From Armatimonadota bacterium (GTDB lineage: Bacteria; Armatimonadota; Fimbriimonadia; Fimbriimonadales; Fimbriimonadaceae), in NCBI GenBank assembly GCA_027451905.1, contig DAIDHV010000001.1, forward strand, positions 534,667-598,666: a stretch of 64,000 nt of DNA. The letters are read 5' to 3'. The notes under the pieces were generated by a model. The model had not been told where the DNA came from. It made no database searches and saw only the letters and a list, made by a program, of their open reading frames with translations. Each line of letters starts with the position of its first letter. The first letter of the stretch is position 1. This document shows positions 1 to 64,000 of this stretch, piece after piece. The position numbers and the translations under genes were made by a program.

Positions 1-632
1 CATGCCATCCCCTGTGGAATGTTTAGCAGTGCCCTCCAAACCTGAATTCGGTAGGGAGACCCTTTCATCAGAATCCCGATCGGCTTTTTGGGTGTCCCAT
101 GCATGAGTCGGCTCTTGATCTCCTCAATTTCTTCGATTTCTCCGGCCCGAGTCTCAACAAGGTGAGACATTGGCCAAGAGTTCTGAATCACTTCCGGGCC
201 GTCTTCAGCGGGAGACAAAAACGAGAAGTGGCAGACGCCTTTCCATGTTTTGCCAAGGATCGCGTCACCCAAGGGAGTTGTAAACTTGGCCCACCTTATT
301 TTGATTTCGCTGCCTCCAGCCCGATATTCACCGGGGGAGATGGATTCAATGCTTGTGAATAGATCGTGAAGCCGAGAAGAACTGGATAATCCCAGCTGCT
401 CGCTTACATGAAGGTTGGAATACCGGCTTAGCCGCAGTTTTGCCTCTTTGATCCGAAGCACGTCTAAAAACTCCTTGGGGGAAACACCAACCCCTTCCAC
501 AAACAGACGTTGCAGATGAAACTCACTGAGACCCACCTCTTGCCCAATCTCCTCTAAACAAGGATTTGCCAACTGATTGGCCTCTAAGTAGTTTAGGGCG
601 AGGGCAACCCTCTCAAATTGATGGCTATTCAA
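1..632 (-). CDS. Ada-like AraC-type regulator / O6-methylguanine-DNA methyltransferase (3' end outside window)
   Basis: This ORF runs off the left edge, so only about 210 residues are visible. Residues ~8-95 form an AraC-type helix-turn-helix region (EEIGQEVGLSEFHLQRLF, then SPGEYRAG). Residues ~100-180 resemble the methyltransferase N-terminal fold, and the visible end, YRIQVWRALLNIPQGMA, is the hallmark of the MGMT C-terminal domain. The acceptor-Cys PCHR motif would lie beyond position 1. Ada-family proteins repair alkylated guanine and activate the adaptive response. The N-terminal zinc methyl-phosphotriester domain of E. coli Ada is absent: the protein begins directly at the HTH. The start is TTG at 632, preceded by a stop one codon upstream and an AGGAG ten bases away. 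The gene is divergent from flgF. Confidence 0.85.
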   Translation of the reverse strand, partial: MNSHQFERVALALNYLEANQLANPCLEEIGQEVGLSEFHLQRLFVEGVGVSPKEFLDVLRIKEAKLRLSRYSNLHVSEQLGLSSSSRLHDLFTSIESISPGEYRAGGSEIKIRWAKFTTPLGDAILGKTWKGVCHFSFLSPAEDGPEVIQNSWPMSHLVETRAGEIEEIEEIKSRLMHGTPKKPIGILMKGSPYRIQVWRALLNIPQGMA

Positions 633-718
633 AACTTAAGGACTCCTGTATTTCAGTGTATTGTTTGAGGCTCCAACAAGCAATCCGATTCTTGCTAATG
701 TGAAATTGGACCCTATCT

Positions 719-739
719 TCAGCCCTGAATCAGGGCTGA
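719..739. promoter_or_regulatory. Perfect 10-bp-arm palindrome between ada-like gene and flgF
   Basis: TCAGCCCTGA and its exact reverse complement are separated by one A (729). The element lies 86 bp upstream of the Ada-like start and about 97 bp upstream of the flgF ATG. No T-tract follows on either strand, so it is not an ordinary terminator. A dyad-symmetric operator for the divergent genes is the simplest reading. A second 9-bp inverted pair, CTAGGTTCA (740-748) and TGAACCTAG (798-806), follows it. The regulator is unknown. Confidence 0.45.
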
Positions 740-835
740 CTAGGTTCAAAAATGCAAAACCTCAAGTAAATTGCAAGGTTGAAAGCAATATTGTCCCTGA
801 ACCTAGCAATTGTACGTGCCGATTCTGATATTGGG

Positions 836-1567
836 ATGAACCGTGGCATTTACTCAAGCGTAAGCAGCATGATCGGGCTGCAGACCTGGTTGGACGTAAC
901 CACCAACAACCTTGCCAACGCAAGCACCACCGGTTATAAGGCTGACGGACTTTCCTTTACCGATGCCCTATCCCAACAACTGTATGCCAATGCAGGATCG
1001 GGTCCTGCGATCGGATCCTTAGGATCTGGTGAAGTCCCCACCGGCGAGTTCACCAACTTCTCTCAGGGACCCATTCAGGCAACCGGAAACCCATTGGATG
1101 TTGCGATTGAAAACAATGATGGGATGTTCTCGGTTCAAACTCCCAATGGGGTGTCTTACACCAGAGACGGGGCTTTTTCCTTGAACCAAGACGGAACCCT
1201 TGTCAACTCCAGCGGATATCCCGTGTTAGACAATACGGGAAGGTCCATTTCGGTCCCTACAGGCGACATTCAGATTTCTTCGTCAGGCGAACTTAGCGTT
1301 CGCACAAGTCAGGGCGTCCATCAGGTTGCCCAAATCGGCGTATACAAGGGTGCTTTCTCTAAGTTAGGAAGCAACCTCTACTCAGGCACAGGCACGGAAG
1401 CTCTTACTTCGCCTAAGCTCACCTCTGGTGCATTGGAAGGATCCAATGTGAACGCAATCCAGGCATTAACCGACCTCATCAAGATCGGCCGCCTGTACGC
1501 GCTCGAGCAGAAAGCGGTCACTCAACAAGACACTTCTTCCAACAAACTCTTGCAGGCGGTTGGATAG
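836..1567 (+). CDS. flgF: Flagellar proximal rod protein FlgF
   Basis: This 243-residue protein belongs to the flagellar hook/basal-body rod family. It starts MNRGIYSSVSSM and carries the rod signature NNLANASTTGYKAD near residue 25. The C-terminal SGALEGSNVNAIQALTDLI helix packs against the N-terminal helix in rod polymers. FlgF forms part of the proximal rod and is exported by the flagellar type III system, which fits the lack of a Sec signal. The open frame extends upstream to a TTG at 779, but ATG 836 matches where family members begin. It is the first gene of the flagellar run, 17 nt ahead of flgG. Confidence 0.9.
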   Translation: MNRGIYSSVSSMIGLQTWLDVTTNNLANASTTGYKADGLSFTDALSQQLYANAGSGPAIGSLGSGEVPTGEFTNFSQGPIQATGNPLDVAIENNDGMFSVQTPNGVSYTRDGAFSLNQDGTLVNSSGYPVLDNTGRSISVPTGDIQISSSGELSVRTSQGVHQVAQIGVYKGAFSKLGSNLYSGTGTEALTSPKLTSGALEGSNVNAIQALTDLIKIGRLYALEQKAVTQQDTSSNKLLQAVG

Positions 1568-1584
1568 AACAATGAGAATCTTCT

Positions 1585-2373
1585 ATGATCCGAAGCTTAA
1601 CAACAGCCGCGACCGGCATGGCCGCTCAGCAATATAACCTCGACGTTATCTCTAACAATCTCGCTAACGTCAACACAACTGGTTTCAAGTCTCAAAGAGC
1701 TGAGTTCCAAGACATCATCTATCAAACGATGAGGGGGTCTGGGACCTCAGTTGATGGAACTGTCTCTCAGCCTCAAGCCCTTCAGGTTGGCCTTGGCACA
1801 AGGCTCGCTGCCACAAGTAGCGATTTCTCCGAAGGCTCTATTCAAGTCACAAGCAATCCGTTGGACCTCGCCATCATTGGAAACGGATTCTTCCAGGTCA
1901 CCGGCCCGAATGGTCAGACCATGTACACAAGGGATGGAAGCTTTAAAACAAACTCTCAGGGCTTGTTGGTAACGTCTGACGGATACCCGGTTGCGGGAGA
2001 CCTTACCGTCCCTAGCGGTGCCACGTCAGTCAGCATCTCCTCGGGAGGAGTTGTCTCTGCAACGGTTGCTGGCCAAAGCACTCCTCAGCAGGTTGGACAA
2101 ATCCAAATTGTAACCTTCCCTAACCCAGGTGGGCTTGTTCGAGAAGGCAATAACTTGTTCTCGGCAGGAGGCGCCAGCGGTCAGCCAACTCCAACCACAG
2201 CTGGTCAAAACGGAGCTGGAAGCATCCAGAGCGGAGCCTTGGAAGGAAGCAATGTGCAAGTTGTCGACGCGATGGTACAGATGATCGAAGCCCAAAGAGC
2301 TTACGAAATCAACTCGAAAGCTATCACCACTTCTAGCCAAATGATGCAGACCCTCGAGAACCTGGTGCAGTAA
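1585..2373 (+). CDS. flgG: Flagellar distal rod protein FlgG
   Basis: This 262-residue distal rod protein starts MIRSLTTAATGMAAQQ, has the rod signature NNLANVNTTGFKSQRAEFQD, and a central GNGFFQV...YTRDGSF block typical of FlgG. It ends SGALEGSNVQVVDAMVQMIEAQRAYEINSKAI, the most conserved FlgG region (given here as a family description, not one motif). The length is that of standard FlgG. It is an axial protein exported by the flagellar type III apparatus that links the proximal rod to the hook. Its TAA stop overlaps the ATG of flgA by one base, implying translational coupling. Confidence 0.95.
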   Translation: MIRSLTTAATGMAAQQYNLDVISNNLANVNTTGFKSQRAEFQDIIYQTMRGSGTSVDGTVSQPQALQVGLGTRLAATSSDFSEGSIQVTSNPLDLAIIGNGFFQVTGPNGQTMYTRDGSFKTNSQGLLVTSDGYPVAGDLTVPSGATSVSISSGGVVSATVAGQSTPQQVGQIQIVTFPNPGGLVREGNNLFSAGGASGQPTPTTAGQNGAGSIQSGALEGSNVQVVDAMVQMIEAQRAYEINSKAITTSSQMMQTLENLVQ

Positions 2374-3647
2374 TGGTCTTGAGTTCTCCAGCCCTGACCC
2401 CTTACCAAAAAACCTCCCTTGAAATCAAGGGAGGCGGGTACTTTCGGCTTCTTGATCGTGGCCATATCGTCTATGCCAAAAAAGGCTCACTCCTTGTTCG
2501 GCTGGGTGAGGTGATGTTTGGCACCGCCCACCTTTTACCAACTGTGTCCGCCCCCAAAGGCACACTGGCCCTTGAGGTTTCTGGCGACGGGATCATCTAT
2601 TCCAAAACATCAAGCGGCAAGAGCGAAGTTGGCAGGATCGTTCTTGCCGTCTTTCCCGCCTCGGAAATTATGGGTACCTATCATGGCTATCTGACAGCTG
2701 ATGACCGCCCATCGCTTGCCTATCCAAACCAGCTTGGGGCAGGAACCTTGGTTCAGATCACCAATTCCCCTCCCCATCCGTGGATCAAATCACACCCTTC
2801 CGAGGCGGTTCACAAGATTGATCATCCTAAAATCACCAAGAAGTTGGAGGCTGTTGCCGACTATAAGTCGCCTCAAAAGTCGAGCCAGCAAGCTCCCAAG
2901 GCGCTTGGTCAACAACCGTCTCCGGGCGCAGCATCAACTTCATCGAAGCAGGTTGAAATTATTGTCCATCCTCAGTGCAGAGTGACCAGCCAAAGATTTA
3001 CCTTTGCCGACATCGCAGATGTCACCGGTCCCTCCAATTTAGTGGATGCAGTTGACAAAACCTTTGCCGGATATGCGCCATCTCTTGGCTTTAGCCGCCA
3101 AATTGATAAAGGACTTTTGATGCTGAGGCTGATGGGTGCTCATCTGAATCCTAATCAAGTTGATTTAGTTGTTCCTCCCGGAGCCACTGTGGAGCTCAGT
3201 CATCAAACCCTCAGTTCTGATGAACTCTTGGCCTACGGATTAAGCGCAATCGCCCCATTAACCGGAGGGATCACAAAGTACGGACCCATCTACCCCGTGC
3301 AGCCGCTGACGATTCCAAATGGCAAGGTTGATATTGAAACCTCAAACCCGATGCCGTCTGGCACTGCCGGCTATTTTGTGACCGTAACCGCTTCAGAAAA
3401 TGGAGAGATCATCGGAACCAGATCCATCTCCTTGGGCCCAGTCCCTGGTTCGATCAGCGTTCGCGCCGGCGATCCCGTGACCGTCACCCTGAAGGCGGGC
3501 TATGCCACTGTGACAGTCCCAGGAACAGTTGTCAACCAAGCTTTCTTGGGCCAAACCGTACAAGTTCGAATCACATCGGTTAGCGACCACCCTACCATTC
3601 AATCTGGAATCCTCACCAGTTCCAATTCCGTCCAGGTGAAACTATGA
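2373..3647 (+). CDS. flgA: FlgA P-ring assembly chaperone with an N-terminal FlgG-like extension
   Basis: At 424 residues this is far longer than ordinary FlgA (~220-240). Residues ~190-424 hold the FlgA/SAF region (FTFADIADVTG, a central VPPGATVEL, and C-terminal VRAGDPVTV...VTVPGTVVNQAFLGQTVQVR), which in known systems chaperones P-ring (FlgI) assembly in the periplasm. Residues ~15-130 instead follow the middle of FlgG segment by segment: GGGYFRL, YAKKGSL, SGDGIIYS, GRIVLAVFP, then a LGAGTLVQ end. A Pro/Gln/Ser/Lys-rich linker joins the parts. No Sec signal peptide is visible at the N-terminus, unlike normal FlgA. It overlaps flgG by 1 nt and flgH by 4 nt. Confidence 0.85.
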   Translation: MVLSSPALTPYQKTSLEIKGGGYFRLLDRGHIVYAKKGSLLVRLGEVMFGTAHLLPTVSAPKGTLALEVSGDGIIYSKTSSGKSEVGRIVLAVFPASEIMGTYHGYLTADDRPSLAYPNQLGAGTLVQITNSPPHPWIKSHPSEAVHKIDHPKITKKLEAVADYKSPQKSSQQAPKALGQQPSPGAASTSSKQVEIIVHPQCRVTSQRFTFADIADVTGPSNLVDAVDKTFAGYAPSLGFSRQIDKGLLMLRLMGAHLNPNQVDLVVPPGATVELSHQTLSSDELLAYGLSAIAPLTGGITKYGPIYPVQPLTIPNGKVDIETSNPMPSGTAGYFVTVTASENGEIIGTRSISLGPVPGSISVRAGDPVTVTLKAGYATVTVPGTVVNQAFLGQTVQVRITSVSDHPTIQSGILTSSNSVQVKL

Positions 3648-4246
3648 AAAAAATACCCTTCATCCTTCTTCTTCTTCTTTCCACCACCGCCCTGGTGTTT
3701 GCCCAATCAGAATCTGCAGCCGATAAAGCCGGCGATCTCTTTGCTCACCACAAATACCAAAATCCATTTTGGGACCGCGTTGGAAGGAAAAAGGGTGACA
3801 TCATCACCGTGATCATTTCGGAAAACTCCAGTTCTAGCTATACGGCTTCAACTTCTCTCAGCAAAAAGGATTCAAACTCGGCAACCGATGGCATTCCTTT
3901 GCTTCAGGGCCTGATTTCTGCCTTGAGCACTGGCTCTTCTAGTAGCAATGCAGGAACAGGAACAACAAGCGCAACCGGACAGCTGACCGCACAGATGGCA
4001 GTTGAAGTTAAAGAAGTGCTGGCAAACGGAAACTTAGTCATCGAAGGCAAACGCACGATTACTACCAATCGAAATTCACAAACATTTGTCCTTTCTGGCG
4101 TGATTCGGCCCGATGACGTTCTCTCAAACAACACGGTTCTCAGCCAAAACATTCAGCGGTTTCGCATTTCCGTCCAAGGCAAGGGCAGCATCCAAGCCCG
4201 CCAAAGACGAGGAATCTTGACGAGAATCCTAGACTGGTTGTTCTAA
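3644..4246 (+). CDS. flgH: Flagellar L-ring protein FlgH
   Basis: This 200-residue L-ring subunit begins with a clear signal peptide (MKKIPFILLLLLSTTALVFA). The FlgH core GDIITVIISENSSSSYTAST lies at ~50-70, and NLVIEGKRTI with a VLSGVIRPDDV-type segment at ~130-170. It ends GILTRILDWLF. FlgH forms the bushing of the basal body in the outer membrane, so it implies a diderm envelope. FlgH is usually a lipoprotein, but this protein has no cysteine and a type-I-like AQ cleavage site. It overlaps flgA by 4 nt and flgI follows after one base. Confidence 0.93.
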   Translation: MKKIPFILLLLLSTTALVFAQSESAADKAGDLFAHHKYQNPFWDRVGRKKGDIITVIISENSSSSYTASTSLSKKDSNSATDGIPLLQGLISALSTGSSSSNAGTGTTSATGQLTAQMAVEVKEVLANGNLVIEGKRTITTNRNSQTFVLSGVIRPDDVLSNNTVLSQNIQRFRISVQGKGSIQARQRRGILTRILDWLF

Positions 4247-4247
4247 C

Positions 4248-5522
4248 ATGAAGATCTCTTTTGCTACTCTTGCATCGTTGGCCCTGATTTTGGCACCGCT
4301 TTCTGGATTAGCCCAGGCTGCACCGCAAACAGTTCAGCAGCCTGCAACCCAGGCCGGACCTAGCCCCGCGCAGATCGCGGCTGAGCAAAAATGGCTTGCC
4401 CACGAAGCAAGAATTCAGGCCGCCAAGCAACAGGCGCTGCGAAATCAGATTGAGCAAGTTAACCGCGATGGACTTCCTGTGCGGATTGGAACTATTGCCC
4501 ATTTTCGAGGTGCCAGAGACTTTCAGCTATCGGGCATTGGCTTAGTTGTTGGACTTCAAAATACGGGTGATACCCAAAAATCGGCGCTGACCCAAACCCT
4601 ATACGCCAACTACTTTAAGAGCCATAACCTAACGGTAGATCCAAGCACAGTCAAGGCTCTCAATGTAGCCCTGGTTGAAGTAACGGCGACAATGCCAGCT
4701 TTTAGCAAACCAGGAACCCTGATGGATGTTACGGTTTCCTCCATTGCCGACGCCAAGAGCCTTCAGGGAGGAACCCTCATCATGACCCCCTTGTATGACG
4801 CGGCTAGTAACTCTACCGTCATTGCGTCTGCCCAAGGTCCATTATCCTTAGGTGGATTTTCGGCTGGTGCCAACGGCAGCAGCGTGCAAAGCAACGCCGT
4901 CAATGTAGGCAGAATCCCCGGCGGCGGAGAAGTCCAAACCCGTATCAATAGCCAAGTTGTCTTTGAAGACAACAATCATCAAGTTTTGTACCTTGACCTT
5001 GATGACCCCGACGCCGATACCGTAAGCCGCGTTGTTCGCGCTATTCAAAATTTCAACATGCAGATGCACCCCTACGCAGTGGACAACACAACCGTTGCCA
5101 TCACCGTGCCTCCGGGTATGGATCCTGAAACCGCGATGGGCAAGATTGCCCAGGTAGAAGTCAATGTTCTCATTCCCGCTCGAGTGGTTATCAACGAGAG
5201 AACCGGCACAGTGGTTGTGGGTGGAGACGTTCGCTTAGGACCAGCCATGATTGTGAGCGGAAGCCTAAACGTGCAGATTGACACTTCCAATCAAGTGGTA
5301 CAGCCTAACCCCTTTAGCCAGGGCCAGACCGCAAGTCAATCCAACAGTCAGGTTTCGGCTGGTCAGGATACGGCAAAAGTTGCGGTCATCCCAACTCAAT
5401 CTACGGTTGCTGACCTTGCCAGGATTTTTCAAGCCCTTCAGCTTAAGCCCAACGACGTCATCCAGATTCTGCAGTTGCTTCAGCAACAGGGTGCACTGAA
5501 GGCAAGGATCGTTCTGCAATGA
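4248..5522 (+). CDS. flgI: Flagellar P-ring protein FlgI
   Basis: This 424-residue P-ring subunit has a Sec signal peptide ending near AQAAPQ. An Ala/Gln-rich helical stretch (~25-70) follows, then conserved FlgI segments: GIGLVVGLQNTGD, VALVEVTATMPAF, LDVTVSSIADAKSLQGGTL (a family block), VNVGRIPGGG and INERTGTVVVGGDVRLGP. The C-terminus LARIFQALQLKPNDVIQILQ is typical. FlgI assembles around the rod in the peptidoglycan layer with help from FlgA, two genes upstream. The length is slightly above the usual ~370 because of the N-terminal helical stretch. It overlaps flgJ by 4 nt. Confidence 0.95.
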   Translation: MKISFATLASLALILAPLSGLAQAAPQTVQQPATQAGPSPAQIAAEQKWLAHEARIQAAKQQALRNQIEQVNRDGLPVRIGTIAHFRGARDFQLSGIGLVVGLQNTGDTQKSALTQTLYANYFKSHNLTVDPSTVKALNVALVEVTATMPAFSKPGTLMDVTVSSIADAKSLQGGTLIMTPLYDAASNSTVIASAQGPLSLGGFSAGANGSSVQSNAVNVGRIPGGGEVQTRINSQVVFEDNNHQVLYLDLDDPDADTVSRVVRAIQNFNMQMHPYAVDNTTVAITVPPGMDPETAMGKIAQVEVNVLIPARVVINERTGTVVVGGDVRLGPAMIVSGSLNVQIDTSNQVVQPNPFSQGQTASQSNSQVSAGQDTAKVAVIPTQSTVADLARIFQALQLKPNDVIQILQLLQQQGALKARIVLQ

Positions 5523-5872
5523 TTCCTTCTGTGATGGATCCCGCCTTTGCCGCCGCAACCATTAAGCCAAAATTGGCGGAGCTGCGCAAATCAACCGATC
5601 AACTTCAAGCCATGTTTGTCGAAGAGCTGGTGAAGGAAATGAGGAAAGGAGCTGGCGGAGAAATGAGCCAGATGACAGGCGGTGACATTTACAACGGAAT
5701 GATCAACCAAACCCTTTCCGAAACCATCAGCAAGCAATCTGATCTTGGAATCAGCGACATGCTTTATGGCCAGCTTTCAAAAACCGCAATCCAGCAAGTT
5801 GAGGGTCAAGCCCTTATTGCCCATAGTCAACAAACTCAGCCGACATCGGCTGTTCAACCAGATAAAAAATGA
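5519..5872 (+). CDS. flgJ: Rod-binding protein, FlgJ N-terminal domain only
   Basis: This 117-residue protein matches only the FlgJ N-terminal rod-binding domain (LQAMFVEELVKEMRKGAGG, then GGDIYNGMINQTLSETISKQ, then LGISDMLYGQL). It acts as a cap or scaffold for rod assembly. The C-terminal muramidase domain of proteobacterial FlgJ is absent, as in many other phyla, so another peptidoglycan hydrolase must open the wall. The C-terminus is a short Gln/Ser/Thr-rich tail. It overlaps both flgI and flgN by 4 nt (ATGA-type junctions). Confidence 0.88.
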   Translation: MIPSVMDPAFAAATIKPKLAELRKSTDQLQAMFVEELVKEMRKGAGGEMSQMTGGDIYNGMINQTLSETISKQSDLGISDMLYGQLSKTAIQQVEGQALIAHSQQTQPTSAVQPDKK

Positions 5873-6363
5873 AATCAAGAGAACTTCAAACCCTTTGGTG
5901 GGACTGGCTCGGTACCAGCGAGCGACTCCTGCGATCTCTTCATGAGCAGACAGCTGCCCTGATTTTAAGAGACGTTGGAAGAGTAGAACGCCTTCAGCCC
6001 GAAATCAACTCTCTCACCGAAAAACTCGGATCAATCGACGCCGCTGCCGTGGCTTGCGTGATTAAACTGGCCGAAGAATTGGATACAGAACCCAAGCTTC
6101 GAAGTTTGTCGCAGGCGCTTGAAAAAGCCGAAGCACAGCAGCTCCATGGCCTTGGAAATCGGGTTGGAGTTGCCGCCCGCAACGTTCAAACCGTGATTGA
6201 AAAGAACAAGGCCTTGTTAGAAAACGAGATGACCTACGTGAATGGCACTTTAACCTTGCTGGCGCGAACTGCGGCAGTTAAGGAAAGAGGATACACCGGC
6301 GCGGGCCGACCTTCAACCAAAGCCGCCGTGCAGGTGACCGTAGCCGTAGACACCGCCGCCTAA
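5869..6363 (+). CDS. flgN: FlgN-like flagellar export chaperone
   Basis: This 164-residue, mostly helical protein has the FlgN layout: long amphipathic helices, a central LALIL-like segment (TAALILRDVGRVERLQPEI), and a C-terminal segment resembling YVNGTLTLLARTAAVKERGYTG, which corresponds to the substrate-binding helix. FlgN chaperones keep FlgK and FlgL unfolded for type III export. Position supports the call, since it lies directly between flgJ and flgK, and flgK begins 14 nt after its stop. Sequence conservation in this family is low, so the assignment rests on helical pattern, length and context together. Confidence 0.78.
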   Translation: MKSRELQTLWWDWLGTSERLLRSLHEQTAALILRDVGRVERLQPEINSLTEKLGSIDAAAVACVIKLAEELDTEPKLRSLSQALEKAEAQQLHGLGNRVGVAARNVQTVIEKNKALLENEMTYVNGTLTLLARTAAVKERGYTGAGRPSTKAAVQVTVAVDTAA

Positions 6364-6377
6364 AAAAGGAAAAAATC

Positions 6378-7754
6378 ATGCCAAGCACCTTCCAAAGCAT
6401 TGACATCGCCAGTTCAGCGTTAAGCGCCCTTCAACAGGCGCTTGACGTGACCGGCCAAAACGTCTCCAATGTCAATACGCCTGGGTATACGCGTGAAGTT
6501 GCTAACTTCGTACAGAACCCATCCAGCAGCATTTGGGACTCTCAGGGCCAGCAATGGCTTGGAAACGGAGTTGGTATTGCCGACGTCACCAGGGTTCAAA
6601 GTGGGTATTTGGTTGCCCTTCAAAACAGTAACGCGTCTGATCTTGGCAAGACCACTGCTCAACTTTCCGGCAGTCAGCAGGTTCAATCTGTCTTCAATGA
6701 GCCAAGCACCACTGGCATCAACAGCGCGTTAAGCAGCTTCTTTAATGCTTGGTCTGCCCTGAGCTCGAACCCTTCCGATCCTGGCACCCTGACTCAGGTC
6801 CAACAGGCAGGAGAAAACCTTACCAATTTGGTTAGCGGGAATTACACCAATTTGGCTAACTTGCAAATCCAAAACAAGTCTCAGATTCAGGGCACTATTA
6901 CCCAAATCCAAACATTGGCTAATCAAATTGGCCAGTTGAATCAGCAGATTGGGCAATGGGCAGGACCAACCCCACCCAATTCATTGATGGACCAGCGAGA
7001 CCAAGCCGTGAATCAGCTTAGCCAGCTTGTCGACATCCACACCACCAGCATGCCCAACGGAGAAGTGGGAATCGCCGTCAATCAATTTGATTTGGTGGAT
7101 TCAGCAGGCGCCCACACTTTCCCAACTCAGGTCAATGCTGCAACCGGAACTGTTTCTGATGGAGTGTCTAACTACAACGTTTACGGGGGCCAGTTAGCGG
7201 GAGAAATGAACTTCCAAAACAACATCGTCTCGGCTCAGGCAGGGTTAGACAATCTGGCAAATACATTAAGAACCTCGGTGAACGCCCTCACAACCACGGG
7301 AACCAATTCTCTTGGTGCAACCGGCCAGAACTTTTTTCAGGCAGGAGTTGGCATCACGGGTGCGGCTCAGTTTGCATTGGATCCTGCCATTCTTTCCAAT
7401 CCCGGCGCGATTCCGGCAGGAGTCTCCGGCAAATCAGGTGATGGGGGCCTTGCCGAGCAGGTTTTTCAGCTTCAAAATGCCAGCCAAGCCAGCCTTGGCA
7501 ATGTTTCGATTACTAATTACTACCAAAACTTAGTCACCGGCATTGGGCAGCAAGTCAGCAATATGCAATCCCTGAAAAGCTCTCAAACTGCGGTTTCTTC
7601 TCAAATCCAAAGTCAAATCCAAAGCATCAGTGGGGTCAACATGGATACAGAAATGGCAAGCATGTTGAAGTACCAGCAGGCTTACGCGGCGGCGGCAAAA
7701 TCCTTGAGCATTGCAAGCCAAAACTTGCAGTCTCTCATCGCAATGGTGCCGTAG
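6378..7754 (+). CDS. flgK: Flagellar hook-associated protein 1 FlgK
   Basis: This 458-residue junction protein has the rod/hook signature near the N-terminus (SALQQALDVTGQNVSNVNTPGYTRE, a family block) and a C-terminal helix of the type MDTEMASMLKYQQAYAAAAK. FlgK forms the first hook-filament junction zone. It is rather short for the family (commonly 450-650), implying a small variable domain between the D1 helices. A RBS-like AAAAGGAAAAA precedes ATG 6378. It is exported without a Sec signal. FlgL follows after a 66-nt gap, the widest within the structural part of this operon. Confidence 0.93.
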   Translation: MPSTFQSIDIASSALSALQQALDVTGQNVSNVNTPGYTREVANFVQNPSSSIWDSQGQQWLGNGVGIADVTRVQSGYLVALQNSNASDLGKTTAQLSGSQQVQSVFNEPSTTGINSALSSFFNAWSALSSNPSDPGTLTQVQQAGENLTNLVSGNYTNLANLQIQNKSQIQGTITQIQTLANQIGQLNQQIGQWAGPTPPNSLMDQRDQAVNQLSQLVDIHTTSMPNGEVGIAVNQFDLVDSAGAHTFPTQVNAATGTVSDGVSNYNVYGGQLAGEMNFQNNIVSAQAGLDNLANTLRTSVNALTTTGTNSLGATGQNFFQAGVGITGAAQFALDPAILSNPGAIPAGVSGKSGDGGLAEQVFQLQNASQASLGNVSITNYYQNLVTGIGQQVSNMQSLKSSQTAVSSQIQSQIQSISGVNMDTEMASMLKYQQAYAAAAKSLSIASQNLQSLIAMVP

Positions 7755-7820
7755 CTAGGTAAAGACTTGAGGTTTTTTATCCGAAAATAGTAGAAAGGCA
7801 CGTAATTTTACGAGGCAAAC

Positions 7821-8702
7821 ATGGGAATCAGTACTCAGTACGAATATAGCCAATTCACAAACCAGATTGATTTGACCCAACTTCAGGTCTATCAATTGGG
7901 GCAAGAAGTTTCGACTGGCAAGCAGATCAACCAAATGAGCGACAATCCTTTTGCCGCTTCCCAGGTTCTCGATCTTAATCAGGTTCAATCGACCTTGACT
8001 CAGTATGATTCCAACATTCAGACCGCAACGAGCTTTGTCAACCAAAGTGCAAGCGCGCTTGGGACAACCCAAACCCTTGTTCAACAGGCCTACACTCTGG
8101 CGCTGCAAGGTGCCAATGCAACCCAAGATGCAAACTCTTTGAACGGGATCGTCACCCAAATCAACCAGATTCAGCAAAGGATTCTTGCCCTTGGCAATAC
8201 CCAAGGATCGAACGGTCAGTACCTTTTTGGAGGACAAGTGACCAATTCCGCCCCCTTTACCGCATCCACCTCCGGAAACATCACCTATAACGGAGACTCC
8301 AACTCGATTTCGGTTGATGCAGGACCTGCGTTGAGCATCAAAATCAACACGGTGGGATCAGGGCTGTTTGATACGGCTTACAACCAACTGACTCAGTTAA
8401 AATCCGATTTACTCTCTGGCAACCCTTCGACCATCTCTAATGTTGATGTTGCTGGGCTCCAAAAGACAATGGGGTTGTTTGAACAGGCCCAAGGCCAAGC
8501 TGGTGCGGTCGGACAGACCCTCAGTGGCGCGACGACAGCCAACACCCAGCGTAGCACAGAGCTAACAACCTCGATTTCCAATTTGCAGGATGCGAACATG
8601 GCCCAAGTTGTTAGCCAATATTCGGCGGCACAAGCTGCCTATCAGGCCGCTCTCATGATCACTTCAAACGCTTCAAAATTTAGCTTGCTGACTTATTTGT
8701 AA
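7821..8702 (+). CDS. flgL: Flagellar hook-associated protein 3 FlgL
   Basis: This 293-residue protein has flagellin-type N- and C-terminal coiled-coil segments. The N-terminus has TGKQINQMSDNPFAASQ at ~33-50, the FlgL/flagellin pattern of 'sGkri..psDdPvaa'. The C-terminal helix is ISNLQDANMAQVVSQYSAAQ with a SLLTYL end. FlgL is the second junction protein, lying between FlgK and the filament. Its location after flgK and its short central domain distinguish it from flagellin. The fliW start lies two bases after its stop, suggesting coupled translation. Confidence 0.92.
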   Translation: MGISTQYEYSQFTNQIDLTQLQVYQLGQEVSTGKQINQMSDNPFAASQVLDLNQVQSTLTQYDSNIQTATSFVNQSASALGTTQTLVQQAYTLALQGANATQDANSLNGIVTQINQIQQRILALGNTQGSNGQYLFGGQVTNSAPFTASTSGNITYNGDSNSISVDAGPALSIKINTVGSGLFDTAYNQLTQLKSDLLSGNPSTISNVDVAGLQKTMGLFEQAQGQAGAVGQTLSGATTANTQRSTELTTSISNLQDANMAQVVSQYSAAQAAYQAALMITSNASKFSLLTYL

Positions 8703-8704
8703 AA

Positions 8705-9187
8705 ATGAATACTCTCGACGCTTCAACCCAAGAATTGACCGGAACCCGGTTTGGAAACATTGCCTACGAAGAATTAGATGTTCTTACATTTCCGGATGGT
8801 CTTGTTGGGTTCCGAGACTGGCACCATTTTGTGATTGTCAACCATAAGGAAGGCTCGCCCTTTCGATGGCTTCAGTCTATTGATGAACCAGCCTTTGCAA
8901 TGTTGATGGTAGATCCTAAAACGTACGATTCCCAATACCAGCCAAAGATTCCTGCCAACGAACTTTCCGCGCTTGGTTTGAGTGCGGAGGATATTCATTT
9001 GACTTTTGTTACCGTCTCTATTCCAGTGGGCAGTCCCCAGGATATGACGTTGAACATGGCGGGTCCAATCATCGTCAATCCTGCCAATCGCCAAGCTTCC
9101 CAAGTAATTTTGCCAGTTGAGATGTACAATACGAGGCAGCGAGCATTCCCGATTGATGAAGGCACCACGGGGGAATCGGCAGCCTAA
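8705..9187 (+). CDS. fliW: Flagellar assembly factor FliW
   Basis: This 160-residue protein carries FliW family blocks (LTFPDGLVGFRDWHHFVIV, then PFRWLQSIDEPAFAMLMVDP, and a C-terminal MAGPIIVNPANRQASQV). In characterised bacteria FliW binds flagellin and, when freed, binds CsrA allosterically and relieves CsrA repression of flagellin mRNA. The immediate downstream neighbour is csrA, the classical partner-switch arrangement. It is cytoplasmic, with no signal peptide. Start ATG 8705 sits directly after the flgL stop. Confidence 0.95.
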   Translation: MNTLDASTQELTGTRFGNIAYEELDVLTFPDGLVGFRDWHHFVIVNHKEGSPFRWLQSIDEPAFAMLMVDPKTYDSQYQPKIPANELSALGLSAEDIHLTFVTVSIPVGSPQDMTLNMAGPIIVNPANRQASQVILPVEMYNTRQRAFPIDEGTTGESAA

Positions 9188-9261
9188 GAACTGAAATCAG
9201 GTTCGAATTTTGGCCAACGGCGAATGCTTGAGGTCAATAAAAATGGCCAAGGAGGGCGAAT

Positions 9262-9468
9262 ATGCTGGTCTTAACCAGAAAAAAGGAACAAAGCATTGTT
9301 ATAGGTGAAGGAATCGTGATCACCGTCCTTGATATCCGCGGTGAGCAGGTTCGGCTTGGAATCGTGGCTCCCAAAGAGGTCACGGTTCATCGCCAAGAAA
9401 TTTATCAGCAAATTCATACCGAAAATGTGTCTTCTTCTGAGGCAAGGCCAGAAGACATCCCCGAGTAA
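9262..9468 (+). CDS. csrA: Carbon storage / translational regulator CsrA
   Basis: This 68-residue CsrA has the diagnostic [18 protein letters not shown] start and [21 protein letters not shown] core. The RNA-binding residues corresponding to L4/R6 and R44 are retained. CsrA dimers bind GGA motifs in leaders and block ribosome access. The Shine-Dalgarno AAGGAGG lies 9 nt before the ATG and itself contains GGA, so autoregulation is possible but unproven. It is the last gene of the flagellar block and is preceded by fliW with a 74-nt gap. No flgM or flagellin gene follows. Confidence 0.95.
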
Positions 9469-9546
9469 CCGCTGACGAAGCTAAGCAGCGGCAATTGAGC
9501 ACAGGAAGGGTCTAAAAGCGTTATGGCTTGAGATGAACATTGCACA

Positions 9547-10071
9547 ATGAAAAGTCCATCTCGATTCTTGCGTCTTTTTGCCTGGTTTACTTTAAGCGCC
9601 GCTTCTGCGCTGGGGGGATGGATTCAGGTTCGAAAAGATCAGCCTCCGAATATTGGCATTCTCCTCTTAGGCTCCAGTCAATCTCAATCCAACATTTTAT
9701 CGGCTGCCATTCCGGTTGGGGCATCACTGATCCTGTTTGGCTGCTTGCTCAATCTGATTCGTGAACTTAACCCCTCCACCAATAGACGGTATTTTCCGAT
9801 CTTGCTCTACCCAATCTTGATGACGGCACTGTTGGCGGCTATAGCGGCTTGTGGATCTGTTCGTCGACATACGTTAGGAACTCTGAACGGCGGTCAGGTT
9901 TCCTTTCACTATTGGCAGAACCCAAGCCGACTTCTTCAGTTTTGCTTGTCCGAAATTGTGGTTATGGCGGCTGGATACGGCATTCCCTGCCTCCTGTTAA
10001 AACAACGACTGACCGGTGCTGGGCAAAGAGATTCCACACTAAATACCAAGATCCTGCCCGAATCTGAGTAA
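9547..10071 (+). CDS. Hypothetical multi-spanning membrane protein
   Basis: This 174-residue protein has no family I recognise. It has about four hydrophobic segments: residues ~10-24, ~48-68, ~82-102 and ~135-150. Basic residues (RRYF, VRRH, KQR) lie between them as expected of an inner-membrane protein. No signal cleavage site or catalytic motif is visible. ATG 9547 is preceded only by a weak GAGATGA-like RBS. The gene lies between csrA and ribF in the same direction, with ribF starting 17 nt after its stop, so it is probably cotranscribed with ribF. Confidence 0.6.
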   Translation: MKSPSRFLRLFAWFTLSAASALGGWIQVRKDQPPNIGILLLGSSQSQSNILSAAIPVGASLILFGCLLNLIRELNPSTNRRYFPILLYPILMTALLAAIAACGSVRRHTLGTLNGGQVSFHYWQNPSRLLQFCLSEIVVMAAGYGIPCLLLKQRLTGAGQRDSTLNTKILPESE

Positions 10072-10088
10072 TCTTTTCAACTTGACGG

Positions 10089-10997
10089 ATGGTTATTGAA
10101 TTTGGCTGGCGGGAAGCACCGGATGACTTCCCCAAAACGGTTGCCTGCATCGGAACTTTTGATGGGGTTCATAGAGGCCATCAAGAAGTCATGCGCCAAA
10201 CAGTTGCCTATGCCAAAGAACTTAGGTTAGTCCCTGCCATCTTAACGTTTGATCGCAATCCCCTTTCTGTTTTAGCACCCCAAAAGGCGCCTAGCGCAGT
10301 CACAACTTGGCAGCAAACCGTGGAACTTGCCTCAGGTTTAGGGATACAAGTTGCACGCATTCTACCGTTTGACTCTCAGCTTAAAGACATGGAGGCAGAC
10401 ACCTTTTTAGAAGAGGTCATTATGCGATCTCTTCACTGCCAGCAAATCGTAGTTGGTTACGATTTTGCAATGGGAAAGAATCGAATCGGCACTGCTCAGT
10501 GGCTCTGCACCAGAATCAGCACGATCATCGTTCCCCCCTATTTGGTAGAAGGCGTCCGCGTTTCTTCTAGCGCGGTTCGAAGCGCGATTGCAAGTGGAGA
10601 GATCGAACTGGCCTCGAAGTACCTGGGAAGACCGTATTTTATGGAAGGCGTTGTTGGCAAAGGTAACCAAATCGGCAGAACCATTGGCTACCCAACGTTA
10701 AACGTTCATCAACTTTCAGCCACAACAACCCCTGCCGATGGAGTTTATGCCGGCTATTGTCAAACCAATTTGGGAACGTATCGGTGCGCAATCAGTATTG
10801 GCCATCGAGAGACATTCGGCTGCAATCCCAAACTTGTAGAGGCCTACCTGCTGGACTACCCGGGAGATGAGATCTATGGTCAGGCGGTCCGGATTCAGTT
10901 TGAAAAGAAGCTGAGAGATCAACAAAAATTTGACTCCCCAGAGGCTTTAGTTCACCAAATGGACTTGGACATCCAGCAAATCAAGAACCTTTCTTAG
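10089..10997 (+). CDS. ribF: Bifunctional riboflavin kinase / FAD synthetase
   Basis: This 302-residue enzyme has both expected domains. The N-terminal nucleotidyltransferase (~1-180) has GTFDGVHRGHQEVM, the HxGH-type adenylation site, and VGYDFAMGKNRIGTA. The C-terminal flavokinase (~185-300) has GKGNQIGRTIGYPTLNV and AISIGHRETFG. It converts riboflavin to FMN and then FAD in the cytoplasm. The length is typical. Riboflavin synthase ribE lies 3.7 kb downstream on the same strand, but intervening genes and a terminator at 12088 separate them. Confidence 0.95.
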   Translation: MVIEFGWREAPDDFPKTVACIGTFDGVHRGHQEVMRQTVAYAKELRLVPAILTFDRNPLSVLAPQKAPSAVTTWQQTVELASGLGIQVARILPFDSQLKDMEADTFLEEVIMRSLHCQQIVVGYDFAMGKNRIGTAQWLCTRISTIIVPPYLVEGVRVSSSAVRSAIASGEIELASKYLGRPYFMEGVVGKGNQIGRTIGYPTLNVHQLSATTTPADGVYAGYCQTNLGTYRCAISIGHRETFGCNPKLVEAYLLDYPGDEIYGQAVRIQFEKKLRDQQKFDSPEALVHQMDLDIQQIKNLS

Positions 10998-11030
10998 ACC
11001 CTACGGAGACTATCACGTTAAACTAGAGCC

Positions 11031-11573
11031 ATGAGCATCAGTCAACGTGATCCAGCAAGAATCCACATCGTGAAGCTGTTGATTGGAACAGTCGTCCTGA
11101 TTGTGTTTATTGTTTATGGCCTGATCTGGCTGATTTCGGTAGAAAATTACAAAAAGGGCTTGCCAAAGAGCGACCCTGCCCAAATTCAATCCAGCCTGCA
11201 AGACGCCTTTGACGCCAGTTCGAAAGGTAATTCCGGAAAGGCTCTCGACTTACTTTTGGCGTCCATCAAAGTCAATGGAACCAGTGCCGACAAGGGCGCA
11301 TTGGGTGCGTACATTCGAAAGCTTCAGCCCAAGATCACCATGAGCCAATTTAGTGCGGTTGTTGACGGCAATAAAGCCGAGGTCACCGTGAACCTATCCA
11401 TATTGATTGGAAAGTCTAGCCAGGCTCCGTTTGAATTTCCTAGGACTCAGCTTCTGATGGAGAGAGAGATTGGTGTCAGTCAAGATGGGCTGCCTAAACT
11501 TCGGTGGCAGGTCTCGAAGGTGGAATCGCAAACATCGCTTCCTGAAGGGATGCTAAACCTAGGTTTGCCATAA
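11031..11573 (+). CDS. Hypothetical single-pass membrane-anchored protein
   Basis: This 180-residue protein of unknown function has a short cytoplasmic start, one strong transmembrane helix at ~16-38 (LLIGTVVLIVFIVYGLIWLI) and a ~140-residue soluble C-terminal part predicted to lie outside the membrane. That part is mixed alpha/beta, with a helical KGNSGKALDLLLASIKV segment and a beta-like GNKAEVTVNLSILIG segment, reminiscent of small NTF2-like accessory domains, though no specific match is claimed. It begins 33 nt after ribF. A 117-nt gap follows, with the next gene's own RBS. Confidence 0.65.
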   Translation: MSISQRDPARIHIVKLLIGTVVLIVFIVYGLIWLISVENYKKGLPKSDPAQIQSSLQDAFDASSKGNSGKALDLLLASIKVNGTSADKGALGAYIRKLQPKITMSQFSAVVDGNKAEVTVNLSILIGKSSQAPFEFPRTQLLMEREIGVSQDGLPKLRWQVSKVESQTSLPEGMLNLGLP

Positions 11574-11690
11574 ATGTGATATAAGTTAAATGCAAGTATT
11601 GATACGTGTGATCTCCGTATGGTAATCTTGCACCGCTTAGCTACGATGGTGTACTTAAGCAACTCACAACAGGAGAAGTAAAAAAACAAG

Positions 11691-12065
11691 ATGAAGAAAT
11701 TCCTCCCATTCGTTCTCGTCGGCGTGTTCGCCGCGGGAATCCTCGCAGGCTGCAGCGGCGGCGACAGCAACTCAGGCTCTGATAGCTCAACCACCCCAAC
11801 TGCTTCAACAACCGGTACCGCAGGTTCAACCGCTAGCACAACCGATGCCACGGCTGGCAGCACAACCACTGCTCCTGCAGCTGGTACTGACAGCTCGACC
11901 ACACCTCCAGCCGGAACGGGCAGCGACAGCGGAACCCCTCCAGCCGATGGCGGCGCAAAGGGTAAGGCCCCTGCTGCTGGTGGCGCAATGGGCAAAGCCC
12001 CTGCTGCTGGTGGCGCAATGGGCAAGGCCCCTGCCGCTGGTGGTGCTCCAGCCGCTGGCAACTAA
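11691..12065 (+). CDS. Low-complexity secreted lipoprotein
   Basis: This 124-residue predicted lipoprotein has a signal peptide with lipobox (GILAGC; Cys at ~21) and acylation expected at that cysteine. The mature part is almost entirely Ser, Thr, Gly, Ala and Pro. Its C-terminal third contains a perfect-frame tandem repeat with the core GGAMGKAPAA. Such disordered tails usually act as spacers or are cell-surface exposed; no enzymatic domain exists here. An AGGAG RBS lies ~15 nt upstream. A strong terminator follows at 12088, so it probably ends a transcript. Confidence 0.8.
   Translation: MKKFLPFVLVGVFAAGILAGCSGGDSNSGSDSSTTPTASTTGTAGSTASTTDATAGSTTTAPAAGTDSSTTPPAGTGSDSGTPPADGGAKGKAPAAGGAMGKAPAAGGAMGKAPAAGGAPAAGN
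11952..12041 (+). repeat. Three tandem 30-bp coding repeats in the lipoprotein gene
   Basis: Units lie at 11952-11981, 11982-12011 and 12012-12041, with a degenerate partial fourth unit after them. Each encodes a ten-residue G-G-A-[MK]-G-K-A-P-A-A type unit. Units 2 and 3 differ at only two visible bases, suggesting recent slippage. Repeat number may vary between strains. Confidence 0.85.
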
Positions 12066-12087
12066 GCTAGCCTAGCTGCAAACTCTT

Positions 12088-12115
12088 GGGCTGCGCCTTC
12101 TGGCGCAGCCCTTTT
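12088..12115 (+). terminator. Rho-independent terminator after lipoprotein gene
   Basis: A perfect 10-bp GC-rich stem, GGGCTGCGCC (12088-12097) with GGCGCAGCCC (12102-12111), encloses a TTCT loop and is followed by TTTT. It lies 23 nt after the stop codon. Confidence 0.92.
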
Positions 12116-12250
12116 CCATTTTCAGGTATCCAAGCTTAAAGCGCTTGCTTTGATCTATGGTCTGCGATCGGTAGCCATCTCTTGCCAACACGCTGGCGAC
12201 ATTAGCAGAGCTAAGCGGCTTCTCCAAAAGCTATAATTGAACTTAAGTAC

Positions 12251-12862
12251 TTGAAACGCAGATTGCCAGCATCTTCATTTATCATTGCGATTGTTTCTGC
12301 CTACCAATTAGAGCGAGAAATGCTCGCCGCCTTTTGCGGATCTCACCTAACTATGCTTGGCCAATTTGAAACCATGGTTGAATGGAACGCTTGGCCCTTC
12401 GCAAGCAGAACCGACCTCTTAATCTTAGGCATCGGAGCCTCGCTGACCGATGATGAACTTTCCATGATCTCGTTTATTGCCGGTCAAGGAACAAAGGCCA
12501 TTTCCCTCAAGATGCTAGAGAACTGTCCTGGAGTCAAATCGTTTGAACAGGCAAACGGCATTTCCGATCTCAAAAAGTCGTTAGAAGCCACCCGCAACAA
12601 AGTGTTCTCCGTTCAAGAGTCGAAGACACGATACGGATCTTCGACCACCGATAAGGAATGGGAAATGATGCTTTACGTAAGCCAAGGGATGTCGAACGAG
12701 CAGATTGCAGCCGCCATGGATCTGAACTTGCAAACCATTAAAAACAATCTTTCTTCCATTATGAAAAGGGCCCAGTGCCGAAATCGGGTGGAACTAGCCC
12801 TCAAGGTCAGAGAAGGGAGGATCCACTTATCAGAACAAGACTTATCACTGCCGCGATATTAG
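12251..12862 (+). CDS. LuxR-type HTH regulator with degenerate receiver-like domain
   Basis: This 203-residue protein has a C-terminal LuxR/GerE helix-turn-helix at ~135-190 (TTDKEWEMMLYVSQGMSNEQ, then AAAMDLNLQTIKNNLSSIMK). The N-terminal ~120 residues have receiver-like spacing (FIIAIVSAYQLEREML ... DLLILGIG), but the phosphoacceptor Asp position reads LLILGIG and no acidic pocket or clear lysine switch is visible. It is therefore probably an atypical, phosphorylation-independent regulator. The start is TTG at 12251; no in-frame ATG is as good. The 3' end overlaps the cdsA frame. Targets are unknown. Confidence 0.7.
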   Translation: MKRRLPASSFIIAIVSAYQLEREMLAAFCGSHLTMLGQFETMVEWNAWPFASRTDLLILGIGASLTDDELSMISFIAGQGTKAISLKMLENCPGVKSFEQANGISDLKKSLEATRNKVFSVQESKTRYGSSTTDKEWEMMLYVSQGMSNEQIAAAMDLNLQTIKNNLSSIMKRAQCRNRVELALKVREGRIHLSEQDLSLPRY

Positions 12863-13677
12863 TTCCGATTGCCCTCACCGCCATCCTTTGGAGCCAAATC
12901 GACTTACTTATCGGGATATCCATTCTTGCCGCATGCATTGGAGGCATGGAATGGAGCGGGCTCACCAAGGCGCTGCCGCCTTTTCTTGCCTTAATTGCAG
13001 CCGGGCTTTTTCTGGGTCCGGTTTTTTCACCCCGACTGCTGACGCCTTCTCACTTTTTATGGCTTGAAGTCACCGCCTTAGCTGCCTATGTCATCACCGG
13101 ATTCTGGACCCTCTACACGGTGGAGCACAAGCAAAGGCTGGGAATCTTGGGTGGGCTTGCTGCCAGTTGGATCGCGATTCCTGCCGTCAATATCGTCCTC
13201 ATTCAAGACCTTTCCAAACTAACCGGCAAAAGCGGTTTTCTACCCCTTGCCCTTTTGGCCATGGTTCCAGTTTGGTTTGGAGACACCTTTGCCTATTTTG
13301 TTGGAAAGGCATTTGGCAAGCATCCCCTTGCCCCTAAAATCTCGCCAAACAAAACAATCGAAGGTGCCGCAGCCCATCTTATAACCGCTGGAATTTCAGG
13401 TGCGTTATGTGGGCTTTGGCTTCATTTAGGTTCAACCGAAGCGAAAAGTTTTGTCATTGGCTTATCTTTAGGCGAAGTTTCTGGTTTCGCCTCGATTCTT
13501 GGCGACCTCTTAGAAAGCGCGATGAAGAGGAAGGCTGATGTTAAAGATGCGGGCAGCCTTTTGCCGGGCCACGGCGGACTCTTAGACCGGATTGACGGCA
13601 TGCTCGCCTCAAGTGTTGCGGTTGGAACAACTCTTGCCGTCTTCCTTTTATTCGGTATCGTTAAACTTCATGTCTGA
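12829..13677 (+). CDS. cdsA: Phosphatidate cytidylyltransferase CdsA (apparent ATC start)
   Basis: This integral membrane enzyme makes CDP-diacylglycerol from phosphatidate and CTP. Many hydrophobic helices are present, and the C-terminal CDS signature KRKADVKDAGSLLPGHGG-LLDR spans ~225-255. The family N-terminus ('M-R-T-R-hydrophobic-TA') matches the frame from codon ATC at 12829 (I-R-T-R-L-I-T-A-A), which lies 8 nt after AAGGGAGG. The only standard upstream start is GTG 12775, which adds 18 residues encoded out of frame over the preceding regulator gene and has a poorer RBS. The true start is unresolved; the enzyme call is secure. The stop overlaps the next gene by 8 nt. Confidence 0.9.
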   Translation: MRTRLITAAILVPIALTAILWSQIDLLIGISILAACIGGMEWSGLTKALPPFLALIAAGLFLGPVFSPRLLTPSHFLWLEVTALAAYVITGFWTLYTVEHKQRLGILGGLAASWIAIPAVNIVLIQDLSKLTGKSGFLPLALLAMVPVWFGDTFAYFVGKAFGKHPLAPKISPNKTIEGAAAHLITAGISGALCGLWLHLGSTEAKSFVIGLSLGEVSGFASILGDLLESAMKRKADVKDAGSLLPGHGGLLDRIDGMLASSVAVGTTLAVFLLFGIVKLHV

Positions 13678-14707
13678 GCCGATCATTCAAACCGTCGCCC
13701 TCAAGAAGGTGTTTAAGGTCTCGCAGAAAGATCCCGGGGCTTGGGCATCAATCAAGGGCTTTTTTAGGCCCAGAAAAGTTGAAATCGAAGCCGTCAAGGG
13801 GATTGATCTTTCCATCATGGCCGGTGAAGTTGTTGGCTTTTTAGGCCCCAATGGTGCCGGGAAAACCACCACATTAAAAATGCTGTCGGGAATCATCCAT
13901 CCTACCAGCGGAGACGCAAGAGTGCTTGGTTATCAGCCCTGGAAGCGCGAACCGGCAATGCTCAAAAGAACCGCCCTCGTGATGGGAAACAAGCAGCAGC
14001 TTTGGTGGGATTTACCAGCCTGGGATTCTTTTTTAGTCATCAAAGAAATGTACGATGTGGATTCCAAGGTTTTTAAGCAGCGGACTGACCGGCTTATTGA
14101 AACCCTTAGCCTCTCTGATAAAGTCCACACTCAGGTTCGAAAACTCTCTCTTGGAGAACGGATGAAATGTGAGCTGGTGGCAGCGCTGCTGTATGAACCA
14201 GCAGTTGTGTTTTTGGATGAACCAACCTTGGGGCTTGACGTTGTTAGCCAAAAGAAAATTAGAGAGTTTCTGATGGAGCTTCATGCTAAATCCGGAACAA
14301 CTCTCTTGCTCACTAGCCACTATATGCAAGACGTCCAGGAACTTTGTAAGCGAGTGATCTTGATTGACCATGGCGCGCTCTATTACGATGGCACCCTTGA
14401 AAAACTTGTCAACCAGTTTTCTGAGACTCGCAACATCAAACTCGAATTTTCGACAGTGGTTGAGGAATCGGACGTCAAAGCGGTAGGGGAAGTTGTCGAG
14501 TTTTCCACAACCGGAGCCATTCTCAAAGTCCCATCTCAGTCGGTAGCCCACGTTGTGGCATCGGCAATGGAAAAACTGCCCGTTCAGGATATTGCGATTG
14601 TGGAGACGGAAATCGAGGACGTGATCAGACAGTTATTTAATCGAGAGGAAGGAAGCCCTCATTCTGGCCACGCCATAGACTCCGCAGGTACGCCAAGGAT
14701 CGAATAG
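13670..14707 (+). CDS. ABC transporter ATP-binding protein (ABC-2 exporter type)
   Basis: This 345-residue ATPase has Walker A GPNGAGKTTT, signature LSLGERMKCELVAAL, Walker B VVFLDEPTLGLD and an H-loop at SHYMQD. The extra N-terminal segment (VSQKDPGAWASIKGFF) and C-terminal ~80-residue domain are typical of ATPases paired with ABC-2 permeases in drug or viologen-type exporters. No permease gene adjoins it: cdsA precedes (8-nt overlap) and ribE follows after 4 nt. The open frame extends upstream to 13592, but ATG 13670 begins the conserved sequence. Substrate unknown. Confidence 0.88.
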   Translation: MSEPIIQTVALKKVFKVSQKDPGAWASIKGFFRPRKVEIEAVKGIDLSIMAGEVVGFLGPNGAGKTTTLKMLSGIIHPTSGDARVLGYQPWKREPAMLKRTALVMGNKQQLWWDLPAWDSFLVIKEMYDVDSKVFKQRTDRLIETLSLSDKVHTQVRKLSLGERMKCELVAALLYEPAVVFLDEPTLGLDVVSQKKIREFLMELHAKSGTTLLLTSHYMQDVQELCKRVILIDHGALYYDGTLEKLVNQFSETRNIKLEFSTVVEESDVKAVGEVVEFSTTGAILKVPSQSVAHVVASAMEKLPVQDIAIVETEIEDVIRQLFNREEGSPHSGHAIDSAGTPRIE

Positions 14708-14711
14708 GTTT

Positions 14712-15305
14712 ATGTTTACAGGCATTATCGAAGAAACGGCTGAGGTCATCAGCCTTACCGGATTAAAACTAACTGTCGAAAGACCCCTCAAGTGGCAAAA
14801 TGACCTTCAACTCGGAGAAAGCATAAGCGTCAATGGCTGCTGCCTGACCCTGACAAACTGCCAAGATGATTTACAGTTTGACCTTAGCGAAGAGACGGTT
14901 CAGCGCACCGCTTTGGGAAGCTATTCTCCGCGAGACTTAGTAAACCTAGAACGATCAATGGCTGCCAATGGCAGATTTGGCGGTCACATTGTTCAGGGTC
15001 ATGTCGACGCAGTTGGCAAGTGGACTGCAGAAGAAACCAAGGAAGGCAGCCGTGTCCTTACCTTTTTTGCTCCGGCTCCATTTGGCAAATACATGACTGA
15101 AAAGGGATCAATTGCCGTGGATGGAATATCGCTTACCCTCTATGACCTGGCGCCAACAACCTCGGGCACAAGCTTCTTAGTTTCGATTATTCCCACCACT
15201 TGGATCAATACGAACCTCCATCGCAAAAAGGTCGGCACCGCTGTCAATCTAGAATTTGACCTTGTTGCTAAATATGTAGAACGGCTTTTGCCATCTTCGC
15301 AATAA
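14712..15305 (+). CDS. ribE: Riboflavin synthase alpha subunit
   Basis: This 197-residue protein consists of two lumazine-binding repeats: MFTGIIEETAEV at the N-terminus and FGGHIVQGHVDAVGKW at ~95. Each repeat carries a 'sv.g.cLT' element (ISVNGCCLTL and IAVDGISLTL). It dismutates two 6,7-dimethyl-8-ribityllumazine molecules into riboflavin. The length is standard. It starts 4 nt after the ABC ATPase and probably shares its transcript. The other rib genes (except ribF at 10089) are not in this window, so the pathway is dispersed. Confidence 0.95.
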   Translation: MFTGIIEETAEVISLTGLKLTVERPLKWQNDLQLGESISVNGCCLTLTNCQDDLQFDLSEETVQRTALGSYSPRDLVNLERSMAANGRFGGHIVQGHVDAVGKWTAEETKEGSRVLTFFAPAPFGKYMTEKGSIAVDGISLTLYDLAPTTSGTSFLVSIIPTTWINTNLHRKKVGTAVNLEFDLVAKYVERLLPSSQ

Positions 15306-15347
15306 TTCTGAATCAAAGAAACTAGCCCAAGAGATTATAATGTTGGA

Positions 15348-16082
15348 ATGCTTCAAGCTGTTGACGTTTGCAAATCCTTCAAAACCTTTTTAGCGGTTGA
15401 CCATCTGAACCTTGAAGTGACTCCTGGGCAAGTTGTTGGGCTGCTGGGTCCCAACGGTGCCGGAAAAACAACCACCCTGAGATGCCTGTGCGGCATCTTG
15501 CATCCCAACCACGGCTACATAAAAATCAACGGCTTTGATTTGAAATCAGAAGCCTCTAAAGCCAAGCAAGGGCTGGCCTTTGTGCCTGAAGTTCCTGCCC
15601 TTTACGATTTGCTGACCGTGCTAGAGCACCTGCGCTTCATTGCTATGTGTTTTTCTAGGCTAGAAACTTTTGACAGCATGGGCGAAACCCTGCTGCGAAG
15701 ATACGATCTGTGGGAAAAACGCAACGACTTAGTAGGAACTTTAAGCAAAGGCATGAGGCAAAAGCTTACGGTGGCTTGCGCCTTAATCCACGATGCCAAC
15801 GTGTTTTTGTTTGATGAGCCCATGATCGGCATCGATCCCAGCGGTGTCCACCAATTTAAGCAAGAATTGGTGACCCTCAAAGAAAATGGAGCTGCCATTT
15901 TGATTTCTACCCACTTGCTAGATACGGCAGAGAGGCTTTGCGATCGGGTTGTGATCATGGCCAAAGGCAAAATGGTTGCCTCTGGCACAATGGATGAGCT
16001 GAGATCTATCCCAGGAATGGAGGGGCGGTCTTTAGAAGACGTCTTCCTTGCCCTCACTGAAACCAATAAACAAGCCGTCTAG
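15348..16082 (+). CDS. ABC transporter ATP-binding protein
   Basis: This compact 244-residue ATPase has Walker A GPNGAGKTTT (~32-42), Q-loop region FVPEVPALYDLLTV, signature LSKGMRQKLTVA, Walker B VFLFDEPMIGID and H-loop STHLLD. The following gene encodes a ~558-residue multi-spanning membrane protein, a likely permease partner, separated by 50 nt. Together they look like a two-component ABC exporter; the substrate cannot be deduced. It is not closely similar to the ATPase at 13670, which has an additional C-terminal domain. Confidence 0.9.
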   Translation: MLQAVDVCKSFKTFLAVDHLNLEVTPGQVVGLLGPNGAGKTTTLRCLCGILHPNHGYIKINGFDLKSEASKAKQGLAFVPEVPALYDLLTVLEHLRFIAMCFSRLETFDSMGETLLRRYDLWEKRNDLVGTLSKGMRQKLTVACALIHDANVFLFDEPMIGIDPSGVHQFKQELVTLKENGAAILISTHLLDTAERLCDRVVIMAKGKMVASGTMDELRSIPGMEGRSLEDVFLALTETNKQAV

Positions 16083-16132
16083 AAATTGTGAATGCGGTGT
16101 AACCCACAAAAAATCCCTTATCCTGATTCAAA

Positions 16133-17809
16133 ATGATTGCGGAGAAAGCGATGGCAAAGCAAAGTTCTTTGGGGCTTTGGGCATCTTTTAAGATTCTGCT
16201 GTGGGTGAAGTATCGAGAGGAAGTCAACCAAGGTTGGGCTCATATTGTTACTAGATTGTTATTTGGCGTCTTTGTTCTGCTTCCATTTTTAATCGCTTTT
16301 CTTGCTCCACCGGGTCACTCTGCAAGCCAACTTCCGTCACATCAATCTGGAATCTCTCACCTGCAATTGGAACAAGCAGGGTGGGAATTCACGGTTGGTA
16401 CGCTCATGGCAATCCTCACTTTTGGGGCACCTCATATTTCAGTTTCTAGGCATCAGGCAGAGCTTCTGCTGCCAAGCCCCTTTTATTCGCCGATTCTGTT
16501 TTTGTTTTCAATTATAAAAAGTGGCTTCGTCGTTTTTATAGTTGCTTTTGTTGGCAATGACATACTCAATTTCGTCTTCTTGTCCCCCACCGCCAATCTC
16601 ATTCGGTCGGCTGTAATAGCCATGATCTTCCTCTGCCTTTGGATGATCTATGTGACGGTTTCTTCCAGAATTGGCGTTTTAAGACTGCAGACGAAACGGC
16701 CCCCTTGGATTGGCAAACTACTGAAGGGAAAGGCCCTCCTCTTTTTTGCATTGGCTGCCCTTGTGGCAGGAGCATCTTTGGCCCAGAGCCAGCAACTGGA
16801 TGTTCGATTTCCTGCATCCATGTACCTTTCGTTTCCGGAGCTCAAATTGATGCAAGAAACTCTGAGCGGGAATGATCTGCCAATGGCTGCCCTTTTGGTC
16901 TTGGCTTGCGGAACGCTTTACCTGGGGATCTCCATGACGTTGCCGTTAGTTCCTCAGGCCCAGCAAACCTCCGCCATTTTCTCGATCTTGATCAATGAGA
17001 CAGTCGTCAATCGGCGCAGCAAAGGGCAGGCACGGTCATCTTCAAGCCCAAATGAATTGGTTAGCGTTTACGCCTCCCGCCAGAACCGTCAGAGGTTCTT
17101 CCAATTGCCCAAGGAGATTGCCGAAATGAAATGCGCTGGGGAAGAGGGCCTGAGGTGGTATAGATTGGTCTTGCGACTTCGAAAAGGATGGCAAAACTAC
17201 TATTCCTCTCTTGCAATGAGTACGATTTTTGCTTTTCTGGGATCTGCCCTTTTGGCTTATATCACGAAATCGAGTGACTTTCCTAATGCAATAGCTATCT
17301 TTGTGATAGCGGCTTTTCGCCTCAGGAGCGCTGACGTGGCGAGCTTGACTTCGCGAGCAGATCTCGTAAGAACCTTCCCCTTTACTGGCAAAAAAGTGAT
17401 CCTCCAAACCCTGCGCGGAATCGACTTCCTCAAGACTTCCGTATTAATAGCTGCTGCCTCCTTGGGCGCAATTGCCGCATTTCAGAATCTCAAATTAGGG
17501 ATTGAAGTTGGACTGCTTGTAACAACCTGCCTAGCCCTTTTCTATACAGCAAACATTGCAATGGCTTTTTCTAATTCTCCTGTTTTTGGATTACCTCGGC
17601 AATTCAGCGAGCTTTTGGAGGCTATTGTCTTAGTTCTTATTCCGGGAGTATCTGGTGGACTCATTTTTATTCACTTTGAGAAGGTCAAGATGTCCGGCGT
17701 GGGGGTCTTGATAGACATAGCTTCAGCCTTTGCTCTCAGTTGGCTCTATATCATGATCGCTTGCAATCGGTACGACAAATACGAGCCTAATCTTCATATT
17801 CAAGTTTAA
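16133..17809 (+). CDS. Large membrane protein, putative ABC exporter permease
   Basis: This 558-residue integral membrane protein has about 10-12 hydrophobic segments, among them ~35-55 (LLFGVFVLLPFLIAFL), ~110-165, ~195-215, ~240-270, ~365-405 and ~435-550. No catalytic motif is visible. Its position right after an ABC ATPase (50-nt gap, same strand) and its size fit the permease of an ABC-2-like exporter, although I do not recognise a named family. An in-frame second ATG at 16151 is an alternative start. A basic cytoplasmic loop lies around residues 285-340. Confidence 0.72.
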   Translation: MIAEKAMAKQSSLGLWASFKILLWVKYREEVNQGWAHIVTRLLFGVFVLLPFLIAFLAPPGHSASQLPSHQSGISHLQLEQAGWEFTVGTLMAILTFGAPHISVSRHQAELLLPSPFYSPILFLFSIIKSGFVVFIVAFVGNDILNFVFLSPTANLIRSAVIAMIFLCLWMIYVTVSSRIGVLRLQTKRPPWIGKLLKGKALLFFALAALVAGASLAQSQQLDVRFPASMYLSFPELKLMQETLSGNDLPMAALLVLACGTLYLGISMTLPLVPQAQQTSAIFSILINETVVNRRSKGQARSSSSPNELVSVYASRQNRQRFFQLPKEIAEMKCAGEEGLRWYRLVLRLRKGWQNYYSSLAMSTIFAFLGSALLAYITKSSDFPNAIAIFVIAAFRLRSADVASLTSRADLVRTFPFTGKKVILQTLRGIDFLKTSVLIAAASLGAIAAFQNLKLGIEVGLLVTTCLALFYTANIAMAFSNSPVFGLPRQFSELLEAIVLVLIPGVSGGLIFIHFEKVKMSGVGVLIDIASAFALSWLYIMIACNRYDKYEPNLHIQV

Positions 17810-17831
17810 ACCTGCTTCTGGGAATTGACCT

Positions 17832-17866
17832 CCCTTCCTTTCATCGCGGAGCGTTGAGAGGAAGGG
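17832..17866. repeat. Inverted repeat, possible interspersed palindromic element
   Basis: CCCTTCCT (17832-17839) pairs with AGGAAGGG (17859-17866) around a 19-nt centre containing GCGGAGCG. A G-rich run (GTCGGGGATGG) follows. The layout resembles short palindromic repeats scattered in many genomes between genes. A loosely similar G-rich element occurs near 56020-56080 in this window. Whether they belong to one family cannot be shown from two copies. Confidence 0.4.
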
Positions 17867-18108
17867 TCGGGGATGGTGAACTACGGCGAATTCAGTACAC
17901 ACCTATTTATCTTGAGAAGGAAATTTAGGCTGAAAATTGCTCTCCGCACATTGTCAATAGTTAGAAAAAGCAGCGTGGTAACCAGCAAGCGCTGTTCTAA
18001 TAGGCGCGAGACCCCGCTACTGGCAAAGTTCGCCTTCAGTTACAGACGTCCTGCTGGGACACTGCCCTTCCAGAGCCTTCTTAACGAAGCAAAACCAAAA
18101 AATCAAAG

Positions 18109-18137
18109 GCCCAATTCTAAGTATCTTAGAATTGGGC
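18109..18137. terminator. Bidirectional terminator between permease and GYF protein genes
   Basis: A 13-bp perfect stem, GCCCAATTCTAAG (18109-18121) with CTTAGAATTGGGC (18125-18137), has a TAT loop. On the minus strand it is followed by TTTGATTTTTT, so it terminates the minus-strand GYF gene ending at 18163. On the plus strand CTTT follows, which may stop readthrough from the permease operon. Confidence 0.85.
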
Positions 18138-18162
18138 TTTGCAATCAACCTTGGTCAGCAGA

Positions 18163-18750
18163 TTAAACTTTGATCTGCTTCCAAGCATGGGTCAGCAACA
18201 TGCCAGTTGTGTGCATATTGAACCCATTAGGGGTCGTGTTAAAGTTTGCGCCACTGTGCATCATAGCCGCGCCGAACACAAAGATCATTAAGATGTAGGC
18301 GATAATGCCAAGAGCCTGCAAAACCAGCAAAACGGTTGAAATAATAACTAGAGTCTGGGCGGCAGGATGACCTTTAGCCTTGGCTTGGTTCGCATAAACC
18401 AAGGCTAAAACTTCAAAAATGACAGGGCAGCACAAGAATCCGATGATGCAAAAAATCAAAGACTTCTTGTATTCATCTTCACCAGTATCGAACGAACCGG
18501 TCCTTGGATAAGCGGCATAGCCACTAGAAGGAGCTCCGATATTCCCAGGTGTTGACGGGATTTGAGCAGCTCGGGGCGCCTCTGTTGGCCTTAATAGCTC
18601 TGGCAAGACTGAAGAAGCCTTGACAACCGTGCCTAATTCATCTTTTAGGTCCGAATCAGCCGTAATTCTTCCCTCTGATGCCCACGCTCGAAGAGTGGCT
18701 ATGTCAGCAGGCCCGTAATCCTGCCCCCCTATGGAAACAAAATATTTCAC
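18163..18750 (-). CDS. GYF_2-domain (DUF4339-like) membrane protein
   Basis: This 195-residue protein begins with a GYF_2-type domain at ~1-50: KYFVSIGGQDYGPADIATL, then RAWASEGRITADSDL. In such proteins the aromatic/Gly-Pro core is thought to bind peptides or assist secretion-linked complexes. A Pro/Ser/Ala linker (~58-95) leads to two hydrophobic helices at ~105-125 and ~137-160. Functions of bacterial GYF_2 proteins are largely unknown. Two more GYF_2 genes lie at 20203-21445. A terminator follows its stop. It is transcribed divergently from tag. Confidence 0.75.
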   Translation of the reverse strand: MKYFVSIGGQDYGPADIATLRAWASEGRITADSDLKDELGTVVKASSVLPELLRPTEAPRAAQIPSTPGNIGAPSSGYAAYPRTGSFDTGEDEYKKSLIFCIIGFLCCPVIFEVLALVYANQAKAKGHPAAQTLVIISTVLLVLQALGIIAYILMIFVFGAAMMHSGANFNTTPNGFNMHTTGMLLTHAWKQIKV

Positions 18751-18862
18751 GATGCAAGTATAGCAAGAAACAATAGAAACGTCATAGTAAAATACAAACT
18801 GAGTGCAATTTATGCACCCTACTGACTTTTGTTAAGAAGTCTTTTAGGAAGAGGGGTTACTT

Positions 18863-19438
18863 TTGAGTGAAACATATTGCCAATTTGTGCGAAGCGGACG
18901 TGCAGGAAAGTTGCTTGCTGACTATCACGATTTGGAATATGGCTCCCCCCAAAGAGATGAGAATGTCTTATTTGAAAGGCTCACGTTAGAAACCTTTCAA
19001 GCAGGACTAAGCTGGGAAATTGTCCTGAAGAAGCGGACCGGTTTGGCAGAAGCTTTCAAAGGCTATCAGGCAGATTGTGTTGCTGCCTTTACACCGGCTG
19101 ATGTAGATGAGATCGTCTCGAATCCTCACGTGATTCGGAATCGGCGCAAGGTCGAAGCTGCCATTTATAATGCCCAACAAGTCATCCTCTTGCGGGAGGA
19201 GTTTGGTGGTTTTGCCGAGTGGCTTGATCATGAGTCTTTGAATTCTCAAGGAGAATGGCTGCCTGCTTTCAAAAAGAGATTCAAGTTTATGGGTGGTGAG
19301 GTGGTCGGTGAGTTTCTGATCTCGCTTGGACTGATCCCAGGAGCACATGATCCTGACTGCACCACGGGCTTGCAGCCCCACATGGGAAGCTGGGATCAGT
19401 TTCGCACCTCAGCCGGTAAAAAACGGAGCCACAAGTGA
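18863..19438 (+). CDS. tag: DNA-3-methyladenine glycosylase I family protein
   Basis: This 191-residue glycosylase matches E. coli Tag in layout. Zinc ligands are Cys6, His22, His162 and Cys166 (the last pair in HDPDC). The substrate-pocket Tyr (ADYHDL) and Glu43 in LTLETFQAGLSWE correspond to the catalytic-site Tyr16 and Glu38. The Trp that stacks near the N-terminus (CGW in E. coli) reads CQF, and EWG reads EYG, so it may belong to a divergent Tag-like subgroup. It removes 3-methyladenine from alkylated DNA. The start is TTG 18863 after GAGGGG. It overlaps the next gene by 4 nt. Confidence 0.88.
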   Translation: MSETYCQFVRSGRAGKLLADYHDLEYGSPQRDENVLFERLTLETFQAGLSWEIVLKKRTGLAEAFKGYQADCVAAFTPADVDEIVSNPHVIRNRRKVEAAIYNAQQVILLREEFGGFAEWLDHESLNSQGEWLPAFKKRFKFMGGEVVGEFLISLGLIPGAHDPDCTTGLQPHMGSWDQFRTSAGKKRSHK

Positions 19439-20151
19439 TACCCCAAGGTAGCAAACAATGCCCCAAGTGCGGCGTTTTGTTACCAATTGGGATGCCACGA
19501 TGTACAAAATGTGGTTCAACCGTACCTGTTCCCCAGATCGATCAGACCCAAAGCTTTAGCTCTAGCCCCTATGGATCGGGTAGCAACGCATTCCAAGCCC
19601 CGCCACCAAACTCTTCTGCTCCGTCTGGCACTCAAAGTTCTCCGCCGAACGGGCAGCCTATGGGACCCAATCCGCCCCGACCCAATGCTGCGCTGAAGAT
19701 ATGCCCCCAATGCAAGCGGCAAATGCTGGCATCACTAGAGAAATGCCCGATGTGCGGCTACCAATTTGCAAATCCCCACTGGCAGCCGGGAGGTTCCCAA
19801 CCTTACCAAAACCTTTTGTTTGGCCGACCACCATTAAGCCAGGGATCTCCTCAATACCCGGCAATGCAAGGGCAAGGGACGGCACCCATGTTTGGTCAGA
19901 ATCACCTCCTTATCGTAGCGTTAGTCAGTTTGTTTCTTGGGGGAGCGATTGGGATGTTCCTCAATGGTCAAACCAAGAAAGGAATCATTTCCATCGTTGT
20001 GACAATTGGACTTGTCATTGTTGGGTTCTTAACTTTTGGTCTAGGATTTCTTGCCCTAGCCGCCTTTGAAATTGTTGCAAAAGTGGACGCCATCATCATT
20101 GCCAATAAATTGCAAAATGGCATCCCCGTCGGCCCAGACCAGTGGTTCTAG
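19435..20151 (+). CDS. Zinc-ribbon membrane protein (TM2-like C-terminus)
   Basis: This 238-residue protein has two zinc ribbons at the N-terminal side: CPKCGVLLPIGMPRCTKCG (~9-27) and CPQCKRQMLASLEKCPMCG (~86-105), joined by a Pro/Ser/Asn-rich linker. The C-terminal third has two to three hydrophobic segments (LLIVALVSLFLGGAIGMFL, a Gly-rich GIISIVVTIGLVIVGFL) arranged like TM2-domain proteins, ending in IPVGPDQWF. It is probably a membrane protein with cytoplasmic ribbons; the function is unknown. The GTG start at 19435 overlaps the tag stop by 4 nt. Its Pro-rich linker style resembles the neighbouring GYF_2 proteins. Confidence 0.75.
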   Translation: MIPQGSKQCPKCGVLLPIGMPRCTKCGSTVPVPQIDQTQSFSSSPYGSGSNAFQAPPPNSSAPSGTQSSPPNGQPMGPNPPRPNAALKICPQCKRQMLASLEKCPMCGYQFANPHWQPGGSQPYQNLLFGRPPLSQGSPQYPAMQGQGTAPMFGQNHLLIVALVSLFLGGAIGMFLNGQTKKGIISIVVTIGLVIVGFLTFGLGFLALAAFEIVAKVDAIIIANKLQNGIPVGPDQWF

Positions 20152-20202
20152 GATGCCGTTTTCTTGCATTCTCCCCATCGTTCTTAGAAGCTAAAAATGG
20201 AT

Positions 20203-20835
20203 CTAAGCAATGAGAACAAGCACGACGATCAAAAAAAGAATAAGGCTGATTCCAAAGCTGACAACCGAGATTCCTATCGGCAAATCCGCCTCCGCGATGC
20301 CTCGCTGTTTGGCTCTCAGCGCCCACCTAAACGCAAAAGGCTGAAGTAGCAGAGCTACCGGCGGCACAACCAACCCCATAAGCAAAGCCAAGATCGAAAG
20401 ACTGTAAGACGCTTGATATTCGGGATAGCCTTCTTGGTTTCGTTTGTCCGAACCGGCACCTAGCTGAAAGTGCCGATCAAATCCGGTTTCAAATTCATCC
20501 AGCATAGGTGGTGGAGTTGGTGGACTGGGAACGTGGAACGGCATCGGATCGGGATCCGGCTTTGAAAACTCAAAAAACCTGCTCGCTAGGCAGCTACCAT
20601 TGAGGTTGTCTACCACCATCATATCGGGGGCAATTCTGCCATCTTCACACCATCGAAGCAATCCTTCTCGATCAGAAGGGCCATACCTGCGGCCGTCGCC
20701 TCCAATCACCCAAAACTGCTGACCAGACAGCGGAAATTCTAAATGCTGACTTGCGCCGGGGATTGCCTGTGGCTCCTGACCAGTTCCATTTGCAGGAGAT
20801 GGCGGCGGCAGGGGTGAGCCTTGATTAGGCTCCAT
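20203..20835 (-). CDS. GYF_2-domain membrane protein
   Basis: This 210-residue protein is counted from ATG 20835, which lies 10 nt inside the end of the preceding gene; the open frame extends to 20874. A Pro/Gly-rich N-terminus (~1-35) is followed by a GYF_2-like domain at ~38-85 (FWVIGGDGRRYGPSDREGL, then LRWCEDGRIAPDMM). After a Pro-rich linker come two hydrophobic segments (~140-165 and ~185-210). It is translationally coupled to the upstream GYF_2 gene. It lacks the QGGYPG repeats of that neighbour. Confidence 0.72.
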   Translation of the reverse strand: MEPNQGSPLPPPSPANGTGQEPQAIPGASQHLEFPLSGQQFWVIGGDGRRYGPSDREGLLRWCEDGRIAPDMMVVDNLNGSCLASRFFEFSKPDPDPMPFHVPSPPTPPPMLDEFETGFDRHFQLGAGSDKRNQEGYPEYQASYSLSILALLMGLVVPPVALLLQPFAFRWALRAKQRGIAEADLPIGISVVSFGISLILFLIVVLVLIA

Positions 20836-21445
20836 GCATCTTCCACCAAATTGAATAAACAACCTGAAGGCCAAACCCGATCGAGGTTAGCCAAACCATG
20901 AGTTTCCCCCACGGTTTACCGGTTGAAGCCATATAGATCGCAAAGACCAGACCCAAGAATGCAGGCACCGTGTTGCAGCAAAGCTCAAAACCGACTAAAG
21001 CCATCAAGGCAGTCAGACAGCCATTGTTGTTGCTTCCGTAGGTTCCGGTTCCCATCAACAAGGGATCGTTCATCATGGATCCTGATGGGTTCCAATGTGG
21101 GTTTGGGCCCGACTGCGGATATCCGCCCTGCCCCGGATAACCACCTTGGCCCGGATAACCACCTTGGCCAGTCATAGGAGGATATCCGCCCATCGGGTCC
21201 GAAGGAGGAACATAAGCTCCTGGCGCAGGGGGCCCACTCTTGGTATTGGAAAGCTGGTTTGCCTGGGGCCCTCCGGGACCCAAGAAGTTCAATTTGTCGG
21301 AAGCATGAAAAGCATTCCCACTTTCATCAAACAACTGCATGTCAGGCGTGATTCGGCCCTGATTTGCCCATTCCTGAAGAGTTGTCAGATCTGCGGGGCC
21401 ATGCCTCATGCCGTCCGAAGCCAAAACATAGAACTTTTCGTTCAT
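20825..21445 (-). CDS. GYF_2-domain membrane protein with Gly-Tyr-Pro repeats
   Basis: This 206-residue protein has an N-terminal GYF_2-like domain at ~3-50 (KFYVLASDGMRHGPADLTTL, then QEWANQGRITPDMQLF). The linker (~65-125) contains three tandem QGGYPG-type units. Two hydrophobic helices follow at ~140-165 and ~178-198. The domain pairs closely with those at 18163-18750 and 20203-20835, consistent with local duplication. The gene is first in a two-gene minus-strand operon. No known partner can be named from sequence. Confidence 0.74.
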   Translation of the reverse strand: MNEKFYVLASDGMRHGPADLTTLQEWANQGRITPDMQLFDESGNAFHASDKLNFLGPGGPQANQLSNTKSGPPAPGAYVPPSDPMGGYPPMTGQGGYPGQGGYPGQGGYPQSGPNPHWNPSGSMMNDPLLMGTGTYGSNNNGCLTALMALVGFELCCNTVPAFLGLVFAIYMASTGKPWGKLMVWLTSIGFGLQVVYSIWWKMHGA

Positions 21446-21543
21446 TGCTTTGTCTATTGTACAGCCACTTGAAAAGAGATTGATGACCCTGCATGAGTTC
21501 GGGGGAAAGTAGGCAAGTTAAAAATCCTGCCAAACTCATAGAA

Positions 21544-22560
21544 ATGGAAAATTGGACGCGTTGCCTTTACATTGATAGTCATACTGGCGGTGAACCAACG
21601 CGAGTCATCTTTGAAGGTGGCCCCCATTTGGGCGCAGGATCGGCCCTAGAAAGGGCAAAATCTCTTGCCCAGCACCGCGCCCCCTTCCTTAATGGCTCCA
21701 TCGGAGAGCCAAGAGGCAATGATGCGGTGGTTGGCGCCATCCTTTATCCTATCCAGCCGGAGTCTTCATCCCCGTCGGCAGCCAATGCGGGGGTGATTTA
21801 CTACAATCCAGCCGGTCCTCTTGGCATGTGCGGACATGGCACCATTGGCGTTGTGGAGACAATCCGCCAAAGCCCCAAATTAAAGGATTTTGCCCCCCAG
21901 TGGATGAAAGATCTAGCCCAACTTGATGAATTCACCCTAGAAACTCCTGCGGGGCAAGTGGTGGCAAGAGTGCAATCGGACGGCTCTGTGGAAATCGAAA
22001 ATGTGGCTTCTTACCTCTATCGGACTGGGGTAACCATGACCACTGATCACTACGGACCATTCACGGGAGACGTTGCTTACGGCGGAAACTGGTTTTTTCT
22101 TTCAAGCACCTGCCCAGTGCCAATCGAATTTAAGAATCGGGCAAAACTGCTTGAAGTCACCACCGAAATCAAACTGGCACTGGCTAAGGCAGGCATTACC
22201 GGAGAAAACGATAGTGAAATTGACCACGTCGAACTGTTTGGCCCTCCCTCTCATCCTGATGCCAAGAGTAAGAACTTTGTATTGTGCCCAGGAGGGGCGT
22301 ATGACCGATCACCTTGCGGCACGGGAACTTCGGCTAAGCTTGCCTGCCTGTTTGCATCTGGCAAACTAAAAGCCGGAGAAACTTGGGTTCAAGAAAGCAT
22401 CACCGGCAGCTTGTTTTACGGCCGGTGCGTTTTAGCAGACGATGGCCAATCGGTGATTCCAACCATTCGCGGAAAGGCCTACATCTGCGGATTTGGGAGC
22501 CTGGTCTTTGATTCAGCGGACCCTCTTCAGGGCGGCATCATCGAAGTATCCTATGCTTAG
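21544..22560 (+). CDS. Proline racemase family, 4-hydroxyproline 2-epimerase type
   Basis: This 338-residue enzyme starts at ATG 21544, where the family begins (IDSHTGGEPTRV at ~10); the frame is open from 21493. Both catalytic cysteines of the epimerase group are present: GMCGHGTIG (~Cys96) and DRSPCGTGTSAKLA (~Cys255). Dehydratase relatives replace the first by Thr or Ser, so epimerase or racemase activity is favoured. It would interconvert trans-4-hydroxy-L-proline and cis-4-hydroxy-D-proline. The convergent neighbours encode later steps of that pathway. The exact substrate (proline or hydroxyproline) is inferred from context. Confidence 0.85.
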   Translation: MENWTRCLYIDSHTGGEPTRVIFEGGPHLGAGSALERAKSLAQHRAPFLNGSIGEPRGNDAVVGAILYPIQPESSSPSAANAGVIYYNPAGPLGMCGHGTIGVVETIRQSPKLKDFAPQWMKDLAQLDEFTLETPAGQVVARVQSDGSVEIENVASYLYRTGVTMTTDHYGPFTGDVAYGGNWFFLSSTCPVPIEFKNRAKLLEVTTEIKLALAKAGITGENDSEIDHVELFGPPSHPDAKSKNFVLCPGGAYDRSPCGTGTSAKLACLFASGKLKAGETWVQESITGSLFYGRCVLADDGQSVIPTIRGKAYICGFGSLVFDSADPLQGGIIEVSYA

Positions 22561-22616
22561 GCATAACTCAACGTAAGTAGCTTTGGAGGCTGCGCAAGCA
22601 TCGCAAAAACCTGCCG

Positions 22617-23528
22617 CTACGCGTTCACTAAGCTCTTTCGGGATGCGAGAGCCTGTTTGGTGATTGCGATTGCCTCATCACGTTCTTTTCCGGCGAGGGC
22701 AAGACGCGGAGATCGCACCAACTCTGAGCCCAATCCTACTTCTTGCTGGACCAGCTTAATCAACTGTACAAATTTTGGCACCGTATCTAACCTCAGCAGC
22801 GGTAAAAACCACGAGTAAAGCGGCATTGCTGCCTCGACGCCATGGTTCATGGCCTTGTTGAATAGCTCAACGCTTTCTTCTGGAAACGCGTTGACCAAAC
22901 CTGCTATCCAACCGCAAGCGCCCATTGCAATACCCTCCACAATCACATCATCAACTCCCACAAACAGCTTGAGGCGTTCTCCGCACAGAGACCGTATGGC
23001 GGCGATGCGTCGAACGTCTGTGCTGGACTCTTTGACCGCATGAAGATTGGCGTTTTCGTTGGCTAATTCTTCAATTTGCTCAGGCAAGGTATCCGTCCCA
23101 TAAGCAACCGGATTGTTGTAAAGCATGCAGCTCAGTTCAGTAGAATGGAGAACAGCCTGAAAATAGGCTTTGGTTTCTGACCAATCCCCTTTATACACAT
23201 AAGGTGGCAAGAGCATCAACCCGCTACAGCCGCCTTTTTCTGCCATGGATGCCATGGCCACTGCGTCGGGAGCCGTCAGGGCACTGACCCCCAAAATGAC
23301 CGGTATTTTGCCATTGGCAGCTTCGACTGCCTTGGCAACCAAGGCCGATTTCTCGGTTGCAGATAATGCAGCCGCTTCTCCCAAGGACCCTCCTAGAACC
23401 ACTCCAGTGCAGCCAGCCTCGATAAATCGGCATATGTGCTTGGCAAAAAAGTCGAAATCTATCGAGCCATCTTGATGAAACGGTGTGGTGATTGCCGGCA
23501 TAACGCCATGCCAGTCGGATTTATTCAT
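22617..23528 (-). CDS. DapA-superfamily lyase/deaminase, likely hydroxyproline catabolic
   Basis: This 303-residue TIM-barrel protein has the DapA-family Schiff-base lysine in HAVKESS (~Lys165), the Tyr of LYNNPVAYG and the substrate-loop GGSLGEA (replacing GTTGE). The family includes dihydrodipicolinate synthase, N-acetylneuraminate lyase and 1-pyrroline-4-hydroxy-2-carboxylate deaminase. The adjacent epimerase and semialdehyde dehydrogenase favour the last activity, giving 2-oxoglutarate semialdehyde. ATG 23528 is chosen because MNKSDWHGVMPAITTPF aligns with family starts; the longer frame to 23639 overlaps the neighbour. It lies downstream of the dehydrogenase on the same strand. Confidence 0.82.
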   Translation of the reverse strand: MNKSDWHGVMPAITTPFHQDGSIDFDFFAKHICRFIEAGCTGVVLGGSLGEAAALSATEKSALVAKAVEAANGKIPVILGVSALTAPDAVAMASMAEKGGCSGLMLLPPYVYKGDWSETKAYFQAVLHSTELSCMLYNNPVAYGTDTLPEQIEELANENANLHAVKESSTDVRRIAAIRSLCGERLKLFVGVDDVIVEGIAMGACGWIAGLVNAFPEESVELFNKAMNHGVEAAMPLYSWFLPLLRLDTVPKFVQLIKLVQQEVGLGSELVRSPRLALAGKERDEAIAITKQALASRKSLVNA

Positions 23529-23565
23529 GGGCCCTTTAAGGCTACCCGTTTCTTGCAATTTAGGT

Positions 23566-24960
23566 TCAATAATTGATCTGGACAGTGGCCGATTCTGTAT
23601 AAAATTGTCTTGCGGCGGGGCCCTGCTCTCTTGGCCCATAGCTCGACTTTTTCACGCCGCCAAACGGAGAATAGGGATCCACTCCGGTTGTGTCGGCATT
23701 GACCCTGATCATTCCCGCCTCGATTCTTTCCACGTAACTCATTGCCCGATGGATATTGGAAGAGAACAAGCTGGCAGATAGGCCGTAAGGAACGTGGTTT
23801 GCCACTTCAATTGCCTCTTCCGGAGTTTCCACCTCGAGGTAAGAAAGGATCGGCCCGAACAGTTCTGTTTGAGCCAGTGGAGACTTTGCTTCGAGGCACC
23901 TTAGAATTAGCGGGGCAACATACCATCCGGTTTGAGGCTGCACTCCCTTGTAAAGTGCTTCGGCGGGGTTCTGCTGCAAAAATGAGTCAATTCTTGCCTG
24001 GCTTGCCTCCGAAATAACCGGTCCAACCGCGGTGGATGGTTCTGATGGGTCTCCCACAGTGAGCACCTCAACTGCTGCAATGAGCTTTGGCAAAAACGTA
24101 TGGCTTACCGATCTTTCAACTATGACGCGGCTAGTAGCCGTACACTTTTGGCCCGCGTAGCGCATGGCGGCACCCGCAATCATGGTAGCAGCAAGGTCTA
24201 AATTGGCGTCTGAGAGGACGATGGATGGATTTTTGCCTCCCATTTCTGCCTGGCACCGCATTTGATGGGTCGATGCGGCTTCGATGACCTTCTTTCCCGC
24301 TGCCGCAGAGCCTGTAAAGCTTATCGCGTGAATCGGTGAGTTCAGCAACTCCTGGCCGGTTCTCCCAGCCCCATAAATGGTTTGGTACACCCCGTTGGGA
24401 ATTCCGGCTGCCGCCGCAAGTTCTTGCAGCTTCTTAGCAACCATGCTTGAAAGTTCAGAAGGTTTGATGACCACCGAGTTCCCGAAGGCAAGGGCTGGTG
24501 CTGCCTTCCACAAAGGAATCGCAATCGGAAAGTTCCAAGGGGTGATGAGCCCAACAACTCCCAACGGCTTCTCTATTTTCATTTGCAAACTTTTTGATAC
24601 TGCGCTCGGGATGAGCTGTCCCGATTCTCGGATGCACTCCCCCGCGAAGAACCTTAAAATGGCGCTTGCCCGTGCCGTCTCTCCTATCGCTTCGCCTATC
24701 GGCTTTCCAACCTCTTTGCAGATGAGGCTGGCAATTTCGGCTTTTTCTTGTTCGATGACGGCCGCCCACTTCATCAAAAAATCGTGCCTCGCCGATGCGG
24801 TGGATGCCGCCCAGCTCGGTTGAGCTTCTTGTGCCCTCTCAACCGTAGCCTGGACTTCATCTGCCTGAGTCACCGCAACGGTCCCCAAATGCTCATTCGG
24901 GTTTGCGGGATTGCGAGACTCAATGGAATCAATAAGTTCAGGTGGGTTTTGTAGGTTCAT
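23566..24960 (-). CDS. Aldehyde dehydrogenase, likely 2-oxoglutarate semialdehyde dehydrogenase
   Basis: This 464-residue NAD(P)-dependent aldehyde dehydrogenase has VVGLITPWNFPIAIPLWKAA (~132-152), the cofactor loop FTGSAAAGKKV, the general-base Glu in AEMGGKNPSIV and the catalytic Cys in AGQKCTATSR (~270). It ends FGGVKKSSYGPREQG. Overall features fit succinate- or 2-oxoglutarate-semialdehyde dehydrogenases. With the epimerase and DapA-like deaminase alongside, oxidation of 2-oxoglutarate semialdehyde to 2-oxoglutarate is the most coherent role. It is probably cotranscribed with the 22617-23528 gene (37-nt gap). No flavin D-hydroxyproline oxidase gene adjoins. Confidence 0.85.
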   Translation of the reverse strand: MNLQNPPELIDSIESRNPANPNEHLGTVAVTQADEVQATVERAQEAQPSWAASTASARHDFLMKWAAVIEQEKAEIASLICKEVGKPIGEAIGETARASAILRFFAGECIRESGQLIPSAVSKSLQMKIEKPLGVVGLITPWNFPIAIPLWKAAPALAFGNSVVIKPSELSSMVAKKLQELAAAAGIPNGVYQTIYGAGRTGQELLNSPIHAISFTGSAAAGKKVIEAASTHQMRCQAEMGGKNPSIVLSDANLDLAATMIAGAAMRYAGQKCTATSRVIVERSVSHTFLPKLIAAVEVLTVGDPSEPSTAVGPVISEASQARIDSFLQQNPAEALYKGVQPQTGWYVAPLILRCLEAKSPLAQTELFGPILSYLEVETPEEAIEVANHVPYGLSASLFSSNIHRAMSYVERIEAGMIRVNADTTGVDPYSPFGGVKKSSYGPREQGPAARQFYTESATVQINY

Positions 24961-25162
24961 TTCATTAATTGTGAACGATCTCTCACCTGGGTGATTGAGA
25001 GGGCTAAGCTGTGAAAATATAGGTAATTAGACTTAAAACGTTAACAAAATTGCAATAAAGTGAAGAGTTTTGGCCCGCAAATCGTACATTTTAACAAAAG
25101 TTCTGTTATATTGATAGCAGAAGAATAGATAGACATTCAACTACACTTGCGAGATATAACCA

Positions 25163-25600
25163 ATGACAGTAGTGCTAGATACAAAAACTGAACAAGCCAA
25201 TGAACTCATCGAAAAGGAGTTAGAAGCAGCAAGAATTCGCCTGCAGCCGATTTCTAGGAGGCGCCTTATTGGCATCGTGAGCAAAAAGTTCGATTTGTCG
25301 GCTCACCAAGCCGAACAAATCGTGGAGGAGTATTGCGAGGCCAAGGCTCCTGCTACCCCCGAGTACCTAGGCAAAGAGTGGTTTTTGCCTTATGTAAAGC
25401 TCATGGCTCTTTTCTTGAGCTTAGTGGGAATTGTTGCAGTGGCCTGGGGTGCGGACAGATGGCATAACCATCTTATTTCCTGGCCATTCTTTTTGTTAGG
25501 AGCCGTCGCCATTTTCTTTGGCGGAGTTGGGCTGCTAAAAGCCATTCGTGGCGAAGTGGAAATTGCAGAAGAACAAAATGCGTTTCCTGCCGTTGAGTAG
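25163..25600 (+). CDS. Hypothetical membrane protein with two TM helices
   Basis: This 145-residue protein is of unknown family. Residues ~1-65 are soluble and helical (NELIEKELEAARIRL, HQAEQIVEEYCEA), perhaps a small DNA- or protein-binding bundle. Two transmembrane helices follow at ~76-95 and ~103-122. The tail is acidic. ATG 25163 lacks a strong RBS, but codon use looks coding. A strong terminator lies 40 nt after the stop, so it is probably a single-gene transcript. Confidence 0.65.
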   Translation: MTVVLDTKTEQANELIEKELEAARIRLQPISRRRLIGIVSKKFDLSAHQAEQIVEEYCEAKAPATPEYLGKEWFLPYVKLMALFLSLVGIVAVAWGADRWHNHLISWPFFLLGAVAIFFGGVGLLKAIRGEVEIAEEQNAFPAVE

Positions 25601-25639
25601 CTTGAAACCCTGACCTCTGACTTCATCGCATTCCCTGTT

Positions 25640-25675
25640 GCTAGCCGACTCCTTTGGAGTCGGCTAGCGCTTTTT
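25640..25675 (+). terminator. Rho-independent terminator
   Basis: A perfect 13-bp stem, GCTAGCCGACTCC (25640-25652) with GGAGTCGGCTAGC (25656-25668), encloses a TTT loop and is followed by GCTTTTT. It ends the transcript of the 25163-25600 gene. Confidence 0.93.
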
Positions 25676-25782
25676 ATAACTTGATTATTAACTGGCCCAC
25701 GCCAGGAGCACGCCCCGAACCCGATTGGGCTGTACACTAGGCAGTAGTGACAAGCCCATCATGGGTGAGGCAGGAGCGATCA

Positions 25783-26697
25783 ATGACAGAACGCATCAGA
25801 GAGATTTTAAGTTGGTATGGAGGAGACAATCCTGGCACCCTTTCGAATTTAGCCAAGCTATTGAACCACGGGAAACTAGGTGGCACCGGAAAACTGGTGA
25901 TCCTTCCCGTAGATCAAGGTTTTGAGCACGGACCCTTGCGATCCTTTTTGCCAAATCCTCCCGGGTTCAATCCCCGTTACCATATGGAACTGGCAATTGA
26001 AGCTGGTTGTAGTGCGTACGCGGCTCCACTTGGGGCTTTAGAAGCAACCGCAAGGGACTATGCGGGAGAAGTGCCGCTGATCCTGAAAGGCAACCATCAC
26101 GATCTCACGATGGATGAGGCAGATCCCACCCAGGCTCACACCGCAACGGTTCCCGACGCCCTTCGACTCGGCTGTTGCGCGGTCGGCTACACGATTTACC
26201 CGGGATCGGAGCGCCGATTTGAAATGTACGAGATGGTTCGCGACCAGATTGCAGAAGCCAAAGAATGCGGATTGGTCACCATCCTTTGGAGCTATCCTCG
26301 GGGTTCTGGCATCTCCAAAGATGGAGAAACGGCTCTTGATGTGGCAGCCTATGCGGCTCATATCGCCTGTCAACTGGGGGCACATATTGTCAAGGTTAAA
26401 CTTCCCTCCCCTAAAATTGAATTTGATGCCAACCAAAAGGCCATAGACAAGGCGGGCATTCAAACGGACACATTGGCAGATCGAGTGGGGCACATTGTCA
26501 AATCTGCCTTCGACGGCAGGCGCATTGTTATTTTCTCGGGCGGTGCCATGGTTTCTGATGATGAGATCATCGCTGATGCTCAAGCCATTCATAATGGAGG
26601 CGGGTTTGGCTCGATCATGGGTCGAAATAGCTTCCAGCGCCCTAAAGAGGCCGCGCTCCAACTTCTCCATTCGGTCATGGACATATACGCAAATTGA
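25783..26697 (+). CDS. Class I fructose-bisphosphate aldolase (DhnA/archaeal type)
   Basis: This 304-residue TIM-barrel aldolase has VILPVDQGFEHGP (~45), LKGNHHD (~105), the Schiff-base lysine region HIVKVKLPSP (~205) and a C-terminal phosphate-binding GGAMVSDDE ... GSIMGRNSFQR. It cleaves fructose 1,6-bisphosphate in glycolysis, or makes it in gluconeogenesis, without metal. ATG 25783 follows CAGGAG at ideal spacing; the open frame extends to 25747. A decayed copy of its 3' end is found ~440 bp downstream at 27135-27251. Confidence 0.93.
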   Translation: MTERIREILSWYGGDNPGTLSNLAKLLNHGKLGGTGKLVILPVDQGFEHGPLRSFLPNPPGFNPRYHMELAIEAGCSAYAAPLGALEATARDYAGEVPLILKGNHHDLTMDEADPTQAHTATVPDALRLGCCAVGYTIYPGSERRFEMYEMVRDQIAEAKECGLVTILWSYPRGSGISKDGETALDVAAYAAHIACQLGAHIVKVKLPSPKIEFDANQKAIDKAGIQTDTLADRVGHIVKSAFDGRRIVIFSGGAMVSDDEIIADAQAIHNGGGFGSIMGRNSFQRPKEAALQLLHSVMDIYAN

Positions 26698-27727
26698 TTT
26701 GTCTTTGGAAAGCTAGTTGGCCGCAAACGGAGAATCGCGAAAGTGCGCGATAACTCATTCTTGCTTCAATCCCTTTTTCGGTCATCTTGAGTTGAACTGT
26801 CGATTTGATGGGGTGAATTCCAGGATTTTTGAGTAGCAAATTGAAGGTTGGTAGCAAAAGAGTGGTTAGAAAACCTTATGCAAGCAATGATTTTACAACC
26901 CATTTGCCCATAACGCCAGCCCCAAAGCACACTGGTTGGCGTTTCGCCACAGATTATGAAAGCAGTTTAAAGGTCAACAATTATTTCCTTTTTCATTGAC
27001 ATTTCTTCTTAACGAGCAGTTTTCAAGAAAAACCAAAGATCTTAGTCTAAATTCAATCTGTGGGCTAGATGCGTCGCAAAATGGGCCCTTATGGTAGCGA
27101 CAGTTGACTTTACGAATGCAGAATCAGTACAAACGCCATTTATGGTGCGGGAGGAGGAATTGGCTCGATCATGGGTCGAAATCACTTCCAGCACTCTAAA
27201 GAAGTAGCACTTGAGCCCTTAGTAAATGCGATGGAGACTGACAAAGGTTAAATGCGAAATGCTTGGTTAAAATACGCGCCATGTTGCATTTTGAAGGTCC
27301 AAATTTTGCGATAGGTTACGGCCACTTCGATGACAAGGTTTTTGGCAAAAACTAGCTGTCAAGTCTTGGGAGCACTACGTGTCAACCTTTAGGTTACTCT
27401 CTAGTCCTTCCCCGTTGAAGACTCCTGATTGACAATGCATCTATTGAAACGACCCTTTCGTAATGTCGAAAATCCGTCAAACGAGAGATTGGTTCATATG
27501 TCTATGGTTAGAAACGATACAAAGGACATACTGCAGTATCATCTACACCTTAATCAAACACAAAATAAATAAGGCACAAATTAACCAAGTATATGTACTA
27601 GATTTTGCACCATAATCGCCTTAAATACTCCTTAGGTGAAGCATTTAAGTGACTTCAACTAATTATTCATCATATACTAAGTTCGTTGGCTAATCAATAG
27701 ATTGTGCCAATGAATTGAGGAAGGAAA
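26698..27727. other. 1-kb AT-rich intergenic region with gene relics
   Basis: No intact gene of credible length is seen on either strand. The only recognisable content is the aldolase relic (27135-27251) and a 24-codon ATG-TAG frame at 27281-27355 (starting MLHFEGPNF) that might be a further fragment of unknown origin. The last ~200 bp are very AT-rich and probably carry the promoter of the PEP-CTERM gene, whose RBS GAGGAAGG lies just before 27728. Confidence 0.7.
27135..27251 (+). pseudogene. Relic of class I fructose-bisphosphate aldolase C-terminus
   Basis: In frame from 27135 this reads AIYGAGGGIGSIMGRNHFQ, then HSKEVALEPLVNAMETDKG and TAA. It parallels the C-terminus of the intact aldolase (AIHNGGGFGSIMGRNSFQ, then RPKEAALQLLHSVMD). 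The central TTGGCTCGATCATGGGTCGA is identical at DNA level. No start codon, RBS or upstream aldolase sequence remains, so it is a truncated duplication remnant. Confidence 0.85.
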
Positions 27728-28453
27728 ATGAAAAGAACTTTACTAATCTTGTCACTAGTTGCAATTGGTTCCGCAAATGTATTTGCCAACGATCTTTGGA
27801 ATCAGACCCAAAGCAGTTACAACTACATCAATGGAAGCGTGAACCAGGTCAGGGGCCAAAACGATGGCTTCGATGCTTACCAGGTGAGCGACGTCATTGC
27901 GAGTCAGGGCTGGAACGTCAACCAAATCAGCGTGGACTTTATTACGAATGGATCTGGTTTGACGTTGGGCCAGCAGCTTGGCGTCACTCTGAACGTGTTC
28001 ACCAACACTGGGGCCCTGCCAAGTGCCGCGAATGATCCCACTGCTGGAACTCCCTACACGGCAACGATCTCGGCAATGGGAACCGATGGAAATTTTGGAC
28101 TTACTAGCTACACCTTGACCCTTACTGGTCTTAACTTGAGCTTGGCTGCCGGCGAATATTGGATTGGAATGACTCCAAGCATCAATTCCGCCACCTACGG
28201 TCAGTCTTTCGAGGGTTTGACGACGACTAATAGCATGGGTGCTAACTACAACGACGCTTGGATCAACCCAAGCGGGGGATTTAACTTGGGAACAACTTGG
28301 AGCAACGTCAATACTGCCACCGGAGACAGCAATGGCTACTACGGCGGCATTGATATCCAGGGAACCACTCAATCGGTACCTGAGCCCGCTAGCATTGCTG
28401 CGCTTGGTTTTGGACTTATAGGGCTCATTTCCCGCCGCAGACGCAACAGCTAA
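27728..28453 (+). CDS. PEP-CTERM sorting-domain secreted protein
   Basis: This 241-residue exported protein has a signal peptide (MKRTLLILSLVAIGSANVFA), an Asn/Gly/Thr-rich beta-type body and a C-terminal PEP-CTERM tripartite signal: VPEPAS, a hydrophobic helix (IAALGFGLIGLI) and SRRRRNS. Such signals direct processing by an exosortase and delivery to the cell surface or exopolysaccharide matrix. No exosortase gene is present here. The body has no enzyme motif and may be adhesive or structural. A GAGGAAGG RBS precedes the ATG, and a terminator follows at 28477. Confidence 0.9.
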   Translation: MKRTLLILSLVAIGSANVFANDLWNQTQSSYNYINGSVNQVRGQNDGFDAYQVSDVIASQGWNVNQISVDFITNGSGLTLGQQLGVTLNVFTNTGALPSAANDPTAGTPYTATISAMGTDGNFGLTSYTLTLTGLNLSLAAGEYWIGMTPSINSATYGQSFEGLTTTNSMGANYNDAWINPSGGFNLGTTWSNVNTATGDSNGYYGGIDIQGTTQSVPEPASIAALGFGLIGLISRRRRNS

Positions 28454-28476
28454 CTGTTCCGGTTCACGAGAAAATA

Positions 28477-28511
28477 GGGGTTCGGCGATTTGAAGGGCTG
28501 AGCCCCTTTTT
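28477..28511 (+). terminator. Rho-independent terminator after PEP-CTERM gene
   Basis: GGGGTTCGGC (28477-28486) pairs with GCTGAGCCCC (28497-28506) using two G-T wobbles, then TTTTT. It lies 23 nt after the stop codon. Confidence 0.85.
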
Positions 28512-28550
28512 CTTAAATGTCTTTTGATTTAACAGTAGAGGACTCATTTT

Positions 28551-29039
28551 CTACCACTTGTAAGGATCTTCACCGTAAGCCCAAAGATACGATATTAGCT
28601 GGCCAGTATGATAAAATTCATGTTCCGCTATATTTAAGAAGTGCTCGGCTCTTGGCATTTTCGGCAGCCAAAGGGTCCCAAACCAAGTATTACCTGAAGG
28701 CACTTCTTCAACCAGTTCTTCTTCAGAAAGTAAATCAAGATATTGAAGAGATATTTGCCGAACTTTGCCAAGCTTTGCTTGAAGATTTGCAAGGCTATGC
28801 TGATTACCTACAAAGGTGTCAAATTCCTGGTCACTGATGTCTCTTCCATCCTTTAGGCGCGGCACCAAAGCATATTCAACTGAAATAATCTCAAGATATT
28901 GCCCTGCAATGGTGCGCATCCCAACTGTCGGTGCCCAGTCAACAAGATCTTGAGTGATATGCTGACAAGCATAGTTGAGCCAGTTTCGAGTATGGGATAA
29001 CCGTGCTTTCACAAGGCCCTTTGCCGTTAATCTTGCCAT
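28551..29039 (-). CDS. DinB/YfiT-like four-helix protein
   Basis: This 162-residue helical protein resembles the DinB superfamily (metal-dependent hydrolase or thiol-transferase fold, not DNA polymerase IV). The C-terminal HFLNIAEHEFYHTGQLISYL carries the spaced histidines used for metal binding, and an N-terminal LNYACQHITQDLVDW segment would provide the first helix. Members include bacillithiol or mycothiol transferases, but most are uncharacterised. It lies between the PEP-CTERM gene (convergent) and the BNR protein gene (31 nt upstream, same strand), so cotranscription with the latter is possible. Confidence 0.7.
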   Translation of the reverse strand: MARLTAKGLVKARLSHTRNWLNYACQHITQDLVDWAPTVGMRTIAGQYLEIISVEYALVPRLKDGRDISDQEFDTFVGNQHSLANLQAKLGKVRQISLQYLDLLSEEELVEEVPSGNTWFGTLWLPKMPRAEHFLNIAEHEFYHTGQLISYLWAYGEDPYKW

Positions 29040-29070
29040 GTTGATTTTTGCTTTGGATTGGCAGGAACCC

Positions 29071-32000
29071 TCAAGCCTTTTTTGCCTTCCCCATCGTCTG
29101 CCGAAGTGGGCTAATACCGGATTTCCTGAGTTGGCGGTTTAGTTTCGGAAGTGCCCGATTCGTAAGTGCTTTCCATTTTGCCAAGGCAACTTTTAGCCCT
29201 TGTTCACTTTGCTTTAACCCCGTCATTACGTTGGCAGATAGCGGACCATCTGAATTCTCAACCATTGAGCTTAAAGTGCCGAACCGACCAGATAGAGCCC
29301 GAAAGCTATCTGCATTTGTCAGCGGAGTTCCCACTGAGTTACGGGGATCTACCGAAAGCGGAATGTCGGATAGGGTAACAAGCCTGGCAAGAAAAACCCT
29401 GCAGGCCCTTTCAGTTGAGCTTTGGGCGCCTCCGGCGGCGGTAATTCCTCCGTAATGAGTTTGGAGGACCTGAGTAGCTTGATGAATCAGCAAACCTGCA
29501 CTCTGCATTAGCAAGTTCAGTTTTGCAGAATCGGCATTGATCGCGATTGCTAATTTCCAATTGGTAGCCGCCTGCGTAGGCGTGATTTTGGCGCGGGGAT
29601 CAAGCCGGACCTCTAAGTAGCGAGTGCTGTAGCCGTTTGCGGTTCCAAGCATGACTTCATATCTTCCGGGAGGAACCCAAAGTCCATTGGAATCGTGCAA
29701 ATTCCACACAAACCTGTGCATACCCACCGACGTGCCTAACCGAATCGGGGCCGGAAACCAGCCTGGAGCAATATCTACCGCAAAACTACGGCCCGGACTT
29801 GGTTTGGCAGCGGAAACAGTTTGAAAAACCACCTTGCCATCTTTGATAACTCGTAAGCTAACGCCGGATACCGGCGTATTGACTTCATAGTCAAATATCG
29901 CCCCTTCGGGAGGATTTTCTCCTCGCGGTTCGCTTTTTGGCATCGGCGAACCAGTAAATCCAGCCGCATGAACCTCGTAGGCCGGCTCTGGAGTAAAAAG
30001 GACGGCTCCCTTTTTATGAGCCGCAGATGCGATGCCTCGAATCGCGTCAAGATCAGTGAGAACGTAAAATCCCCTGCCATGAGTGGCAATAACAAGGTCG
30101 TGATTCTTAACAATCACGTCTCGAACTGAAGTTGTCGGTAAGTTGAATTGAAGGGGCTGCCAATTCAATCCCTCATCAAACGAGATGTACCCTCCATTTT
30201 CGGTTGCGGCATAAAGAGTCGATGGCACTTTAGGATCTTGCCGGACTCGATTTACAAATGACCCCATCGGAATTCCGTTGGTGATTAAACTCAGTGTGGC
30301 CTTCCCTGATTTTGTCACCACGACCTTATAAATCATGGGGGTGAAATTGTCCAACCGATGGGCATCTACCGATACGTAGGCGATTGACGGATTGACGTAT
30401 GACGCTTCGATTCCGGAAACCTTATCCCAATCCGGAAAGGAATGCACTTTTTGCCATTTGCTGCCATTTGTCAAAGTCATCCAAAGGTTGCCGTCGTCGG
30501 TGCCTGCCCACAAAACATTCTTATTCAGGGGAGATGGTGCCAAGGCGTAAACCACCCCCCGCTGGGGACCTGAAATCACGGTGTCGGCTAAGTCGACAGC
30601 TTCTAAATTGGAAGGCGACTTTGGATTTGGTTTGGATAGATCCCCGCTGATCTTCTTCCAGCTACTTCCTCCATTTGAAGTTTCGAAGACGCACTGATTG
30701 GCAAAGTAGAGTCGATGAGGGTCCGCTTGAGAAAATACTAATGGCAAGGTCCATGTATTTCTGTAAATGCCGGGATAACTGGCAGTTGGGCTGACGCCAA
30801 CCGTTAACCCTAGATGCCGATTGAGCTTATCCACCGTGCCTCCGTAAACAAGATTGGGGTCCAAAGGATCGGGGGCAATCATATCGCTTTCGCCACCAAC
30901 CGTGATTTCCCGAAAGTCGGTCATATTGATGCCATCAATGCTCCATGTATTGGAAGGCAAGCTCACCGCTCCTGAATCTTGCTGGGCTCCATAAACCCAA
31001 TAAGGAAACCGATTGTCGGCTGCAACTTGGTAGATCTGAGCAATCGGCTCGTTGTACCAGCTTGACCACGTTTTGCCACCATCGACGGAGACAACACAAC
31101 CTTGGTCAACCCCTAAGATCCGGTGAGTCGCGTTTTGGGGGTCGATCCACAGCGTATGATAATCGTCTCCACCTGGGGCACCCTTGATAGGCTCAAACAG
31201 CTTGCCACCATCCTTGGATTCGTAGAGGGCAGTATTGCAAACATAGACATCGTTAGGATCGGTTGGGTTGACTGTAACCCCGCAAAAATACCAGCCTCTG
31301 CCCCAAATCCGTTGATCTGAACTGGCAAGGCTCCATGTTTTGCCCCCGTCTTTTGAACGGTAAAGCCCGCCTTGAGGGGCATCTACCACCGCATAGACTA
31401 AGTTAGGCTCGCTTGGTGCAATGGCAATGCCAATTCTTCCTGGATTGGCAGGAAAGCCGTTGCTGGAGATTTTCTGCCAAGATTGCCCACCATCGGTAGA
31501 TTTGTACAATCCCGATCCTGGACCATTTGAAGGTGGATAAACGTTCCAAGGCGGTCTTCGGGTTTGCCACATTGCCGCATAAACCGTTTGAGAGTTGCTG
31601 GGATCAAACGCCAGATCAATCGCGCCAACATTAGGCCCTTTATTCAAGACATGAGTCCATGTTGACCCTCCATCGGTCGACTTATAGACTCCTCGTTCAT
31701 CGTTTGCGCCATAAGGATGCCCCAGGGCAGCTACGTAGAGAGTATTGGGATCGGTGGGATCCACAAGAATCTTGCCTATGGCTTCCGTATCCGATAGTCC
31801 CAAATGCTGCCAGGTTCTGCCCCCATCGTCAGATTTATAAACACCGTTTCCAATGGCAATATCGCTTCTCATGTCGGCTTCGCCGGTGCCCACATATAGG
31901 ACGTCGGGGTCAGAAGGGGCAACGGCTATGGCTCCAATCGAGCCGACGGGTTCACGGTCAAAAATTGGTTTCCAAGTTCTCCCCGCGTCATTTGTTTCCC

Positions 32001-32226
32001 ATACTCCGCCATCTACCGCTCCAAAGTAAAAACGGTTCAAGTGCGCAGGCACTCCCGTCACTGCAAGAACGCGTCCCCCTCGGAACGGTCCTAAAAGGCG
32101 CCAGTGATAAGCTTGCAAGTCCTCTTTACTCACGTGGGAAACATTTTGGGAAACAGCAAAACTAACAACTGTCGTGGCGATGAGAAACCCAATGCCGATC
32201 TTGGCACAGGTATTTGGAAGCCTCAT
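29071..32226 (-). CDS. Large secreted BNR/sortilin-type beta-propeller protein
   Basis: This 1051-residue exported protein has a signal peptide (IGIGFLIATTVVSFAVSQ). Residues ~40-750 contain many BNR/Asp-box repeats of the S-x-D-x-G-x-T-W type (TNDAGRTWKPI, KSDDGGRTWQHL, KSTDGGSTWTHV, RSKDGGKTWSLA), characteristic of Vps10/sortilin-like ten-bladed propellers and of sialidase-like folds. The C-terminal ~250 residues form a beta-sandwich plus helical tail (DIAPGWFPAPIRLGT). No sialidase catalytic triad is evident. Related proteins are common in heterotrophic soil bacteria and their substrates are unknown. Confidence 0.88.
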   Translation of the reverse strand: MRLPNTCAKIGIGFLIATTVVSFAVSQNVSHVSKEDLQAYHWRLLGPFRGGRVLAVTGVPAHLNRFYFGAVDGGVWETNDAGRTWKPIFDREPVGSIGAIAVAPSDPDVLYVGTGEADMRSDIAIGNGVYKSDDGGRTWQHLGLSDTEAIGKILVDPTDPNTLYVAALGHPYGANDERGVYKSTDGGSTWTHVLNKGPNVGAIDLAFDPSNSQTVYAAMWQTRRPPWNVYPPSNGPGSGLYKSTDGGQSWQKISSNGFPANPGRIGIAIAPSEPNLVYAVVDAPQGGLYRSKDGGKTWSLASSDQRIWGRGWYFCGVTVNPTDPNDVYVCNTALYESKDGGKLFEPIKGAPGGDDYHTLWIDPQNATHRILGVDQGCVVSVDGGKTWSSWYNEPIAQIYQVAADNRFPYWVYGAQQDSGAVSLPSNTWSIDGINMTDFREITVGGESDMIAPDPLDPNLVYGGTVDKLNRHLGLTVGVSPTASYPGIYRNTWTLPLVFSQADPHRLYFANQCVFETSNGGSSWKKISGDLSKPNPKSPSNLEAVDLADTVISGPQRGVVYALAPSPLNKNVLWAGTDDGNLWMTLTNGSKWQKVHSFPDWDKVSGIEASYVNPSIAYVSVDAHRLDNFTPMIYKVVVTKSGKATLSLITNGIPMGSFVNRVRQDPKVPSTLYAATENGGYISFDEGLNWQPLQFNLPTTSVRDVIVKNHDLVIATHGRGFYVLTDLDAIRGIASAAHKKGAVLFTPEPAYEVHAAGFTGSPMPKSEPRGENPPEGAIFDYEVNTPVSGVSLRVIKDGKVVFQTVSAAKPSPGRSFAVDIAPGWFPAPIRLGTSVGMHRFVWNLHDSNGLWVPPGRYEVMLGTANGYSTRYLEVRLDPRAKITPTQAATNWKLAIAINADSAKLNLLMQSAGLLIHQATQVLQTHYGGITAAGGAQSSTERACRVFLARLVTLSDIPLSVDPRNSVGTPLTNADSFRALSGRFGTLSSMVENSDGPLSANVMTGLKQSEQGLKVALAKWKALTNRALPKLNRQLRKSGISPLRQTMGKAKKA

Positions 32227-32399
32227 GGGTTCAGTATAAATCTTTGTCCCAATCAGCGTTTAATGACAGGTTTTCATTTGCCAGAAAAGGTAGCCAAACT
32301 TCGGTCCCATTTTCCACATTTTGCACCGCCGATTAGCAATTCTTAGCAGACATCACGATACTATTTTCTATGGACCTTGATCCGATCGAAAGAAATGTC

Positions 32400-32777
32400 A
32401 TGGCGCAAGGAAAAGCGTTCAGGTGGCATGAGTTGGTGACCCCTGATGTTCCCAAAGCACTGGAATTTTACAAAAACGCGCTTGGCTTTGAGGTTACAAA
32501 CATGGATATGGGAGGCGGCAACGTGTATCACATGCTGGGTCGAGACGGTGAGTCCTTGGCAGGCGTTGTCGAGCCAGAAGAGCAAAGCAATGGCAAGACT
32601 GGTTGGCTGAGTTATATCAGAGTGGATGATGTTGATTCAGCAGTAGCGGCTTGTGAAAGGCACGGAGGCAAAGTTCTGACTTCGGCATTTGATATTCCCA
32701 CGGTGGGTAGAATCGCCTTTGTTGCAGACCCTTTTGGAGCAAAGTTTTATCTATTTCGCCCCAATCCCAATACTTAG
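32400..32777 (+). CDS. VOC (glyoxalase/bleomycin resistance) family protein
   Basis: This ~125-residue protein has two beta-alpha-beta-beta-beta repeats of the vicinal-oxygen-chelate fold: FRWHELVTPDVPKALEFYKN at the N-terminus and SYIRVDDVDSAVAACERHGG in the middle, ending DPFGAKFYLFRPN. Metal-ligand positions are His (WHEL) and late acidic or aromatic residues typical of 'extradiol-like' family members. ATG 32400 is chosen for its GAAAG upstream; 32370 is an alternative adding ten residues. The function cannot be narrowed beyond the fold. Confidence 0.82.
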   Translation: MAQGKAFRWHELVTPDVPKALEFYKNALGFEVTNMDMGGGNVYHMLGRDGESLAGVVEPEEQSNGKTGWLSYIRVDDVDSAVAACERHGGKVLTSAFDIPTVGRIAFVADPFGAKFYLFRPNPNT

Positions 32778-32978
32778 TTAAGCCATTTGCCTTCCGGACT
32801 CAAACGAGCCTTAGGGATAACCTACAAGCTGGTTGCTCTAGGGATATCATCAGACTGTCCCCAGAAGAGGCCATTTCACTTAAAACCGGCTCCGCAAACC
32901 GGATTCAAAATGCTGGATCCCAAAAGTCCGACCGGAAATGGAACCTCATTAACTTTTCCGATTCAAAGAAGCAGGAAC

Positions 32979-33821
32979 TTACTCGTGGCGAACTTCGAGA
33001 TCGTGTGCTTCGGGATCAACCATTTCAACCCCTACTTGGCCTTGATCATCAACCCAAACCCCGCACTTTCCGCCTTGATCCGATACCTCCAGCTGGACTA
33101 AACTGCCGTCCATGTGATAGGCAGGATGATAAAACTCGGCAACTTTGGTGGATTCACCGGTGATGTAATGGCCGATGAGGGCCCTTCTAAATCGATCGGC
33201 GGATGTGTTTGGAAAGCTGCCATGGATCACAGAGCCGTTGAAGAACAGCACATCACCAGCTTTCATGATCACCGGCACCGGAGATTTGCCTTCTGGCAAC
33301 GGCACCGTCACGTCTGTGAAACTCTGAGTTGTGTCTGCCTTGACCGTGCAAAGAATCGGCAAATCTTGGGTGCCCGGCACCACCTGCATGCAACCATTTT
33401 CTAAATCGCAGTCGTCCAAAGCAAGCCATGCCGCGCAACAGTTGCCAGGCTGTGCTCTGAGGTAGGTGTTGTCTTGATGCAAAGCTTGGCCTCTTGCTCC
33501 TGCCGGTTTATAGTAAAGCATGGTTTGGACCATAAACGGCTCTTGTCCCAAAAACTGGGTCAGCCAATGGTTAATGCGAGAATCGATGGCCCAATCAAAT
33601 GATTTTTTGTCCCACCGATGCATATGAATCATCCGCGGGTAGCGCTTGAGAGGGTCCGCATTTCCGGGATCAACTCCGGCAAAGTCACCAGGCCTTGCTT
33701 CTGTGCGAAGGTCCATAAAATGGTCTCGAAGGACTTCCACTTCTTGGGGGCCAAATAAGCCTTCGATGACGACATATCCCTCGGATTTGAATCTGTCTTG
33801 TGGGTTAATCTCTGCTTGCAT
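32979..33821 (-). CDS. Phytanoyl-CoA dioxygenase (PhyH) family protein
   Basis: This 280-residue Fe(II)/2-oxoglutarate oxygenase has the iron-binding HxD in LHQDNTYLRA (~127), the distal His in SVIHGSFPNTSADRFRRALI (~210) and the 2-oxoglutarate-binding Arg in that same block. The N-terminus FKSEGYVVIEGLFGPQEVE is typical of PhyH-like oxygenases. ATG 33821 (MQAEINPQ) is preferred over 33851. It hydroxylates small molecules or lipids; the substrate is unknown. Promoter elements probably lie within 33822-33894, shared divergently with the small gene at 33895. Confidence 0.88.
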   Translation of the reverse strand: MQAEINPQDRFKSEGYVVIEGLFGPQEVEVLRDHFMDLRTEARPGDFAGVDPGNADPLKRYPRMIHMHRWDKKSFDWAIDSRINHWLTQFLGQEPFMVQTMLYYKPAGARGQALHQDNTYLRAQPGNCCAAWLALDDCDLENGCMQVVPGTQDLPILCTVKADTTQSFTDVTVPLPEGKSPVPVIMKAGDVLFFNGSVIHGSFPNTSADRFRRALIGHYITGESTKVAEFYHPAYHMDGSLVQLEVSDQGGKCGVWVDDQGQVGVEMVDPEAHDLEVRHE

Positions 33822-33894
33822 GGTTTTGCTCTTGATATCTGTACAATACACTATAGAAGTATCAAAAAAGTTTATTTTTCCCTTAATGATATAG

Positions 33895-34206
33895 TTGCAA
33901 TTGCCAATATCAATAGAGATGTTGTTGGATTTTGAAGAGTTTCTCTTCGATTATTTAGTGAACCCCACATTTGCCGATGTTGTAAACGTTTTACGCAAGT
34001 ACAAAATTACTTCAAGTGCACCCATTTTTGAGCAAAGAGCCAATACCTGTTTAGAGGTGAGGCAGATGTCTGTAGAACAGTTGTATGGCAGAGTGACTAG
34101 GCTTCCGGCCAGGTTCGAATTTGACTCCCAAGATCACGCCAAGCTTTTTATTGAACTGCTATCATTGCAGTGGGATAAAATCCGCGAAGAATCTGTAGCT
34201 GCATAA
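33895..34206 (+). CDS. Hypothetical small protein
   Basis: This is an open frame of 103 codons with coding-like composition and no recognisable family. It is probably helical (FEEFLFDYLVNPTFADVVNV, then SVEQLYGRVTRLPARF). It starts TTG at 33895 immediately after an in-frame TAG; ATG 33919 is an equally possible start, and neither has a good RBS. It is transcribed divergently from the PhyH gene and in the same direction as the following acyl-CoA dehydrogenase gene. No signal peptide. Confidence 0.5.
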   Translation: MQLPISIEMLLDFEEFLFDYLVNPTFADVVNVLRKYKITSSAPIFEQRANTCLEVRQMSVEQLYGRVTRLPARFEFDSQDHAKLFIELLSLQWDKIREESVAA

Positions 34207-34363
34207 AGTTATGACGTCAGGTTAGCCACTTCTTGGCTCGCCAACCTGCGTGTCTCGCCCATCTGCGTGGTGAGGGGGGGGGATTCTGCAAGTCACATGC
34301 AAAATCAAGCTTCTTTCTTCGCCTTGTGCTATCTTTGGCCAAGATCGTAGAATAGGTATTGTC

Positions 34364-35431
34364 GTGAATGCTCTCTCGCCTGTGACTTTAGATGATGCCC
34401 TCACCTTTTTGGCAAATTGGGTGGCACCCCATGCCTCTGAGATCGATCAAGGAGGGCAAATTTTAGCCGAAGCTCTCAAAGAGATGGGGCGACAGCGATT
34501 GATGGCTCTCAAGGTTCCTCCTCAGTATGGGGGACCTGGCCTCGATGCACCGGCCCTTCGGCGGTATCAAGAAGAGTGTGCCCGCGCTAGCGGAACCTTT
34601 GCGTTTTTACAGACTCAGCATCAAAGCGGATCTGCCCTCATTTTGTCAGGTGAAAACGTATCCCTCGCCGATGAGTACCTGCCCAAACTAGTCACTGGAG
34701 AAAAGACCCTTGGCATTGGATTCAGCCAGCTCAGGCGTCCTGGGCAACCAATCATGACGGCTGAGGCCACCGATGGTGGCTACATTCTGAAAGGCCATGT
34801 TCCTTGGGCTACCGGCGAGAGCTACTTTCAGGAAATCTTGATTGGGGCAACCCTCCCTAGCGGAGAAGCTCTCTTTGCCATCACTCCGTTTGCCAATGGT
34901 CAGGGAATTGCCTTATCGCAACCTATGAAGCTGGCCTCGATGGAAGCCGCACGCACGGTCACGATGGATTTTGATGACTACTTTTGCCCCCAAAGCAAAG
35001 TCGTGATGATTAAGCCAAACGGTTGGATTGCCAACAGCGACATGATCAATATCGCACTTCAGGGTCACTTTGCCATTGGCTGCGCCCTTGCGGGACTGGA
35101 CGTGCTCAAAACAATTTCGGAAAAAAGGCCGTCTGCCACCCTTATCGAAGTGTTAGACTCCCTGCAAGAGGAACTTGATCGCTGCCGAATGGAAACGGCG
35201 AATGCTCAACAGTCGTTCGAGGAAGAAACAACCGAAGATCGGTTAAAGGTAAGGGCTTGGGCGATTGATTTAGCCTTCCGGTGCGCCCAGGCCGCAGTTG
35301 TCTCTTGCAGCGGCGCCTCCAATTCAATGCAACATCCCGCGCAAAGGATTTATCGAGAGGCCCTTGTTTTTTCAGTCAGCGCTCAGACAACCCCGATTCG
35401 AGATGCCACGCTTGCTCGGTTAGTGCGCTGA
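34364..35431 (+). CDS. Acyl-CoA dehydrogenase family protein
   Basis: This 355-residue protein has the acyl-CoA dehydrogenase arrangement: an N-terminal helical domain (KVPPQYGGPGLDAPALRRYQ, then ARASGTFAFLQTQH), a middle beta domain (GIGFSQLRRPG ... YILKGHVPWATG) and a C-terminal four-helix domain. It is somewhat shorter than the ~380-residue norm and lacks a clear conserved Glu base motif, so the electron-transfer or substrate class is uncertain; it resembles acyl-CoA dehydrogenase/DszC-like flavoproteins. It starts with GTG 34364. Confidence 0.8.
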   Translation: MNALSPVTLDDALTFLANWVAPHASEIDQGGQILAEALKEMGRQRLMALKVPPQYGGPGLDAPALRRYQEECARASGTFAFLQTQHQSGSALILSGENVSLADEYLPKLVTGEKTLGIGFSQLRRPGQPIMTAEATDGGYILKGHVPWATGESYFQEILIGATLPSGEALFAITPFANGQGIALSQPMKLASMEAARTVTMDFDDYFCPQSKVVMIKPNGWIANSDMINIALQGHFAIGCALAGLDVLKTISEKRPSATLIEVLDSLQEELDRCRMETANAQQSFEEETTEDRLKVRAWAIDLAFRCAQAAVVSCSGASNSMQHPAQRIYREALVFSVSAQTTPIRDATLARLVR

Positions 35432-35543
35432 TCCCCCTGAACTGCGACGCTGGATACGTTGCCACTTGGCAGGATTACGCTAAACGCGGTGACAAGTGTT
35501 GATGCGTCGCACGTTTCTAAAAAAAGCGATGATTATTATCAAA

Positions 35544-35588
35544 TGTCTACTGTTTCTCAAAAAAGTCCTGTATAATAAATAGTAGACA
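35544..35588 (+). promoter_or_regulatory. Promoter and candidate operator of the Y-family polymerase gene
   Basis: TATAAT (35571-35576) is a consensus-like -10 box. Flanking it are perfect inverted octamers TGTCTACT (35544-35551) and AGTAGACA (35581-35588), and the similarity extends a few T-rich bases on one side. The octamers cover the expected -35 and start regions and end two bases before ATG 35591. A damage-responsive repressor binding here is plausible but unproven. Confidence 0.5.
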
Positions 35589-35590
35589 AA

Positions 35591-36910
35591 ATGCTGCCTT
35601 ATCAAGACTTGCCGCTTGGTTGCCTTTTCTTGGACTTTAATAGCTTTTTTGCAAGCGTAGAGCAACAAGAAAATCCTTACCTACGGGGAAAGCCCATGAT
35701 CGTGGTGCCGCTAGAGGCAGATACCACCTTTGCGATTGCTGTCAGCAAAGAAGCAAAAGCCTTTGGTGTGAAGACGGGGACAAGAGTTGGTGATGCCAAG
35801 CAAATATGCCCCCAATTAAAAGTAGTCCAAGCTCGGCCGCGAGTCTACAAGGCTTACCATGAAGCGATAAGGGTGACATCTCAAAATATCTTGCCAGAGG
35901 CCCATGTTCATAGCATTGATGAGATGAGTTACAACCTCATTGGCAACGAAAGGCGGCCAAGTGAAGCGGCGAGGCTGGCTCATCAGATGAAGAAGCTCAT
36001 TCTGAAAGAGATTGGCGAGTGGATGACGTGCTCGGTTGGCATTGCTCCCAACCGATTCCTTGCTAAATCTGCCACCGAAATAGAAAAGCCAAACGGTCTT
36101 GTTATTTTGGAATCCAAAGACCTGCCGGGCCGGATGTTAGAGTTGAAACTCACCGACATTGCCGGAATCAATACCCGCATGGCTGCACGACTCAACGCCC
36201 ATATGATCTTTACGGTTCAAGACCTTTATTCAGCAAGTAAAGATCAACTTAGGGAGGCGTTCTCGTCCATCGTTGGTGAGCGGTGGTGGTACTTGCTCCG
36301 AGGCTATGAATTGGACGAAGAACCGTCAAGGCGCAAGAGCCTAAGCCACTCCCATGTGATCGCTCCTCAGCACAGAAACGATCACGATTGCTACCAATTG
36401 CTGGTGAGGTTGATCTCGAAGGCGGCGTCGAGGCTTCGGTCCGAGAACTTGTTGGCTGGAAATATGAGAATCAGCGTCTACGGGAGAGAAAAATCTTGGG
36501 AGCCAGTTGTTGATTTTTCTCCCCAATGTGAAACTGGATGGTTTGTTAACGAATTGAAGAACCTTTGGCAAAACCGAAGCTTTATAAAGCCGTTCCAGGC
36601 AGGAGTCACCTTCTCTAAACTTGCCACTGCCGATTTGGTGACGCCATCTCTTTTTGATTCCGGCCTTGATGCCCGCATTATTAGCAAAACCGTTGATGGC
36701 ATGAATCAGAAATTTGGCAAGAACAAGGTCTTCTTGGGAAGTTCAGAAAAAGCCCGAGACTCGGCTGATGAGAAAATTGCGTTTGGCAAAACATGGCTCT
36801 TTAGCGAGGGCAAGGGAGATAATGACTGGCAGACTCAGGTTGATGAACTCCTTCACCAGGAAAATCCAAGCCTCCCAGAAGAATCTTTTGCATTCGGTCA
36901 GTTGTACTGA
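35591..36910 (+). CDS. Y-family DNA polymerase (Pol IV/UmuC-like)
   Basis: This 439-residue translesion polymerase has the metal-binding N-terminus LFLDFNSFFASVEQQ, VSKEAKAFGVKTGTRVG, the catalytic SIDEMSYNL (~Asp-Glu), CSVGIAPNRFLAKSATE, and a helix-hairpin-helix-like thumb (TDIAGINTRMAARL). The C-terminal ~180 residues form the little-finger domain and tail. It bypasses damaged template bases with low fidelity. The motif SIDEMSYNL instead of SIDEAYLD, and the longer tail, place it in a divergent DinB/UmuC subgroup. A dedicated promoter with inverted repeats lies directly upstream. The downstream desaturase gene begins ~90 nt later. Confidence 0.9.
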   Translation: MLPYQDLPLGCLFLDFNSFFASVEQQENPYLRGKPMIVVPLEADTTFAIAVSKEAKAFGVKTGTRVGDAKQICPQLKVVQARPRVYKAYHEAIRVTSQNILPEAHVHSIDEMSYNLIGNERRPSEAARLAHQMKKLILKEIGEWMTCSVGIAPNRFLAKSATEIEKPNGLVILESKDLPGRMLELKLTDIAGINTRMAARLNAHMIFTVQDLYSASKDQLREAFSSIVGERWWYLLRGYELDEEPSRRKSLSHSHVIAPQHRNDHDCYQLLVRLISKAASRLRSENLLAGNMRISVYGREKSWEPVVDFSPQCETGWFVNELKNLWQNRSFIKPFQAGVTFSKLATADLVTPSLFDSGLDARIISKTVDGMNQKFGKNKVFLGSSEKARDSADEKIAFGKTWLFSEGKGDNDWQTQVDELLHQENPSLPEESFAFGQLY

Positions 36911-37000
36911 GCCAATTCTCTGGTAGCCTACGTAAAAGAAAGCAAGCATCTCTTGCTTAAAAAACGGTCCAGCCGAAGAAGTAGGTTGGATCCAACGTTC

Positions 37001-38116
37001 ATGCCAGACCTTAACTCCGCCATCATTGCCCCAGAAGATTCGATCATTTCAGAACTTGATGAAATGAGGCCAAATGGGCCGGTTGCCAACCTTTCAAGAA
37101 ACCAAAGATATCTCATTATCGAGAGGGCATTTGTTGGCTTGTACCGATGGTATGTGGCAAGATCTCAGGCAACCCGCAACTGGCTGCCCGATAAATCGTT
37201 TGATTGGCGTAATTTTCGAAAGGATCATAGCCCCGAACTCAACCGTATTTTAGAAGGATTTTTTGCGGTAGAGCAGTACGTTCCGGATTACGTCACCGCC
37301 TTGCTCAAGGTTATTCGGCAATCTTATGGACGCTCTCACTTTCACCTTAGGTGGGGATCAGAAGAAGAGAAGCACGCTGACCTCTGGCGAAACGCGGTCC
37401 TCTTTAGCGGCCAACGTTCTTTAGCTTGGGTTGAAGAGTATGGTGCCACCCTGAGAGGCCAGGAATGGCAGCTGCCGTGGGACGATCCCTTGCACATGAT
37501 TATGTACACGGTTTTTCAGGAAAGGGCAACCCAGCTGAACTACGTCAACTTGGGATTAGCGGCAAAAGGAGAAAGCCCAGCTCCTGATCTGGCCAATGAT
37601 GCAGATCCCGTCTTGGCAGAATGCTGCAAGCACATTGCCATGGATGAAGCCGCTCACTATAATTTCTTTTTGGAAGGGGCTAGGTTGTTTATGTACTACT
37701 TCCCAGAAGACTCCTTGCAGGCCATGGTGGACGTTTTGCGCCATTTTGCAATGCCGGCTGGAAAGTTGATCCCGAACTACGACAAATTGGCAGAAATCCT
37801 GCATCGGTGTTCCATTTTTGGTCCCCGACAGCACAACAAGGACGTCGTCAAAGCTGCCCTCGGCCAGCTTGGTGCGGAAAGCTTGAAATCGGTGGAAGAT
37901 GGAATCAGAAGGTCCCGAGAGGTGCCAGATGAAAACGGAACCACGATCCGGACTTCTATCTTTGAAACCCTCAATTTTGATTTTATTGAAAACAAAGTGG
38001 TGAGGCTGTTTGATAGAATTCGCGACTATGAAGCCGAAATCGGGTTAGACGAAGTAGCCCCAACCCACTTTTTCCCAAGCCCAGAACTCAGGGCATTCAA
38101 AGCTGGCTCTGTTTAG
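37001..38116 (+). CDS. Acyl-ACP desaturase (ferritin-like di-iron)
   Basis: This 371-residue soluble di-iron protein carries both halves of the stearoyl-ACP-desaturase iron site: EEEKHADLW (~121-129, ExxH) and DEAAHYNFF (~213-221, DExxH), in long helices. Further family hallmarks are the WLPDKSFDW motif and the KAALGQ helix. Soluble acyl-ACP desaturases insert a cis double bond into acyl chains, using reduced ferredoxin; they are uncommon outside plants, actinobacteria and a few other bacteria. The open frame extends to TTG 36953; ATG 37001 is chosen. Confidence 0.85.
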   Translation: MPDLNSAIIAPEDSIISELDEMRPNGPVANLSRNQRYLIIERAFVGLYRWYVARSQATRNWLPDKSFDWRNFRKDHSPELNRILEGFFAVEQYVPDYVTALLKVIRQSYGRSHFHLRWGSEEEKHADLWRNAVLFSGQRSLAWVEEYGATLRGQEWQLPWDDPLHMIMYTVFQERATQLNYVNLGLAAKGESPAPDLANDADPVLAECCKHIAMDEAAHYNFFLEGARLFMYYFPEDSLQAMVDVLRHFAMPAGKLIPNYDKLAEILHRCSIFGPRQHNKDVVKAALGQLGAESLKSVEDGIRRSREVPDENGTTIRTSIFETLNFDFIENKVVRLFDRIRDYEAEIGLDEVAPTHFFPSPELRAFKAGSV

Positions 38117-38164
38117 GGCTAGCTTGAAAATCTTGGGTTGGCTCCAAAAAACCTGGCCGCTTAG

Positions 38165-38788
38165 CTAGCGAACAACCGAACGAACCGGGATTGCCGCGCT
38201 GTGAATTCCAAGTTCATAAGGATGAGGCAGTTCAAACAGGGCCTCATCAAGATCGTCCCATTGCCATTCTGCCACCGAATTCAGAGCCCTTGCAAGGAGG
38301 GTTGGATCATCATTGACCGAGCACACCATTCTCGCCTCAAGCCGGTCAAACCTCTTTTGATCGCCTCCCACTGGTCTTGCGACCACCGCAATTCGATCTC
38401 CAGACTCCATCGGAACGCTAAATTTGAGTTTGGGCAAATCTTGAATGATCACGACCGGCTGAGGCTCAAGGCAGCCTTTTGACAAGTCCCCATAGTAGGC
38501 GACTCTAGGGGGGTCTAAAGATACAATTTTTGCAGCATGAAATGAACCCTCTTGCATCAAAGAGGCCACTCTTCTGATGCGGACAGCGGGTGGAATCAAA
38601 ATCAAAAGCCCTGCAATCAGCATTGGTGCAGACTGAAAACCAAGCCCCGCGGCTACCACGATCAGGCGATAGACCAGATCAATCCGCGCCTCATCATTTT
38701 GCCTGAGGTAGGTACGGAGCGAGAATGGAATCCGCGCGGGCTCGGAATCCAGCAGGTGCAAGGCAAGGGGTTTGCGGGGCGCAACCAT
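38165..38788 (-). CDS. Hypothetical membrane-anchored protein
   Basis: This 207-residue protein of unknown family has an N-terminal ~40-residue cytoplasmic segment, two adjacent hydrophobic stretches (~42-70: LIVVAAGLGF and MLIAGLLILIPPAV), and a ~130-residue soluble C-terminal domain. That domain is rich in beta-type segments (SGDRIAVVARPVGGD), reminiscent of OB- or DUF3239-like small domains, but no firm match is claimed. It is convergent with the desaturase gene (48-nt gap). A Sec signal is not evident. Confidence 0.6.
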   Translation of the reverse strand: MVAPRKPLALHLLDSEPARIPFSLRTYLRQNDEARIDLVYRLIVVAAGLGFQSAPMLIAGLLILIPPAVRIRRVASLMQEGSFHAAKIVSLDPPRVAYYGDLSKGCLEPQPVVIIQDLPKLKFSVPMESGDRIAVVARPVGGDQKRFDRLEARMVCSVNDDPTLLARALNSVAEWQWDDLDEALFELPHPYELGIHSAAIPVRSVVR

Positions 38789-38933
38789 TTCACACCGTCA
38801 TCAATATAAAGATACTACGCAATCTGCAAATTGTTGTGCAAAAAGCCAGGGCCTTTTTTAATTCTTTCTTTTTTCCATGATTTGCTGCCCAGGTGATGAC
38901 AATCCTGGGCCAACAAGATCAAAATTGCAAACC

Positions 38934-41174
38934 TTAACCAGATTTCTTTTTAGGATGGTAACGCTTCAGGCCCCTCGTTGCAGTCAGAATTTGGGCAATT
39001 CTTGTGCTTCGAGAACTCGCCCCTATATGAAGAGCATCAGGGCTGGGCGCGATGATGAGATTGCGGATAAAGTACTCCCACTCCATCGCGTAGTTCATTG
39101 CCGAGTGCCCTTGGTCGGGTCCCACCATCATGTCATATCTCTTGCCATCATCGGTGAGGGCTTGAGCTAGGCGGAAAGTATTGGCAGGGTGAACATTGTT
39201 GTCGGCAGACCCAAAGTACAGCATTAACCTTCCCTTGAGATTCTTTGCATAGGTCATGCAAGAACCCTGAATATAGCCTTCTAAATTGTCATCCTTGGTT
39301 GGAAGCCCCATGTACCGCTCTGTGTAAATCGTATCGTACAGTCGCCAATCGGTAACCGGCGAGCTGGCGCAAGCTGCCGCATAGGTATTGGGATGACGCA
39401 AGATAGACATGGCTGCAAAATACCCTCCATACGAAGTCCCTTCGATACCAACCCTTTTGGGATCAATGTAGGAATGCTCTTGACATAGCTCCTTAACCGC
39501 GGCCGCATTGTCATCAATTTCAATTTGGCCCAGCTTATGGTAAACGCTGACCATAAAAGCGCGGCCCCTTCCCGCCGATCCTCGGCAGTTGACGTTCATG
39601 ATAATGAACCCAAACTCAGTCAGAGCATTGGGCACCACAAACGATTCTGGACCCCATCCCGCTTCTGGCCCTCCGTACTGCGTGCACACCATGGGATACT
39701 TCTTGCTTGGATCAAAGTCGCTAGGAAATTGCAAATACCCGTAAAGATCGGTCTTTCCGTCGGCTGCTTTCACCACAAACCTCTTAGCTAATTGAAGGTG
39801 AAGGGCGTTAAACTCCTTCAGGTTGCCAGACGCAAGGGTGCCAATCAGCTTTCCGTTGCCATTTCTAACCGTTACAGTTGGGGGAGTGTCGTAATTTTGG
39901 GCGACATCAACAAAGCCAGAACCATTGGGAGAAACAAAACAAGTGTGGCTAAGGGATGGATCGGTTAGCCTTTGATCTTGACTTCCGTCGAGCCTCACCT
40001 TATTGAGTTGAAACAGGTAAGGGTTATCCGCATTGCGAGCCACGTAATAGACCCAGCCGTCTTTTTCGTCAACCGAGACAACACTTTCCACGTCGCAATC
40101 TTGATGGGTGACTTGACACAGCATTTTGCCATCAAGGTCATACAAATACAGGTTTCTGAACCCGCTCTTGTCATCAATCCAAAGGAATCGGTGCTTGTCT
40201 TCTAACCAGTAGGGTTTGAGGTTGGAATACCGGTTGGTATCGATCCAGCCGTCGGTTCTTTTCATGTCTAAAATGACGCGGCTATGACCAGTCTCGGGGT
40301 TTGCAGCGCAGAATTCCAAATGATTTTGGATTCGGTTTGTCCGGTAGTACAAAAGCTCGTTACCGTCCGGCGACCAATGCACCTCATAGATGTAATAGCC
40401 AAGGCTTGGATCCCCAAATGTGGAATCAATCGACACCGTCTTTTTGGTTTTGATGTTGTAGACCAGCAAAGACGCCTTGGGATTATGGGTCCCTGGCAAA
40501 GGGTAGGGCTCGGTGTTGAGTGTGTCTTGATCCTGAAGCTGATTGTAGGCAATGTAATAGTCTTTGACCTGGCTTTCATCATAGCGATAGAAACCCAGGT
40601 ACTGGCTGTTGGGAGAAAACCACATTGCATTTTTAACCCCTAGCTCTTCTCCATAAACCCAGCTTGCAATTCCAAACTTAATTCGATTGCTGGGGGTTGA
40701 TTCGGTGGTCACCGCCGTACTGACACCTGTTTTCGAGTTGATTAATTCAACATTGCCCTGATTGGACTCTGCTTTCCATTTGCCATTGGCTGAATAAGCT
40801 TCCGCATATTGCCTTCCTCGGTTGGGGGTTGGCCTTTGAAAAGGGAACCGGCTTGCGGGCTTTCCAAACGATTTGGTTACAGGCTGCGATGCGCCAGTAG
40901 AAAGATCAAACCGGAAGAGCTTTCCCTCTTTCATATAGGTAAAGGCTTCACCAGTCGGAGACCATTCAACATCATAAATTGAGGGCTGCCGTAGCAAACC
41001 AAAGGAATCTAAGAGCTTTTGATAACGATTGTAACGTGGCATAGAAGAAAAGGGAGCCTGAGATGGAAGCTGCTGGGATAATACGGATTGAGAAGCCGAA
41101 GAAAAAACGCAAGCCAACAAAAGTGCAGTTGGGAACAAAAGGGGCGATCTTTGCTTGGACTTTCGATGAATCAT
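38934..41174 (-). CDS. S9 family prolyl oligopeptidase / dipeptidyl peptidase IV-like
   Basis: This 746-residue secreted peptidase has a signal-type hydrophobic segment (LLFPTALLLACVFSSASQ), a beta-propeller domain (~60-490) and a C-terminal alpha/beta hydrolase domain. Catalytic residues are visible as Ser in GTSYGGYFA (~579), Asp in FGSADNNVHP (~656) and His in DQGHSAMNY (~690). Family members cleave Xaa-Pro dipeptides or small oligopeptides, which could feed the hydroxyproline/proline genes at 21544-24960; that link is only inference. ATG 41174 avoids the longer frame that overlaps mscS. Confidence 0.92.
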   Translation of the reverse strand: MIHRKSKQRSPLLFPTALLLACVFSSASQSVLSQQLPSQAPFSSMPRYNRYQKLLDSFGLLRQPSIYDVEWSPTGEAFTYMKEGKLFRFDLSTGASQPVTKSFGKPASRFPFQRPTPNRGRQYAEAYSANGKWKAESNQGNVELINSKTGVSTAVTTESTPSNRIKFGIASWVYGEELGVKNAMWFSPNSQYLGFYRYDESQVKDYYIAYNQLQDQDTLNTEPYPLPGTHNPKASLLVYNIKTKKTVSIDSTFGDPSLGYYIYEVHWSPDGNELLYYRTNRIQNHLEFCAANPETGHSRVILDMKRTDGWIDTNRYSNLKPYWLEDKHRFLWIDDKSGFRNLYLYDLDGKMLCQVTHQDCDVESVVSVDEKDGWVYYVARNADNPYLFQLNKVRLDGSQDQRLTDPSLSHTCFVSPNGSGFVDVAQNYDTPPTVTVRNGNGKLIGTLASGNLKEFNALHLQLAKRFVVKAADGKTDLYGYLQFPSDFDPSKKYPMVCTQYGGPEAGWGPESFVVPNALTEFGFIIMNVNCRGSAGRGRAFMVSVYHKLGQIEIDDNAAAVKELCQEHSYIDPKRVGIEGTSYGGYFAAMSILRHPNTYAAACASSPVTDWRLYDTIYTERYMGLPTKDDNLEGYIQGSCMTYAKNLKGRLMLYFGSADNNVHPANTFRLAQALTDDGKRYDMMVGPDQGHSAMNYAMEWEYFIRNLIIAPSPDALHIGASSRSTRIAQILTATRGLKRYHPKKKSG

Positions 41175-41190
41175 TTGCCTAGTGTATCGG

Positions 41191-42369
41191 CTAACTTTTC
41201 TTGCTTGCCGCTTCCGCTGGTGATGGCGGAACATATAGCAATGGCGGGTTTATAAATTTGATGCCAATCTGGTGCCCAGTGGATAGGGCAATTGTTAAAA
41301 TCTTTCGCCTTAACTCCATTTCCGTTTGATAATCCTCAACATCAAATGTGGTTTGCAAAAAGATTCCCATCGAAACCTCGTCCATCGAGTTCAGTTCCAC
41401 AACCGTTTTCTCTGAAGATGTTTGAGGCATTTCCAAAATTGCAGTTCTGACTTCAGAGCAGAATTTGTCAATGTTCTCCGCCGAATTTGCATAGCTCACC
41501 CGAAGCACCAGCTTCTGACGTCGAAACCTTCTCGAAGAGAAGTTTTCGACTGTCGCACGGATTAAATTAGAATTTGGCAAATTCACCACCGTATCTTCAA
41601 AGGTTCGGATGCGGGTTGAACGTAGATTGATCTCTTCGACAATGCCTTCAATGTTGTTGGTTTTGATCCAATCTCCAATCGCAAAAGGGCGATCAAACAG
41701 GATGGTGATCGATCCAAATATGTTCTCAATCGAATCTTTGGCGGCAAGGGCAAGAACAACACCGCCAAGGCCAAGGCTGGCAAACAAGGCAGTGATGTTG
41801 ATGTTGGTCACATCGGCGACAATAAAAAGAACGCCAGCCCCAATGACAAGCCCCCGAACCAACTTGTAGATCACGGGGATCAAAAGCTTTTCTGTACTCT
41901 TAGAATTTCCGGATCGATGGAGTATCTCGGCAACAAAAACATCCCAAAGCGCGCAAAAGGCGGCTATGATTCCGCTGATCACAAGAATGTCAACCAGAGT
42001 CCTTGCGATTCTTTCGGGATGGGAGTTTAACCCGAGCTGGGATTCAACGAGGCCAGTCACATAGGCAAAGGCAAGAAATCCGCCTGCCCTCACCGCAGAT
42101 TTTTTGGTGGAGGCAGGATAGGTCCGATGTTTTATCTTGGTGCGCAGTCGCAAAACTAGATTGGTTGCCATGGCACCAAGGAAAGAGCAGCATGCGCCGA
42201 TTAGGATAGAAATAAGTAAGCCCAACCATTGCCACAGCTCGACGTTCATAAAGGTTTGGCGGTAGAAATCGGGTAATTCTTGGGTCCACCCAGGCTGAGC
42301 TAACCCAAGGTTTGCCAGCATCAACAGCAAAAGCAGGCTCGCCGCAATTTTGAAAAGCCGCTGATTCAT
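41191..42369 (-). CDS. MscS-family mechanosensitive channel
   Basis: This 392-residue channel has an N-terminal signal-like segment and further transmembrane helices (~48-70, ~90-115, ~130-155, ~165-195). The MscS pore helix lies at GLGGVVLALAAKDSIENIFG, followed by ITILFDRPFAIGDWI and the beta domain VEEINLRSTRIRTFEDTVVN. These are the strongest MscS signatures. It releases solutes on membrane tension. Its 3' end is 16 nt from the S9 peptidase gene and its 5' end overlaps the DUF554 gene by 4 nt, so all three form one probable operon. Confidence 0.92.
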   Translation of the reverse strand: MNQRLFKIAASLLLLLMLANLGLAQPGWTQELPDFYRQTFMNVELWQWLGLLISILIGACCSFLGAMATNLVLRLRTKIKHRTYPASTKKSAVRAGGFLAFAYVTGLVESQLGLNSHPERIARTLVDILVISGIIAAFCALWDVFVAEILHRSGNSKSTEKLLIPVIYKLVRGLVIGAGVLFIVADVTNINITALFASLGLGGVVLALAAKDSIENIFGSITILFDRPFAIGDWIKTNNIEGIVEEINLRSTRIRTFEDTVVNLPNSNLIRATVENFSSRRFRRQKLVLRVSYANSAENIDKFCSEVRTAILEMPQTSSEKTVVELNSMDEVSMGIFLQTTFDVEDYQTEMELRRKILTIALSTGHQIGIKFINPPLLYVPPSPAEAASKKS

Positions 42370-43073
42370 TGGGCTGAACTCCTAAAAAGCTTGACTTTTT
42401 GGCTTAAGTAGACAGTGATGGGGGCAAACACCACCGCCAGAATATAGGTAAATGGATGCAAATCCTTGATTTCCATGAGCCCAAACCCGGTTGCGATTAG
42501 GATTGCGCCACCAGCCGCCGATGCCTCGTGAAGAACCTCTTTGTTATCTGCCAACTTCTTCATTTGCCTTGCGGCAAGGGTGATCCCTCCCTGAAAAATG
42601 AGAAGCAGAATGGCGGTAACAAGCACTCCTGCCCCCGTTGCGGCCGCAAAAAAGAATGCGGAGATGCCATCTAATGCTGATTTCAGCGCCAACATCTCTA
42701 TTTTGCCCTCAATGCCATCTTGCATACATCCTAACAAGGTCAAGGGTCCTACGCAAAACAACACAAAGGAGGCAATGAGACCCTGTGCAAACCCATGCTG
42801 CCCTCCAAAAATAGATTGCGCGTAAGCCGCAAACGCTTCGATGCCAGATTGAAAGTGAAGCACGACGCCAAGGACTCCAGCCGTTGCCACCGAGGCCGCG
42901 CTAACCAAGGCATTTTTGCCTTCTAAGAACATCTTGCAGCCGACCCCTAACACGACAAGACCTAGCCCATGCAGTGCAACCGACTTTGCATCTGCCGGTA
43001 AAGCCTTGCCGATTGCCAGCCCGAGAACCCCGCCGATGACAACCGTACCGGTATTGAGCAAGGTTCCTTTCAT
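42366..43073 (-). CDS. DUF554 family membrane protein
   Basis: This 235-residue integral membrane protein has the family's glycine-rich start (MKGTLLNTGTVVIGGVLG) and the CVGPLTLLGCMQDGIEGK motif near the middle, with about seven hydrophobic segments. DUF554 members are thought to be transport-like membrane proteins of unknown substrate. It is the first gene of the minus-strand cluster with mscS and the S9 peptidase. ATG 43073 has CTTTC-complementary purines (GAAAGG) just upstream in the transcript. Confidence 0.88.
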   Translation of the reverse strand: MKGTLLNTGTVVIGGVLGLAIGKALPADAKSVALHGLGLVVLGVGCKMFLEGKNALVSAASVATAGVLGVVLHFQSGIEAFAAYAQSIFGGQHGFAQGLIASFVLFCVGPLTLLGCMQDGIEGKIEMLALKSALDGISAFFFAAATGAGVLVTAILLLIFQGGITLAARQMKKLADNKEVLHEASAAGGAILIATGFGLMEIKDLHPFTYILAVVFAPITVYLSQKVKLFRSSAQ

Positions 43074-43274
43074 TCGCGGACTATACCGAATTTGAACCTA
43101 ACCTTGCTGAAGAAACCCGCGATAGTTAGCTAGCCATGCCTTTCCAGCACCGCAAAACTTCTGGATTTCAAGCACTTCTTAACCCATTGAGAACTTTACT
43201 GAACAATTGCAAAGGCTGTACGTTTTGACATTTTGACTCCAACAAATGCGTTGGAAATCAACAAGAGAAAGACC

Positions 43275-43589
43275 ATGAACAAATATAAGATCATCGCCGC
43301 TATCGCCCTTGCTTCCGTTATCGGAACTGGTGCATTTTTCACCACTCACGCATACGCTCAGGCTCCTGTTCAGAGCCAGCAAGAGTCATTCGGCCACAAA
43401 GATACCTTCCCTGTCGTTCGACGCGGAATGTTCCTTCTCAAGAAAGCCAACACCGTATTAAGCCATGGCGAGCATGACTTTGGCGGACATCGAGTTGCCG
43501 CAATGCACCTCATCGAAGAGGCTCAAGAGCAGCTAAAGCAGGCGATGATCTACGATCGCCAGCATGACCGCAAGCCTCGACGCCCCTAA
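43275..43589 (+). CDS. Small secreted hypothetical protein
   Basis: This 104-residue protein is counted from ATG 43275 (MNKYKIIAAIALASVIGTGA); the open frame begins at 43233. A signal peptide ends near AYAQAP. The mature part (~75 residues) is helical and rich in His, Lys and Gln (RGMFLLKKANTVLSHGEHDF, then GGHRVAAMHLIEEAQEQLKQ). It may be a small periplasmic or metal-contacting protein, but no family is recognised. A terminator follows at 43644. Confidence 0.7.
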   Translation: MNKYKIIAAIALASVIGTGAFFTTHAYAQAPVQSQQESFGHKDTFPVVRRGMFLLKKANTVLSHGEHDFGGHRVAAMHLIEEAQEQLKQAMIYDRQHDRKPRRP

Positions 43590-43643
43590 GTCTTTACGGC
43601 CTCACACAAGAGACTCTAAGTTCTAGGAAAATACACAACAGAA

Positions 43644-43679
43644 GATCGTCGCCAATTGGCGGCGATCCTTTTGTTTTTT
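43644..43679 (+). terminator. Rho-independent terminator
   Basis: GATCGTCGCC (43644-43653) pairs with GGCGGCGATC (43658-43667), with one G-T wobble and an AATT loop, followed by CTTTTGTTTTTT. It ends the small secreted-protein transcript just upstream of the first VOC gene. Confidence 0.9.
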
Positions 43680-43733
43680 CTACCTGCAGTTTTCCTTCGC
43701 GAGTTTTGGACGGCAGCAGGTACACATCCATGC

Positions 43734-44102
43734 ATGTTAAAAGTGCAGAGCCTTGGTCAGATTGCGTACCAGGTTCAGGATGTCCAAAAGAGTACGGAGT
43801 TTTTTCGAGATGTGGTGGGCCTGCCTTTTCTGTTTTCAGCAGGGCCCAACCTTGCTTTCTTTGATCTCAACGGCTGTCGGCTAATGGTAACTCGTGACGG
43901 AAGCCAACAGGAGACCAGGAATTCTATCCTTTACTTTTTAGTGAACTCTATTAACGAGGCTTATGAGGCTCTGGATGGCCAAGTCAAGCGAGTAGATGAA
44001 CCCCACCTGATTGCGGAAATGGCAGATCACGATCTTTATATGTTTTTTATTGAAGATGGTCAGGGAAACACAGTTGGGTTTATGGAAGAAAGGCCAAAGT
44101 AA
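43734..44102 (+). CDS. VOC-family small protein, copy 1
   Basis: This 122-residue protein is counted from ATG 43734; the longer frame from 43656 crosses the upstream terminator. It has two VOC-fold halves (LGQIAYQVQDVQKSTEFF; then SILYFLVNSINEAYEAL) and the late motif GQGNTVGFMEE, where the final Glu normally coordinates metal. FSAGPNLAFFDLNG and DHDLYMFFIEDG are shared with the copy at 47654. It stands 45 nt before a large secreted STN-type gene, an arrangement repeated at 47654-50161. The function is unknown. Confidence 0.8.
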   Translation: MLKVQSLGQIAYQVQDVQKSTEFFRDVVGLPFLFSAGPNLAFFDLNGCRLMVTRDGSQQETRNSILYFLVNSINEAYEALDGQVKRVDEPHLIAEMADHDLYMFFIEDGQGNTVGFMEERPK

Positions 44103-44116
44103 AGAACGTACGTTCT
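44103..44116. promoter_or_regulatory. 14-bp perfect palindrome upstream of STN-type gene 1
   Basis: AGAACGTACGTTCT is its own reverse complement and starts directly after the VOC1 stop codon, 31 nt before ATG 44148. It contains GAAC-N4-GTTC, the core of LexA boxes of Firmicutes/Actinobacteria type. A 14-bp palindrome is expected a few times by chance in 64 kb, so the placement, not the motif alone, makes it notable. Confidence 0.35.
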
Positions 44117-44147
44117 GCTTTAGAGTGTCTATATTACGGTAAGGCCT

Positions 44148-46256
44148 ATGGCAGTTCGTCCTTTTTTCAATTGCGCTTCCGTTGCTGTTTTTTGTTCGTT
44201 GTCGATGCTGAGTGGTCAGTCTTTGGCGGCTCAGAATGATCAAAAGCTAATCACTCTTGATGCTCCGGGATGGTCACTAAGGAGGATTTGTTCTGCTATT
44301 TCTAGCCAAATTGGCCAGCAGGTTGAGCCACACGGAAGTTGCGTTGATGACTACCTGATCATTCATGTCCACAATGTTCCATGGCCCACTCTTATGAAGA
44401 AACTGGCTTGGGTTGAATATGGCAAGTGGTACATGGACGGCAATACCCTTACTTTAGAGACGGACAAAGAGTTGGTGGCAGCGAGAATCCAACAGAATGA
44501 AGATGCACTTGCCCAGCGGCTAGCCGATCAGTTCAAAAAAGATGCGGCAACATCGTCGGCTCCGTTCAATTCCAACGAACTGGTTAAGGAACTCAAACTT
44601 AAAGCCGACCTCTATGCGCGAAAGGATACAAGCAATGAGCCCGCCAATGTCAAAGAGTCATTGGGAATTGAGTACGCATCTATCCGGCTTCGGTCAAAAA
44701 TGCCTCTTCACGCTGGATTCAAAAAAATAATCGAGTCCTTTCCTCCCAAAGATCTTGCTGAGATTCCCAACGGGGGGCGATTCGTTTTTTCTAACCACCC
44801 CACTTCCCTTCAATATGCAATGCCGGCAACGGCTATGACCGTGATTAAGCAGGCGGTCGCCAATCAGCTCAAATTAATTAAAGCGGCTCGATCTGCGGGG
44901 ATAACCCTCCGGGACATGCAATGCAATGGGAGCCCCGCTAATATATCGCTTGACGACACCTTCGAAGTGTCCGCTCGTCAGAGTTTTGGCATTGGCATTC
45001 AGGCCAGCTTCAGGATCTTCGGACCAAAGGGCGATCTTGTCTTGCAAGATTCTAGACAATTTGGATTCCTCGGCGCCGGCATGAATCTCAATCTAACTCC
45101 GAAAAATGAACTTTATAAGAAATTAGACCCCGTCGCTGCCCAGAACTTTAAATCTTTGAATCTGTTTAGCTCTATCCCACCATCTCCGGAATTCCGCTAT
45201 ATTCTGAGGCACCCTGAAAAGTTTGACCCTCTTGCAGTTGTTCTTGAGCCCATTCTTAAAGTGATTGCCCCTCAAGAAAACATCCTTATTCGAAATGACT
45301 ACCTCCTTTTTTTGGCGTCAGGGACGGACGTGTTCAAGAATGGAGATGAAGTTCCTATGAACCTTTTGACCTCCGCAATTGCAAAAATGGTTTCGGACGA
45401 GGATACAAATCAAAACTGGCTCGCCCTTAGGACAAACTATGTGATTACCAGCGCATTGCAGTCAATCCCTCGTGCTCAATACCAAGACCTCATTCAAGGA
45501 ATTTCCACGAACGGTCTCGTTGATTTTTTAAGCGCGGTGAAGTATGCGGGGGCGGTAGGTCCTTCGGGCTATTTTAGCGGCCAATTAACTAGCCCTTTCG
45601 TTTCTGCCCTCGCTTACGGGCAAAACCCCTTAGAGCAGGACCAGCAAAATTGGATGATTTTCAGCCTTGTCGGGTCGCTTGATGCTGGTCAATTGGCACA
45701 AGCTCAAAGCTCTCGCGGCTTAAACATGGCTGAACTTCCTTCCGAACCGGCTAAAATATTCAAGAAAATCTTGCTTGATAAGTTTATCACGGGACTAATC
45801 TATGCTCAGGGCGGAAGGATTCCAATGCAAAAACCAACCATCATAGAAGATGAGCCGACCTATGCATTTGCCAATTCCATGCCAAAGGCGATCCTTTCAA
45901 TCCAAGTTAAGCGAAACGATGTCATTCTCTACAGCTACAAATTTGAAAATGCAGGCTTACCTTCTAGCCCTCAGCAAAACCTAGCTTCTGATCCCACCAC
46001 ATTTGCAGAGACAATCTATTCTCAAAAATTCAACCATCAAATGCATTATGACTTCAGCCATCTCCGGGTTTCGCCTCAAGAGACGGTAACGATTTCAATT
46101 TTATTTCCAGAAACAAAGATGGCAGCTCTCACCGCTCAATTTGTTACCCGCGCCCACACCACCCAAGTCTATTCTGGTTGGCAAGAACTTCCAGCCCCAC
46201 TGAAAACCAAGATTGAATCTCAATTGAAAAAGATGAACTATAAGCCGGGAAATTAA
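44148..46256 (+). CDS. Large secreted protein with STN-like N-terminal domain, paralog 1
   Basis: This 702-residue exported protein has a signal peptide ending near SLAAQN. Residues ~35-110 follow the secretin/TonB short N-terminal (STN) pattern: LITLDAPGWSLRRICSAISS, IGQQVEPHGSC, then HVHNVPWPTLMKKLAWVEYG and a DGNTLTLE end. Two cysteines (RRIC and HGSC) are conserved in all three paralogs and may form a disulfide. The remaining ~590 residues match no family I know. Shared blocks include FSNHPTSLQY, HPEKFDPLAV, GSLDAGQLAQAQ and DEPTYAFANSMPKA. No secretin or TonB channel domain is present. It follows VOC copy 1. Confidence 0.82.
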   Translation: MAVRPFFNCASVAVFCSLSMLSGQSLAAQNDQKLITLDAPGWSLRRICSAISSQIGQQVEPHGSCVDDYLIIHVHNVPWPTLMKKLAWVEYGKWYMDGNTLTLETDKELVAARIQQNEDALAQRLADQFKKDAATSSAPFNSNELVKELKLKADLYARKDTSNEPANVKESLGIEYASIRLRSKMPLHAGFKKIIESFPPKDLAEIPNGGRFVFSNHPTSLQYAMPATAMTVIKQAVANQLKLIKAARSAGITLRDMQCNGSPANISLDDTFEVSARQSFGIGIQASFRIFGPKGDLVLQDSRQFGFLGAGMNLNLTPKNELYKKLDPVAAQNFKSLNLFSSIPPSPEFRYILRHPEKFDPLAVVLEPILKVIAPQENILIRNDYLLFLASGTDVFKNGDEVPMNLLTSAIAKMVSDEDTNQNWLALRTNYVITSALQSIPRAQYQDLIQGISTNGLVDFLSAVKYAGAVGPSGYFSGQLTSPFVSALAYGQNPLEQDQQNWMIFSLVGSLDAGQLAQAQSSRGLNMAELPSEPAKIFKKILLDKFITGLIYAQGGRIPMQKPTIIEDEPTYAFANSMPKAILSIQVKRNDVILYSYKFENAGLPSSPQQNLASDPTTFAETIYSQKFNHQMHYDFSHLRVSPQETVTISILFPETKMAALTAQFVTRAHTTQVYSGWQELPAPLKTKIESQLKKMNYKPGN

Positions 46257-46480
46257 CCGCTTTAGCGATCCTGTTGATTTGAGAGGTTCCAGGTTGAATA
46301 ACAACCTTGCTATTTGTGAATTGATAGGTTTTGTTCAGCGGACCAATCATCGGTACTAAACCGCAATCTCAACCCGATTTTGTCTGGTTAAGCTAAGCTG
46401 AAATAAAGGTGGTCCGCCCCCGTAAATTGAAGACATCATAACTAGAGTTCTTCTCGTCAAGAAAATACGAAGAGAAGACA

Positions 46481-46786
46481 ATGAAAAGATCAAGATTCAG
46501 CGACGAGCAAATCGTTCGCATATTGCAAGAGGCTCAGACGGGCCAGTTGACGGTGAGTGAGACCTGTCGCAAGCATGGTTTAAGTGAGCCGACATATTAT
46601 ATTTGGAAACGCAAGTTCCAGGGGATGGAAACAGATGATGTTCGTCGTTTGCGTGAACTAGAACGCGAGAACGCCATTCTCAAAAAACTGCTTGCTGAGA
46701 GAGACTTAGAAGTAGACGCAGTCCGGAGCCTCCTCCGAAAAAACGGATGGTCGCTCCCGTGCGAGTCTCGGGGGCGAAATTCCTGA
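46481..46786 (+). CDS. IS3-family transposase OrfA
   Basis: This 101-residue OrfA has an HTH_Tnp_1-type DNA-binding domain (FSDEQIVRILQEAQTG, VSETCRKHGLSEPTYYIWKR) and a leucine-zipper-like helix (LRELERENAILKKLLAERDL). It binds the terminal repeats and regulates transposition. An A6 run at 46738-46743 near its end lies within the overlap with orfB, which is in the -1 frame. Programmed frameshifting there would fuse OrfA and OrfB into the active OrfAB transposase, as in other IS3 elements. Confidence 0.93.
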   Translation: MKRSRFSDEQIVRILQEAQTGQLTVSETCRKHGLSEPTYYIWKRKFQGMETDDVRRLRELERENAILKKLLAERDLEVDAVRSLLRKNGWSLPCESRGRNS

Positions 46787-47616
46787 TGCAACAAGGAGTG
46801 ACTACAAGGCGTGCAAGCTATATTTGCAACTTGTCCACCGCTGAGCTTTATCGCCAGAAGCGGCCAGATCACAATGAAGAGCTTCGCAGGCGCCTTCTTG
46901 AAATCGCAAGGCCTGGCGCTGGCTATCGCCAGCTCTGGGCGACGGTCAAGGAGGAATTTGCGCCCTTGAACATCAAGCGGGTCTATCGCCTGTATCGCCA
47001 ATTGAACATGGCTAAGAAAGTTAGATATCGCAAGAAACGCTCAGGGAATTTGCTTGTTCAATGTGCGACTGGTCCAAACCAAGTTTGGTGCCTTGACTTT
47101 TGCCATGACTGGGCGATGAACGGAACAAAACTCAAGATCCTTGCGATTAAAGATGAATTCACCAAAGAATGTTTGAGCTTGGAGGTCGCAACATCGATCA
47201 CTGGTCATAAAGTTCGCGATGTGTTAGGCCAAACCATTGCTAACTATGGTGCGCCTGCGTACCTGCGAAGTGATAATGGTCCAGAGTTCATCTCAAGAGC
47301 GCTGAGCTTGTATTTAGCCGAGACTGGCGTAAAGAGTCATTTCATCAAACCAGGTTCGCCCTGGCAAAACGGTCATGCTGAGAGTTTCATGTCTAGGCTC
47401 CGAGCTGAATGTCTCAATGCTGAAGTCTTTGCAAACCTTGCGGACGCTCAGCTTAAGTTGCACCTGTTCCGCAGCTTCTACAACCAAGAGCGGCCCCACT
47501 CCGCCTTAAATTACAAGACTCCGGACTCCTATCGCACTGGTTACTGTGAACTCAGTCGGGCTACGCCCTCCCTCGTTCACAGTAACCAGATATCATCAAA
47601 GGAGAACTCTATTTAA
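46747..47616 (+). CDS. IS3-family transposase OrfB (DDE integrase core)
   Basis: This 289-residue integrase-fold catalytic part has the DDE triad visible as Asp in QVWCLDFCHDW, Asp in LRSDNGPEFIS and Glu in WQNGHAESFMSRLRAE, with the family ending FYNQERPHSALNYKTP. The reading frame is intact, with no stop or frameshift beyond the natural orfA/orfB junction. The nominal ATG 46747 may not be used; expression is probably by -1 frameshift from orfA. The element therefore looks potentially active. Confidence 0.93.
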   Translation: MVAPVRVSGAKFLMQQGVTTRRASYICNLSTAELYRQKRPDHNEELRRRLLEIARPGAGYRQLWATVKEEFAPLNIKRVYRLYRQLNMAKKVRYRKKRSGNLLVQCATGPNQVWCLDFCHDWAMNGTKLKILAIKDEFTKECLSLEVATSITGHKVRDVLGQTIANYGAPAYLRSDNGPEFISRALSLYLAETGVKSHFIKPGSPWQNGHAESFMSRLRAECLNAEVFANLADAQLKLHLFRSFYNQERPHSALNYKTPDSYRTGYCELSRATPSLVHSNQISSKENSI

Positions 47617-47653
47617 ACTGACTTCAATAAAAGGGGCAGGTCAAAGGCTTGAT

Positions 47654-48034
47654 ATGCTAAATTCCCGTTATCATTTGGGCCAAATTGCCTGGCAAGTTCA
47701 AAACGTTCAAAATGTCAGTTCCTTTTTTCCAGAGGTTCGTGGATGCCCGTTTCTCTTTTCGGCAGGACCCAATCTCTCCTTCTTTGACCCCTGGGGGGTT
47801 CGCTTGATGATCACTTCGGATCGAAGCAACGCCCCTGCATCAAACTCCGTCATTTACTTTCGTGTTCAATCGGTGGACGATACCTATGCTGCGATCAAAG
47901 ACAAGGTAACCGCGGTTGATCAGCCTCACTTGGTTGCAAACATGCCCGACCATGATCTGTACATGTTCTTTATTGAGAATCCGTAGAAAAATACGATTGG
48001 GTTCATGGAAAAGCGCAAAAATGGGGCGAAATAG
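47654..48034 (+). pseudogene. VOC-family small protein, copy 2, with in-frame TAG near the 3' end
   Basis: This is a paralog of the gene at 43734, sharing LGQIAWQVQNV, PFLFSAGPNLSFFD and PDHDLYMFFIEN. At 47984-47986 a TAG stands where copy 1 has the CAG (Gln) of EDGQGNTVGF, so one C-to-T change explains it. The frame resumes with KNTIGFMEKRKNGAK to a second TAG at 48034. The truncated product (111 residues) loses the last strand and its Glu, so activity is doubtful. The IS element lies 10 bp upstream of its ATG and has duplicated the AAGG of its RBS. Confidence 0.8.
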
Positions 48035-48067
48035 GCGTCTAAGAGGGAAGCCATCCCATAAACCAAT

Positions 48068-50161
48068 ATGAAAATAAATAAACTGGCCCAATCCTTTGCT
48101 TGGATTTTGTTATCACTTCCCGCAGTCGCAAATTCGAGGACGCCCACCAATCAATCTCAAAAATTGGTGAGCCTCGATGCTCCGGGATGGCCTTTAAGAA
48201 GGATTTGCGCTTCAATCTCCAAGCAAATTGGGCAGCAGGTTGAGCCACACGGATCTTGTGTGACTGATGTGCTTATTGTTCATGTCCACAACGTGCCTTG
48301 GCCCGTTCTTATGAAGAAACTGGCGTGGGTTGAGTACGGCAAATGGTACCGAGACGGTAGCACCCTGACATTAGAAAGAGACAAAGCTCAAATTACCGCA
48401 AAGCAGCAAGAAAACGCCGATCTACTTGCAAAGAGGCTGGTGGATCAGTTCAAAAAGGAAGATGCCGTCAACGACTTGCCCTTTGATGCCACCGCACTCG
48501 CCAGGGAAATCAAACTGGCAGTAGATGACTACGTTCGCAAGCACAAAGTCCCCAACGAAACCACTGTTGAAGAATCGGAGCAGGGCGCAGAGTCAGTAAT
48601 ATTCGAACTGCGAAATAAAATGCCGCTTGTTGTGGGCTTCGACGAAATTCTCGAGTCACTACCATTGAAGAGACTCGCTGAACTTCAGGTGGGACACCGC
48701 ATTGTATTTTCCAATCACCCAACTTCGCTTCAGTATTCAATTCCGGATAAGGCAACAAAGATCCTAAGCAACCTTATTGCTAACACGACTGCATTTCGTG
48801 ACGCTCTGATAGCGGACGGAATGCAAAGTCTTTTGAAAATGCCCTATCTAGGCCTTGGCGATCTTCGCCCAAGCGATGTCTTTGAGATTTCGGTAAAGAA
48901 ATTCAGAAGTGATGATATCGATGCTACATTTCGGATTTTCGGCCCCCTTGGTTCTCTTATCACTGGTGATGAAAAATTATTCCGCTTAGGAGATGAAGAC
49001 CAGCAAGGGGTCCCTCTAATCAATAATGTGCCGACGGCAAACCTAAGCCCCGCGAATGTCCGGAACTATAGGGTGCTAATTAATCCTTCCGAAGAGGTAG
49101 CTTCGCCTCAACTTAGGCATATGTTGAGGCATCCTGAAAAGTATGATCCGCTTGCTGTGATGCTAGATCCGATTTTGAAGGCGACTGAACCTGGCAAAAA
49201 TATGATCATTAATGATGACCTACTTATAGGGGCTCTTGTGTCAGATGTTACATTTTGCCCAGCCGCAAAAATCCCCAAAAACGTTCTTTCGGACCGCTAC
49301 TTTAAGTCTGTCTCCGAACAACAATCTACTGCGACCTGGTTGATCTGCCGCCCGGACCACGTTTTTCGATACTTCCATCAAGGCACACCCCAAGCCATCC
49401 CGCGCGCCGCCTATCGAGACCTTATTCACGGAATTGCACGCAATGGAATGATGAACTTTATGAGTGCAATGAGATTTGTAAGTAGCTTTGGACCCAACGG
49501 GTACTTTTTAAGCCCAGCAATCGATCGATATCTTGAAGTCCTTACCTATAACACCAATTCACTTGAACAATTTGCTCCTTTTCGCCAAAGCTGGCTTGTC
49601 TTTGACCTCGCAGGATCGCTTGATGCAAGCAAGCTTGCCCAGGCTGAAACGCCTAAGGGTCTCAACCTTGCTCAACTTCCATCAAAGCCCGCAAATGTTC
49701 TCAAGGCGATTTTGTTCGATAAGTTCAGCTATAACCGTGACGGGTGGGTAACTACGATTCAGGGAGAGCCCACTAATGCATTTGCAACTTCCATGCCTGC
49801 AGCTAGGCTCACAATTACTTCAAAAAAAGAAACTGTCTACACCTATAACTTTCAATATCCAAATGTTCCTGAAAAATTTACGGTGGCCATCCCTCTGGAC
49901 ATGCTCGCTTCGAGTATAGAGATTGCAAAATATCACCCTAAAATGCACCCTAGAATTACAAGATTAAGATTGGAGCCACAGCTAACCATAACCTTGAAAG
50001 TAACAATTTGGGGTCGCAAGTTTCCAATAGGAATCGCTACTTTTGTAACGCGAGGCTTCACTAAAAAAGTGTATCCGACGTGGCATGACTTTCCTTCCCG
50101 CGAAAAGTCTGAAATTGAATCTGATTTAAAGAAGCTTGCGCTTCCAGCCAGGCACCAATAG
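48068..50161 (+). CDS. Large secreted protein with STN-like N-terminal domain, paralog 2
   Basis: This 697-residue exported protein has a signal peptide ending near AVANSRT. The STN-like domain (~35-110) contains LVSLDAPGWPLRRICASISK, IGQQVEPHGSC and HVHNVPWPVLMKKLAWVEYG; both conserved cysteines are kept. Outside that domain it is the most divergent of the three. It keeps FSNHPTSLQY, HPEKYDPLAV and GSLDASKLAQAE, but its C-terminus (TIWGRKFPIGIATFVTRGF) and tail differ. No membrane anchor is visible after the signal peptide. It lies 33 nt after the broken VOC copy 2. Confidence 0.82.
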   Translation: MKINKLAQSFAWILLSLPAVANSRTPTNQSQKLVSLDAPGWPLRRICASISKQIGQQVEPHGSCVTDVLIVHVHNVPWPVLMKKLAWVEYGKWYRDGSTLTLERDKAQITAKQQENADLLAKRLVDQFKKEDAVNDLPFDATALAREIKLAVDDYVRKHKVPNETTVEESEQGAESVIFELRNKMPLVVGFDEILESLPLKRLAELQVGHRIVFSNHPTSLQYSIPDKATKILSNLIANTTAFRDALIADGMQSLLKMPYLGLGDLRPSDVFEISVKKFRSDDIDATFRIFGPLGSLITGDEKLFRLGDEDQQGVPLINNVPTANLSPANVRNYRVLINPSEEVASPQLRHMLRHPEKYDPLAVMLDPILKATEPGKNMIINDDLLIGALVSDVTFCPAAKIPKNVLSDRYFKSVSEQQSTATWLICRPDHVFRYFHQGTPQAIPRAAYRDLIHGIARNGMMNFMSAMRFVSSFGPNGYFLSPAIDRYLEVLTYNTNSLEQFAPFRQSWLVFDLAGSLDASKLAQAETPKGLNLAQLPSKPANVLKAILFDKFSYNRDGWVTTIQGEPTNAFATSMPAARLTITSKKETVYTYNFQYPNVPEKFTVAIPLDMLASSIEIAKYHPKMHPRITRLRLEPQLTITLKVTIWGRKFPIGIATFVTRGFTKKVYPTWHDFPSREKSEIESDLKKLALPARHQ

Positions 50162-50345
50162 ATGAACACCACACTTAGAATAAAGGTTGGTGAAATGGGC
50201 TGGTCGGCGAGCTCTGTGAATTGTTCTTGGCTAGGGTTGCTTGGTGCCTTGCGCCAAGCGGGCTACCCGCAAGAGAAAATCGCAATGATTCAATCATGCA
50301 AAAATCCATATTTGCCTTAACTTGATACAATAGCGAGTAACCAAA

Positions 50346-52427
50346 ATGAAAAAGATGACAGATAATATGCGCCGATACCTGCCGATTGTTTGCTTCATTG
50401 GAATGGGTTTCACCCAAGTTGCCTTGTCTAGCCAGACCGTACAATCGGTGACTTTAGATGCTCCCGGGTGGTCTTTAAGGCGGATTTGCGCTTCAATCTC
50501 CAAGCAGATTGGGCAGCAAGTTGAACCCCATGGATCTTGTGTGACTGACGTGCTTATTGTTCATGTCCACAATGTTCCATGGCCCACACTTATGAAGAAG
50601 CTGGCATGGGTGGAATATGGCAAGTGGTACATGGATGGCAACGTTCTCACGATCGAGCGAGACCATGCCCTTGTCCAAGCAAAGATCAAAGAGAATGTGG
50701 GCGCCCTAGCCAAACGGCTCGCCATCCAATTCAAAAAAGATGCCAATTCCAACCGGGCCTCCTTCGATCCCAATGCACTCGTTAAGGAACTGAAAATCAA
50801 GGTTGATCAAGACTCAAGGAAACAGCCAGGGAGCGAACCGGCTGATGTCAGACAGGAAATGGGAGTTGAAAATGGATACATTCAGCTTCAGATCGAAAAC
50901 AAATTGCCATTACAAAGAGGATTCAATAAAATCATTGAATCTTTTCCGCCCCAAGATCTTGCCGCGATTCCCAATGGAGCGCGCGTCGTCTTTTCCAATC
51001 ATCCGACGTCCCTCCAATATCGGCTTCCCGCTTCCGCATCCAGCGAAATTGAAAAGATCATTGCGAACCAGCACGAGTTCGAAAAAGCGGCCAGTGCGCA
51101 TGGGATTGCTTTGCCTGAATTTCAGTTTGGACAAGACCTGAAAAGCCTTTCCTTGAATGACACATTTGTCGTCTCTGTTCGCCAGATCTTAGGCATTGGC
51201 ATTCAAGCTGCCTTGCGGGTCTTTAATCAAAAGGGATCCATGATTAGCGAGTCAAACGGACAGTTTGGACTCCTCGGTCAAGGAATGTCGCTCGGCTCTG
51301 CATCAAAAAAGGTATCGACTGCCAAACTAGATGCGGTTGATGCCCGCAATTACAAGTCGCTAGCCCAATTCAGCCCGCTCCCTCCAACCCCTCAATTTAG
51401 ACAAGTTTTGCTCCATCCCGAAAAATTCGATCCCCTTGCGGTTGCGATCGAGCCAATCCTTAAGGCTATTGCCCCAAAAAAGAATGTCGTTATTCGCAAT
51501 GACAGCCTCATAATGATGACTACGGGAGCATACCAATTTAAGAATGGAGATGAGGTGCCCCTTGATTATCTTTCTTCGCCGATTGTGAAATTGGTGGCGG
51601 ATGAAGAATCAAGCCCAGAGTGGCTTGCGATTCGAACAAATTACATTACCCTTCTCAAGGGTCAGTCGATCCCCCGCTCCCCTTATGAAGACCTTGTCCA
51701 AGGAATCTCCTCCGATGGTCTTCTCAACTTTCTGTCCGCGATGAAATTTGCATCGGCAACCGGACCGGAAAGCTTTATTGTCAGCATGTTCGTGAGTCCG
51801 TTTATCGGAGCTTTGACGGACGGGCAGAACCCGCTGCTTGCCAACCAACGAACCTGGAACTTCTACTGCCTAGTCGGTTCGCTTGATGCCGGACAATTGG
51901 CTCAGGCAGAGAGAAAAACAGGACTTGACTTAGCCGGTCTCTTCTCTGAGCAACAAAAGATTTTGAAGTTGATTCTCCTCGATAAGTTCACCCATGCATA
52001 CTCAAATCGAATGCAGGTTCCCGTTTCCCTCGCTGACGAACCGACATACGCCTACGCTCAGTCAATGCCCCATGCAGTGTTGACGATTCGTTCCAAAGAA
52101 GAACCGGTGATTGGCTTTTCAAGCAAGTACGGCGATGATCTCAAATACCCCAAAATGACTCAGTATGCCACCGCCGATGAAATTGCAGGAACGATGGCGA
52201 GCATTAAATACAACCCGCAAGTCCACTACGATTTCACTCATCTGACCCTTTCGCGCCAGCAAACGGTGACAATGACAATCTCCTTTCCCGGCACCACAAT
52301 GGCAGCAATCGCAGCTCGTTTCGTGACCCGCACCCATAACAATCAGGTTTATTCCAGTTATAAGGATTTGCCAGCCCCGCTGAATCAGGAGATCGAAACC
52401 ACCCTCAAAAAGATGAAGGCGAGATGA
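50346..52427 (+). CDS. Large secreted protein with STN-like N-terminal domain, paralog 3
   Basis: This 693-residue exported protein has a signal peptide at ~10-30 (YLPIVCFIGMGFTQVALSSQ). Its STN-like segment (~37-110) is nearly identical at protein level to paralog 2 in the first half (ICASISKQIGQQVEPHGSCV) and to paralog 1 in the second half (LMKKLAWVEYGKWYMDGN), while the body resembles paralog 1 (FNKIIESFPPQDLAAIPNGA; GIGIQAALRVF; GSLDAGQLAQAE). No VOC gene precedes it; the 184-bp gap upstream shows no recognisable VOC remnant. An in-frame second ATG lies at 50355. Confidence 0.82.
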   Translation: MKKMTDNMRRYLPIVCFIGMGFTQVALSSQTVQSVTLDAPGWSLRRICASISKQIGQQVEPHGSCVTDVLIVHVHNVPWPTLMKKLAWVEYGKWYMDGNVLTIERDHALVQAKIKENVGALAKRLAIQFKKDANSNRASFDPNALVKELKIKVDQDSRKQPGSEPADVRQEMGVENGYIQLQIENKLPLQRGFNKIIESFPPQDLAAIPNGARVVFSNHPTSLQYRLPASASSEIEKIIANQHEFEKAASAHGIALPEFQFGQDLKSLSLNDTFVVSVRQILGIGIQAALRVFNQKGSMISESNGQFGLLGQGMSLGSASKKVSTAKLDAVDARNYKSLAQFSPLPPTPQFRQVLLHPEKFDPLAVAIEPILKAIAPKKNVVIRNDSLIMMTTGAYQFKNGDEVPLDYLSSPIVKLVADEESSPEWLAIRTNYITLLKGQSIPRSPYEDLVQGISSDGLLNFLSAMKFASATGPESFIVSMFVSPFIGALTDGQNPLLANQRTWNFYCLVGSLDAGQLAQAERKTGLDLAGLFSEQQKILKLILLDKFTHAYSNRMQVPVSLADEPTYAYAQSMPHAVLTIRSKEEPVIGFSSKYGDDLKYPKMTQYATADEIAGTMASIKYNPQVHYDFTHLTLSRQQTVTMTISFPGTTMAAIAARFVTRTHNNQVYSSYKDLPAPLNQEIETTLKKMKAR

Positions 52428-52630
52428 AATAGTTCGCCCCTCGCTTTGGAAGTGAATTGCGGCGGCGCTCAATGGATTCGAATTTGCGCACTTTGATGAG
52501 ACAAAGACAATTCTGAAGGATAGAAGTCATCATTTCTAAAGAAAATTCAGGTACTGAGGATGCAAGACTCTTTACAGCAATAAGTTGCCTTTCGCACGGC
52601 ATGACCAGTTCTGGGCTATGATAATCTCAG

Positions 52631-53473
52631 ATGTTTCCGCTCATTCCCGTCTTCCTGGTTGCCCGACAGACGCCCAAGTTCGGCAACCCTGTGACCGGCA
52701 ATCCGTCGGTCGTCGGCGACCTTCGACTCTTCCCGAACTTTGAATCTCGCATTCTCCACAATCAAAGGACCCTGAGAGTTTGGCTACCGCCCGGATACTT
52801 CCACCACCCAACCAAGCGCTATCCGGTGCTGTACATGGAGGATGGTCAGAACTTGTTCGACAAAGCCTTGTCGCCATTCTCCCATGCCGAGTGGAGATGC
52901 GATGAGACGGCGATGGCTTTGATCAAAAGCAAGCTCATTCCACCCCTGATTATTGTTGGAATTGATAACCTGGACCGGGAAGACGAGTATTTGCCAACAT
53001 ACGATTCCAAACTGAAATATGGTGGGAAAGCCAATTTGTACTGCAAGTTTGTCGTCAAAGAAGTCAAGCCTTTTATAGACAGAACTTTTAGAACCAAGCC
53101 AGATCGCGCAAACACAGCAACAGGAGGGTCGTCATTTGGATCTGTCATTTCCCTCTACTTAGAAATGCAATATCCGCAAGTCTTCTCTAAACTGATGCTT
53201 TGCTCAACCGCTCCTTGGCCAGATCACCACCGAATTTACAAGCTTTTGAAGGCATACAAGTCTAAACTAAACACGAAGATATGGGAAGATATTGGCACTG
53301 CCGAAGGTGGAAATCAGGTTGAAGATTCCAACACCCTAGCCAAGCTGCTAGAGCAGCATGGACTTGTGCTTGGGAAATCTCTGGCATACTTTGTAGACTA
53401 CAGGGCCATTCACTCAGAAACTGCGTGGCAGCGAAGATTTGGAATGGCACTCCTGTTCCTCTACTCAAAATGA
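52631..53473 (+). CDS. Alpha/beta-hydrolase, putative esterase (esterase D-like)
   Basis: This 280-residue protein of the PF00756-type esterase group has RTLRVWLPPGYFHHPTKRYP then VLYMEDGQNLFDKAL (~45-75), the nucleophile in TATGGSSFGSVIS (~Ser170) and a C-terminal His in AIHSETAWQRRF (~262). The oxyanion-hole and acid residues lie in between as usual. The family includes siderophore and feruloyl esterases and S-formylglutathione hydrolases. The hydrophobic start MFPLIPVFLVA is short and not a convincing signal peptide. It overlaps the double-SGNH gene by 4 nt, suggesting joint function. Confidence 0.82.
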   Translation: MFPLIPVFLVARQTPKFGNPVTGNPSVVGDLRLFPNFESRILHNQRTLRVWLPPGYFHHPTKRYPVLYMEDGQNLFDKALSPFSHAEWRCDETAMALIKSKLIPPLIIVGIDNLDREDEYLPTYDSKLKYGGKANLYCKFVVKEVKPFIDRTFRTKPDRANTATGGSSFGSVISLYLEMQYPQVFSKLMLCSTAPWPDHHRIYKLLKAYKSKLNTKIWEDIGTAEGGNQVEDSNTLAKLLEQHGLVLGKSLAYFVDYRAIHSETAWQRRFGMALLFLYSK

Positions 53474-54981
53474 TGACAATGAAGAGATCCCGTGTTGGAA
53501 TTCGGCACATTCTGCTGAGCGGAATGGTCCTTTTGGCTGCCATCGGCTCGCAGTCCGCCGTCGCCCAAAATCGCACTTCAACCACTCCAGACGGATCCAT
53601 TGTTCTGAATAATTGGGCACAACGGTGGAAGGACAAGCTTGCCCTTGTTAAAAAAGGAGGCGTGGGTCTCCTTTTTATGGGGGATTCTATAACCCACTTT
53701 TGGGATGAGCCGCAGAACCAGTCCACTTTTAGTTCTTACTTTGGAGGGTGGCACCCCTTGGATGTGGGAATCAGCGGAGCCAGAACCGAGACCTTGTTGT
53801 GGATGCTTCAGAACGGAATCGTGAAGGGCATTTCTCCCAAGGTCGTCGTCCTACTCATTGGCACCAACAATGCCGACGGGGTCCATTTTCCCCATGCCGA
53901 CAGCCCTTGGGGGATTGCGGGAGGCGTGCGCGCGATTGTTGCCGAATTGAGACGCCAACTGCCAAACTCAAAAATTCTTCTCTTGAATATCTTCAACCGA
54001 GGCGATCTTAAAGATGCCGAGCAACGAGTGATTGCGACCAATAAACTGCTGCAGGGTCTTGGCGATGACAAGCACATTTTTCAATTGAATCTCAACGCGA
54101 TCTGGCTGGACAAACAAGGGCATATTGATCCCAAACTCATGCCGGATCTGCTGCATCCCAGCCCCCTTGGATATTTGAAGTGGGCACGAGCCTTGCGTCC
54201 TTCCTTAGTGAAATTAATGGGTGAACCGGGCAACAATGCGATTGTGCCTCAGCCAGGGGTAGAGCACGACATCTATAACTGGCAAGATCGCCACAAGGCA
54301 GAACTGGTTTATGGCGCCACTCATCATGCCAACCTCATTTTTGTGGGTGACAGCATCACTCACTTTTGGGGCGGAGAACCAGCCGCCAATTTGTCAAGAG
54401 GACAACTTTGCTGGGACTATTACTATGGAGATAGGAAAGCAATCAACCTAGGATTTGGGTGGGATCGCACCCAACAAGTCCTTTGGAGATTTGATCATGG
54501 TGAATTAAAGGGGCAAGATCCCAAAGCTGCCGTAGTCCTGATCGGCACCAATAACCTCACCCCAAGCGTGGATCGCAGCAACTCCAATCAAGAAATTATT
54601 GCCGGCATCCATGCCGTTGTCGAGGACTTGCATCAGCACTGCCCTCACACCCACATCATCTTGATGGGATTATTGCCACGGGGAGAGGATCCCAATGACA
54701 TTTTAAGGGTGAGAATCCAAGAGATCAATAAAAAGCTATCTGCCTACGCGGCTGGGTGGGGCGTTTCCTATATTGACTGCGGTCCCTTGCTGCTTGCGCC
54801 GTCCGGAGCCTTCATAGCCGGAACCACGGTGGACTACTTGCATCCCACCGAGGAGGGTTACCAGCTGATTGCCAACGCCCTAGAACCTTTGATTTCTAAA
54901 CGGCTTGGAGTTCCCGCAAAGCCACCCATGCCCGGATTCTTCTCTCGGCCCCTTCAAAGTAAGCCAGATAAACATTTGTAA
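53470..54981 (+). CDS. Secreted protein with two tandem SGNH/GDSL hydrolase domains
   Basis: This 503-residue protein is counted from ATG 53470 (overlapping the esterase stop as ATGA). A signal peptide ends near SAVAQN. Two complete SGNH domains follow, each resembling platelet-activating-factor acetylhydrolase IB. Domain 1 (~40-240) has GDSITHFW, GISGARTETLLW, IGTNNAD and DLLHPSPLGY. Domain 2 (~265-480) has GDSITHFWGGE, GFGWDRTQQVLWR, IGTNNLT and DYLHPTEEGY. All catalytic blocks are present twice. Such enzymes deacetylate glycans or lipids. Possible partners are the adjacent esterase and, nearby, the GH127 glycosidase. Confidence 0.88.
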   Translation: MMTMKRSRVGIRHILLSGMVLLAAIGSQSAVAQNRTSTTPDGSIVLNNWAQRWKDKLALVKKGGVGLLFMGDSITHFWDEPQNQSTFSSYFGGWHPLDVGISGARTETLLWMLQNGIVKGISPKVVVLLIGTNNADGVHFPHADSPWGIAGGVRAIVAELRRQLPNSKILLLNIFNRGDLKDAEQRVIATNKLLQGLGDDKHIFQLNLNAIWLDKQGHIDPKLMPDLLHPSPLGYLKWARALRPSLVKLMGEPGNNAIVPQPGVEHDIYNWQDRHKAELVYGATHHANLIFVGDSITHFWGGEPAANLSRGQLCWDYYYGDRKAINLGFGWDRTQQVLWRFDHGELKGQDPKAAVVLIGTNNLTPSVDRSNSNQEIIAGIHAVVEDLHQHCPHTHIILMGLLPRGEDPNDILRVRIQEINKKLSAYAAGWGVSYIDCGPLLLAPSGAFIAGTTVDYLHPTEEGYQLIANALEPLISKRLGVPAKPPMPGFFSRPLQSKPDKHL

Positions 54982-55017
54982 CAAGGGGAAATCTGGGCAA
55001 GGGGCTCAGCCCAAGCT

Positions 55018-55827
55018 CTAGTCTGTGCTCTTTGCCGTCATGACCTTGGACATCCCTACAAATCCACTTTCTGGCCCCACAAACCCAAACTGTCGGTAGT
55101 AATCGGCTTGATGGGCGCCGGTAAAAAGGCACACAAAAGCATTGGGAGCTGCGTTTTCTGCTAGCCAATGATCCAAAGCCCGTATGAGTTTCTTGCCAAT
55201 TCCCTGACTTTGGAACTGAGGAAGAACCATAACGTCTCCCACAATGTGAATAAAGCGGCCATCACCTGCCAAAGACGCAGCCCCGATAAGAGAATCATTG
55301 TAAATGGCTACCGCGGTGACCTCGAGCCTCGAAATCTGATCGGGAACATTGGGACGATGAATAAATTGGCCCCAGCCCACCGCATCGCTTAACGTCTGGT
55401 GCTCCTCGGGAGTGAGCTTACGATATTCAATTTTAACCCCTTCTAACTCTTCTTTAGCCTGAGAACCGCGCCTCAAGGCTTGGGCAAAGGTAAGAATGTG
55501 GCCATCTGGATCCTCGATCGAGAATTCTAGGAACCCATGGGCTGCCACCGACGGCTCCCTTAAAATCTTGGCCCCAAAATCAGCGGCAAGCTCATGAATG
55601 TGGTCCACGCCATCGGAACGAATCCAAATTTTTTGAGGTGTGATGGCAACTTCGGACCTTTCAAACTGAATCTGGGCCGCATCAAGGGCAAGACCTCCAA
55701 CCGAGGCAGGATCGCCATAGAGCCAAACACCGCCAAACCCAATTCCGGTGTAAAAGGCAACTGAGCTTTCTACACTTTTAACCGGCAAAACCGGCTGTGC
55801 AGAGAGTCCGGCAAACTTTTGAGCCAT
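55018..55827 (-). CDS. Fusion of VOC-family and GNAT acetyltransferase domains
   Basis: This 269-residue protein has an N-terminal VOC half (~8-120: AQPVLPVKSVESSVAFYTGI, then FLEFSIEDPDGHILTFAQAL) resembling bleomycin-resistance proteins, and a C-terminal GNAT domain (~135-265: VMVLPQFQSQGIGKKLIRAL is the acetyl-CoA-binding loop, with FTGAHQADYYRQFGF near the end). Both domains look complete. Combinations like this occur in drug or small-molecule modification, but the substrate is unknown. It is convergent with the SGNH gene (36-nt gap). Confidence 0.87.
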   Translation of the reverse strand: MAQKFAGLSAQPVLPVKSVESSVAFYTGIGFGGVWLYGDPASVGGLALDAAQIQFERSEVAITPQKIWIRSDGVDHIHELAADFGAKILREPSVAAHGFLEFSIEDPDGHILTFAQALRRGSQAKEELEGVKIEYRKLTPEEHQTLSDAVGWGQFIHRPNVPDQISRLEVTAVAIYNDSLIGAASLAGDGRFIHIVGDVMVLPQFQSQGIGKKLIRALDHWLAENAAPNAFVCLFTGAHQADYYRQFGFVGPESGFVGMSKVMTAKSTD

Positions 55828-56129
55828 TCCAGCAGATTACCGATCTATCCCGCCTTAGTGCGGTCAGATCGGCAAAGACGGATGTCGCAAAAGTGAAAAC
55901 GACTCCAAAGGTCGCTGCGCATCTGACTTCAGTGGGAAGCAAGACATTGAGCATTGGTGAATACATATGGCAGGCCAAAAGGAAGGGACGTCAATTCCAC
56001 TCCTTTCCACCTTATTGGAGAGGAGGGGCTAGGGGAGGAGAGAAAACTTTGAACTTATATTCCCCTCTTTGGAGGGGAATGGATATCTGCTCTCCATCCC
56101 CGGCCCTTGAGAATCACGGGGGAACCGAG
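55828..56129. other. Intergenic region with palindromic repeat, no gene supported
   Basis: The gap between the VOC-GNAT and GH127 genes (transcribed leftward from both) contains an unusually G/C-skewed run at 56020-56080. A plus-strand open frame spanning 55797-56189 overlaps the ends of both real genes and is dominated by the repeat, so it is not called. Confidence 0.65.
56059..56080. repeat. Perfect 9-bp hairpin in G-rich intergenic repeat
   Basis: ATTCCCCTC (56059-56067) pairs exactly with GAGGGGAAT (56072-56080) around TTTG. A preceding G-rich stretch (GGAGAGGAGGGGCTAGGGG) is similar in style to the element at 17832-17870. It may be an interspersed palindromic repeat or a terminator for genes entering from the right; no T-tract is adjacent. 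Confidence 0.45.
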
Positions 56130-58616
56130 CTAACCACCTGCAAACGGGCAATTCCACTGCAAGATTCCACCCGAGTAGCCATCTTTTAGCTTGGCCACTA
56201 ACCGAATTCGATCTGCCTTAATCGGGAGGAACTGAACCTTGTTGTACCGATCAAGTTTTGTGGTGTAGCCGCCTGCAGTCACATGAACTGGCACCCAATG
56301 GTGGTTATGGCGCACAACGACCGTCCATGACTGAGGAACGCGGCACTCGCCTCCAGTTGGTTTGTCATCGAACCAATAGACCGATGTTGAGCTTAGCAAG
56401 TGGTTGGCAGAATATTTGTATTCCACCCATTCTGTAGTTCCTTTATGGTCCCACCAGGTAAAGCGATTCTTTGCCTGATCATCACTGCTGGTGGGATGAA
56501 TGCCATCCGATAAAGCATTCACCGTGTCTCCACCATAGCAATGGCTGGCAACCGCAGGGATTGGAGGCTCTGGCAGTCTTGGCATTTTCCAAGCTGTACC
56601 ATGGTGATCACTGACCACCGGAAAAACGCTGAGCCGAAGCCGTGCAAAGCCCATCGGAATCAGGGTGAGCTTTCGCACCGGTGATTCCACCAAAGCGGGG
56701 CTGGGCTGCAAAGTGGCAACAAGACCATACTGATCTAATTTCCACTGGGGGATGCTTCTGCCATAGGCGGTAAGTACTTCTGGGATTGCCTTTTCTGAAA
56801 AAGGCAAAGTTTTGTTCTCATCCACAGGCAGCTTCCTAAAGGTCATGGGCTTATGAAGGTCCAAGCCATAGTTCCACGGCGTTGTTGGATGAACGTCGTA
56901 AGCGGGCCAGTTCTTGGTTCCCCCATCCACCACAAAGTCTTCTCCAATTTTAAGGGAGTACCAAAGCGGCCCCCTTTTAACGCTGACGGCTCCTTTTTGA
57001 CCCTGCCAGTCCTTGGTTTGGATCTTCATTGGCAGATGCAGGTCAACAAAATCACCCGACTTCCAAACTCTAGAAACCACCATCCAATTTCCACTTCCAC
57101 TGATAGAAGCACGATGGCCGTTTACAAACAACGAGGGGTGGCTGCACCAATCTGGAATCCTAAAATCTAAGGGGAACTTGCCAGGCCGACTGAGCCCGAT
57201 CGAAAAGTGCAGGTGGCTGCGAAAAGGATACTGGGTCTTTTCTCTGATCATCACCCATTCACCAGCCCCCACCCGCGCGGAAACTTTGCTTGGAGCATAG
57301 AGAGTTGCGGCTAAGCCATTATCAGAGGTTGCCATCCACAAGTGCTCTGCAAATTTGGGCCAGCCCATGCCGCTGTTATGCTGGCAGCAACGGAAATCGT
57401 AAGGATCGTAGTCCAGCATAGGCCCTCCATCTTGAATCCCAGGAGCCTTGTTACCGTGATCAAGTTCCACCATATTTGGGGCAGTGAGGTAGTGGAGTGC
57501 CTTTTCGTTTGACGTCATCGAAGCCGGTAAATCATTAAAAGTCACGTCTTCACAATGATCTGCCCAAAACGGATCTCCCGTTTTCTCTAGCATGTACTCA
57601 TCGCTCATCATCATTTCCACCAAGGCACAGGTTTCGGTGGCTTGCCGCGGGTCGGTCATGCCTGGCCTTGCATTTTCATCAGCGCCGTACATACCCCCCG
57701 GAACTTGCCCATAAATGTGCCTCATGGCTGCTAGGTCCGAATAGGTCGCTTCGAGATCGGAGCGGTTGCCATTCAAAAAGCTAATTTCGGCTGGCTCTCG
57801 AAAAGACTGAGCAAAGTTCACTCCATGCAGATTTATGACGCCTTTGCTCCAATCGGCACCGTTACTTGCCAGTTTTTTAACCAGTGCCAGCATCCATTTG
57901 CCGCCTCCCTCTGATCGAGGCAATCGGTCGTAAAGCCAGTAGACGCTGGCAATGTTGTCGGCAACCCTCATGTTTTCCCAATAGCTCTTTACAAACTGGC
58001 TTTTGGGCACCGAAAGCTCCCACTGGAAGTATTTTTTCATCAGTTGGAGGACTCGGCTATCGTGGGATCCTAGATAATAACTTTCAAAAGCCTGCAGCGC
58101 CAGCATGTTGGGCCAAAGGTCCGGAGCACCATTGTTGAGGGTCTTGTTGGACCGTGGGCCAAACCAACCGTCCGATTCTTGACCCTCTATCATCGGCTCA
58201 ACCCACTTTTTAGCAACCGCAATCATCTTGGGATCTCGGCGCACATAGGCTAAATCAACATAGCCCCTCAGCCAGTAAGGCACTTCTTCCCAACCGTTAA
58301 CCCCTTGCCCGGTTGGACTTAACCAAGCATTGTTTTTTGGATTGAGAAAGCTGCTGATATGCATCAAATTGCCGGTAAACCCGTGGGCCTCGTTGGTGAG
58401 CTCGGATTGAAGCCAACCCTGGGGCTCGATCGCCTGAATGGGCAGTCTTTCTAACGGAGAAGGCATCAAAGGCGGCCGATTGCCAACGTAAAAATGATTT
58501 TCACCTCTGGTGGGCAGTTTAGGGACCAACTCGCCTGAAAGGAAGGCGCCGCCCCTATGAGACGACAAAATGAAAAAGGCGATGGTGGTGCAGAACATAG
58601 GCCGTCTTTTCAGCAT
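56130..58616 (-). CDS. GH127 (DUF1680) beta-L-arabinofuranosidase-like glycoside hydrolase
   Basis: This 828-residue protein has an (alpha/alpha)6-barrel characteristic of GH127. Key residues include the Cys pair in FRCCQHNSGMGWPKF (the nucleophile Cys in characterised members) and acidic ETCALVEMMMSDEYML upstream. A hydrophobic start (FCTTIAFFILSSHRGGAFLS) suggests export. The C-terminal ~170 residues contain a beta-sandwich-like region ending in GGILQWNCPF. It probably releases arabinose from plant glycans, consistent with neighbouring sugar-related genes (isomerase-like gene divergent at 58690; nagA at 59769). Confidence 0.88.
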   Translation of the reverse strand: MLKRRPMFCTTIAFFILSSHRGGAFLSGELVPKLPTRGENHFYVGNRPPLMPSPLERLPIQAIEPQGWLQSELTNEAHGFTGNLMHISSFLNPKNNAWLSPTGQGVNGWEEVPYWLRGYVDLAYVRRDPKMIAVAKKWVEPMIEGQESDGWFGPRSNKTLNNGAPDLWPNMLALQAFESYYLGSHDSRVLQLMKKYFQWELSVPKSQFVKSYWENMRVADNIASVYWLYDRLPRSEGGGKWMLALVKKLASNGADWSKGVINLHGVNFAQSFREPAEISFLNGNRSDLEATYSDLAAMRHIYGQVPGGMYGADENARPGMTDPRQATETCALVEMMMSDEYMLEKTGDPFWADHCEDVTFNDLPASMTSNEKALHYLTAPNMVELDHGNKAPGIQDGGPMLDYDPYDFRCCQHNSGMGWPKFAEHLWMATSDNGLAATLYAPSKVSARVGAGEWVMIREKTQYPFRSHLHFSIGLSRPGKFPLDFRIPDWCSHPSLFVNGHRASISGSGNWMVVSRVWKSGDFVDLHLPMKIQTKDWQGQKGAVSVKRGPLWYSLKIGEDFVVDGGTKNWPAYDVHPTTPWNYGLDLHKPMTFRKLPVDENKTLPFSEKAIPEVLTAYGRSIPQWKLDQYGLVATLQPSPALVESPVRKLTLIPMGFARLRLSVFPVVSDHHGTAWKMPRLPEPPIPAVASHCYGGDTVNALSDGIHPTSSDDQAKNRFTWWDHKGTTEWVEYKYSANHLLSSTSVYWFDDKPTGGECRVPQSWTVVVRHNHHWVPVHVTAGGYTTKLDRYNKVQFLPIKADRIRLVAKLKDGYSGGILQWNCPFAGG

Positions 58617-58689
58617 ATCTCATCTGTTGCGGCGGGGCTAACAATCGATGTCAACCGAAATTGAAAGGAATCATTCAAAATGTATTGAT

Positions 58690-59442
58690 ATGAATCGACC
58701 GGTTGCCATTCAGCTTTACTCCGTCCGCCACGACTTCGAAAAAGACCCCCGACACGTTTTGAAAACAGTTGCCGAGCAGGGGTATGACGGCGTAGAATTT
58801 GCTGGTCTCTATCACCATGGCCCCAAAGGCGTTGGTGACATGCTAAAAGAGTTTGGACTGAAGGCAGAAGGATGCCACATTGGCATCAACCAATTTGATG
58901 AAGGACTCTTTCAGGACACAATTGATACCTATCAGTTTTTGGGATGCCACTGGCTGATTTTAGCTTGGCTGCCGGAGGAAATGAGAAACACGCCTGTTGC
59001 CTGCGCAGAAACTGGCAAAAAATTGGGGGAGATTTCGCACCGGCTGCATGAGCGCGGGATGAGGCTTGGGTTCCATTGCCATCACGCCGACATGGTGCCT
59101 CTTTCTGACGGCAAAAGTGCTTGGTACCACATTGCCGACAACACCCCAGCAAGTTTTATTATGCAGTACGACACAGCCAACGGAATGAGCGGTGGTGCCG
59201 ATCCGATTAAGCCGATCACCGATCTGCCGGGGCGAGGGGCTTCTGTCCACCTGAAAGAGTGGAAAGGTGGCCACGGAGCGATTATTGGAGAAGGGGATAT
59301 TCCTTGGGCTAAGGTCCTGCAAGAGTGTGAAGCTGTCGGAGGCACCGAATGGTATGTGGTGGAATACGAAATTGAAAGCGATCCTAACCCATTGGATTCG
59401 GTTGGCAAATGCCTGCACTATCTCAGAAATCTGAACTACTAA
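58690..59442 (+). CDS. Sugar phosphate isomerase/epimerase family (AP-endonuclease-2-like TIM barrel)
   Basis: This ~250-residue TIM barrel is counted from ATG 58690 (MNRPVAIQLYSVRHDFEKDP); the open frame starts at 58648. Metal-binding residues are arranged as in xylose-isomerase-like barrels: GFHCHHADM, QYDTANGMSGG, HLKEWKGGH and EYEIES near the end. These enzymes isomerise or epimerise sugars, inositols or similar compounds. The divergent GH127 gene (74 bp away) suggests sugar utilisation. Substrate unresolved. Confidence 0.85.
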   Translation: MNRPVAIQLYSVRHDFEKDPRHVLKTVAEQGYDGVEFAGLYHHGPKGVGDMLKEFGLKAEGCHIGINQFDEGLFQDTIDTYQFLGCHWLILAWLPEEMRNTPVACAETGKKLGEISHRLHERGMRLGFHCHHADMVPLSDGKSAWYHIADNTPASFIMQYDTANGMSGGADPIKPITDLPGRGASVHLKEWKGGHGAIIGEGDIPWAKVLQECEAVGGTEWYVVEYEIESDPNPLDSVGKCLHYLRNLNY

Positions 59443-59562
59443 GCCGCGCTTGACAGCAGAATTGTGGTCAAGGGTCTTGCGGAAAAGTGGGCCCAACTTT
59501 TGGCTGGATTCCGTAGCTTAAAGGTCTTAAATAATCCCTACTAAAGCCTTGAATGAGCCTAA

Positions 59563-59637
59563 TGGTGGAGATAGTCGGATTTGAACCGACGACCCCCTGC
59601 TTGCAAAGCAGGTGCTCTCCCGCTGAGCTATACCCCC
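59563..59637 (-). tRNA. tRNA-Ala (anticodon TGC)
   Basis: On the minus strand GGGGGTATAGCTCAGCGGGA begins a cloverleaf with D-loop AGCGGGAGAGC, anticodon arm CCTGCTTTGCAAGCAGG (anticodon TGC) and T-arm GTCGGTTCGAATCCGAC. The acceptor stem has G-T wobbles. CCA is encoded (59563-59565). Total 75 nt. It is isolated, not next to rRNA genes. Confidence 0.95.
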
Positions 59638-59768
59638 GTGCCAGAGATGAGAATACCAGACGCGATCCCCTGTTAGGCAAGAGTTTGGCAGATAAAGTGG
59701 GCCCCATACTACCGAACAACCATAATCTGAACCTCATCAGGCCCCTCTTTGAAGGCTGGCAAGGATGG

Positions 59769-60830
59769 CTAATTCTGGTCAGAATCTAACCGAATCACTT
59801 CGACAAGGTCTAACGACTGAGTGAAAAGGCAATAAACCTTCGCTTTGCTTTTCAGCCCAAGATAGGCCCTAGGGTTCAAAGAAGTGGCCCTAATAGCCAA
59901 CTCCGGACCAAAATCATTGGCAAGATTTTTAAAGGCATCGAGAAGGGTGATGGAACTGCCTGCCAATGCCCCAGATTGCAGCCTCACATCGGATCGCCCC
60001 ACCACAACATCCAGACCCCACATGGTAAGACGGGTGCCTTCCTCCATTCCCGATGCCTTTGTGCCATCGCTGACGGCAATAACCCCGTGACTTCCCTTGC
60101 ATTGAGTGAGCACCATTGCCGATTCTTTGCAGACATGAACGCGGTCGTAAATCAGCTCACAGGCAAAATGGCTTTGGTCTAAACAAAATCCAATGACTCC
60201 AGCCTCGCGGTGATGAAAAGGACGCATCGCGTTAAAAGTATGGGTAGAATGCCCAGCCCCTGCCCTAAAGGCAGATTCTGCTTCTTTGTAAAGGGCATTA
60301 GTGTGCCCCATTCCAACCCGCACATCCCGTTGATGAAGCCTGGAGATCAGGTTGGCTGCGCCAGGAATTTCGGGGGCGAGGGTAATAACTCTCAGACGGG
60401 GATGGTCAAACACTTCATCCCACTCGGATGGTCCTTGCGGAATCTCGGTGATGGAATCTTGAGGCTGGGCGCCAGGGAAAAGTGGGGAAAGGAATGGCCC
60501 TTCCAGGTGAAATCCAAGAATTCTTATATCGTCTGCTGGTAGGTTCCCCACTGCAGATAGTACGGCCTCAGCACTAGAAGTCACCGTGGTGGGAACAAAA
60601 CCCTCATAACCAAGCTCGGATAGTTTGTCGGCCCAAATTTGGATTTGGTCGCTCGATGCCTCCATGAAGTCAATGCCAAAGCTGCCGTGAATGTGCTGAT
60701 CCACAAAGCCGGGTGCCAAAATGAATTTTGGAGTTGAGGCGGCTGGCTCTAGGTGAATCTGACCGGATTTGATCTCTGCATGATAGGTTCCAAAACCATG
60801 GTTGCCAATTGTAAATACAGCCTCGTTCAC
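59769..60830 (-). CDS. nagA: N-acetylglucosamine-6-phosphate deacetylase
   Basis: This 353-residue amidohydrolase has the metal-site blocks of NagA: PGFVDQHIHG (~40), GFHLEGPFLSP (~125), VGMGHTNA (~172), GHSTHTFNAMRPFHHRE (~192) and the catalytic Asp in VSDGT (~250). It removes acetate from GlcNAc-6-phosphate in amino-sugar recycling. Like many NagA proteins it has a small beta-sandwich at both termini. It overlaps dprA by 4 nt and is therefore probably the last gene of a minus-strand operon with dprA and the PQQ protein. The glucosamine-6-P deaminase is not in this window. Confidence 0.92.
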   Translation of the reverse strand: MNEAVFTIGNHGFGTYHAEIKSGQIHLEPAASTPKFILAPGFVDQHIHGSFGIDFMEASSDQIQIWADKLSELGYEGFVPTTVTSSAEAVLSAVGNLPADDIRILGFHLEGPFLSPLFPGAQPQDSITEIPQGPSEWDEVFDHPRLRVITLAPEIPGAANLISRLHQRDVRVGMGHTNALYKEAESAFRAGAGHSTHTFNAMRPFHHREAGVIGFCLDQSHFACELIYDRVHVCKESAMVLTQCKGSHGVIAVSDGTKASGMEEGTRLTMWGLDVVVGRSDVRLQSGALAGSSITLLDAFKNLANDFGPELAIRATSLNPRAYLGLKSKAKVYCLFTQSLDLVEVIRLDSDQN

Positions 60831-61873
60831 GGTACTAGAGCGTACCCACCACCCTCTCGAATCACCTTGCCATCCATTTCCAGAAAGGTTAACTCGGCAA
60901 GAAGCTCATCTGGGGATAATCCGGTTGCCTGAGAAATGACTTCCACCCGCTTAACTTCCACTGTCAAAGCGTCCAAGATGCGCTTTGCAACTTCCGTAAT
61001 GGCAGTTGACTCTTGATGAAAATTAAGAGTTGGCTGAAGGTCAAGCGCTTCAAAAATCTGATCTGGAGAATCAACAAGGGTCGCTCCGTCCCGGATGAGG
61101 GCGTGAGAACCCTGAAAGGAAAGCTGATCTATCGTTGAAGGCACCACAAAAACAGGTCTGCCCAAGTCGGCTGCGTTTTGAGCTGTGTTTAGGGCCCCTG
61201 ATCTTGCAGGAGCCTCCACAACCAATATAATTTGGCTCAACATAGCTATCGTGCCATTGCGGGCAAGGAATCGGTAACCAATTGGCTGGGTTCCAAAGGC
61301 AAAGGTGCTTAGCAAACAGCCCTGACTGGCAATTCTCCGAAAAAGGGCGGCGTGCATGGCGGGATATAGCCGATCAAGCCCGCCTGCCAAAACCGCGGCA
61401 GTTTGCCCTCCGCCAACAAGGGCGCCTTCATGGGCAGCAGCGTCAATCCCCAATGCGCCTCCGCTTACAACTGTGATACCCTGCTTGGCAAAGGCTTCTG
61501 CAAATTTTGCGGCGGCTGCTCTGCCGTAAACCGAGGCATTTCTGGTGCCGACAATCCCAACGGTTGGGCCCGAAAGGCAAGCCTCATTTCCCATGACCAT
61601 CAAGGCTGGCGGCGCACCAGGACTGCTTTCTAACTGAACCGGAAAATGGTCTCTGGTGAGCACGTGGGCACCTCTTTCAAAGATTCGGTCCAGCTTACTA
61701 ACGTCGCACTCTTTCACCCGCTTGGCTTCTGATTCTGAGAGGGCTGGGTGGGATGCAAATTCTGCAACCGTGAATTGAGAAGAAGAGCCGAACGCTTTTT
61801 CAAGCGCTCGACCCTTTTCTGGAGAGACTTCAGCTGCTAACAGCAGTTGCCAAAAGAGAGGAATGGGGGTCAG
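60827..61873 (-). CDS. dprA: DNA-processing protein DprA (apparent CTG start)
   Basis: This 348-residue protein loads RecA on incoming single-stranded DNA in natural transformation. The Rossmann core is clear: VGIVGTRNASVYG (~95-107), VSGGALGIDAAAH, AVLAGGLDRLYP, then SGALNTAQNAADLGRPVFVV and GSHALIRDGATLV. The C-terminal winged domain is ~280-348. The N-terminal DprA domain (FWQLLLAAE and onward) is encoded upstream of the first standard start, GTG 61717. The frame opens at CTG 61873, overlapping the upstream TGA as CTGA, with ATT 61864 as a second option. I choose CTG; the start is inferred. Confidence 0.9.
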   Translation of the reverse strand: MTPIPLFWQLLLAAEVSPEKGRALEKAFGSSSQFTVAEFASHPALSESEAKRVKECDVSKLDRIFERGAHVLTRDHFPVQLESSPGAPPALMVMGNEACLSGPTVGIVGTRNASVYGRAAAAKFAEAFAKQGITVVSGGALGIDAAAHEGALVGGGQTAAVLAGGLDRLYPAMHAALFRRIASQGCLLSTFAFGTQPIGYRFLARNGTIAMLSQIILVVEAPARSGALNTAQNAADLGRPVFVVPSTIDQLSFQGSHALIRDGATLVDSPDQIFEALDLQPTLNFHQESTAITEVAKRILDALTVEVKRVEVISQATGLSPDELLAELTFLEMDGKVIREGGGYALVP

Positions 61874-63573
61874 TTGCCGCTGCCACCGCCGCCGCCTAGC
61901 CCGCCAGGACCGCCAGCGCCACCATTTTGACCATTCTTGTTATCTTGCCCTTCCACTTGGATCGGAGGCAGGGTGTTGTCGATATTGAGGATAAAGCTCT
62001 TTTGCTCTGAATTGCCCATCCAATCCGAGACATTAACAACAATCGTATGCCTTCCATTTTGCAGAGGCAGATTTTTGCCATCCAAAGAAAAGAAGATTTC
62101 TGCAACTCCGTCAGGGGTGAATTTCACATCCGCGGGCTTGCCGTCAATGGTGATTGACAAAGAACTTGGATCAACTCCAGACGAATAGTCTTGAATCTTG
62201 TAGACAAGAACCAATGGAGGCTGGCCACTCACGGTTGCCCCAGGGCTGGGGAAGCTCATCGTCACCTCAGGAGGAGTGAGATCAACCCCGTTGGTAGGAT
62301 CAAAGGCTAGGATGCTTCCGTCTCGGCAAAATTGTAGCAAAGTCGTTCCTGCAAGAACTGGCTGAGACGTTGCCTGGATATAGGAGATCTTGGTGACATT
62401 TTTGGCTTGCTGACCGTTGCCTCCGCCGCCAAGTCCGCCCCCGCCAAGTCCGCCGCCACCAAGGCCGCCGCCACCGGGTCCACCAAAGCCTCCACCGCCG
62501 GGACCGCCAGGTCCTCCTGATGTGCCACCTTGCTTGTTTTTATCTTCATAGACACCACCGATCGGTCGAATGATGTAATTCCAGATTGGAGCTGGTTTTG
62601 AACCGTTGATGAGGATTTCATTTCCACTTGCGCCTGTAAATACAAACAAGTTTTTGCCAACATTGATGGGGGCCGATTGTGGGTAGCTTCCAATGGGAAT
62701 TGGACCGGCTGTCGATGTTTCGGTGCCAGATCGAGGCTGACCCTGAAGATTAAAAGTGTAAGCGTTTCCATCGGGGGTCACAACCGCAACTCCACCCGGT
62801 CCAACTGCGGGCCAGTACGCGATATCAGAGCCAAGCTGATAGTCCCAATTCACCTGACCACTGAGAGCATTGATCGAAACAACGTATCCACCGGCTGCCA
62901 CATAAATGTTGCCGTCATACACGATGGGATGAGGATCGGGCGGCACAGACGTAAAATCAATCTTCCAATCTAATTGCCGGGTTGCATAGTTGATCGCAAG
63001 CAGTTTGTTGTCGTTAGAAAAGCAAATGATGTCGCTGCCCGCAATAGCAATCTGGCCAGAAAGCCCGTTGTTGATGACCAGCGGCGTTGTGTAGTAAGCC
63101 GTACCGTCGCTAGGTTTGACCCCCATAATGCTGCCGTCGCTCTGAGCAAAAAACACGGCATCCTTGGTGTAAACCGGACTGCCTGCAAACCCAGACGGAG
63201 AATTATAAACCCACTTAGTTTGCCCAGTTCCTTCATCAATGGCATAGAGAATGCGGTTGGAAGCCAACGCAAACACCATATTGTTTCCAAGGGCAGGCGA
63301 TCCCTGGAACTCGGCTGCCAACGGCTCACCGGCTGGATATCTCCAAATTTGATTACCGTCGGAAAGGTTTAAGGCAAAAAGCCTCTGTTGATCAGCAACA
63401 AAAACCGTTTGTCCATCTACAACTGGTGCCCCATGCGGAATGTTGCTTGTGGTTAACGGCTGCTGCCATCGCCACGCAACCGGTGCTGGCCCTGTAAATT
63501 GAGCGAGCGCGCTGGCGCTCATACCCACGACCAAAGCGACCCCTGCCGCTAACTTAAAGTATCGTTTGCCCAT
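61870..63573 (-). CDS. Secreted PQQ-type beta-propeller protein with Gly-rich insertion
   Basis: This 567-residue protein is counted from ATG 63573 (MGKRYFKLAAGVALVVGMSA, signal peptide to ~AQF). Residues ~35-330 form PQQ-propeller repeats (AAEFQGSPALGNNMVFALAS; LYAIDEGTGQTKWVYNSP; LSDGNQIWRYP). A Gly/Pro-rich run of about 50 residues (~350-400, nucleotides ~62400-62525) splits the propeller from a later Ig-like or Big-type domain (~440-540), and another Gly-rich tail ends the protein. PQQ repeats need not bind PQQ; a structural or sensor role is equally likely. Its TGA is shared with the apparent dprA CTG start. Confidence 0.85.
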   Translation of the reverse strand: MGKRYFKLAAGVALVVGMSASALAQFTGPAPVAWRWQQPLTTSNIPHGAPVVDGQTVFVADQQRLFALNLSDGNQIWRYPAGEPLAAEFQGSPALGNNMVFALASNRILYAIDEGTGQTKWVYNSPSGFAGSPVYTKDAVFFAQSDGSIMGVKPSDGTAYYTTPLVINNGLSGQIAIAGSDIICFSNDNKLLAINYATRQLDWKIDFTSVPPDPHPIVYDGNIYVAAGGYVVSINALSGQVNWDYQLGSDIAYWPAVGPGGVAVVTPDGNAYTFNLQGQPRSGTETSTAGPIPIGSYPQSAPINVGKNLFVFTGASGNEILINGSKPAPIWNYIIRPIGGVYEDKNKQGGTSGGPGGPGGGGFGGPGGGGLGGGGLGGGGLGGGGNGQQAKNVTKISYIQATSQPVLAGTTLLQFCRDGSILAFDPTNGVDLTPPEVTMSFPSPGATVSGQPPLVLVYKIQDYSSGVDPSSLSITIDGKPADVKFTPDGVAEIFFSLDGKNLPLQNGRHTIVVNVSDWMGNSEQKSFILNIDNTLPPIQVEGQDNKNGQNGGAGGPGGLGGGGGSGN

Positions 63574-63906
63574 ACAAATCATGTGTCAATCGTTGACGTT
63601 TCCCCTTCACATTTTAGACTTCAAATGTTAATTCTGTCTAGCAAGGTTCAAACTTCTGTTTGACACGTCCATCTATCGGACGTCTTTTGATGCCATTTGG
63701 TCACGTTTTGCCCAATAATTTCTAACTTCAATCGGAATCAATTTCGTCTTAGGCAGGTCAAATTAAAAAGATTGGCAGCAGTTAGAGAACTGATGACTGA
63801 GGGCTTGTACTTGATGAATCCTCAAATGGAAGAAAGATAATGGGCAAATCTGGATGCCCTTTACGGCCCAAATCCATTGCCAAAGAACCTTGCCAGAAGC
63901 AGGTTC
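63574..63906. other. Intergenic region, no gene supported
   Basis: About 330 bp between the PQQ protein start and tRNA-Ile. It is AT-rich near 63600-63780 and probably contains the promoter for the minus-strand PQQ-dprA-nagA operon. A small imperfect hairpin (ACGTCC with GGACGT, ~63665-63685) is visible but weak. No other element is supported. Confidence 0.6.
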
Positions 63907-63983
<77 letters not shown>

Positions 63984-64000
63984 GAATCCAAAATTATACC

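Follow-up and report, generated by a model that had tools for sequence, protein, structure and literature searches.

Tandem paralogues of an undescribed multicopy family of predicted exported two-STN proteins in Armatimonadota, with secretin docking as a tentative role

The question raised by this locus is whether three large genes standing in a row, two of them preceded by a small VOC-like reading frame, constitute a new two-gene system or whether the large proteins have an identity of their own. The array lies in the window, i.e., the whole stretch of 64,000 nucleotides analysed here, where the forward strand encodes paralogue A (44148..46256, 702 aa), paralogue B (48068..50161, 697 aa), and paralogue C (50346..52427, 693 aa), the last of them with no VOC gene upstream. 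These three open reading frames are placed as an earlier note, made from the DNA alone, had reported, and their paralogy, with 56% identity between C and A and 44% between C and B, is certain and beyond chance. All three are predicted to be exported and contain two STN-type domains. The same note had called them secreted: a hydrophobic N-terminal export segment is indeed present in 53 of 54 family members according to a crude hydropathy test, whereas export itself is what we infer from hydropathy. A cysteine pair described as conserved is found in A, B, C, and the paralogue C3:298400, but not in the family at large, where the two columns hold Cys in 6/54 and 5/54 members.

The head of the large proteins, STN1, comprises residues 34-106 in A (44247..44465, forward strand) and C (50445..50663, forward strand) and residues 33-105 in B (48164..48382, forward strand). 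Its proposed STN-like nature is borne out by a match to the PilQ N0 profile (E 5e-4; E 9e-5 when the head profile of distant members is used) and by structure. The predicted elements of the model (E34-43 H44-55 E58-61 E69-78 H79-89 E92-97 E100-105, with E for strand and H for helix) follow the beta-alpha-beta-beta-alpha-beta-beta order that places STN1 in the STN/N0 fold; in VIA comparison, STN1 of C scores practically equally with the cell-surface signalling domain of PupR (Z 8.4) and the secretin N0 domain of EscC (Z 8.2), and the first-ranked Foldseek match of the C model is the PilQ N0 domain (residues 34-106). In Pfam searches, STN was matched weakly by 7 of 18 distant heads and FecR_C, also weakly, by 3 of the 18. 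No Pfam match was obtained in A, B, or C, none of the window proteins reaching the PF07660 cut-off, and the only PF07660 match in the host genome is C1:339651, outside the window. Thus, STN1 shares its fold and a detectable sequence similarity with STN (PF07660) and secretin N0 domains (PilQ, GspD, EscC, InvG). However, unlike secretins, A, B, and C contain no channel, as had been noted earlier: neither the secretin channel domain PF00263 nor plug profiles are matched in them, the secretins of the genome are encoded elsewhere, and STN1 is followed by a body of about 590 residues with a second STN-like domain. They differ from TonB-dependent transducers in that no plug match follows the STN domain in A, B, or C.

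The body had been described as unique. It belongs to no recognised family or fold, but it is not wholly unique, since it includes the second domain, STN2, located at residues 360-439 in A (45225..45464) and B (49145..49384) and at residues 362-441 in C (51429..51668), all on the forward strand. This domain was recognised by profile comparison via distant members, in which an STN-like segment precedes a conserved 'LTLDD...LRLYG' stretch and matches STN1 with 95.9% probability. In hhalign comparisons, whose single-pair P-values are not calibrated against a database, the distant STN2 is matched by the window STN1 profile with P 9e-9 and by residues 372-447 of C with P 2e-8, while the direct comparison of window STN1 with window STN2 gives P 7e-4 only. 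As a control, a 70-residue segment was slid along the body and compared with the STN1 profile: the STN2 segment yielded P ~1e-8, and segments clear of the STN2 region yielded 0.009 or worse (elsewhere ~0.05 or worse). STN2 therefore resembles STN1 more closely than the rest of the protein does; for the window proteins, this holds by way of distant members only. VIA on the whole body model, where the domain sits within the body and is not folded alone, does not report STN2 as STN-like. A second STN-like domain, degenerate in the window proteins (residues ~362-441 of C), is thus supported through intermediates at the level of sequence profiles.

AlphaFold2 with the family alignment gives a confident model for C (pLDDT 86.2, pTM 0.86), and the model of the body alone is confident as well (pLDDT 88.6, pTM 0.89). 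Compared with the PDB as domains within the whole body, the body model finds a best VIA Z of 3.6 and no Foldseek match below E 0.1. Several hotdog-fold rows (Z 2.1-2.7) were judged noise, and Hsp82, the sole match of the body profile against PDB sequences (E 0.24), was judged to be due to chance. In this confident model, the body outside STN2 would therefore have no recognised PDB fold, which falls short of proving a new one. The overall layout is well supported: a signal segment, STN1, a helical and small beta region, STN2, a helical region, and a C-terminal beta domain.

No family in Pfam or NCBIfam covers the large proteins (A, B, C, and 36 members), and no description of the family was found in open-licence papers. 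A profile built from 36 members, matched by A among others, detects the family in 82 of 85 genomes of the taxonomic family and in every listed genome of the order outside it, with weaker matches through much of the phylum Armatimonadota. A profile of the body only (residues 112-693 of C) shows a similar distribution, again with weaker matches outside the order. Members outside the order likewise combine an export segment with an STN-type head before the body, and some of them are organised in tandem arrays; a tblastn search of plasmids with one distant member gave no match. The host genome contains about nine family genes, detected as ten matched stretches: A, B, C, C3:298400, C3:115464, a tandem pair on C7, C2:21271, and one gene that runs off the end of contig C6. 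The three proteins of the array are therefore not the whole set. The membership of A, B, and C in an undescribed, phylum-wide, multicopy family of predicted exported proteins is well supported, and we are highly confident that this family is real and that its two-STN layout is unusual. In this respect, the earlier picture of an unnamed, exported, STN-headed, non-channel family amplified in tandem is upheld. This gives an identity to a large set of predicted exported proteins that lacked annotation in a little-studied phylum, with about nine genes in this genome and several dozen in the 12 genomes counted.

In a tree of 66 rows, A and C are sisters, joined successively by B and by C3:298400 and C3:115464, and all five constitute one group with a support of 100. 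The members of the arrays of three other genomes (G013, G017, and G004) mostly group by genome as well. Tandem duplication in this family has, as read from the sequences, occurred repeatedly and within separate lineages. The deep branching order is unsure because many terminal branches are long. Apart from these arrays, a family member stands beside leuS with conserved synteny in four genomes (L026, L044, L015, L053), an old orthologous position among many lineage-specific copies. In a distant genome of the phylum, a partial member is followed by five full-length members in a row (L062:31-11023), an array outside the order.

As for function, the leading hypothesis, albeit a weak one, is that the large proteins dock to secretins. 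After export, the proteins would be soluble in the periplasm or at the cell surface, where their STN domains may mediate protein-protein docking. The most likely partners would be envelope machines built on a secretin, of the type II secretion or type IV pilus kind, rather than TonB receptors; such machines are present in the genome, which has three secretins. Repeated duplication could have generated variants with different partners or cargoes. TonB receptors were rejected as partners because no plug domain was detected anywhere in the host genome.

The neighbourhoods of family members offer two independent cases of adjacency to secretin operons. In the first, the member of the host genome that is truncated where contig C6 ends (L083:14704-16218) lies directly upstream of gspE, at a gap of ~0.94 kb, and is followed by a type II secretion set composed of gspE, F, G, H, I, J, K, L, M, and D. 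In the second, found in two genomes of one genus (G159 and G162), members at L088:4522-6494, whose frame is split in two, and at L089:4587-6737 stand directly upstream of an operon encoding an ExeA-like ATPase, a pilM-like protein, and a secretin; in the same genus, another member and gspD lie on opposite strands, 4-5 kb apart with intervening genes. Such adjacency to secretin operons is rare, with these two cases set against the several dozen members that the 12 compared genomes contain. Most members stand alone, gene clustering within 5 kb is mostly housekeeping synteny (leuS, fba, pdhA, rluD-like) together with abundant pseudopilin-like genes, and no consistent recurrent functional neighbour was found within that distance. 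Secretin docking is considered weak because the adjacency came to light post hoc and is missing for most members. We therefore regard this mechanism as tentative and, taken alone, somewhat improbable, although we favour it over FecR-like signalling and rate it roughly equal to a ligand-binding or enzymatic body. Its most specific form, in which phylum-wide exported two-STN adaptors with a body fold outside the PDB dock to the secretins of type II secretion and type IV pili and were diversified by repeated tandem duplication, as a machine accessory not described elsewhere, is less probable still. For the combined reading, i.e., lineage-specific tandem paralogues of an undescribed family that probably dock to secretin-type envelope machines, our confidence is evenly balanced, since the identity is well supported and the mechanism is not. 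If secretin docking were true, the family would add a novel type of accessory component to secretion or pilus machines; in any case, it now has a domain layout and a testable partner in the secretins.

The nearest competitor to secretin docking, itself rather doubtful, is that the body is a secreted domain with a new fold, either enzymatic or ligand-binding, for which the STN domains would be mere spacers and whose paralogues would bind different extracellular substrates. The confident body model with no PDB match, the C-terminal beta region, and the lineage-specific expansions, usual for surface or secreted proteins, are consistent with this proposal. However, the alignment of 53 body sequences holds no set of invariant catalytic residues: only P, Q, P, D, R, and P reach 90%, and none of them is invariant.

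More unlikely is a role in cell-surface signalling, where the STN domains would contact anti-sigma factors or receptors in a relay of the FecR/PupR type. The top structural match of STN1 to PupR, although tied with secretin N0, the weak FecR_C matches among the distant heads, and the occurrence of a sigma-factor-like gene near members in three genomes are what suggests it. Nevertheless, that neighbour was seen in only 3 of about 45 genomes examined and at variable distance, the host genome has no detected TonB plug domain, and no anti-sigma domain was found in 36 members. Hence, the large proteins share with the PupR/FecR anti-sigma regulators an STN-like subdomain but differ from them in being free, predicted exported proteins with no anti-sigma domain, in a genome where no TonB plug was found.

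Returning to secretin docking as the preferred, if weak, reading, the small genes of the array would have no part in it. The first of them, VOC1 (43734..44102, forward strand), is an intact gene for a VOC-superfamily (glyoxalase-like) protein of 122 aa, which matches PF00903 (Glyoxalase), a VOC-fold profile, with E 1.1e-7 and 32.7 bits against a cut-off of 20.6; the first small VOC gene of the earlier note is thus real. VOC1 is placed at the level of the superfamily, to which glyoxalase and FosB-like proteins belong, and in relatives it is no partner of the large proteins. VOC2 (47654..47986, forward strand) resembles VOC1 with 58% identity and one TAG inside. This in-frame stop, at codon 111, removes the last 15 codons, which still match the end of VOC1 (KNTIGFMEKRKNGAK), the matching reading running to 48031. 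In consequence, VOC2 has no last conserved Glu-containing strand (GFMEKR), and in VOC enzymes that strand generally bears a metal ligand. Because the match to VOC1 persists after the in-frame TAG to its very end, VOC2 reads as a copy in decay, provided that the stop is not an artefact of the assembly. Therefore, of the unit that had been described as a VOC gene plus a large protein, occurring twice and followed by a third paralogue alone, VOC1 with A and the solitary C are confirmed, whereas an intact second VOC gene is not.

Nor is the array a plain repeat of such a unit, as had been supposed, for an insertion element of 1.23 kb, overlooked at that stage, separates A from VOC2 (~46410..47643, forward strand). 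Its two overlapping transposase frames, orfA (46481-46786) and orfB (46747-47616), both on the forward strand, its imperfect terminal repeats (TGGTCCGCCCC/TGACCTGCCCC), and AAGG on both flanks accompany an element which we take to be of the IS3 type from its general features rather than from a database. It ends 10 bp upstream of the VOC2 start. Since its end fragments recur at seven other places of the assembly, the element is multicopy; at least three of these places are contig ends, and its copies are probably behind assembly breaks.

VOC1 orthologues with 42-54% identity were found in 6 of 84 relatives (85 genomes searched), and no family member stands beside any of them within the flanks read, which extend ~9 kb in either direction and are shorter where one contig ends. 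The earlier note had named absence of VOC linkage in relatives as one of two findings that would speak against its proposal, and linkage is absent in all six. Moreover, a search of all fetched family loci with VOC1 and VOC2 gave matches only in the window and in those six VOC loci, and no VOC1-like neighbour of C or of the other paralogues was found in the genome. As no linkage was found in the relatives or at the other family loci read, the pairing is best read, from gene order, as a single local neighbourhood duplicated once, with the VOC genes as passengers. A functional two-gene module for sensing, scavenging, or detoxification, amplified in tandem, is therefore largely refuted and very improbable: each of the two VOC genes precedes a large paralogue on its own strand, with a gap of only 45 bp between VOC1 and A, but VOC2 is truncated, the six orthologues are unlinked, and neither the other paralogues nor any family locus outside the window, in the stretch read, has a VOC1-like gene. 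A tempting but false system is thus removed. The suggestion of a defence-type module finds no support: recurrent neighbours are housekeeping genes, and none of six proteins matched a PADLOC model at E 0.1, an absence that is in itself compatible with defence.

Other reading frames near the array deserve mention. Downstream, an ORF at 53425-54981 (forward strand) contains two apparent SGNH/GDSL hydrolase repeats with two GDSITHFW motifs and is adjoined by a PF00756 esterase at 52631-53473. Close by, an ORF at 55018-55827 (reverse strand) looks, as judged from its sequence, like a VOC domain fused to a GNAT acetyltransferase domain.

Follow-up and report, generated by a model that had tools for sequence, protein, structure and literature searches.

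Gene conversion between tandem paralogs is described for TLR1 and TLR6 of mammals, where the conversions are reported to have been independent in several species (PMC2077338). Among bacteria, it is described for the PE, PPE and ESX paralogs of Mycobacterium tuberculosis, in which it is reported to generate diversity between isolates (PMC13061034). The locus analysed here lies in a window of 64,000 nucleotides, i.e. the whole stretch of DNA studied, from an Armatimonadota bacterium of the family Fimbriimonadaceae (GCA_027451905.1, contig DAIDHV010000001.1, forward-strand positions 534,667 to 598,666), and its three paralogs are designated P1, P2 and P3. As is reported for the mammalian pair, one conserved stretch of tandem paralogs is kept alike via conversion while the rest diverges (PMC2077338); that pair concerns mammalian receptors, a stretch of ~300 residues towards the C-terminus and a comparison of orthologs, whereas P1-P3 concern a bacterial N-terminal domain of ~70 residues, tracts of <100 bp and paralogs only. 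With the mycobacterial families they share intragenomic conversion between bacterial paralogs but they come from one genome and it is a conserved domain that is kept alike (PMC13061034). P1-P3 thus add a further case of gene conversion, itself a known process, from an unnamed gene family; literature searches on domain-limited conversion in bacteria and on the family yielded no paper about the latter, although this does not imply its absence in print.

The genes and their neighbours are as follows, in coordinates of the window:

43656-44102, + strand: VOC/glyoxalase-type gene upstream of P1 (PF00903, E 2.1e-7), probably part of an old duplicated unit
44148-46256, + strand: P1, 702 aa, with the head at 44256-44459
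46418-47636, + strand: insertion element separating P1 from the second VOC copy, with transposase and integrase-core domains
47654-48034, + strand: second copy of the VOC gene, ahead of P2, with a TAG stop inside it
48068-50161, + strand: P2, 697 aa, with the head at 48173-48376
50346-52427, + strand: P3, 693 aa, with the mosaic head at 50454-50657

The three genes have the same orientation and, judging from their sequences, are old tandem paralogs. The second VOC copy indicates an old duplication of the VOC gene together with its P gene, the two copies being identical in 24 of 64 same-residue codons (a raw count); there is no VOC gene ahead of P3. The insertion element, bounded by inverted repeats at 46418-46454 and 47600-47636, is one that we take to be IS3-type. 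Elsewhere the same genome—a draft assembly of 37 contigs—encodes two further full paralogs, P4 (41%) and P5 (26%), as well as a distant tandem pair, P6/P7. Orthologs of P1-P3 were sought among 60 relatives (none of the same genus), plasmids and named genomes, the last being scanned with P4 as well, with no close match; 41 of the 60 other genomes gave matches, the window's own genome being left out, all of them distant.

For the head, i.e. the N-terminal ~70 residues, the predicted fold is N0/STN, as in the secretin-type N0 domains of PilQ, GspD and InvG and in the signalling domain of PupA. The model built from 11 sequences (pLDDT 71.5, pTM 0.68; an earlier one from 3 sequences, with pLDDT 41.5, was set aside) has, over residues 37-105, the order beta-alpha-beta-beta-alpha-beta-beta. 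The first Foldseek match is the PilQ N0 domain with E 0.017, nothing being found at E <= 0.001, and the best VIA match has Z 7.5 (under 8), with rmsd 2.2-2.3 over 74-75 residues (model residues 34-109); VIA rows 1-18 are what we take to be N0/STN-class chains. A profile of 16 relatives searched against the PDB again gave PilQ N0 as the best match (E 0.01); the 6 hits with E of 10 or less include a weak one to the PupA-type signalling domain (2a02, E 0.66). P1-P3 are without any Pfam match; Pfam STN does not match at E up to 1, and the commonest weak Pfam match, PF21305 (GspD N0), found in 3 of the 16 members with a best E of 0.048, stays below its curated cut-off (14 bits vs 27). The "STN head" of the original prediction thus stands as a statement about the predicted fold. 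Unlike in the secretin-type N0/STN proteins, none of the named families of Pfam or NCBIfam, those of secretins and beta-barrels included, is matched at cut-off by the ~600 residues after the head, and the structural searches, covering mainly the head, gave no credible match for the body. In other proteins N0 and STN domains serve in docking, and a docking role may likewise be the cause of the head's conservation.

The alignment of the three heads is a patchwork, the closest partner of P3 changing within the domain, as seen in the following tracts:

50484-50570, + strand: P3 tract matching P2 (codon columns 54-82)
48203-48289, + strand: P2 partner tract of the preceding one, donor or recipient
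50571-50639, + strand: P3 tract matching P1 (codon columns 83-105)
44373-44441, + strand: P1 partner tract of the preceding one
44307-44336, + strand: P1 patch matching P2 at 48224-48253 in 9 of 10 codons, P3 being different

In the first block P2 and P3 are identical at 81 of 87 nucleotides, or 23 of 29 codons, the six differing codons being all synonymous, while P3 and P1 differ there by 26 nucleotides and 6 replacements, so that six residues set P2 and P3 apart from P1. In the second, of 23 codons, the relationship is the opposite: P1 and P3 agree at 64 of 69 nucleotides with 5 differing codons and no replacement, P2 and P3 differing by 17 nucleotides and 2 replacements. Outside the head P3 is again closer to P1 (51% amino-acid identity, in comparison with 39% for P1-P2 and 37% for P2-P3). 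The sliding-window identities confirm in this way what had been read from the letters, namely a P3 head nearly identical in DNA to P2 in its first half and closer to P1 in its second half and beyond; the claim that the P2-P3 differences are synonymous holds for the 29 codons, but when the comparison is extended to 48173-48289 vs 50454-50570, 11 of the differing codons are synonymous and one is not (P/S). The agreement exceeds that of the same genes elsewhere, since the 23/29 identical codons of the first block compare with a share of 79/223 among the codons for shared residues beyond the head (Fisher p 1e-5), and the 13/18 degenerate codons of P1-P3 in the second block with 115/307 (Fisher p 0.005). 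It should be pointed out that the block limits, short as the blocks are, were set after looking at the alignment. The same holds for the patch at codons 61-70, absent from the original prediction and picked post hoc after inspection, where five of the six two-way sites group P1 with P2 (clustering bound 0.0016) and which may represent a third exchange. Followed along the alignment, the two-way sites are mixed in columns 44-53 (four P1=P2, two P1=P3, two P2=P3); beyond column 53 there are 8 P2=P3, then 5 P1=P2 with 1 P2=P3, then 12 P2=P3 with 1 P1=P3, and finally 12 P1=P3 with 4 P1=P2.

The silent sites separate purifying selection from physical exchange. Outside the head, silent codons agree in every pair about as often as expected from codon usage (P1-P2 77/228 vs 81.0, P1-P3 115/307 vs 110.0, P2-P3 79/223 vs 78.5), so these parts are saturated, whereas within the head the agreement exceeds the expectation in all three (29/52 vs 19.1, 26/54 vs 19.9 and 32/56 vs 20.4, respectively). 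Because P1-P3 are saturated elsewhere, yet reach 13/18 in the second block, this block needs an exchange of its own, and simple inheritance appears from the sequences an unlikely source of the agreement. The unlinked P4, outside the head about as diverged from P1 (36%) as P2 is (39%), serves as the control: its head protein is 76-78% identical to those of P1-P3 but its silent sites are saturated, with no excess over the expectation when compared with P1-P3 (17/47 vs 17.5, 19/47 vs 17.3, 19/45 vs 16.8). The head is therefore under purifying selection, conversion or not, and the silent matches are found among P1-P3 only. All seven exact matches of at least 17 nt in the P1-P3 codon alignment (28, 25, 23, 23, 21, 18 and 17 nt) lie in the head, the longest elsewhere being 14 nt, which makes the head the place where pairing remains possible. 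Two P1-P3 body windows also reach silent agreement of 9/14 and 9/15, and minor exchange beyond the head might conceivably have taken place. A conserved-body-window control covered, of the three window pairs, P1-P3 alone (5 windows, maximum ratio 1.23); since the ratio reaches up to 2.01 in low-identity pairs, single-window ratios were given no weight.

Based on these results, short-tract gene conversion between the linked paralogs is very probably the best explanation, and conversion among the linked heads within the window is well supported by the partner switch and the head-limited silent excess; the recombination that had been proposed for the heads is upheld. The genes would have arisen through old tandem duplication and then diverged. 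Under purifying selection the protein of the N0/STN-fold head, and hence its DNA, would have stayed alike, whereas long matches would have disappeared from the bodies, and homologous pairing would therefore be possible mainly within the head. Tracts of ~30-90 bp would have been copied, in either direction as far as the P4 and P5 codons indicate, between P2 and P3 and between P1 and P3, with a possible further tract of ~30-90 bp between P1 and P2, by non-reciprocal homologous recombination, presumably of the RecA type, one domain staying in step while the remainder of each protein diverges.

Other genera also have such arrays, with 2-8 members, and the head-limited pattern is clear in the one designated G030, suggestive in G004 and absent from some other arrays of the Fimbriimonadaceae. 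Thirty tests were made on triples picked after the earlier results had been seen; six gave p < 0.05, all six segments lying in the head and two of them being the same P2~P3 segment. Only two survive correction for the 30 tests: P2~P3 in the P1-P2-P3 triple, and a~c in the G030 tandem array of another genus, where residues 21-93 are shared (53/78 sites, p 0.0002) and the body is not. The G004 segments a1~a3 (79-90, p 0.007) and a2~a4 (63-92, p 0.013) do not survive it; in this array a1 and a2, the closer pair, resemble two different distant neighbours towards the end of the head. Nothing significant came from the G013 and G017 triples, and the tandem pair P6/P7 has no head excess (4/22, expected 7.9). 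For the comparison across arrays, 39 pairs in 8 arrays were used from 73 pairs in 11 arrays, leaving out 4 recent duplicates and 30 pairs with body identity <25%, in which so many residues match by chance that the silent ratio carries no information; the mean head ratio is above that of the body in 7 of the 8 arrays, one being tied to two decimals (Wilcoxon p 0.195). The mean head ratios are 1.48 for G030, 1.39 for G004, 1.02 for L043 and 0.51 for P6/P7; the modest G061 excess (28/58 against 22.0 expected) is not taken as support. Among the 80 pairs with head identity of at least 50%, a head ratio of at least 1.26 is found in 20/22 linked pairs, 14/19 unlinked ones (all 14 from G004), 9/14 from the same genus and 0/25 from other genera. 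The unlinked G004 heads are at 1.26-1.52 times the expectation (14 pairs) and the G004 heads against the same-genus G033 at 1.12-1.54 (14 pairs), so that linkage alone is insufficient for that genus.

The original prediction took the reshuffling to imply selection on the head surface. Purifying selection is indeed seen, as the P4 head shows, but selection for reshuffling is not required, since for conversion limited to the one stretch still able to pair, purifying selection suffices. That the exchanges were kept by selection, favouring certain head combinations or heads fitting a common partner, appears rather unlikely. The six first-block residues separating P2 and P3 from P1 are in its favour, as are the head and body trees of 17 proteins from G004, G033 and G030, which reject each other (AU 1.7e-4, 2e-39), and TLR1/TLR6 offers a comparable case (PMC2077338). 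These trees are, however, weakly supported at many branches, the bodies being mostly 14-28% identical, and the unlinked G004 heads, 57-69% alike, are not clearly above the array heads compared with G33b (64-72%). Purifying selection explains the head conservation equally well, and the tract location is explained by where exact matches persist.

A single tree without exchange, with slow synonymous change in the head (by DNA-level constraint or 5'-end codon bias) and chance producing the pattern, is very unlikely and was rejected both as rate variation and as DNA-level constraint. The blocks are short, and the raised silent agreement of the unlinked and same-genus G004 heads would suit it, but the closest partner changes between adjoining blocks, the P4 head is not raised, no uniform silent excess runs across all head pairs, and the 25 pairs of heads from other genera are at 0.76-1.26. 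With codons permuted over the whole gene, the P2=P3 run (21/27 two-way sites) has p 0.0004, the other two pairings giving no significant run (p 0.078, 0.148); with the head simulated on the body tree (2000 replicates, with rate variation and third positions modelled apart), p is 0.0005 for the partner switch and 0.006 for the run. The AU support is modest, weaker than that of permutation and simulation: the (P1,P3) tree is rejected for block 54-82 (p 0.030, 0.035) but kept for the longer block 44-82 (p 0.05, 0.07), the (P2,P3) tree is rejected for blocks 83-105 (p 0.036-0.039) and 83-111 (p 0.014-0.019), and the body prefers (P1,P3) with (P2,P3) unrejected (p 0.146, 0.122). The head tract, with its identity raised at silent sites as well and diverged sequence on both sides, thus conflicts with its flanks beyond the one-tree expectation in permutation and simulation, the AU results being mixed; the signal along the alignment is not uniform, and simple duplication does not yield the patchwork, as had been claimed.

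It is still less probable, and was likewise rejected, that P3 was born as a chimera, from a single unequal crossover joining a P2-like gene to a P1-like one. The order of its parts, P2-like in the first half of the head and P1-like in the remainder, would fit such an origin. A single crossover did not bring in the head, however, since the signal peptides and upstream DNA of P2 and P3, intergenic DNA included, share nothing more than the matches of 7-8 nt expected by chance; P3 is not preceded by a VOC gene, the half of its head that resembles P1 has diverged from P1 much less than its body has (13/18 vs 115/307), and a patch within the tract has P1=P2. An assembly error that fused reads from two copies, conceivable in a draft of 37 contigs, was rejected too and is scarcely credible, P3 having 6 codons unlike those of P2 in the first block and 5 unlike those of P1 in the second, with 28 nt as the longest exact match along the alignment.

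Head-based trees of such paralogs are unreliable, and the unnamed, expanded family offers many arrays in which domain-limited conversion is testable. As a tentative and still doubtful generalization, the Fimbriimonadaceae may possess a family of probably exported proteins of ~700 residues that has expanded, often into tandem arrays, and in which repeated conversion within the arrays keeps the N0/STN head, as a docking module, in step while the bodies diversify. If true, it would be a bacterial TLR1/TLR6-like system of a "common plug, variable body".

In the body of the proteins, the part following the N-terminal head, many members of the family to which the tandem paralogs P1-P3 belong share the motif V-[FY]-S-x-x-P-[TN] (residues 211-222 of P1), and an alignment of 67 family members revealed two nearly invariant positions, D384 (99%) and R442 (97%; both P1 numbering). 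This shared motif, together with D384 and R442, could mark an active or binding site. With regard to the predicted structure of P1, the alignments to the secretin N-domain chains 3jc8, 4ec5, 5mp2 and 3ezj (four rows of the structure comparison) run from the head to residues 380-428, hinting at a second N-type domain within the body, at residues 375-428 of the model.

Two features lie between P1 and P2:

46418-47636, insertion element immediately upstream of the second VOC copy, containing two transposase-type ORFs between or within its inverted-repeat-bearing sequence
47654-48034, second VOC/glyoxalase-like copy, with an in-frame TAG close to its end

The inverted repeats of the element are 37 nt long and 76% complementary. 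Since the similarity of the second VOC copy carries on past its in-frame TAG, this copy looks decaying or truncated. A possible reading frame of 52 codons, beginning immediately after the P2 stop, is present in the gap before P3 (50162-50345).

Elsewhere in the window, a remnant at 27150-27211, containing no long open frame, is 82% identical over 62 nt to the 3'-terminal part of the presumably aldolase-like gene at 25747-26697.

The genome G004, one of the relatives, exhibits a large expansion of the unnamed P1-P3 family: eight members form a near-continuous tandem array (locus L045, 1-17717, on contig C8), and the whole genome contains 18 matching stretches, part of them inside a single gene.
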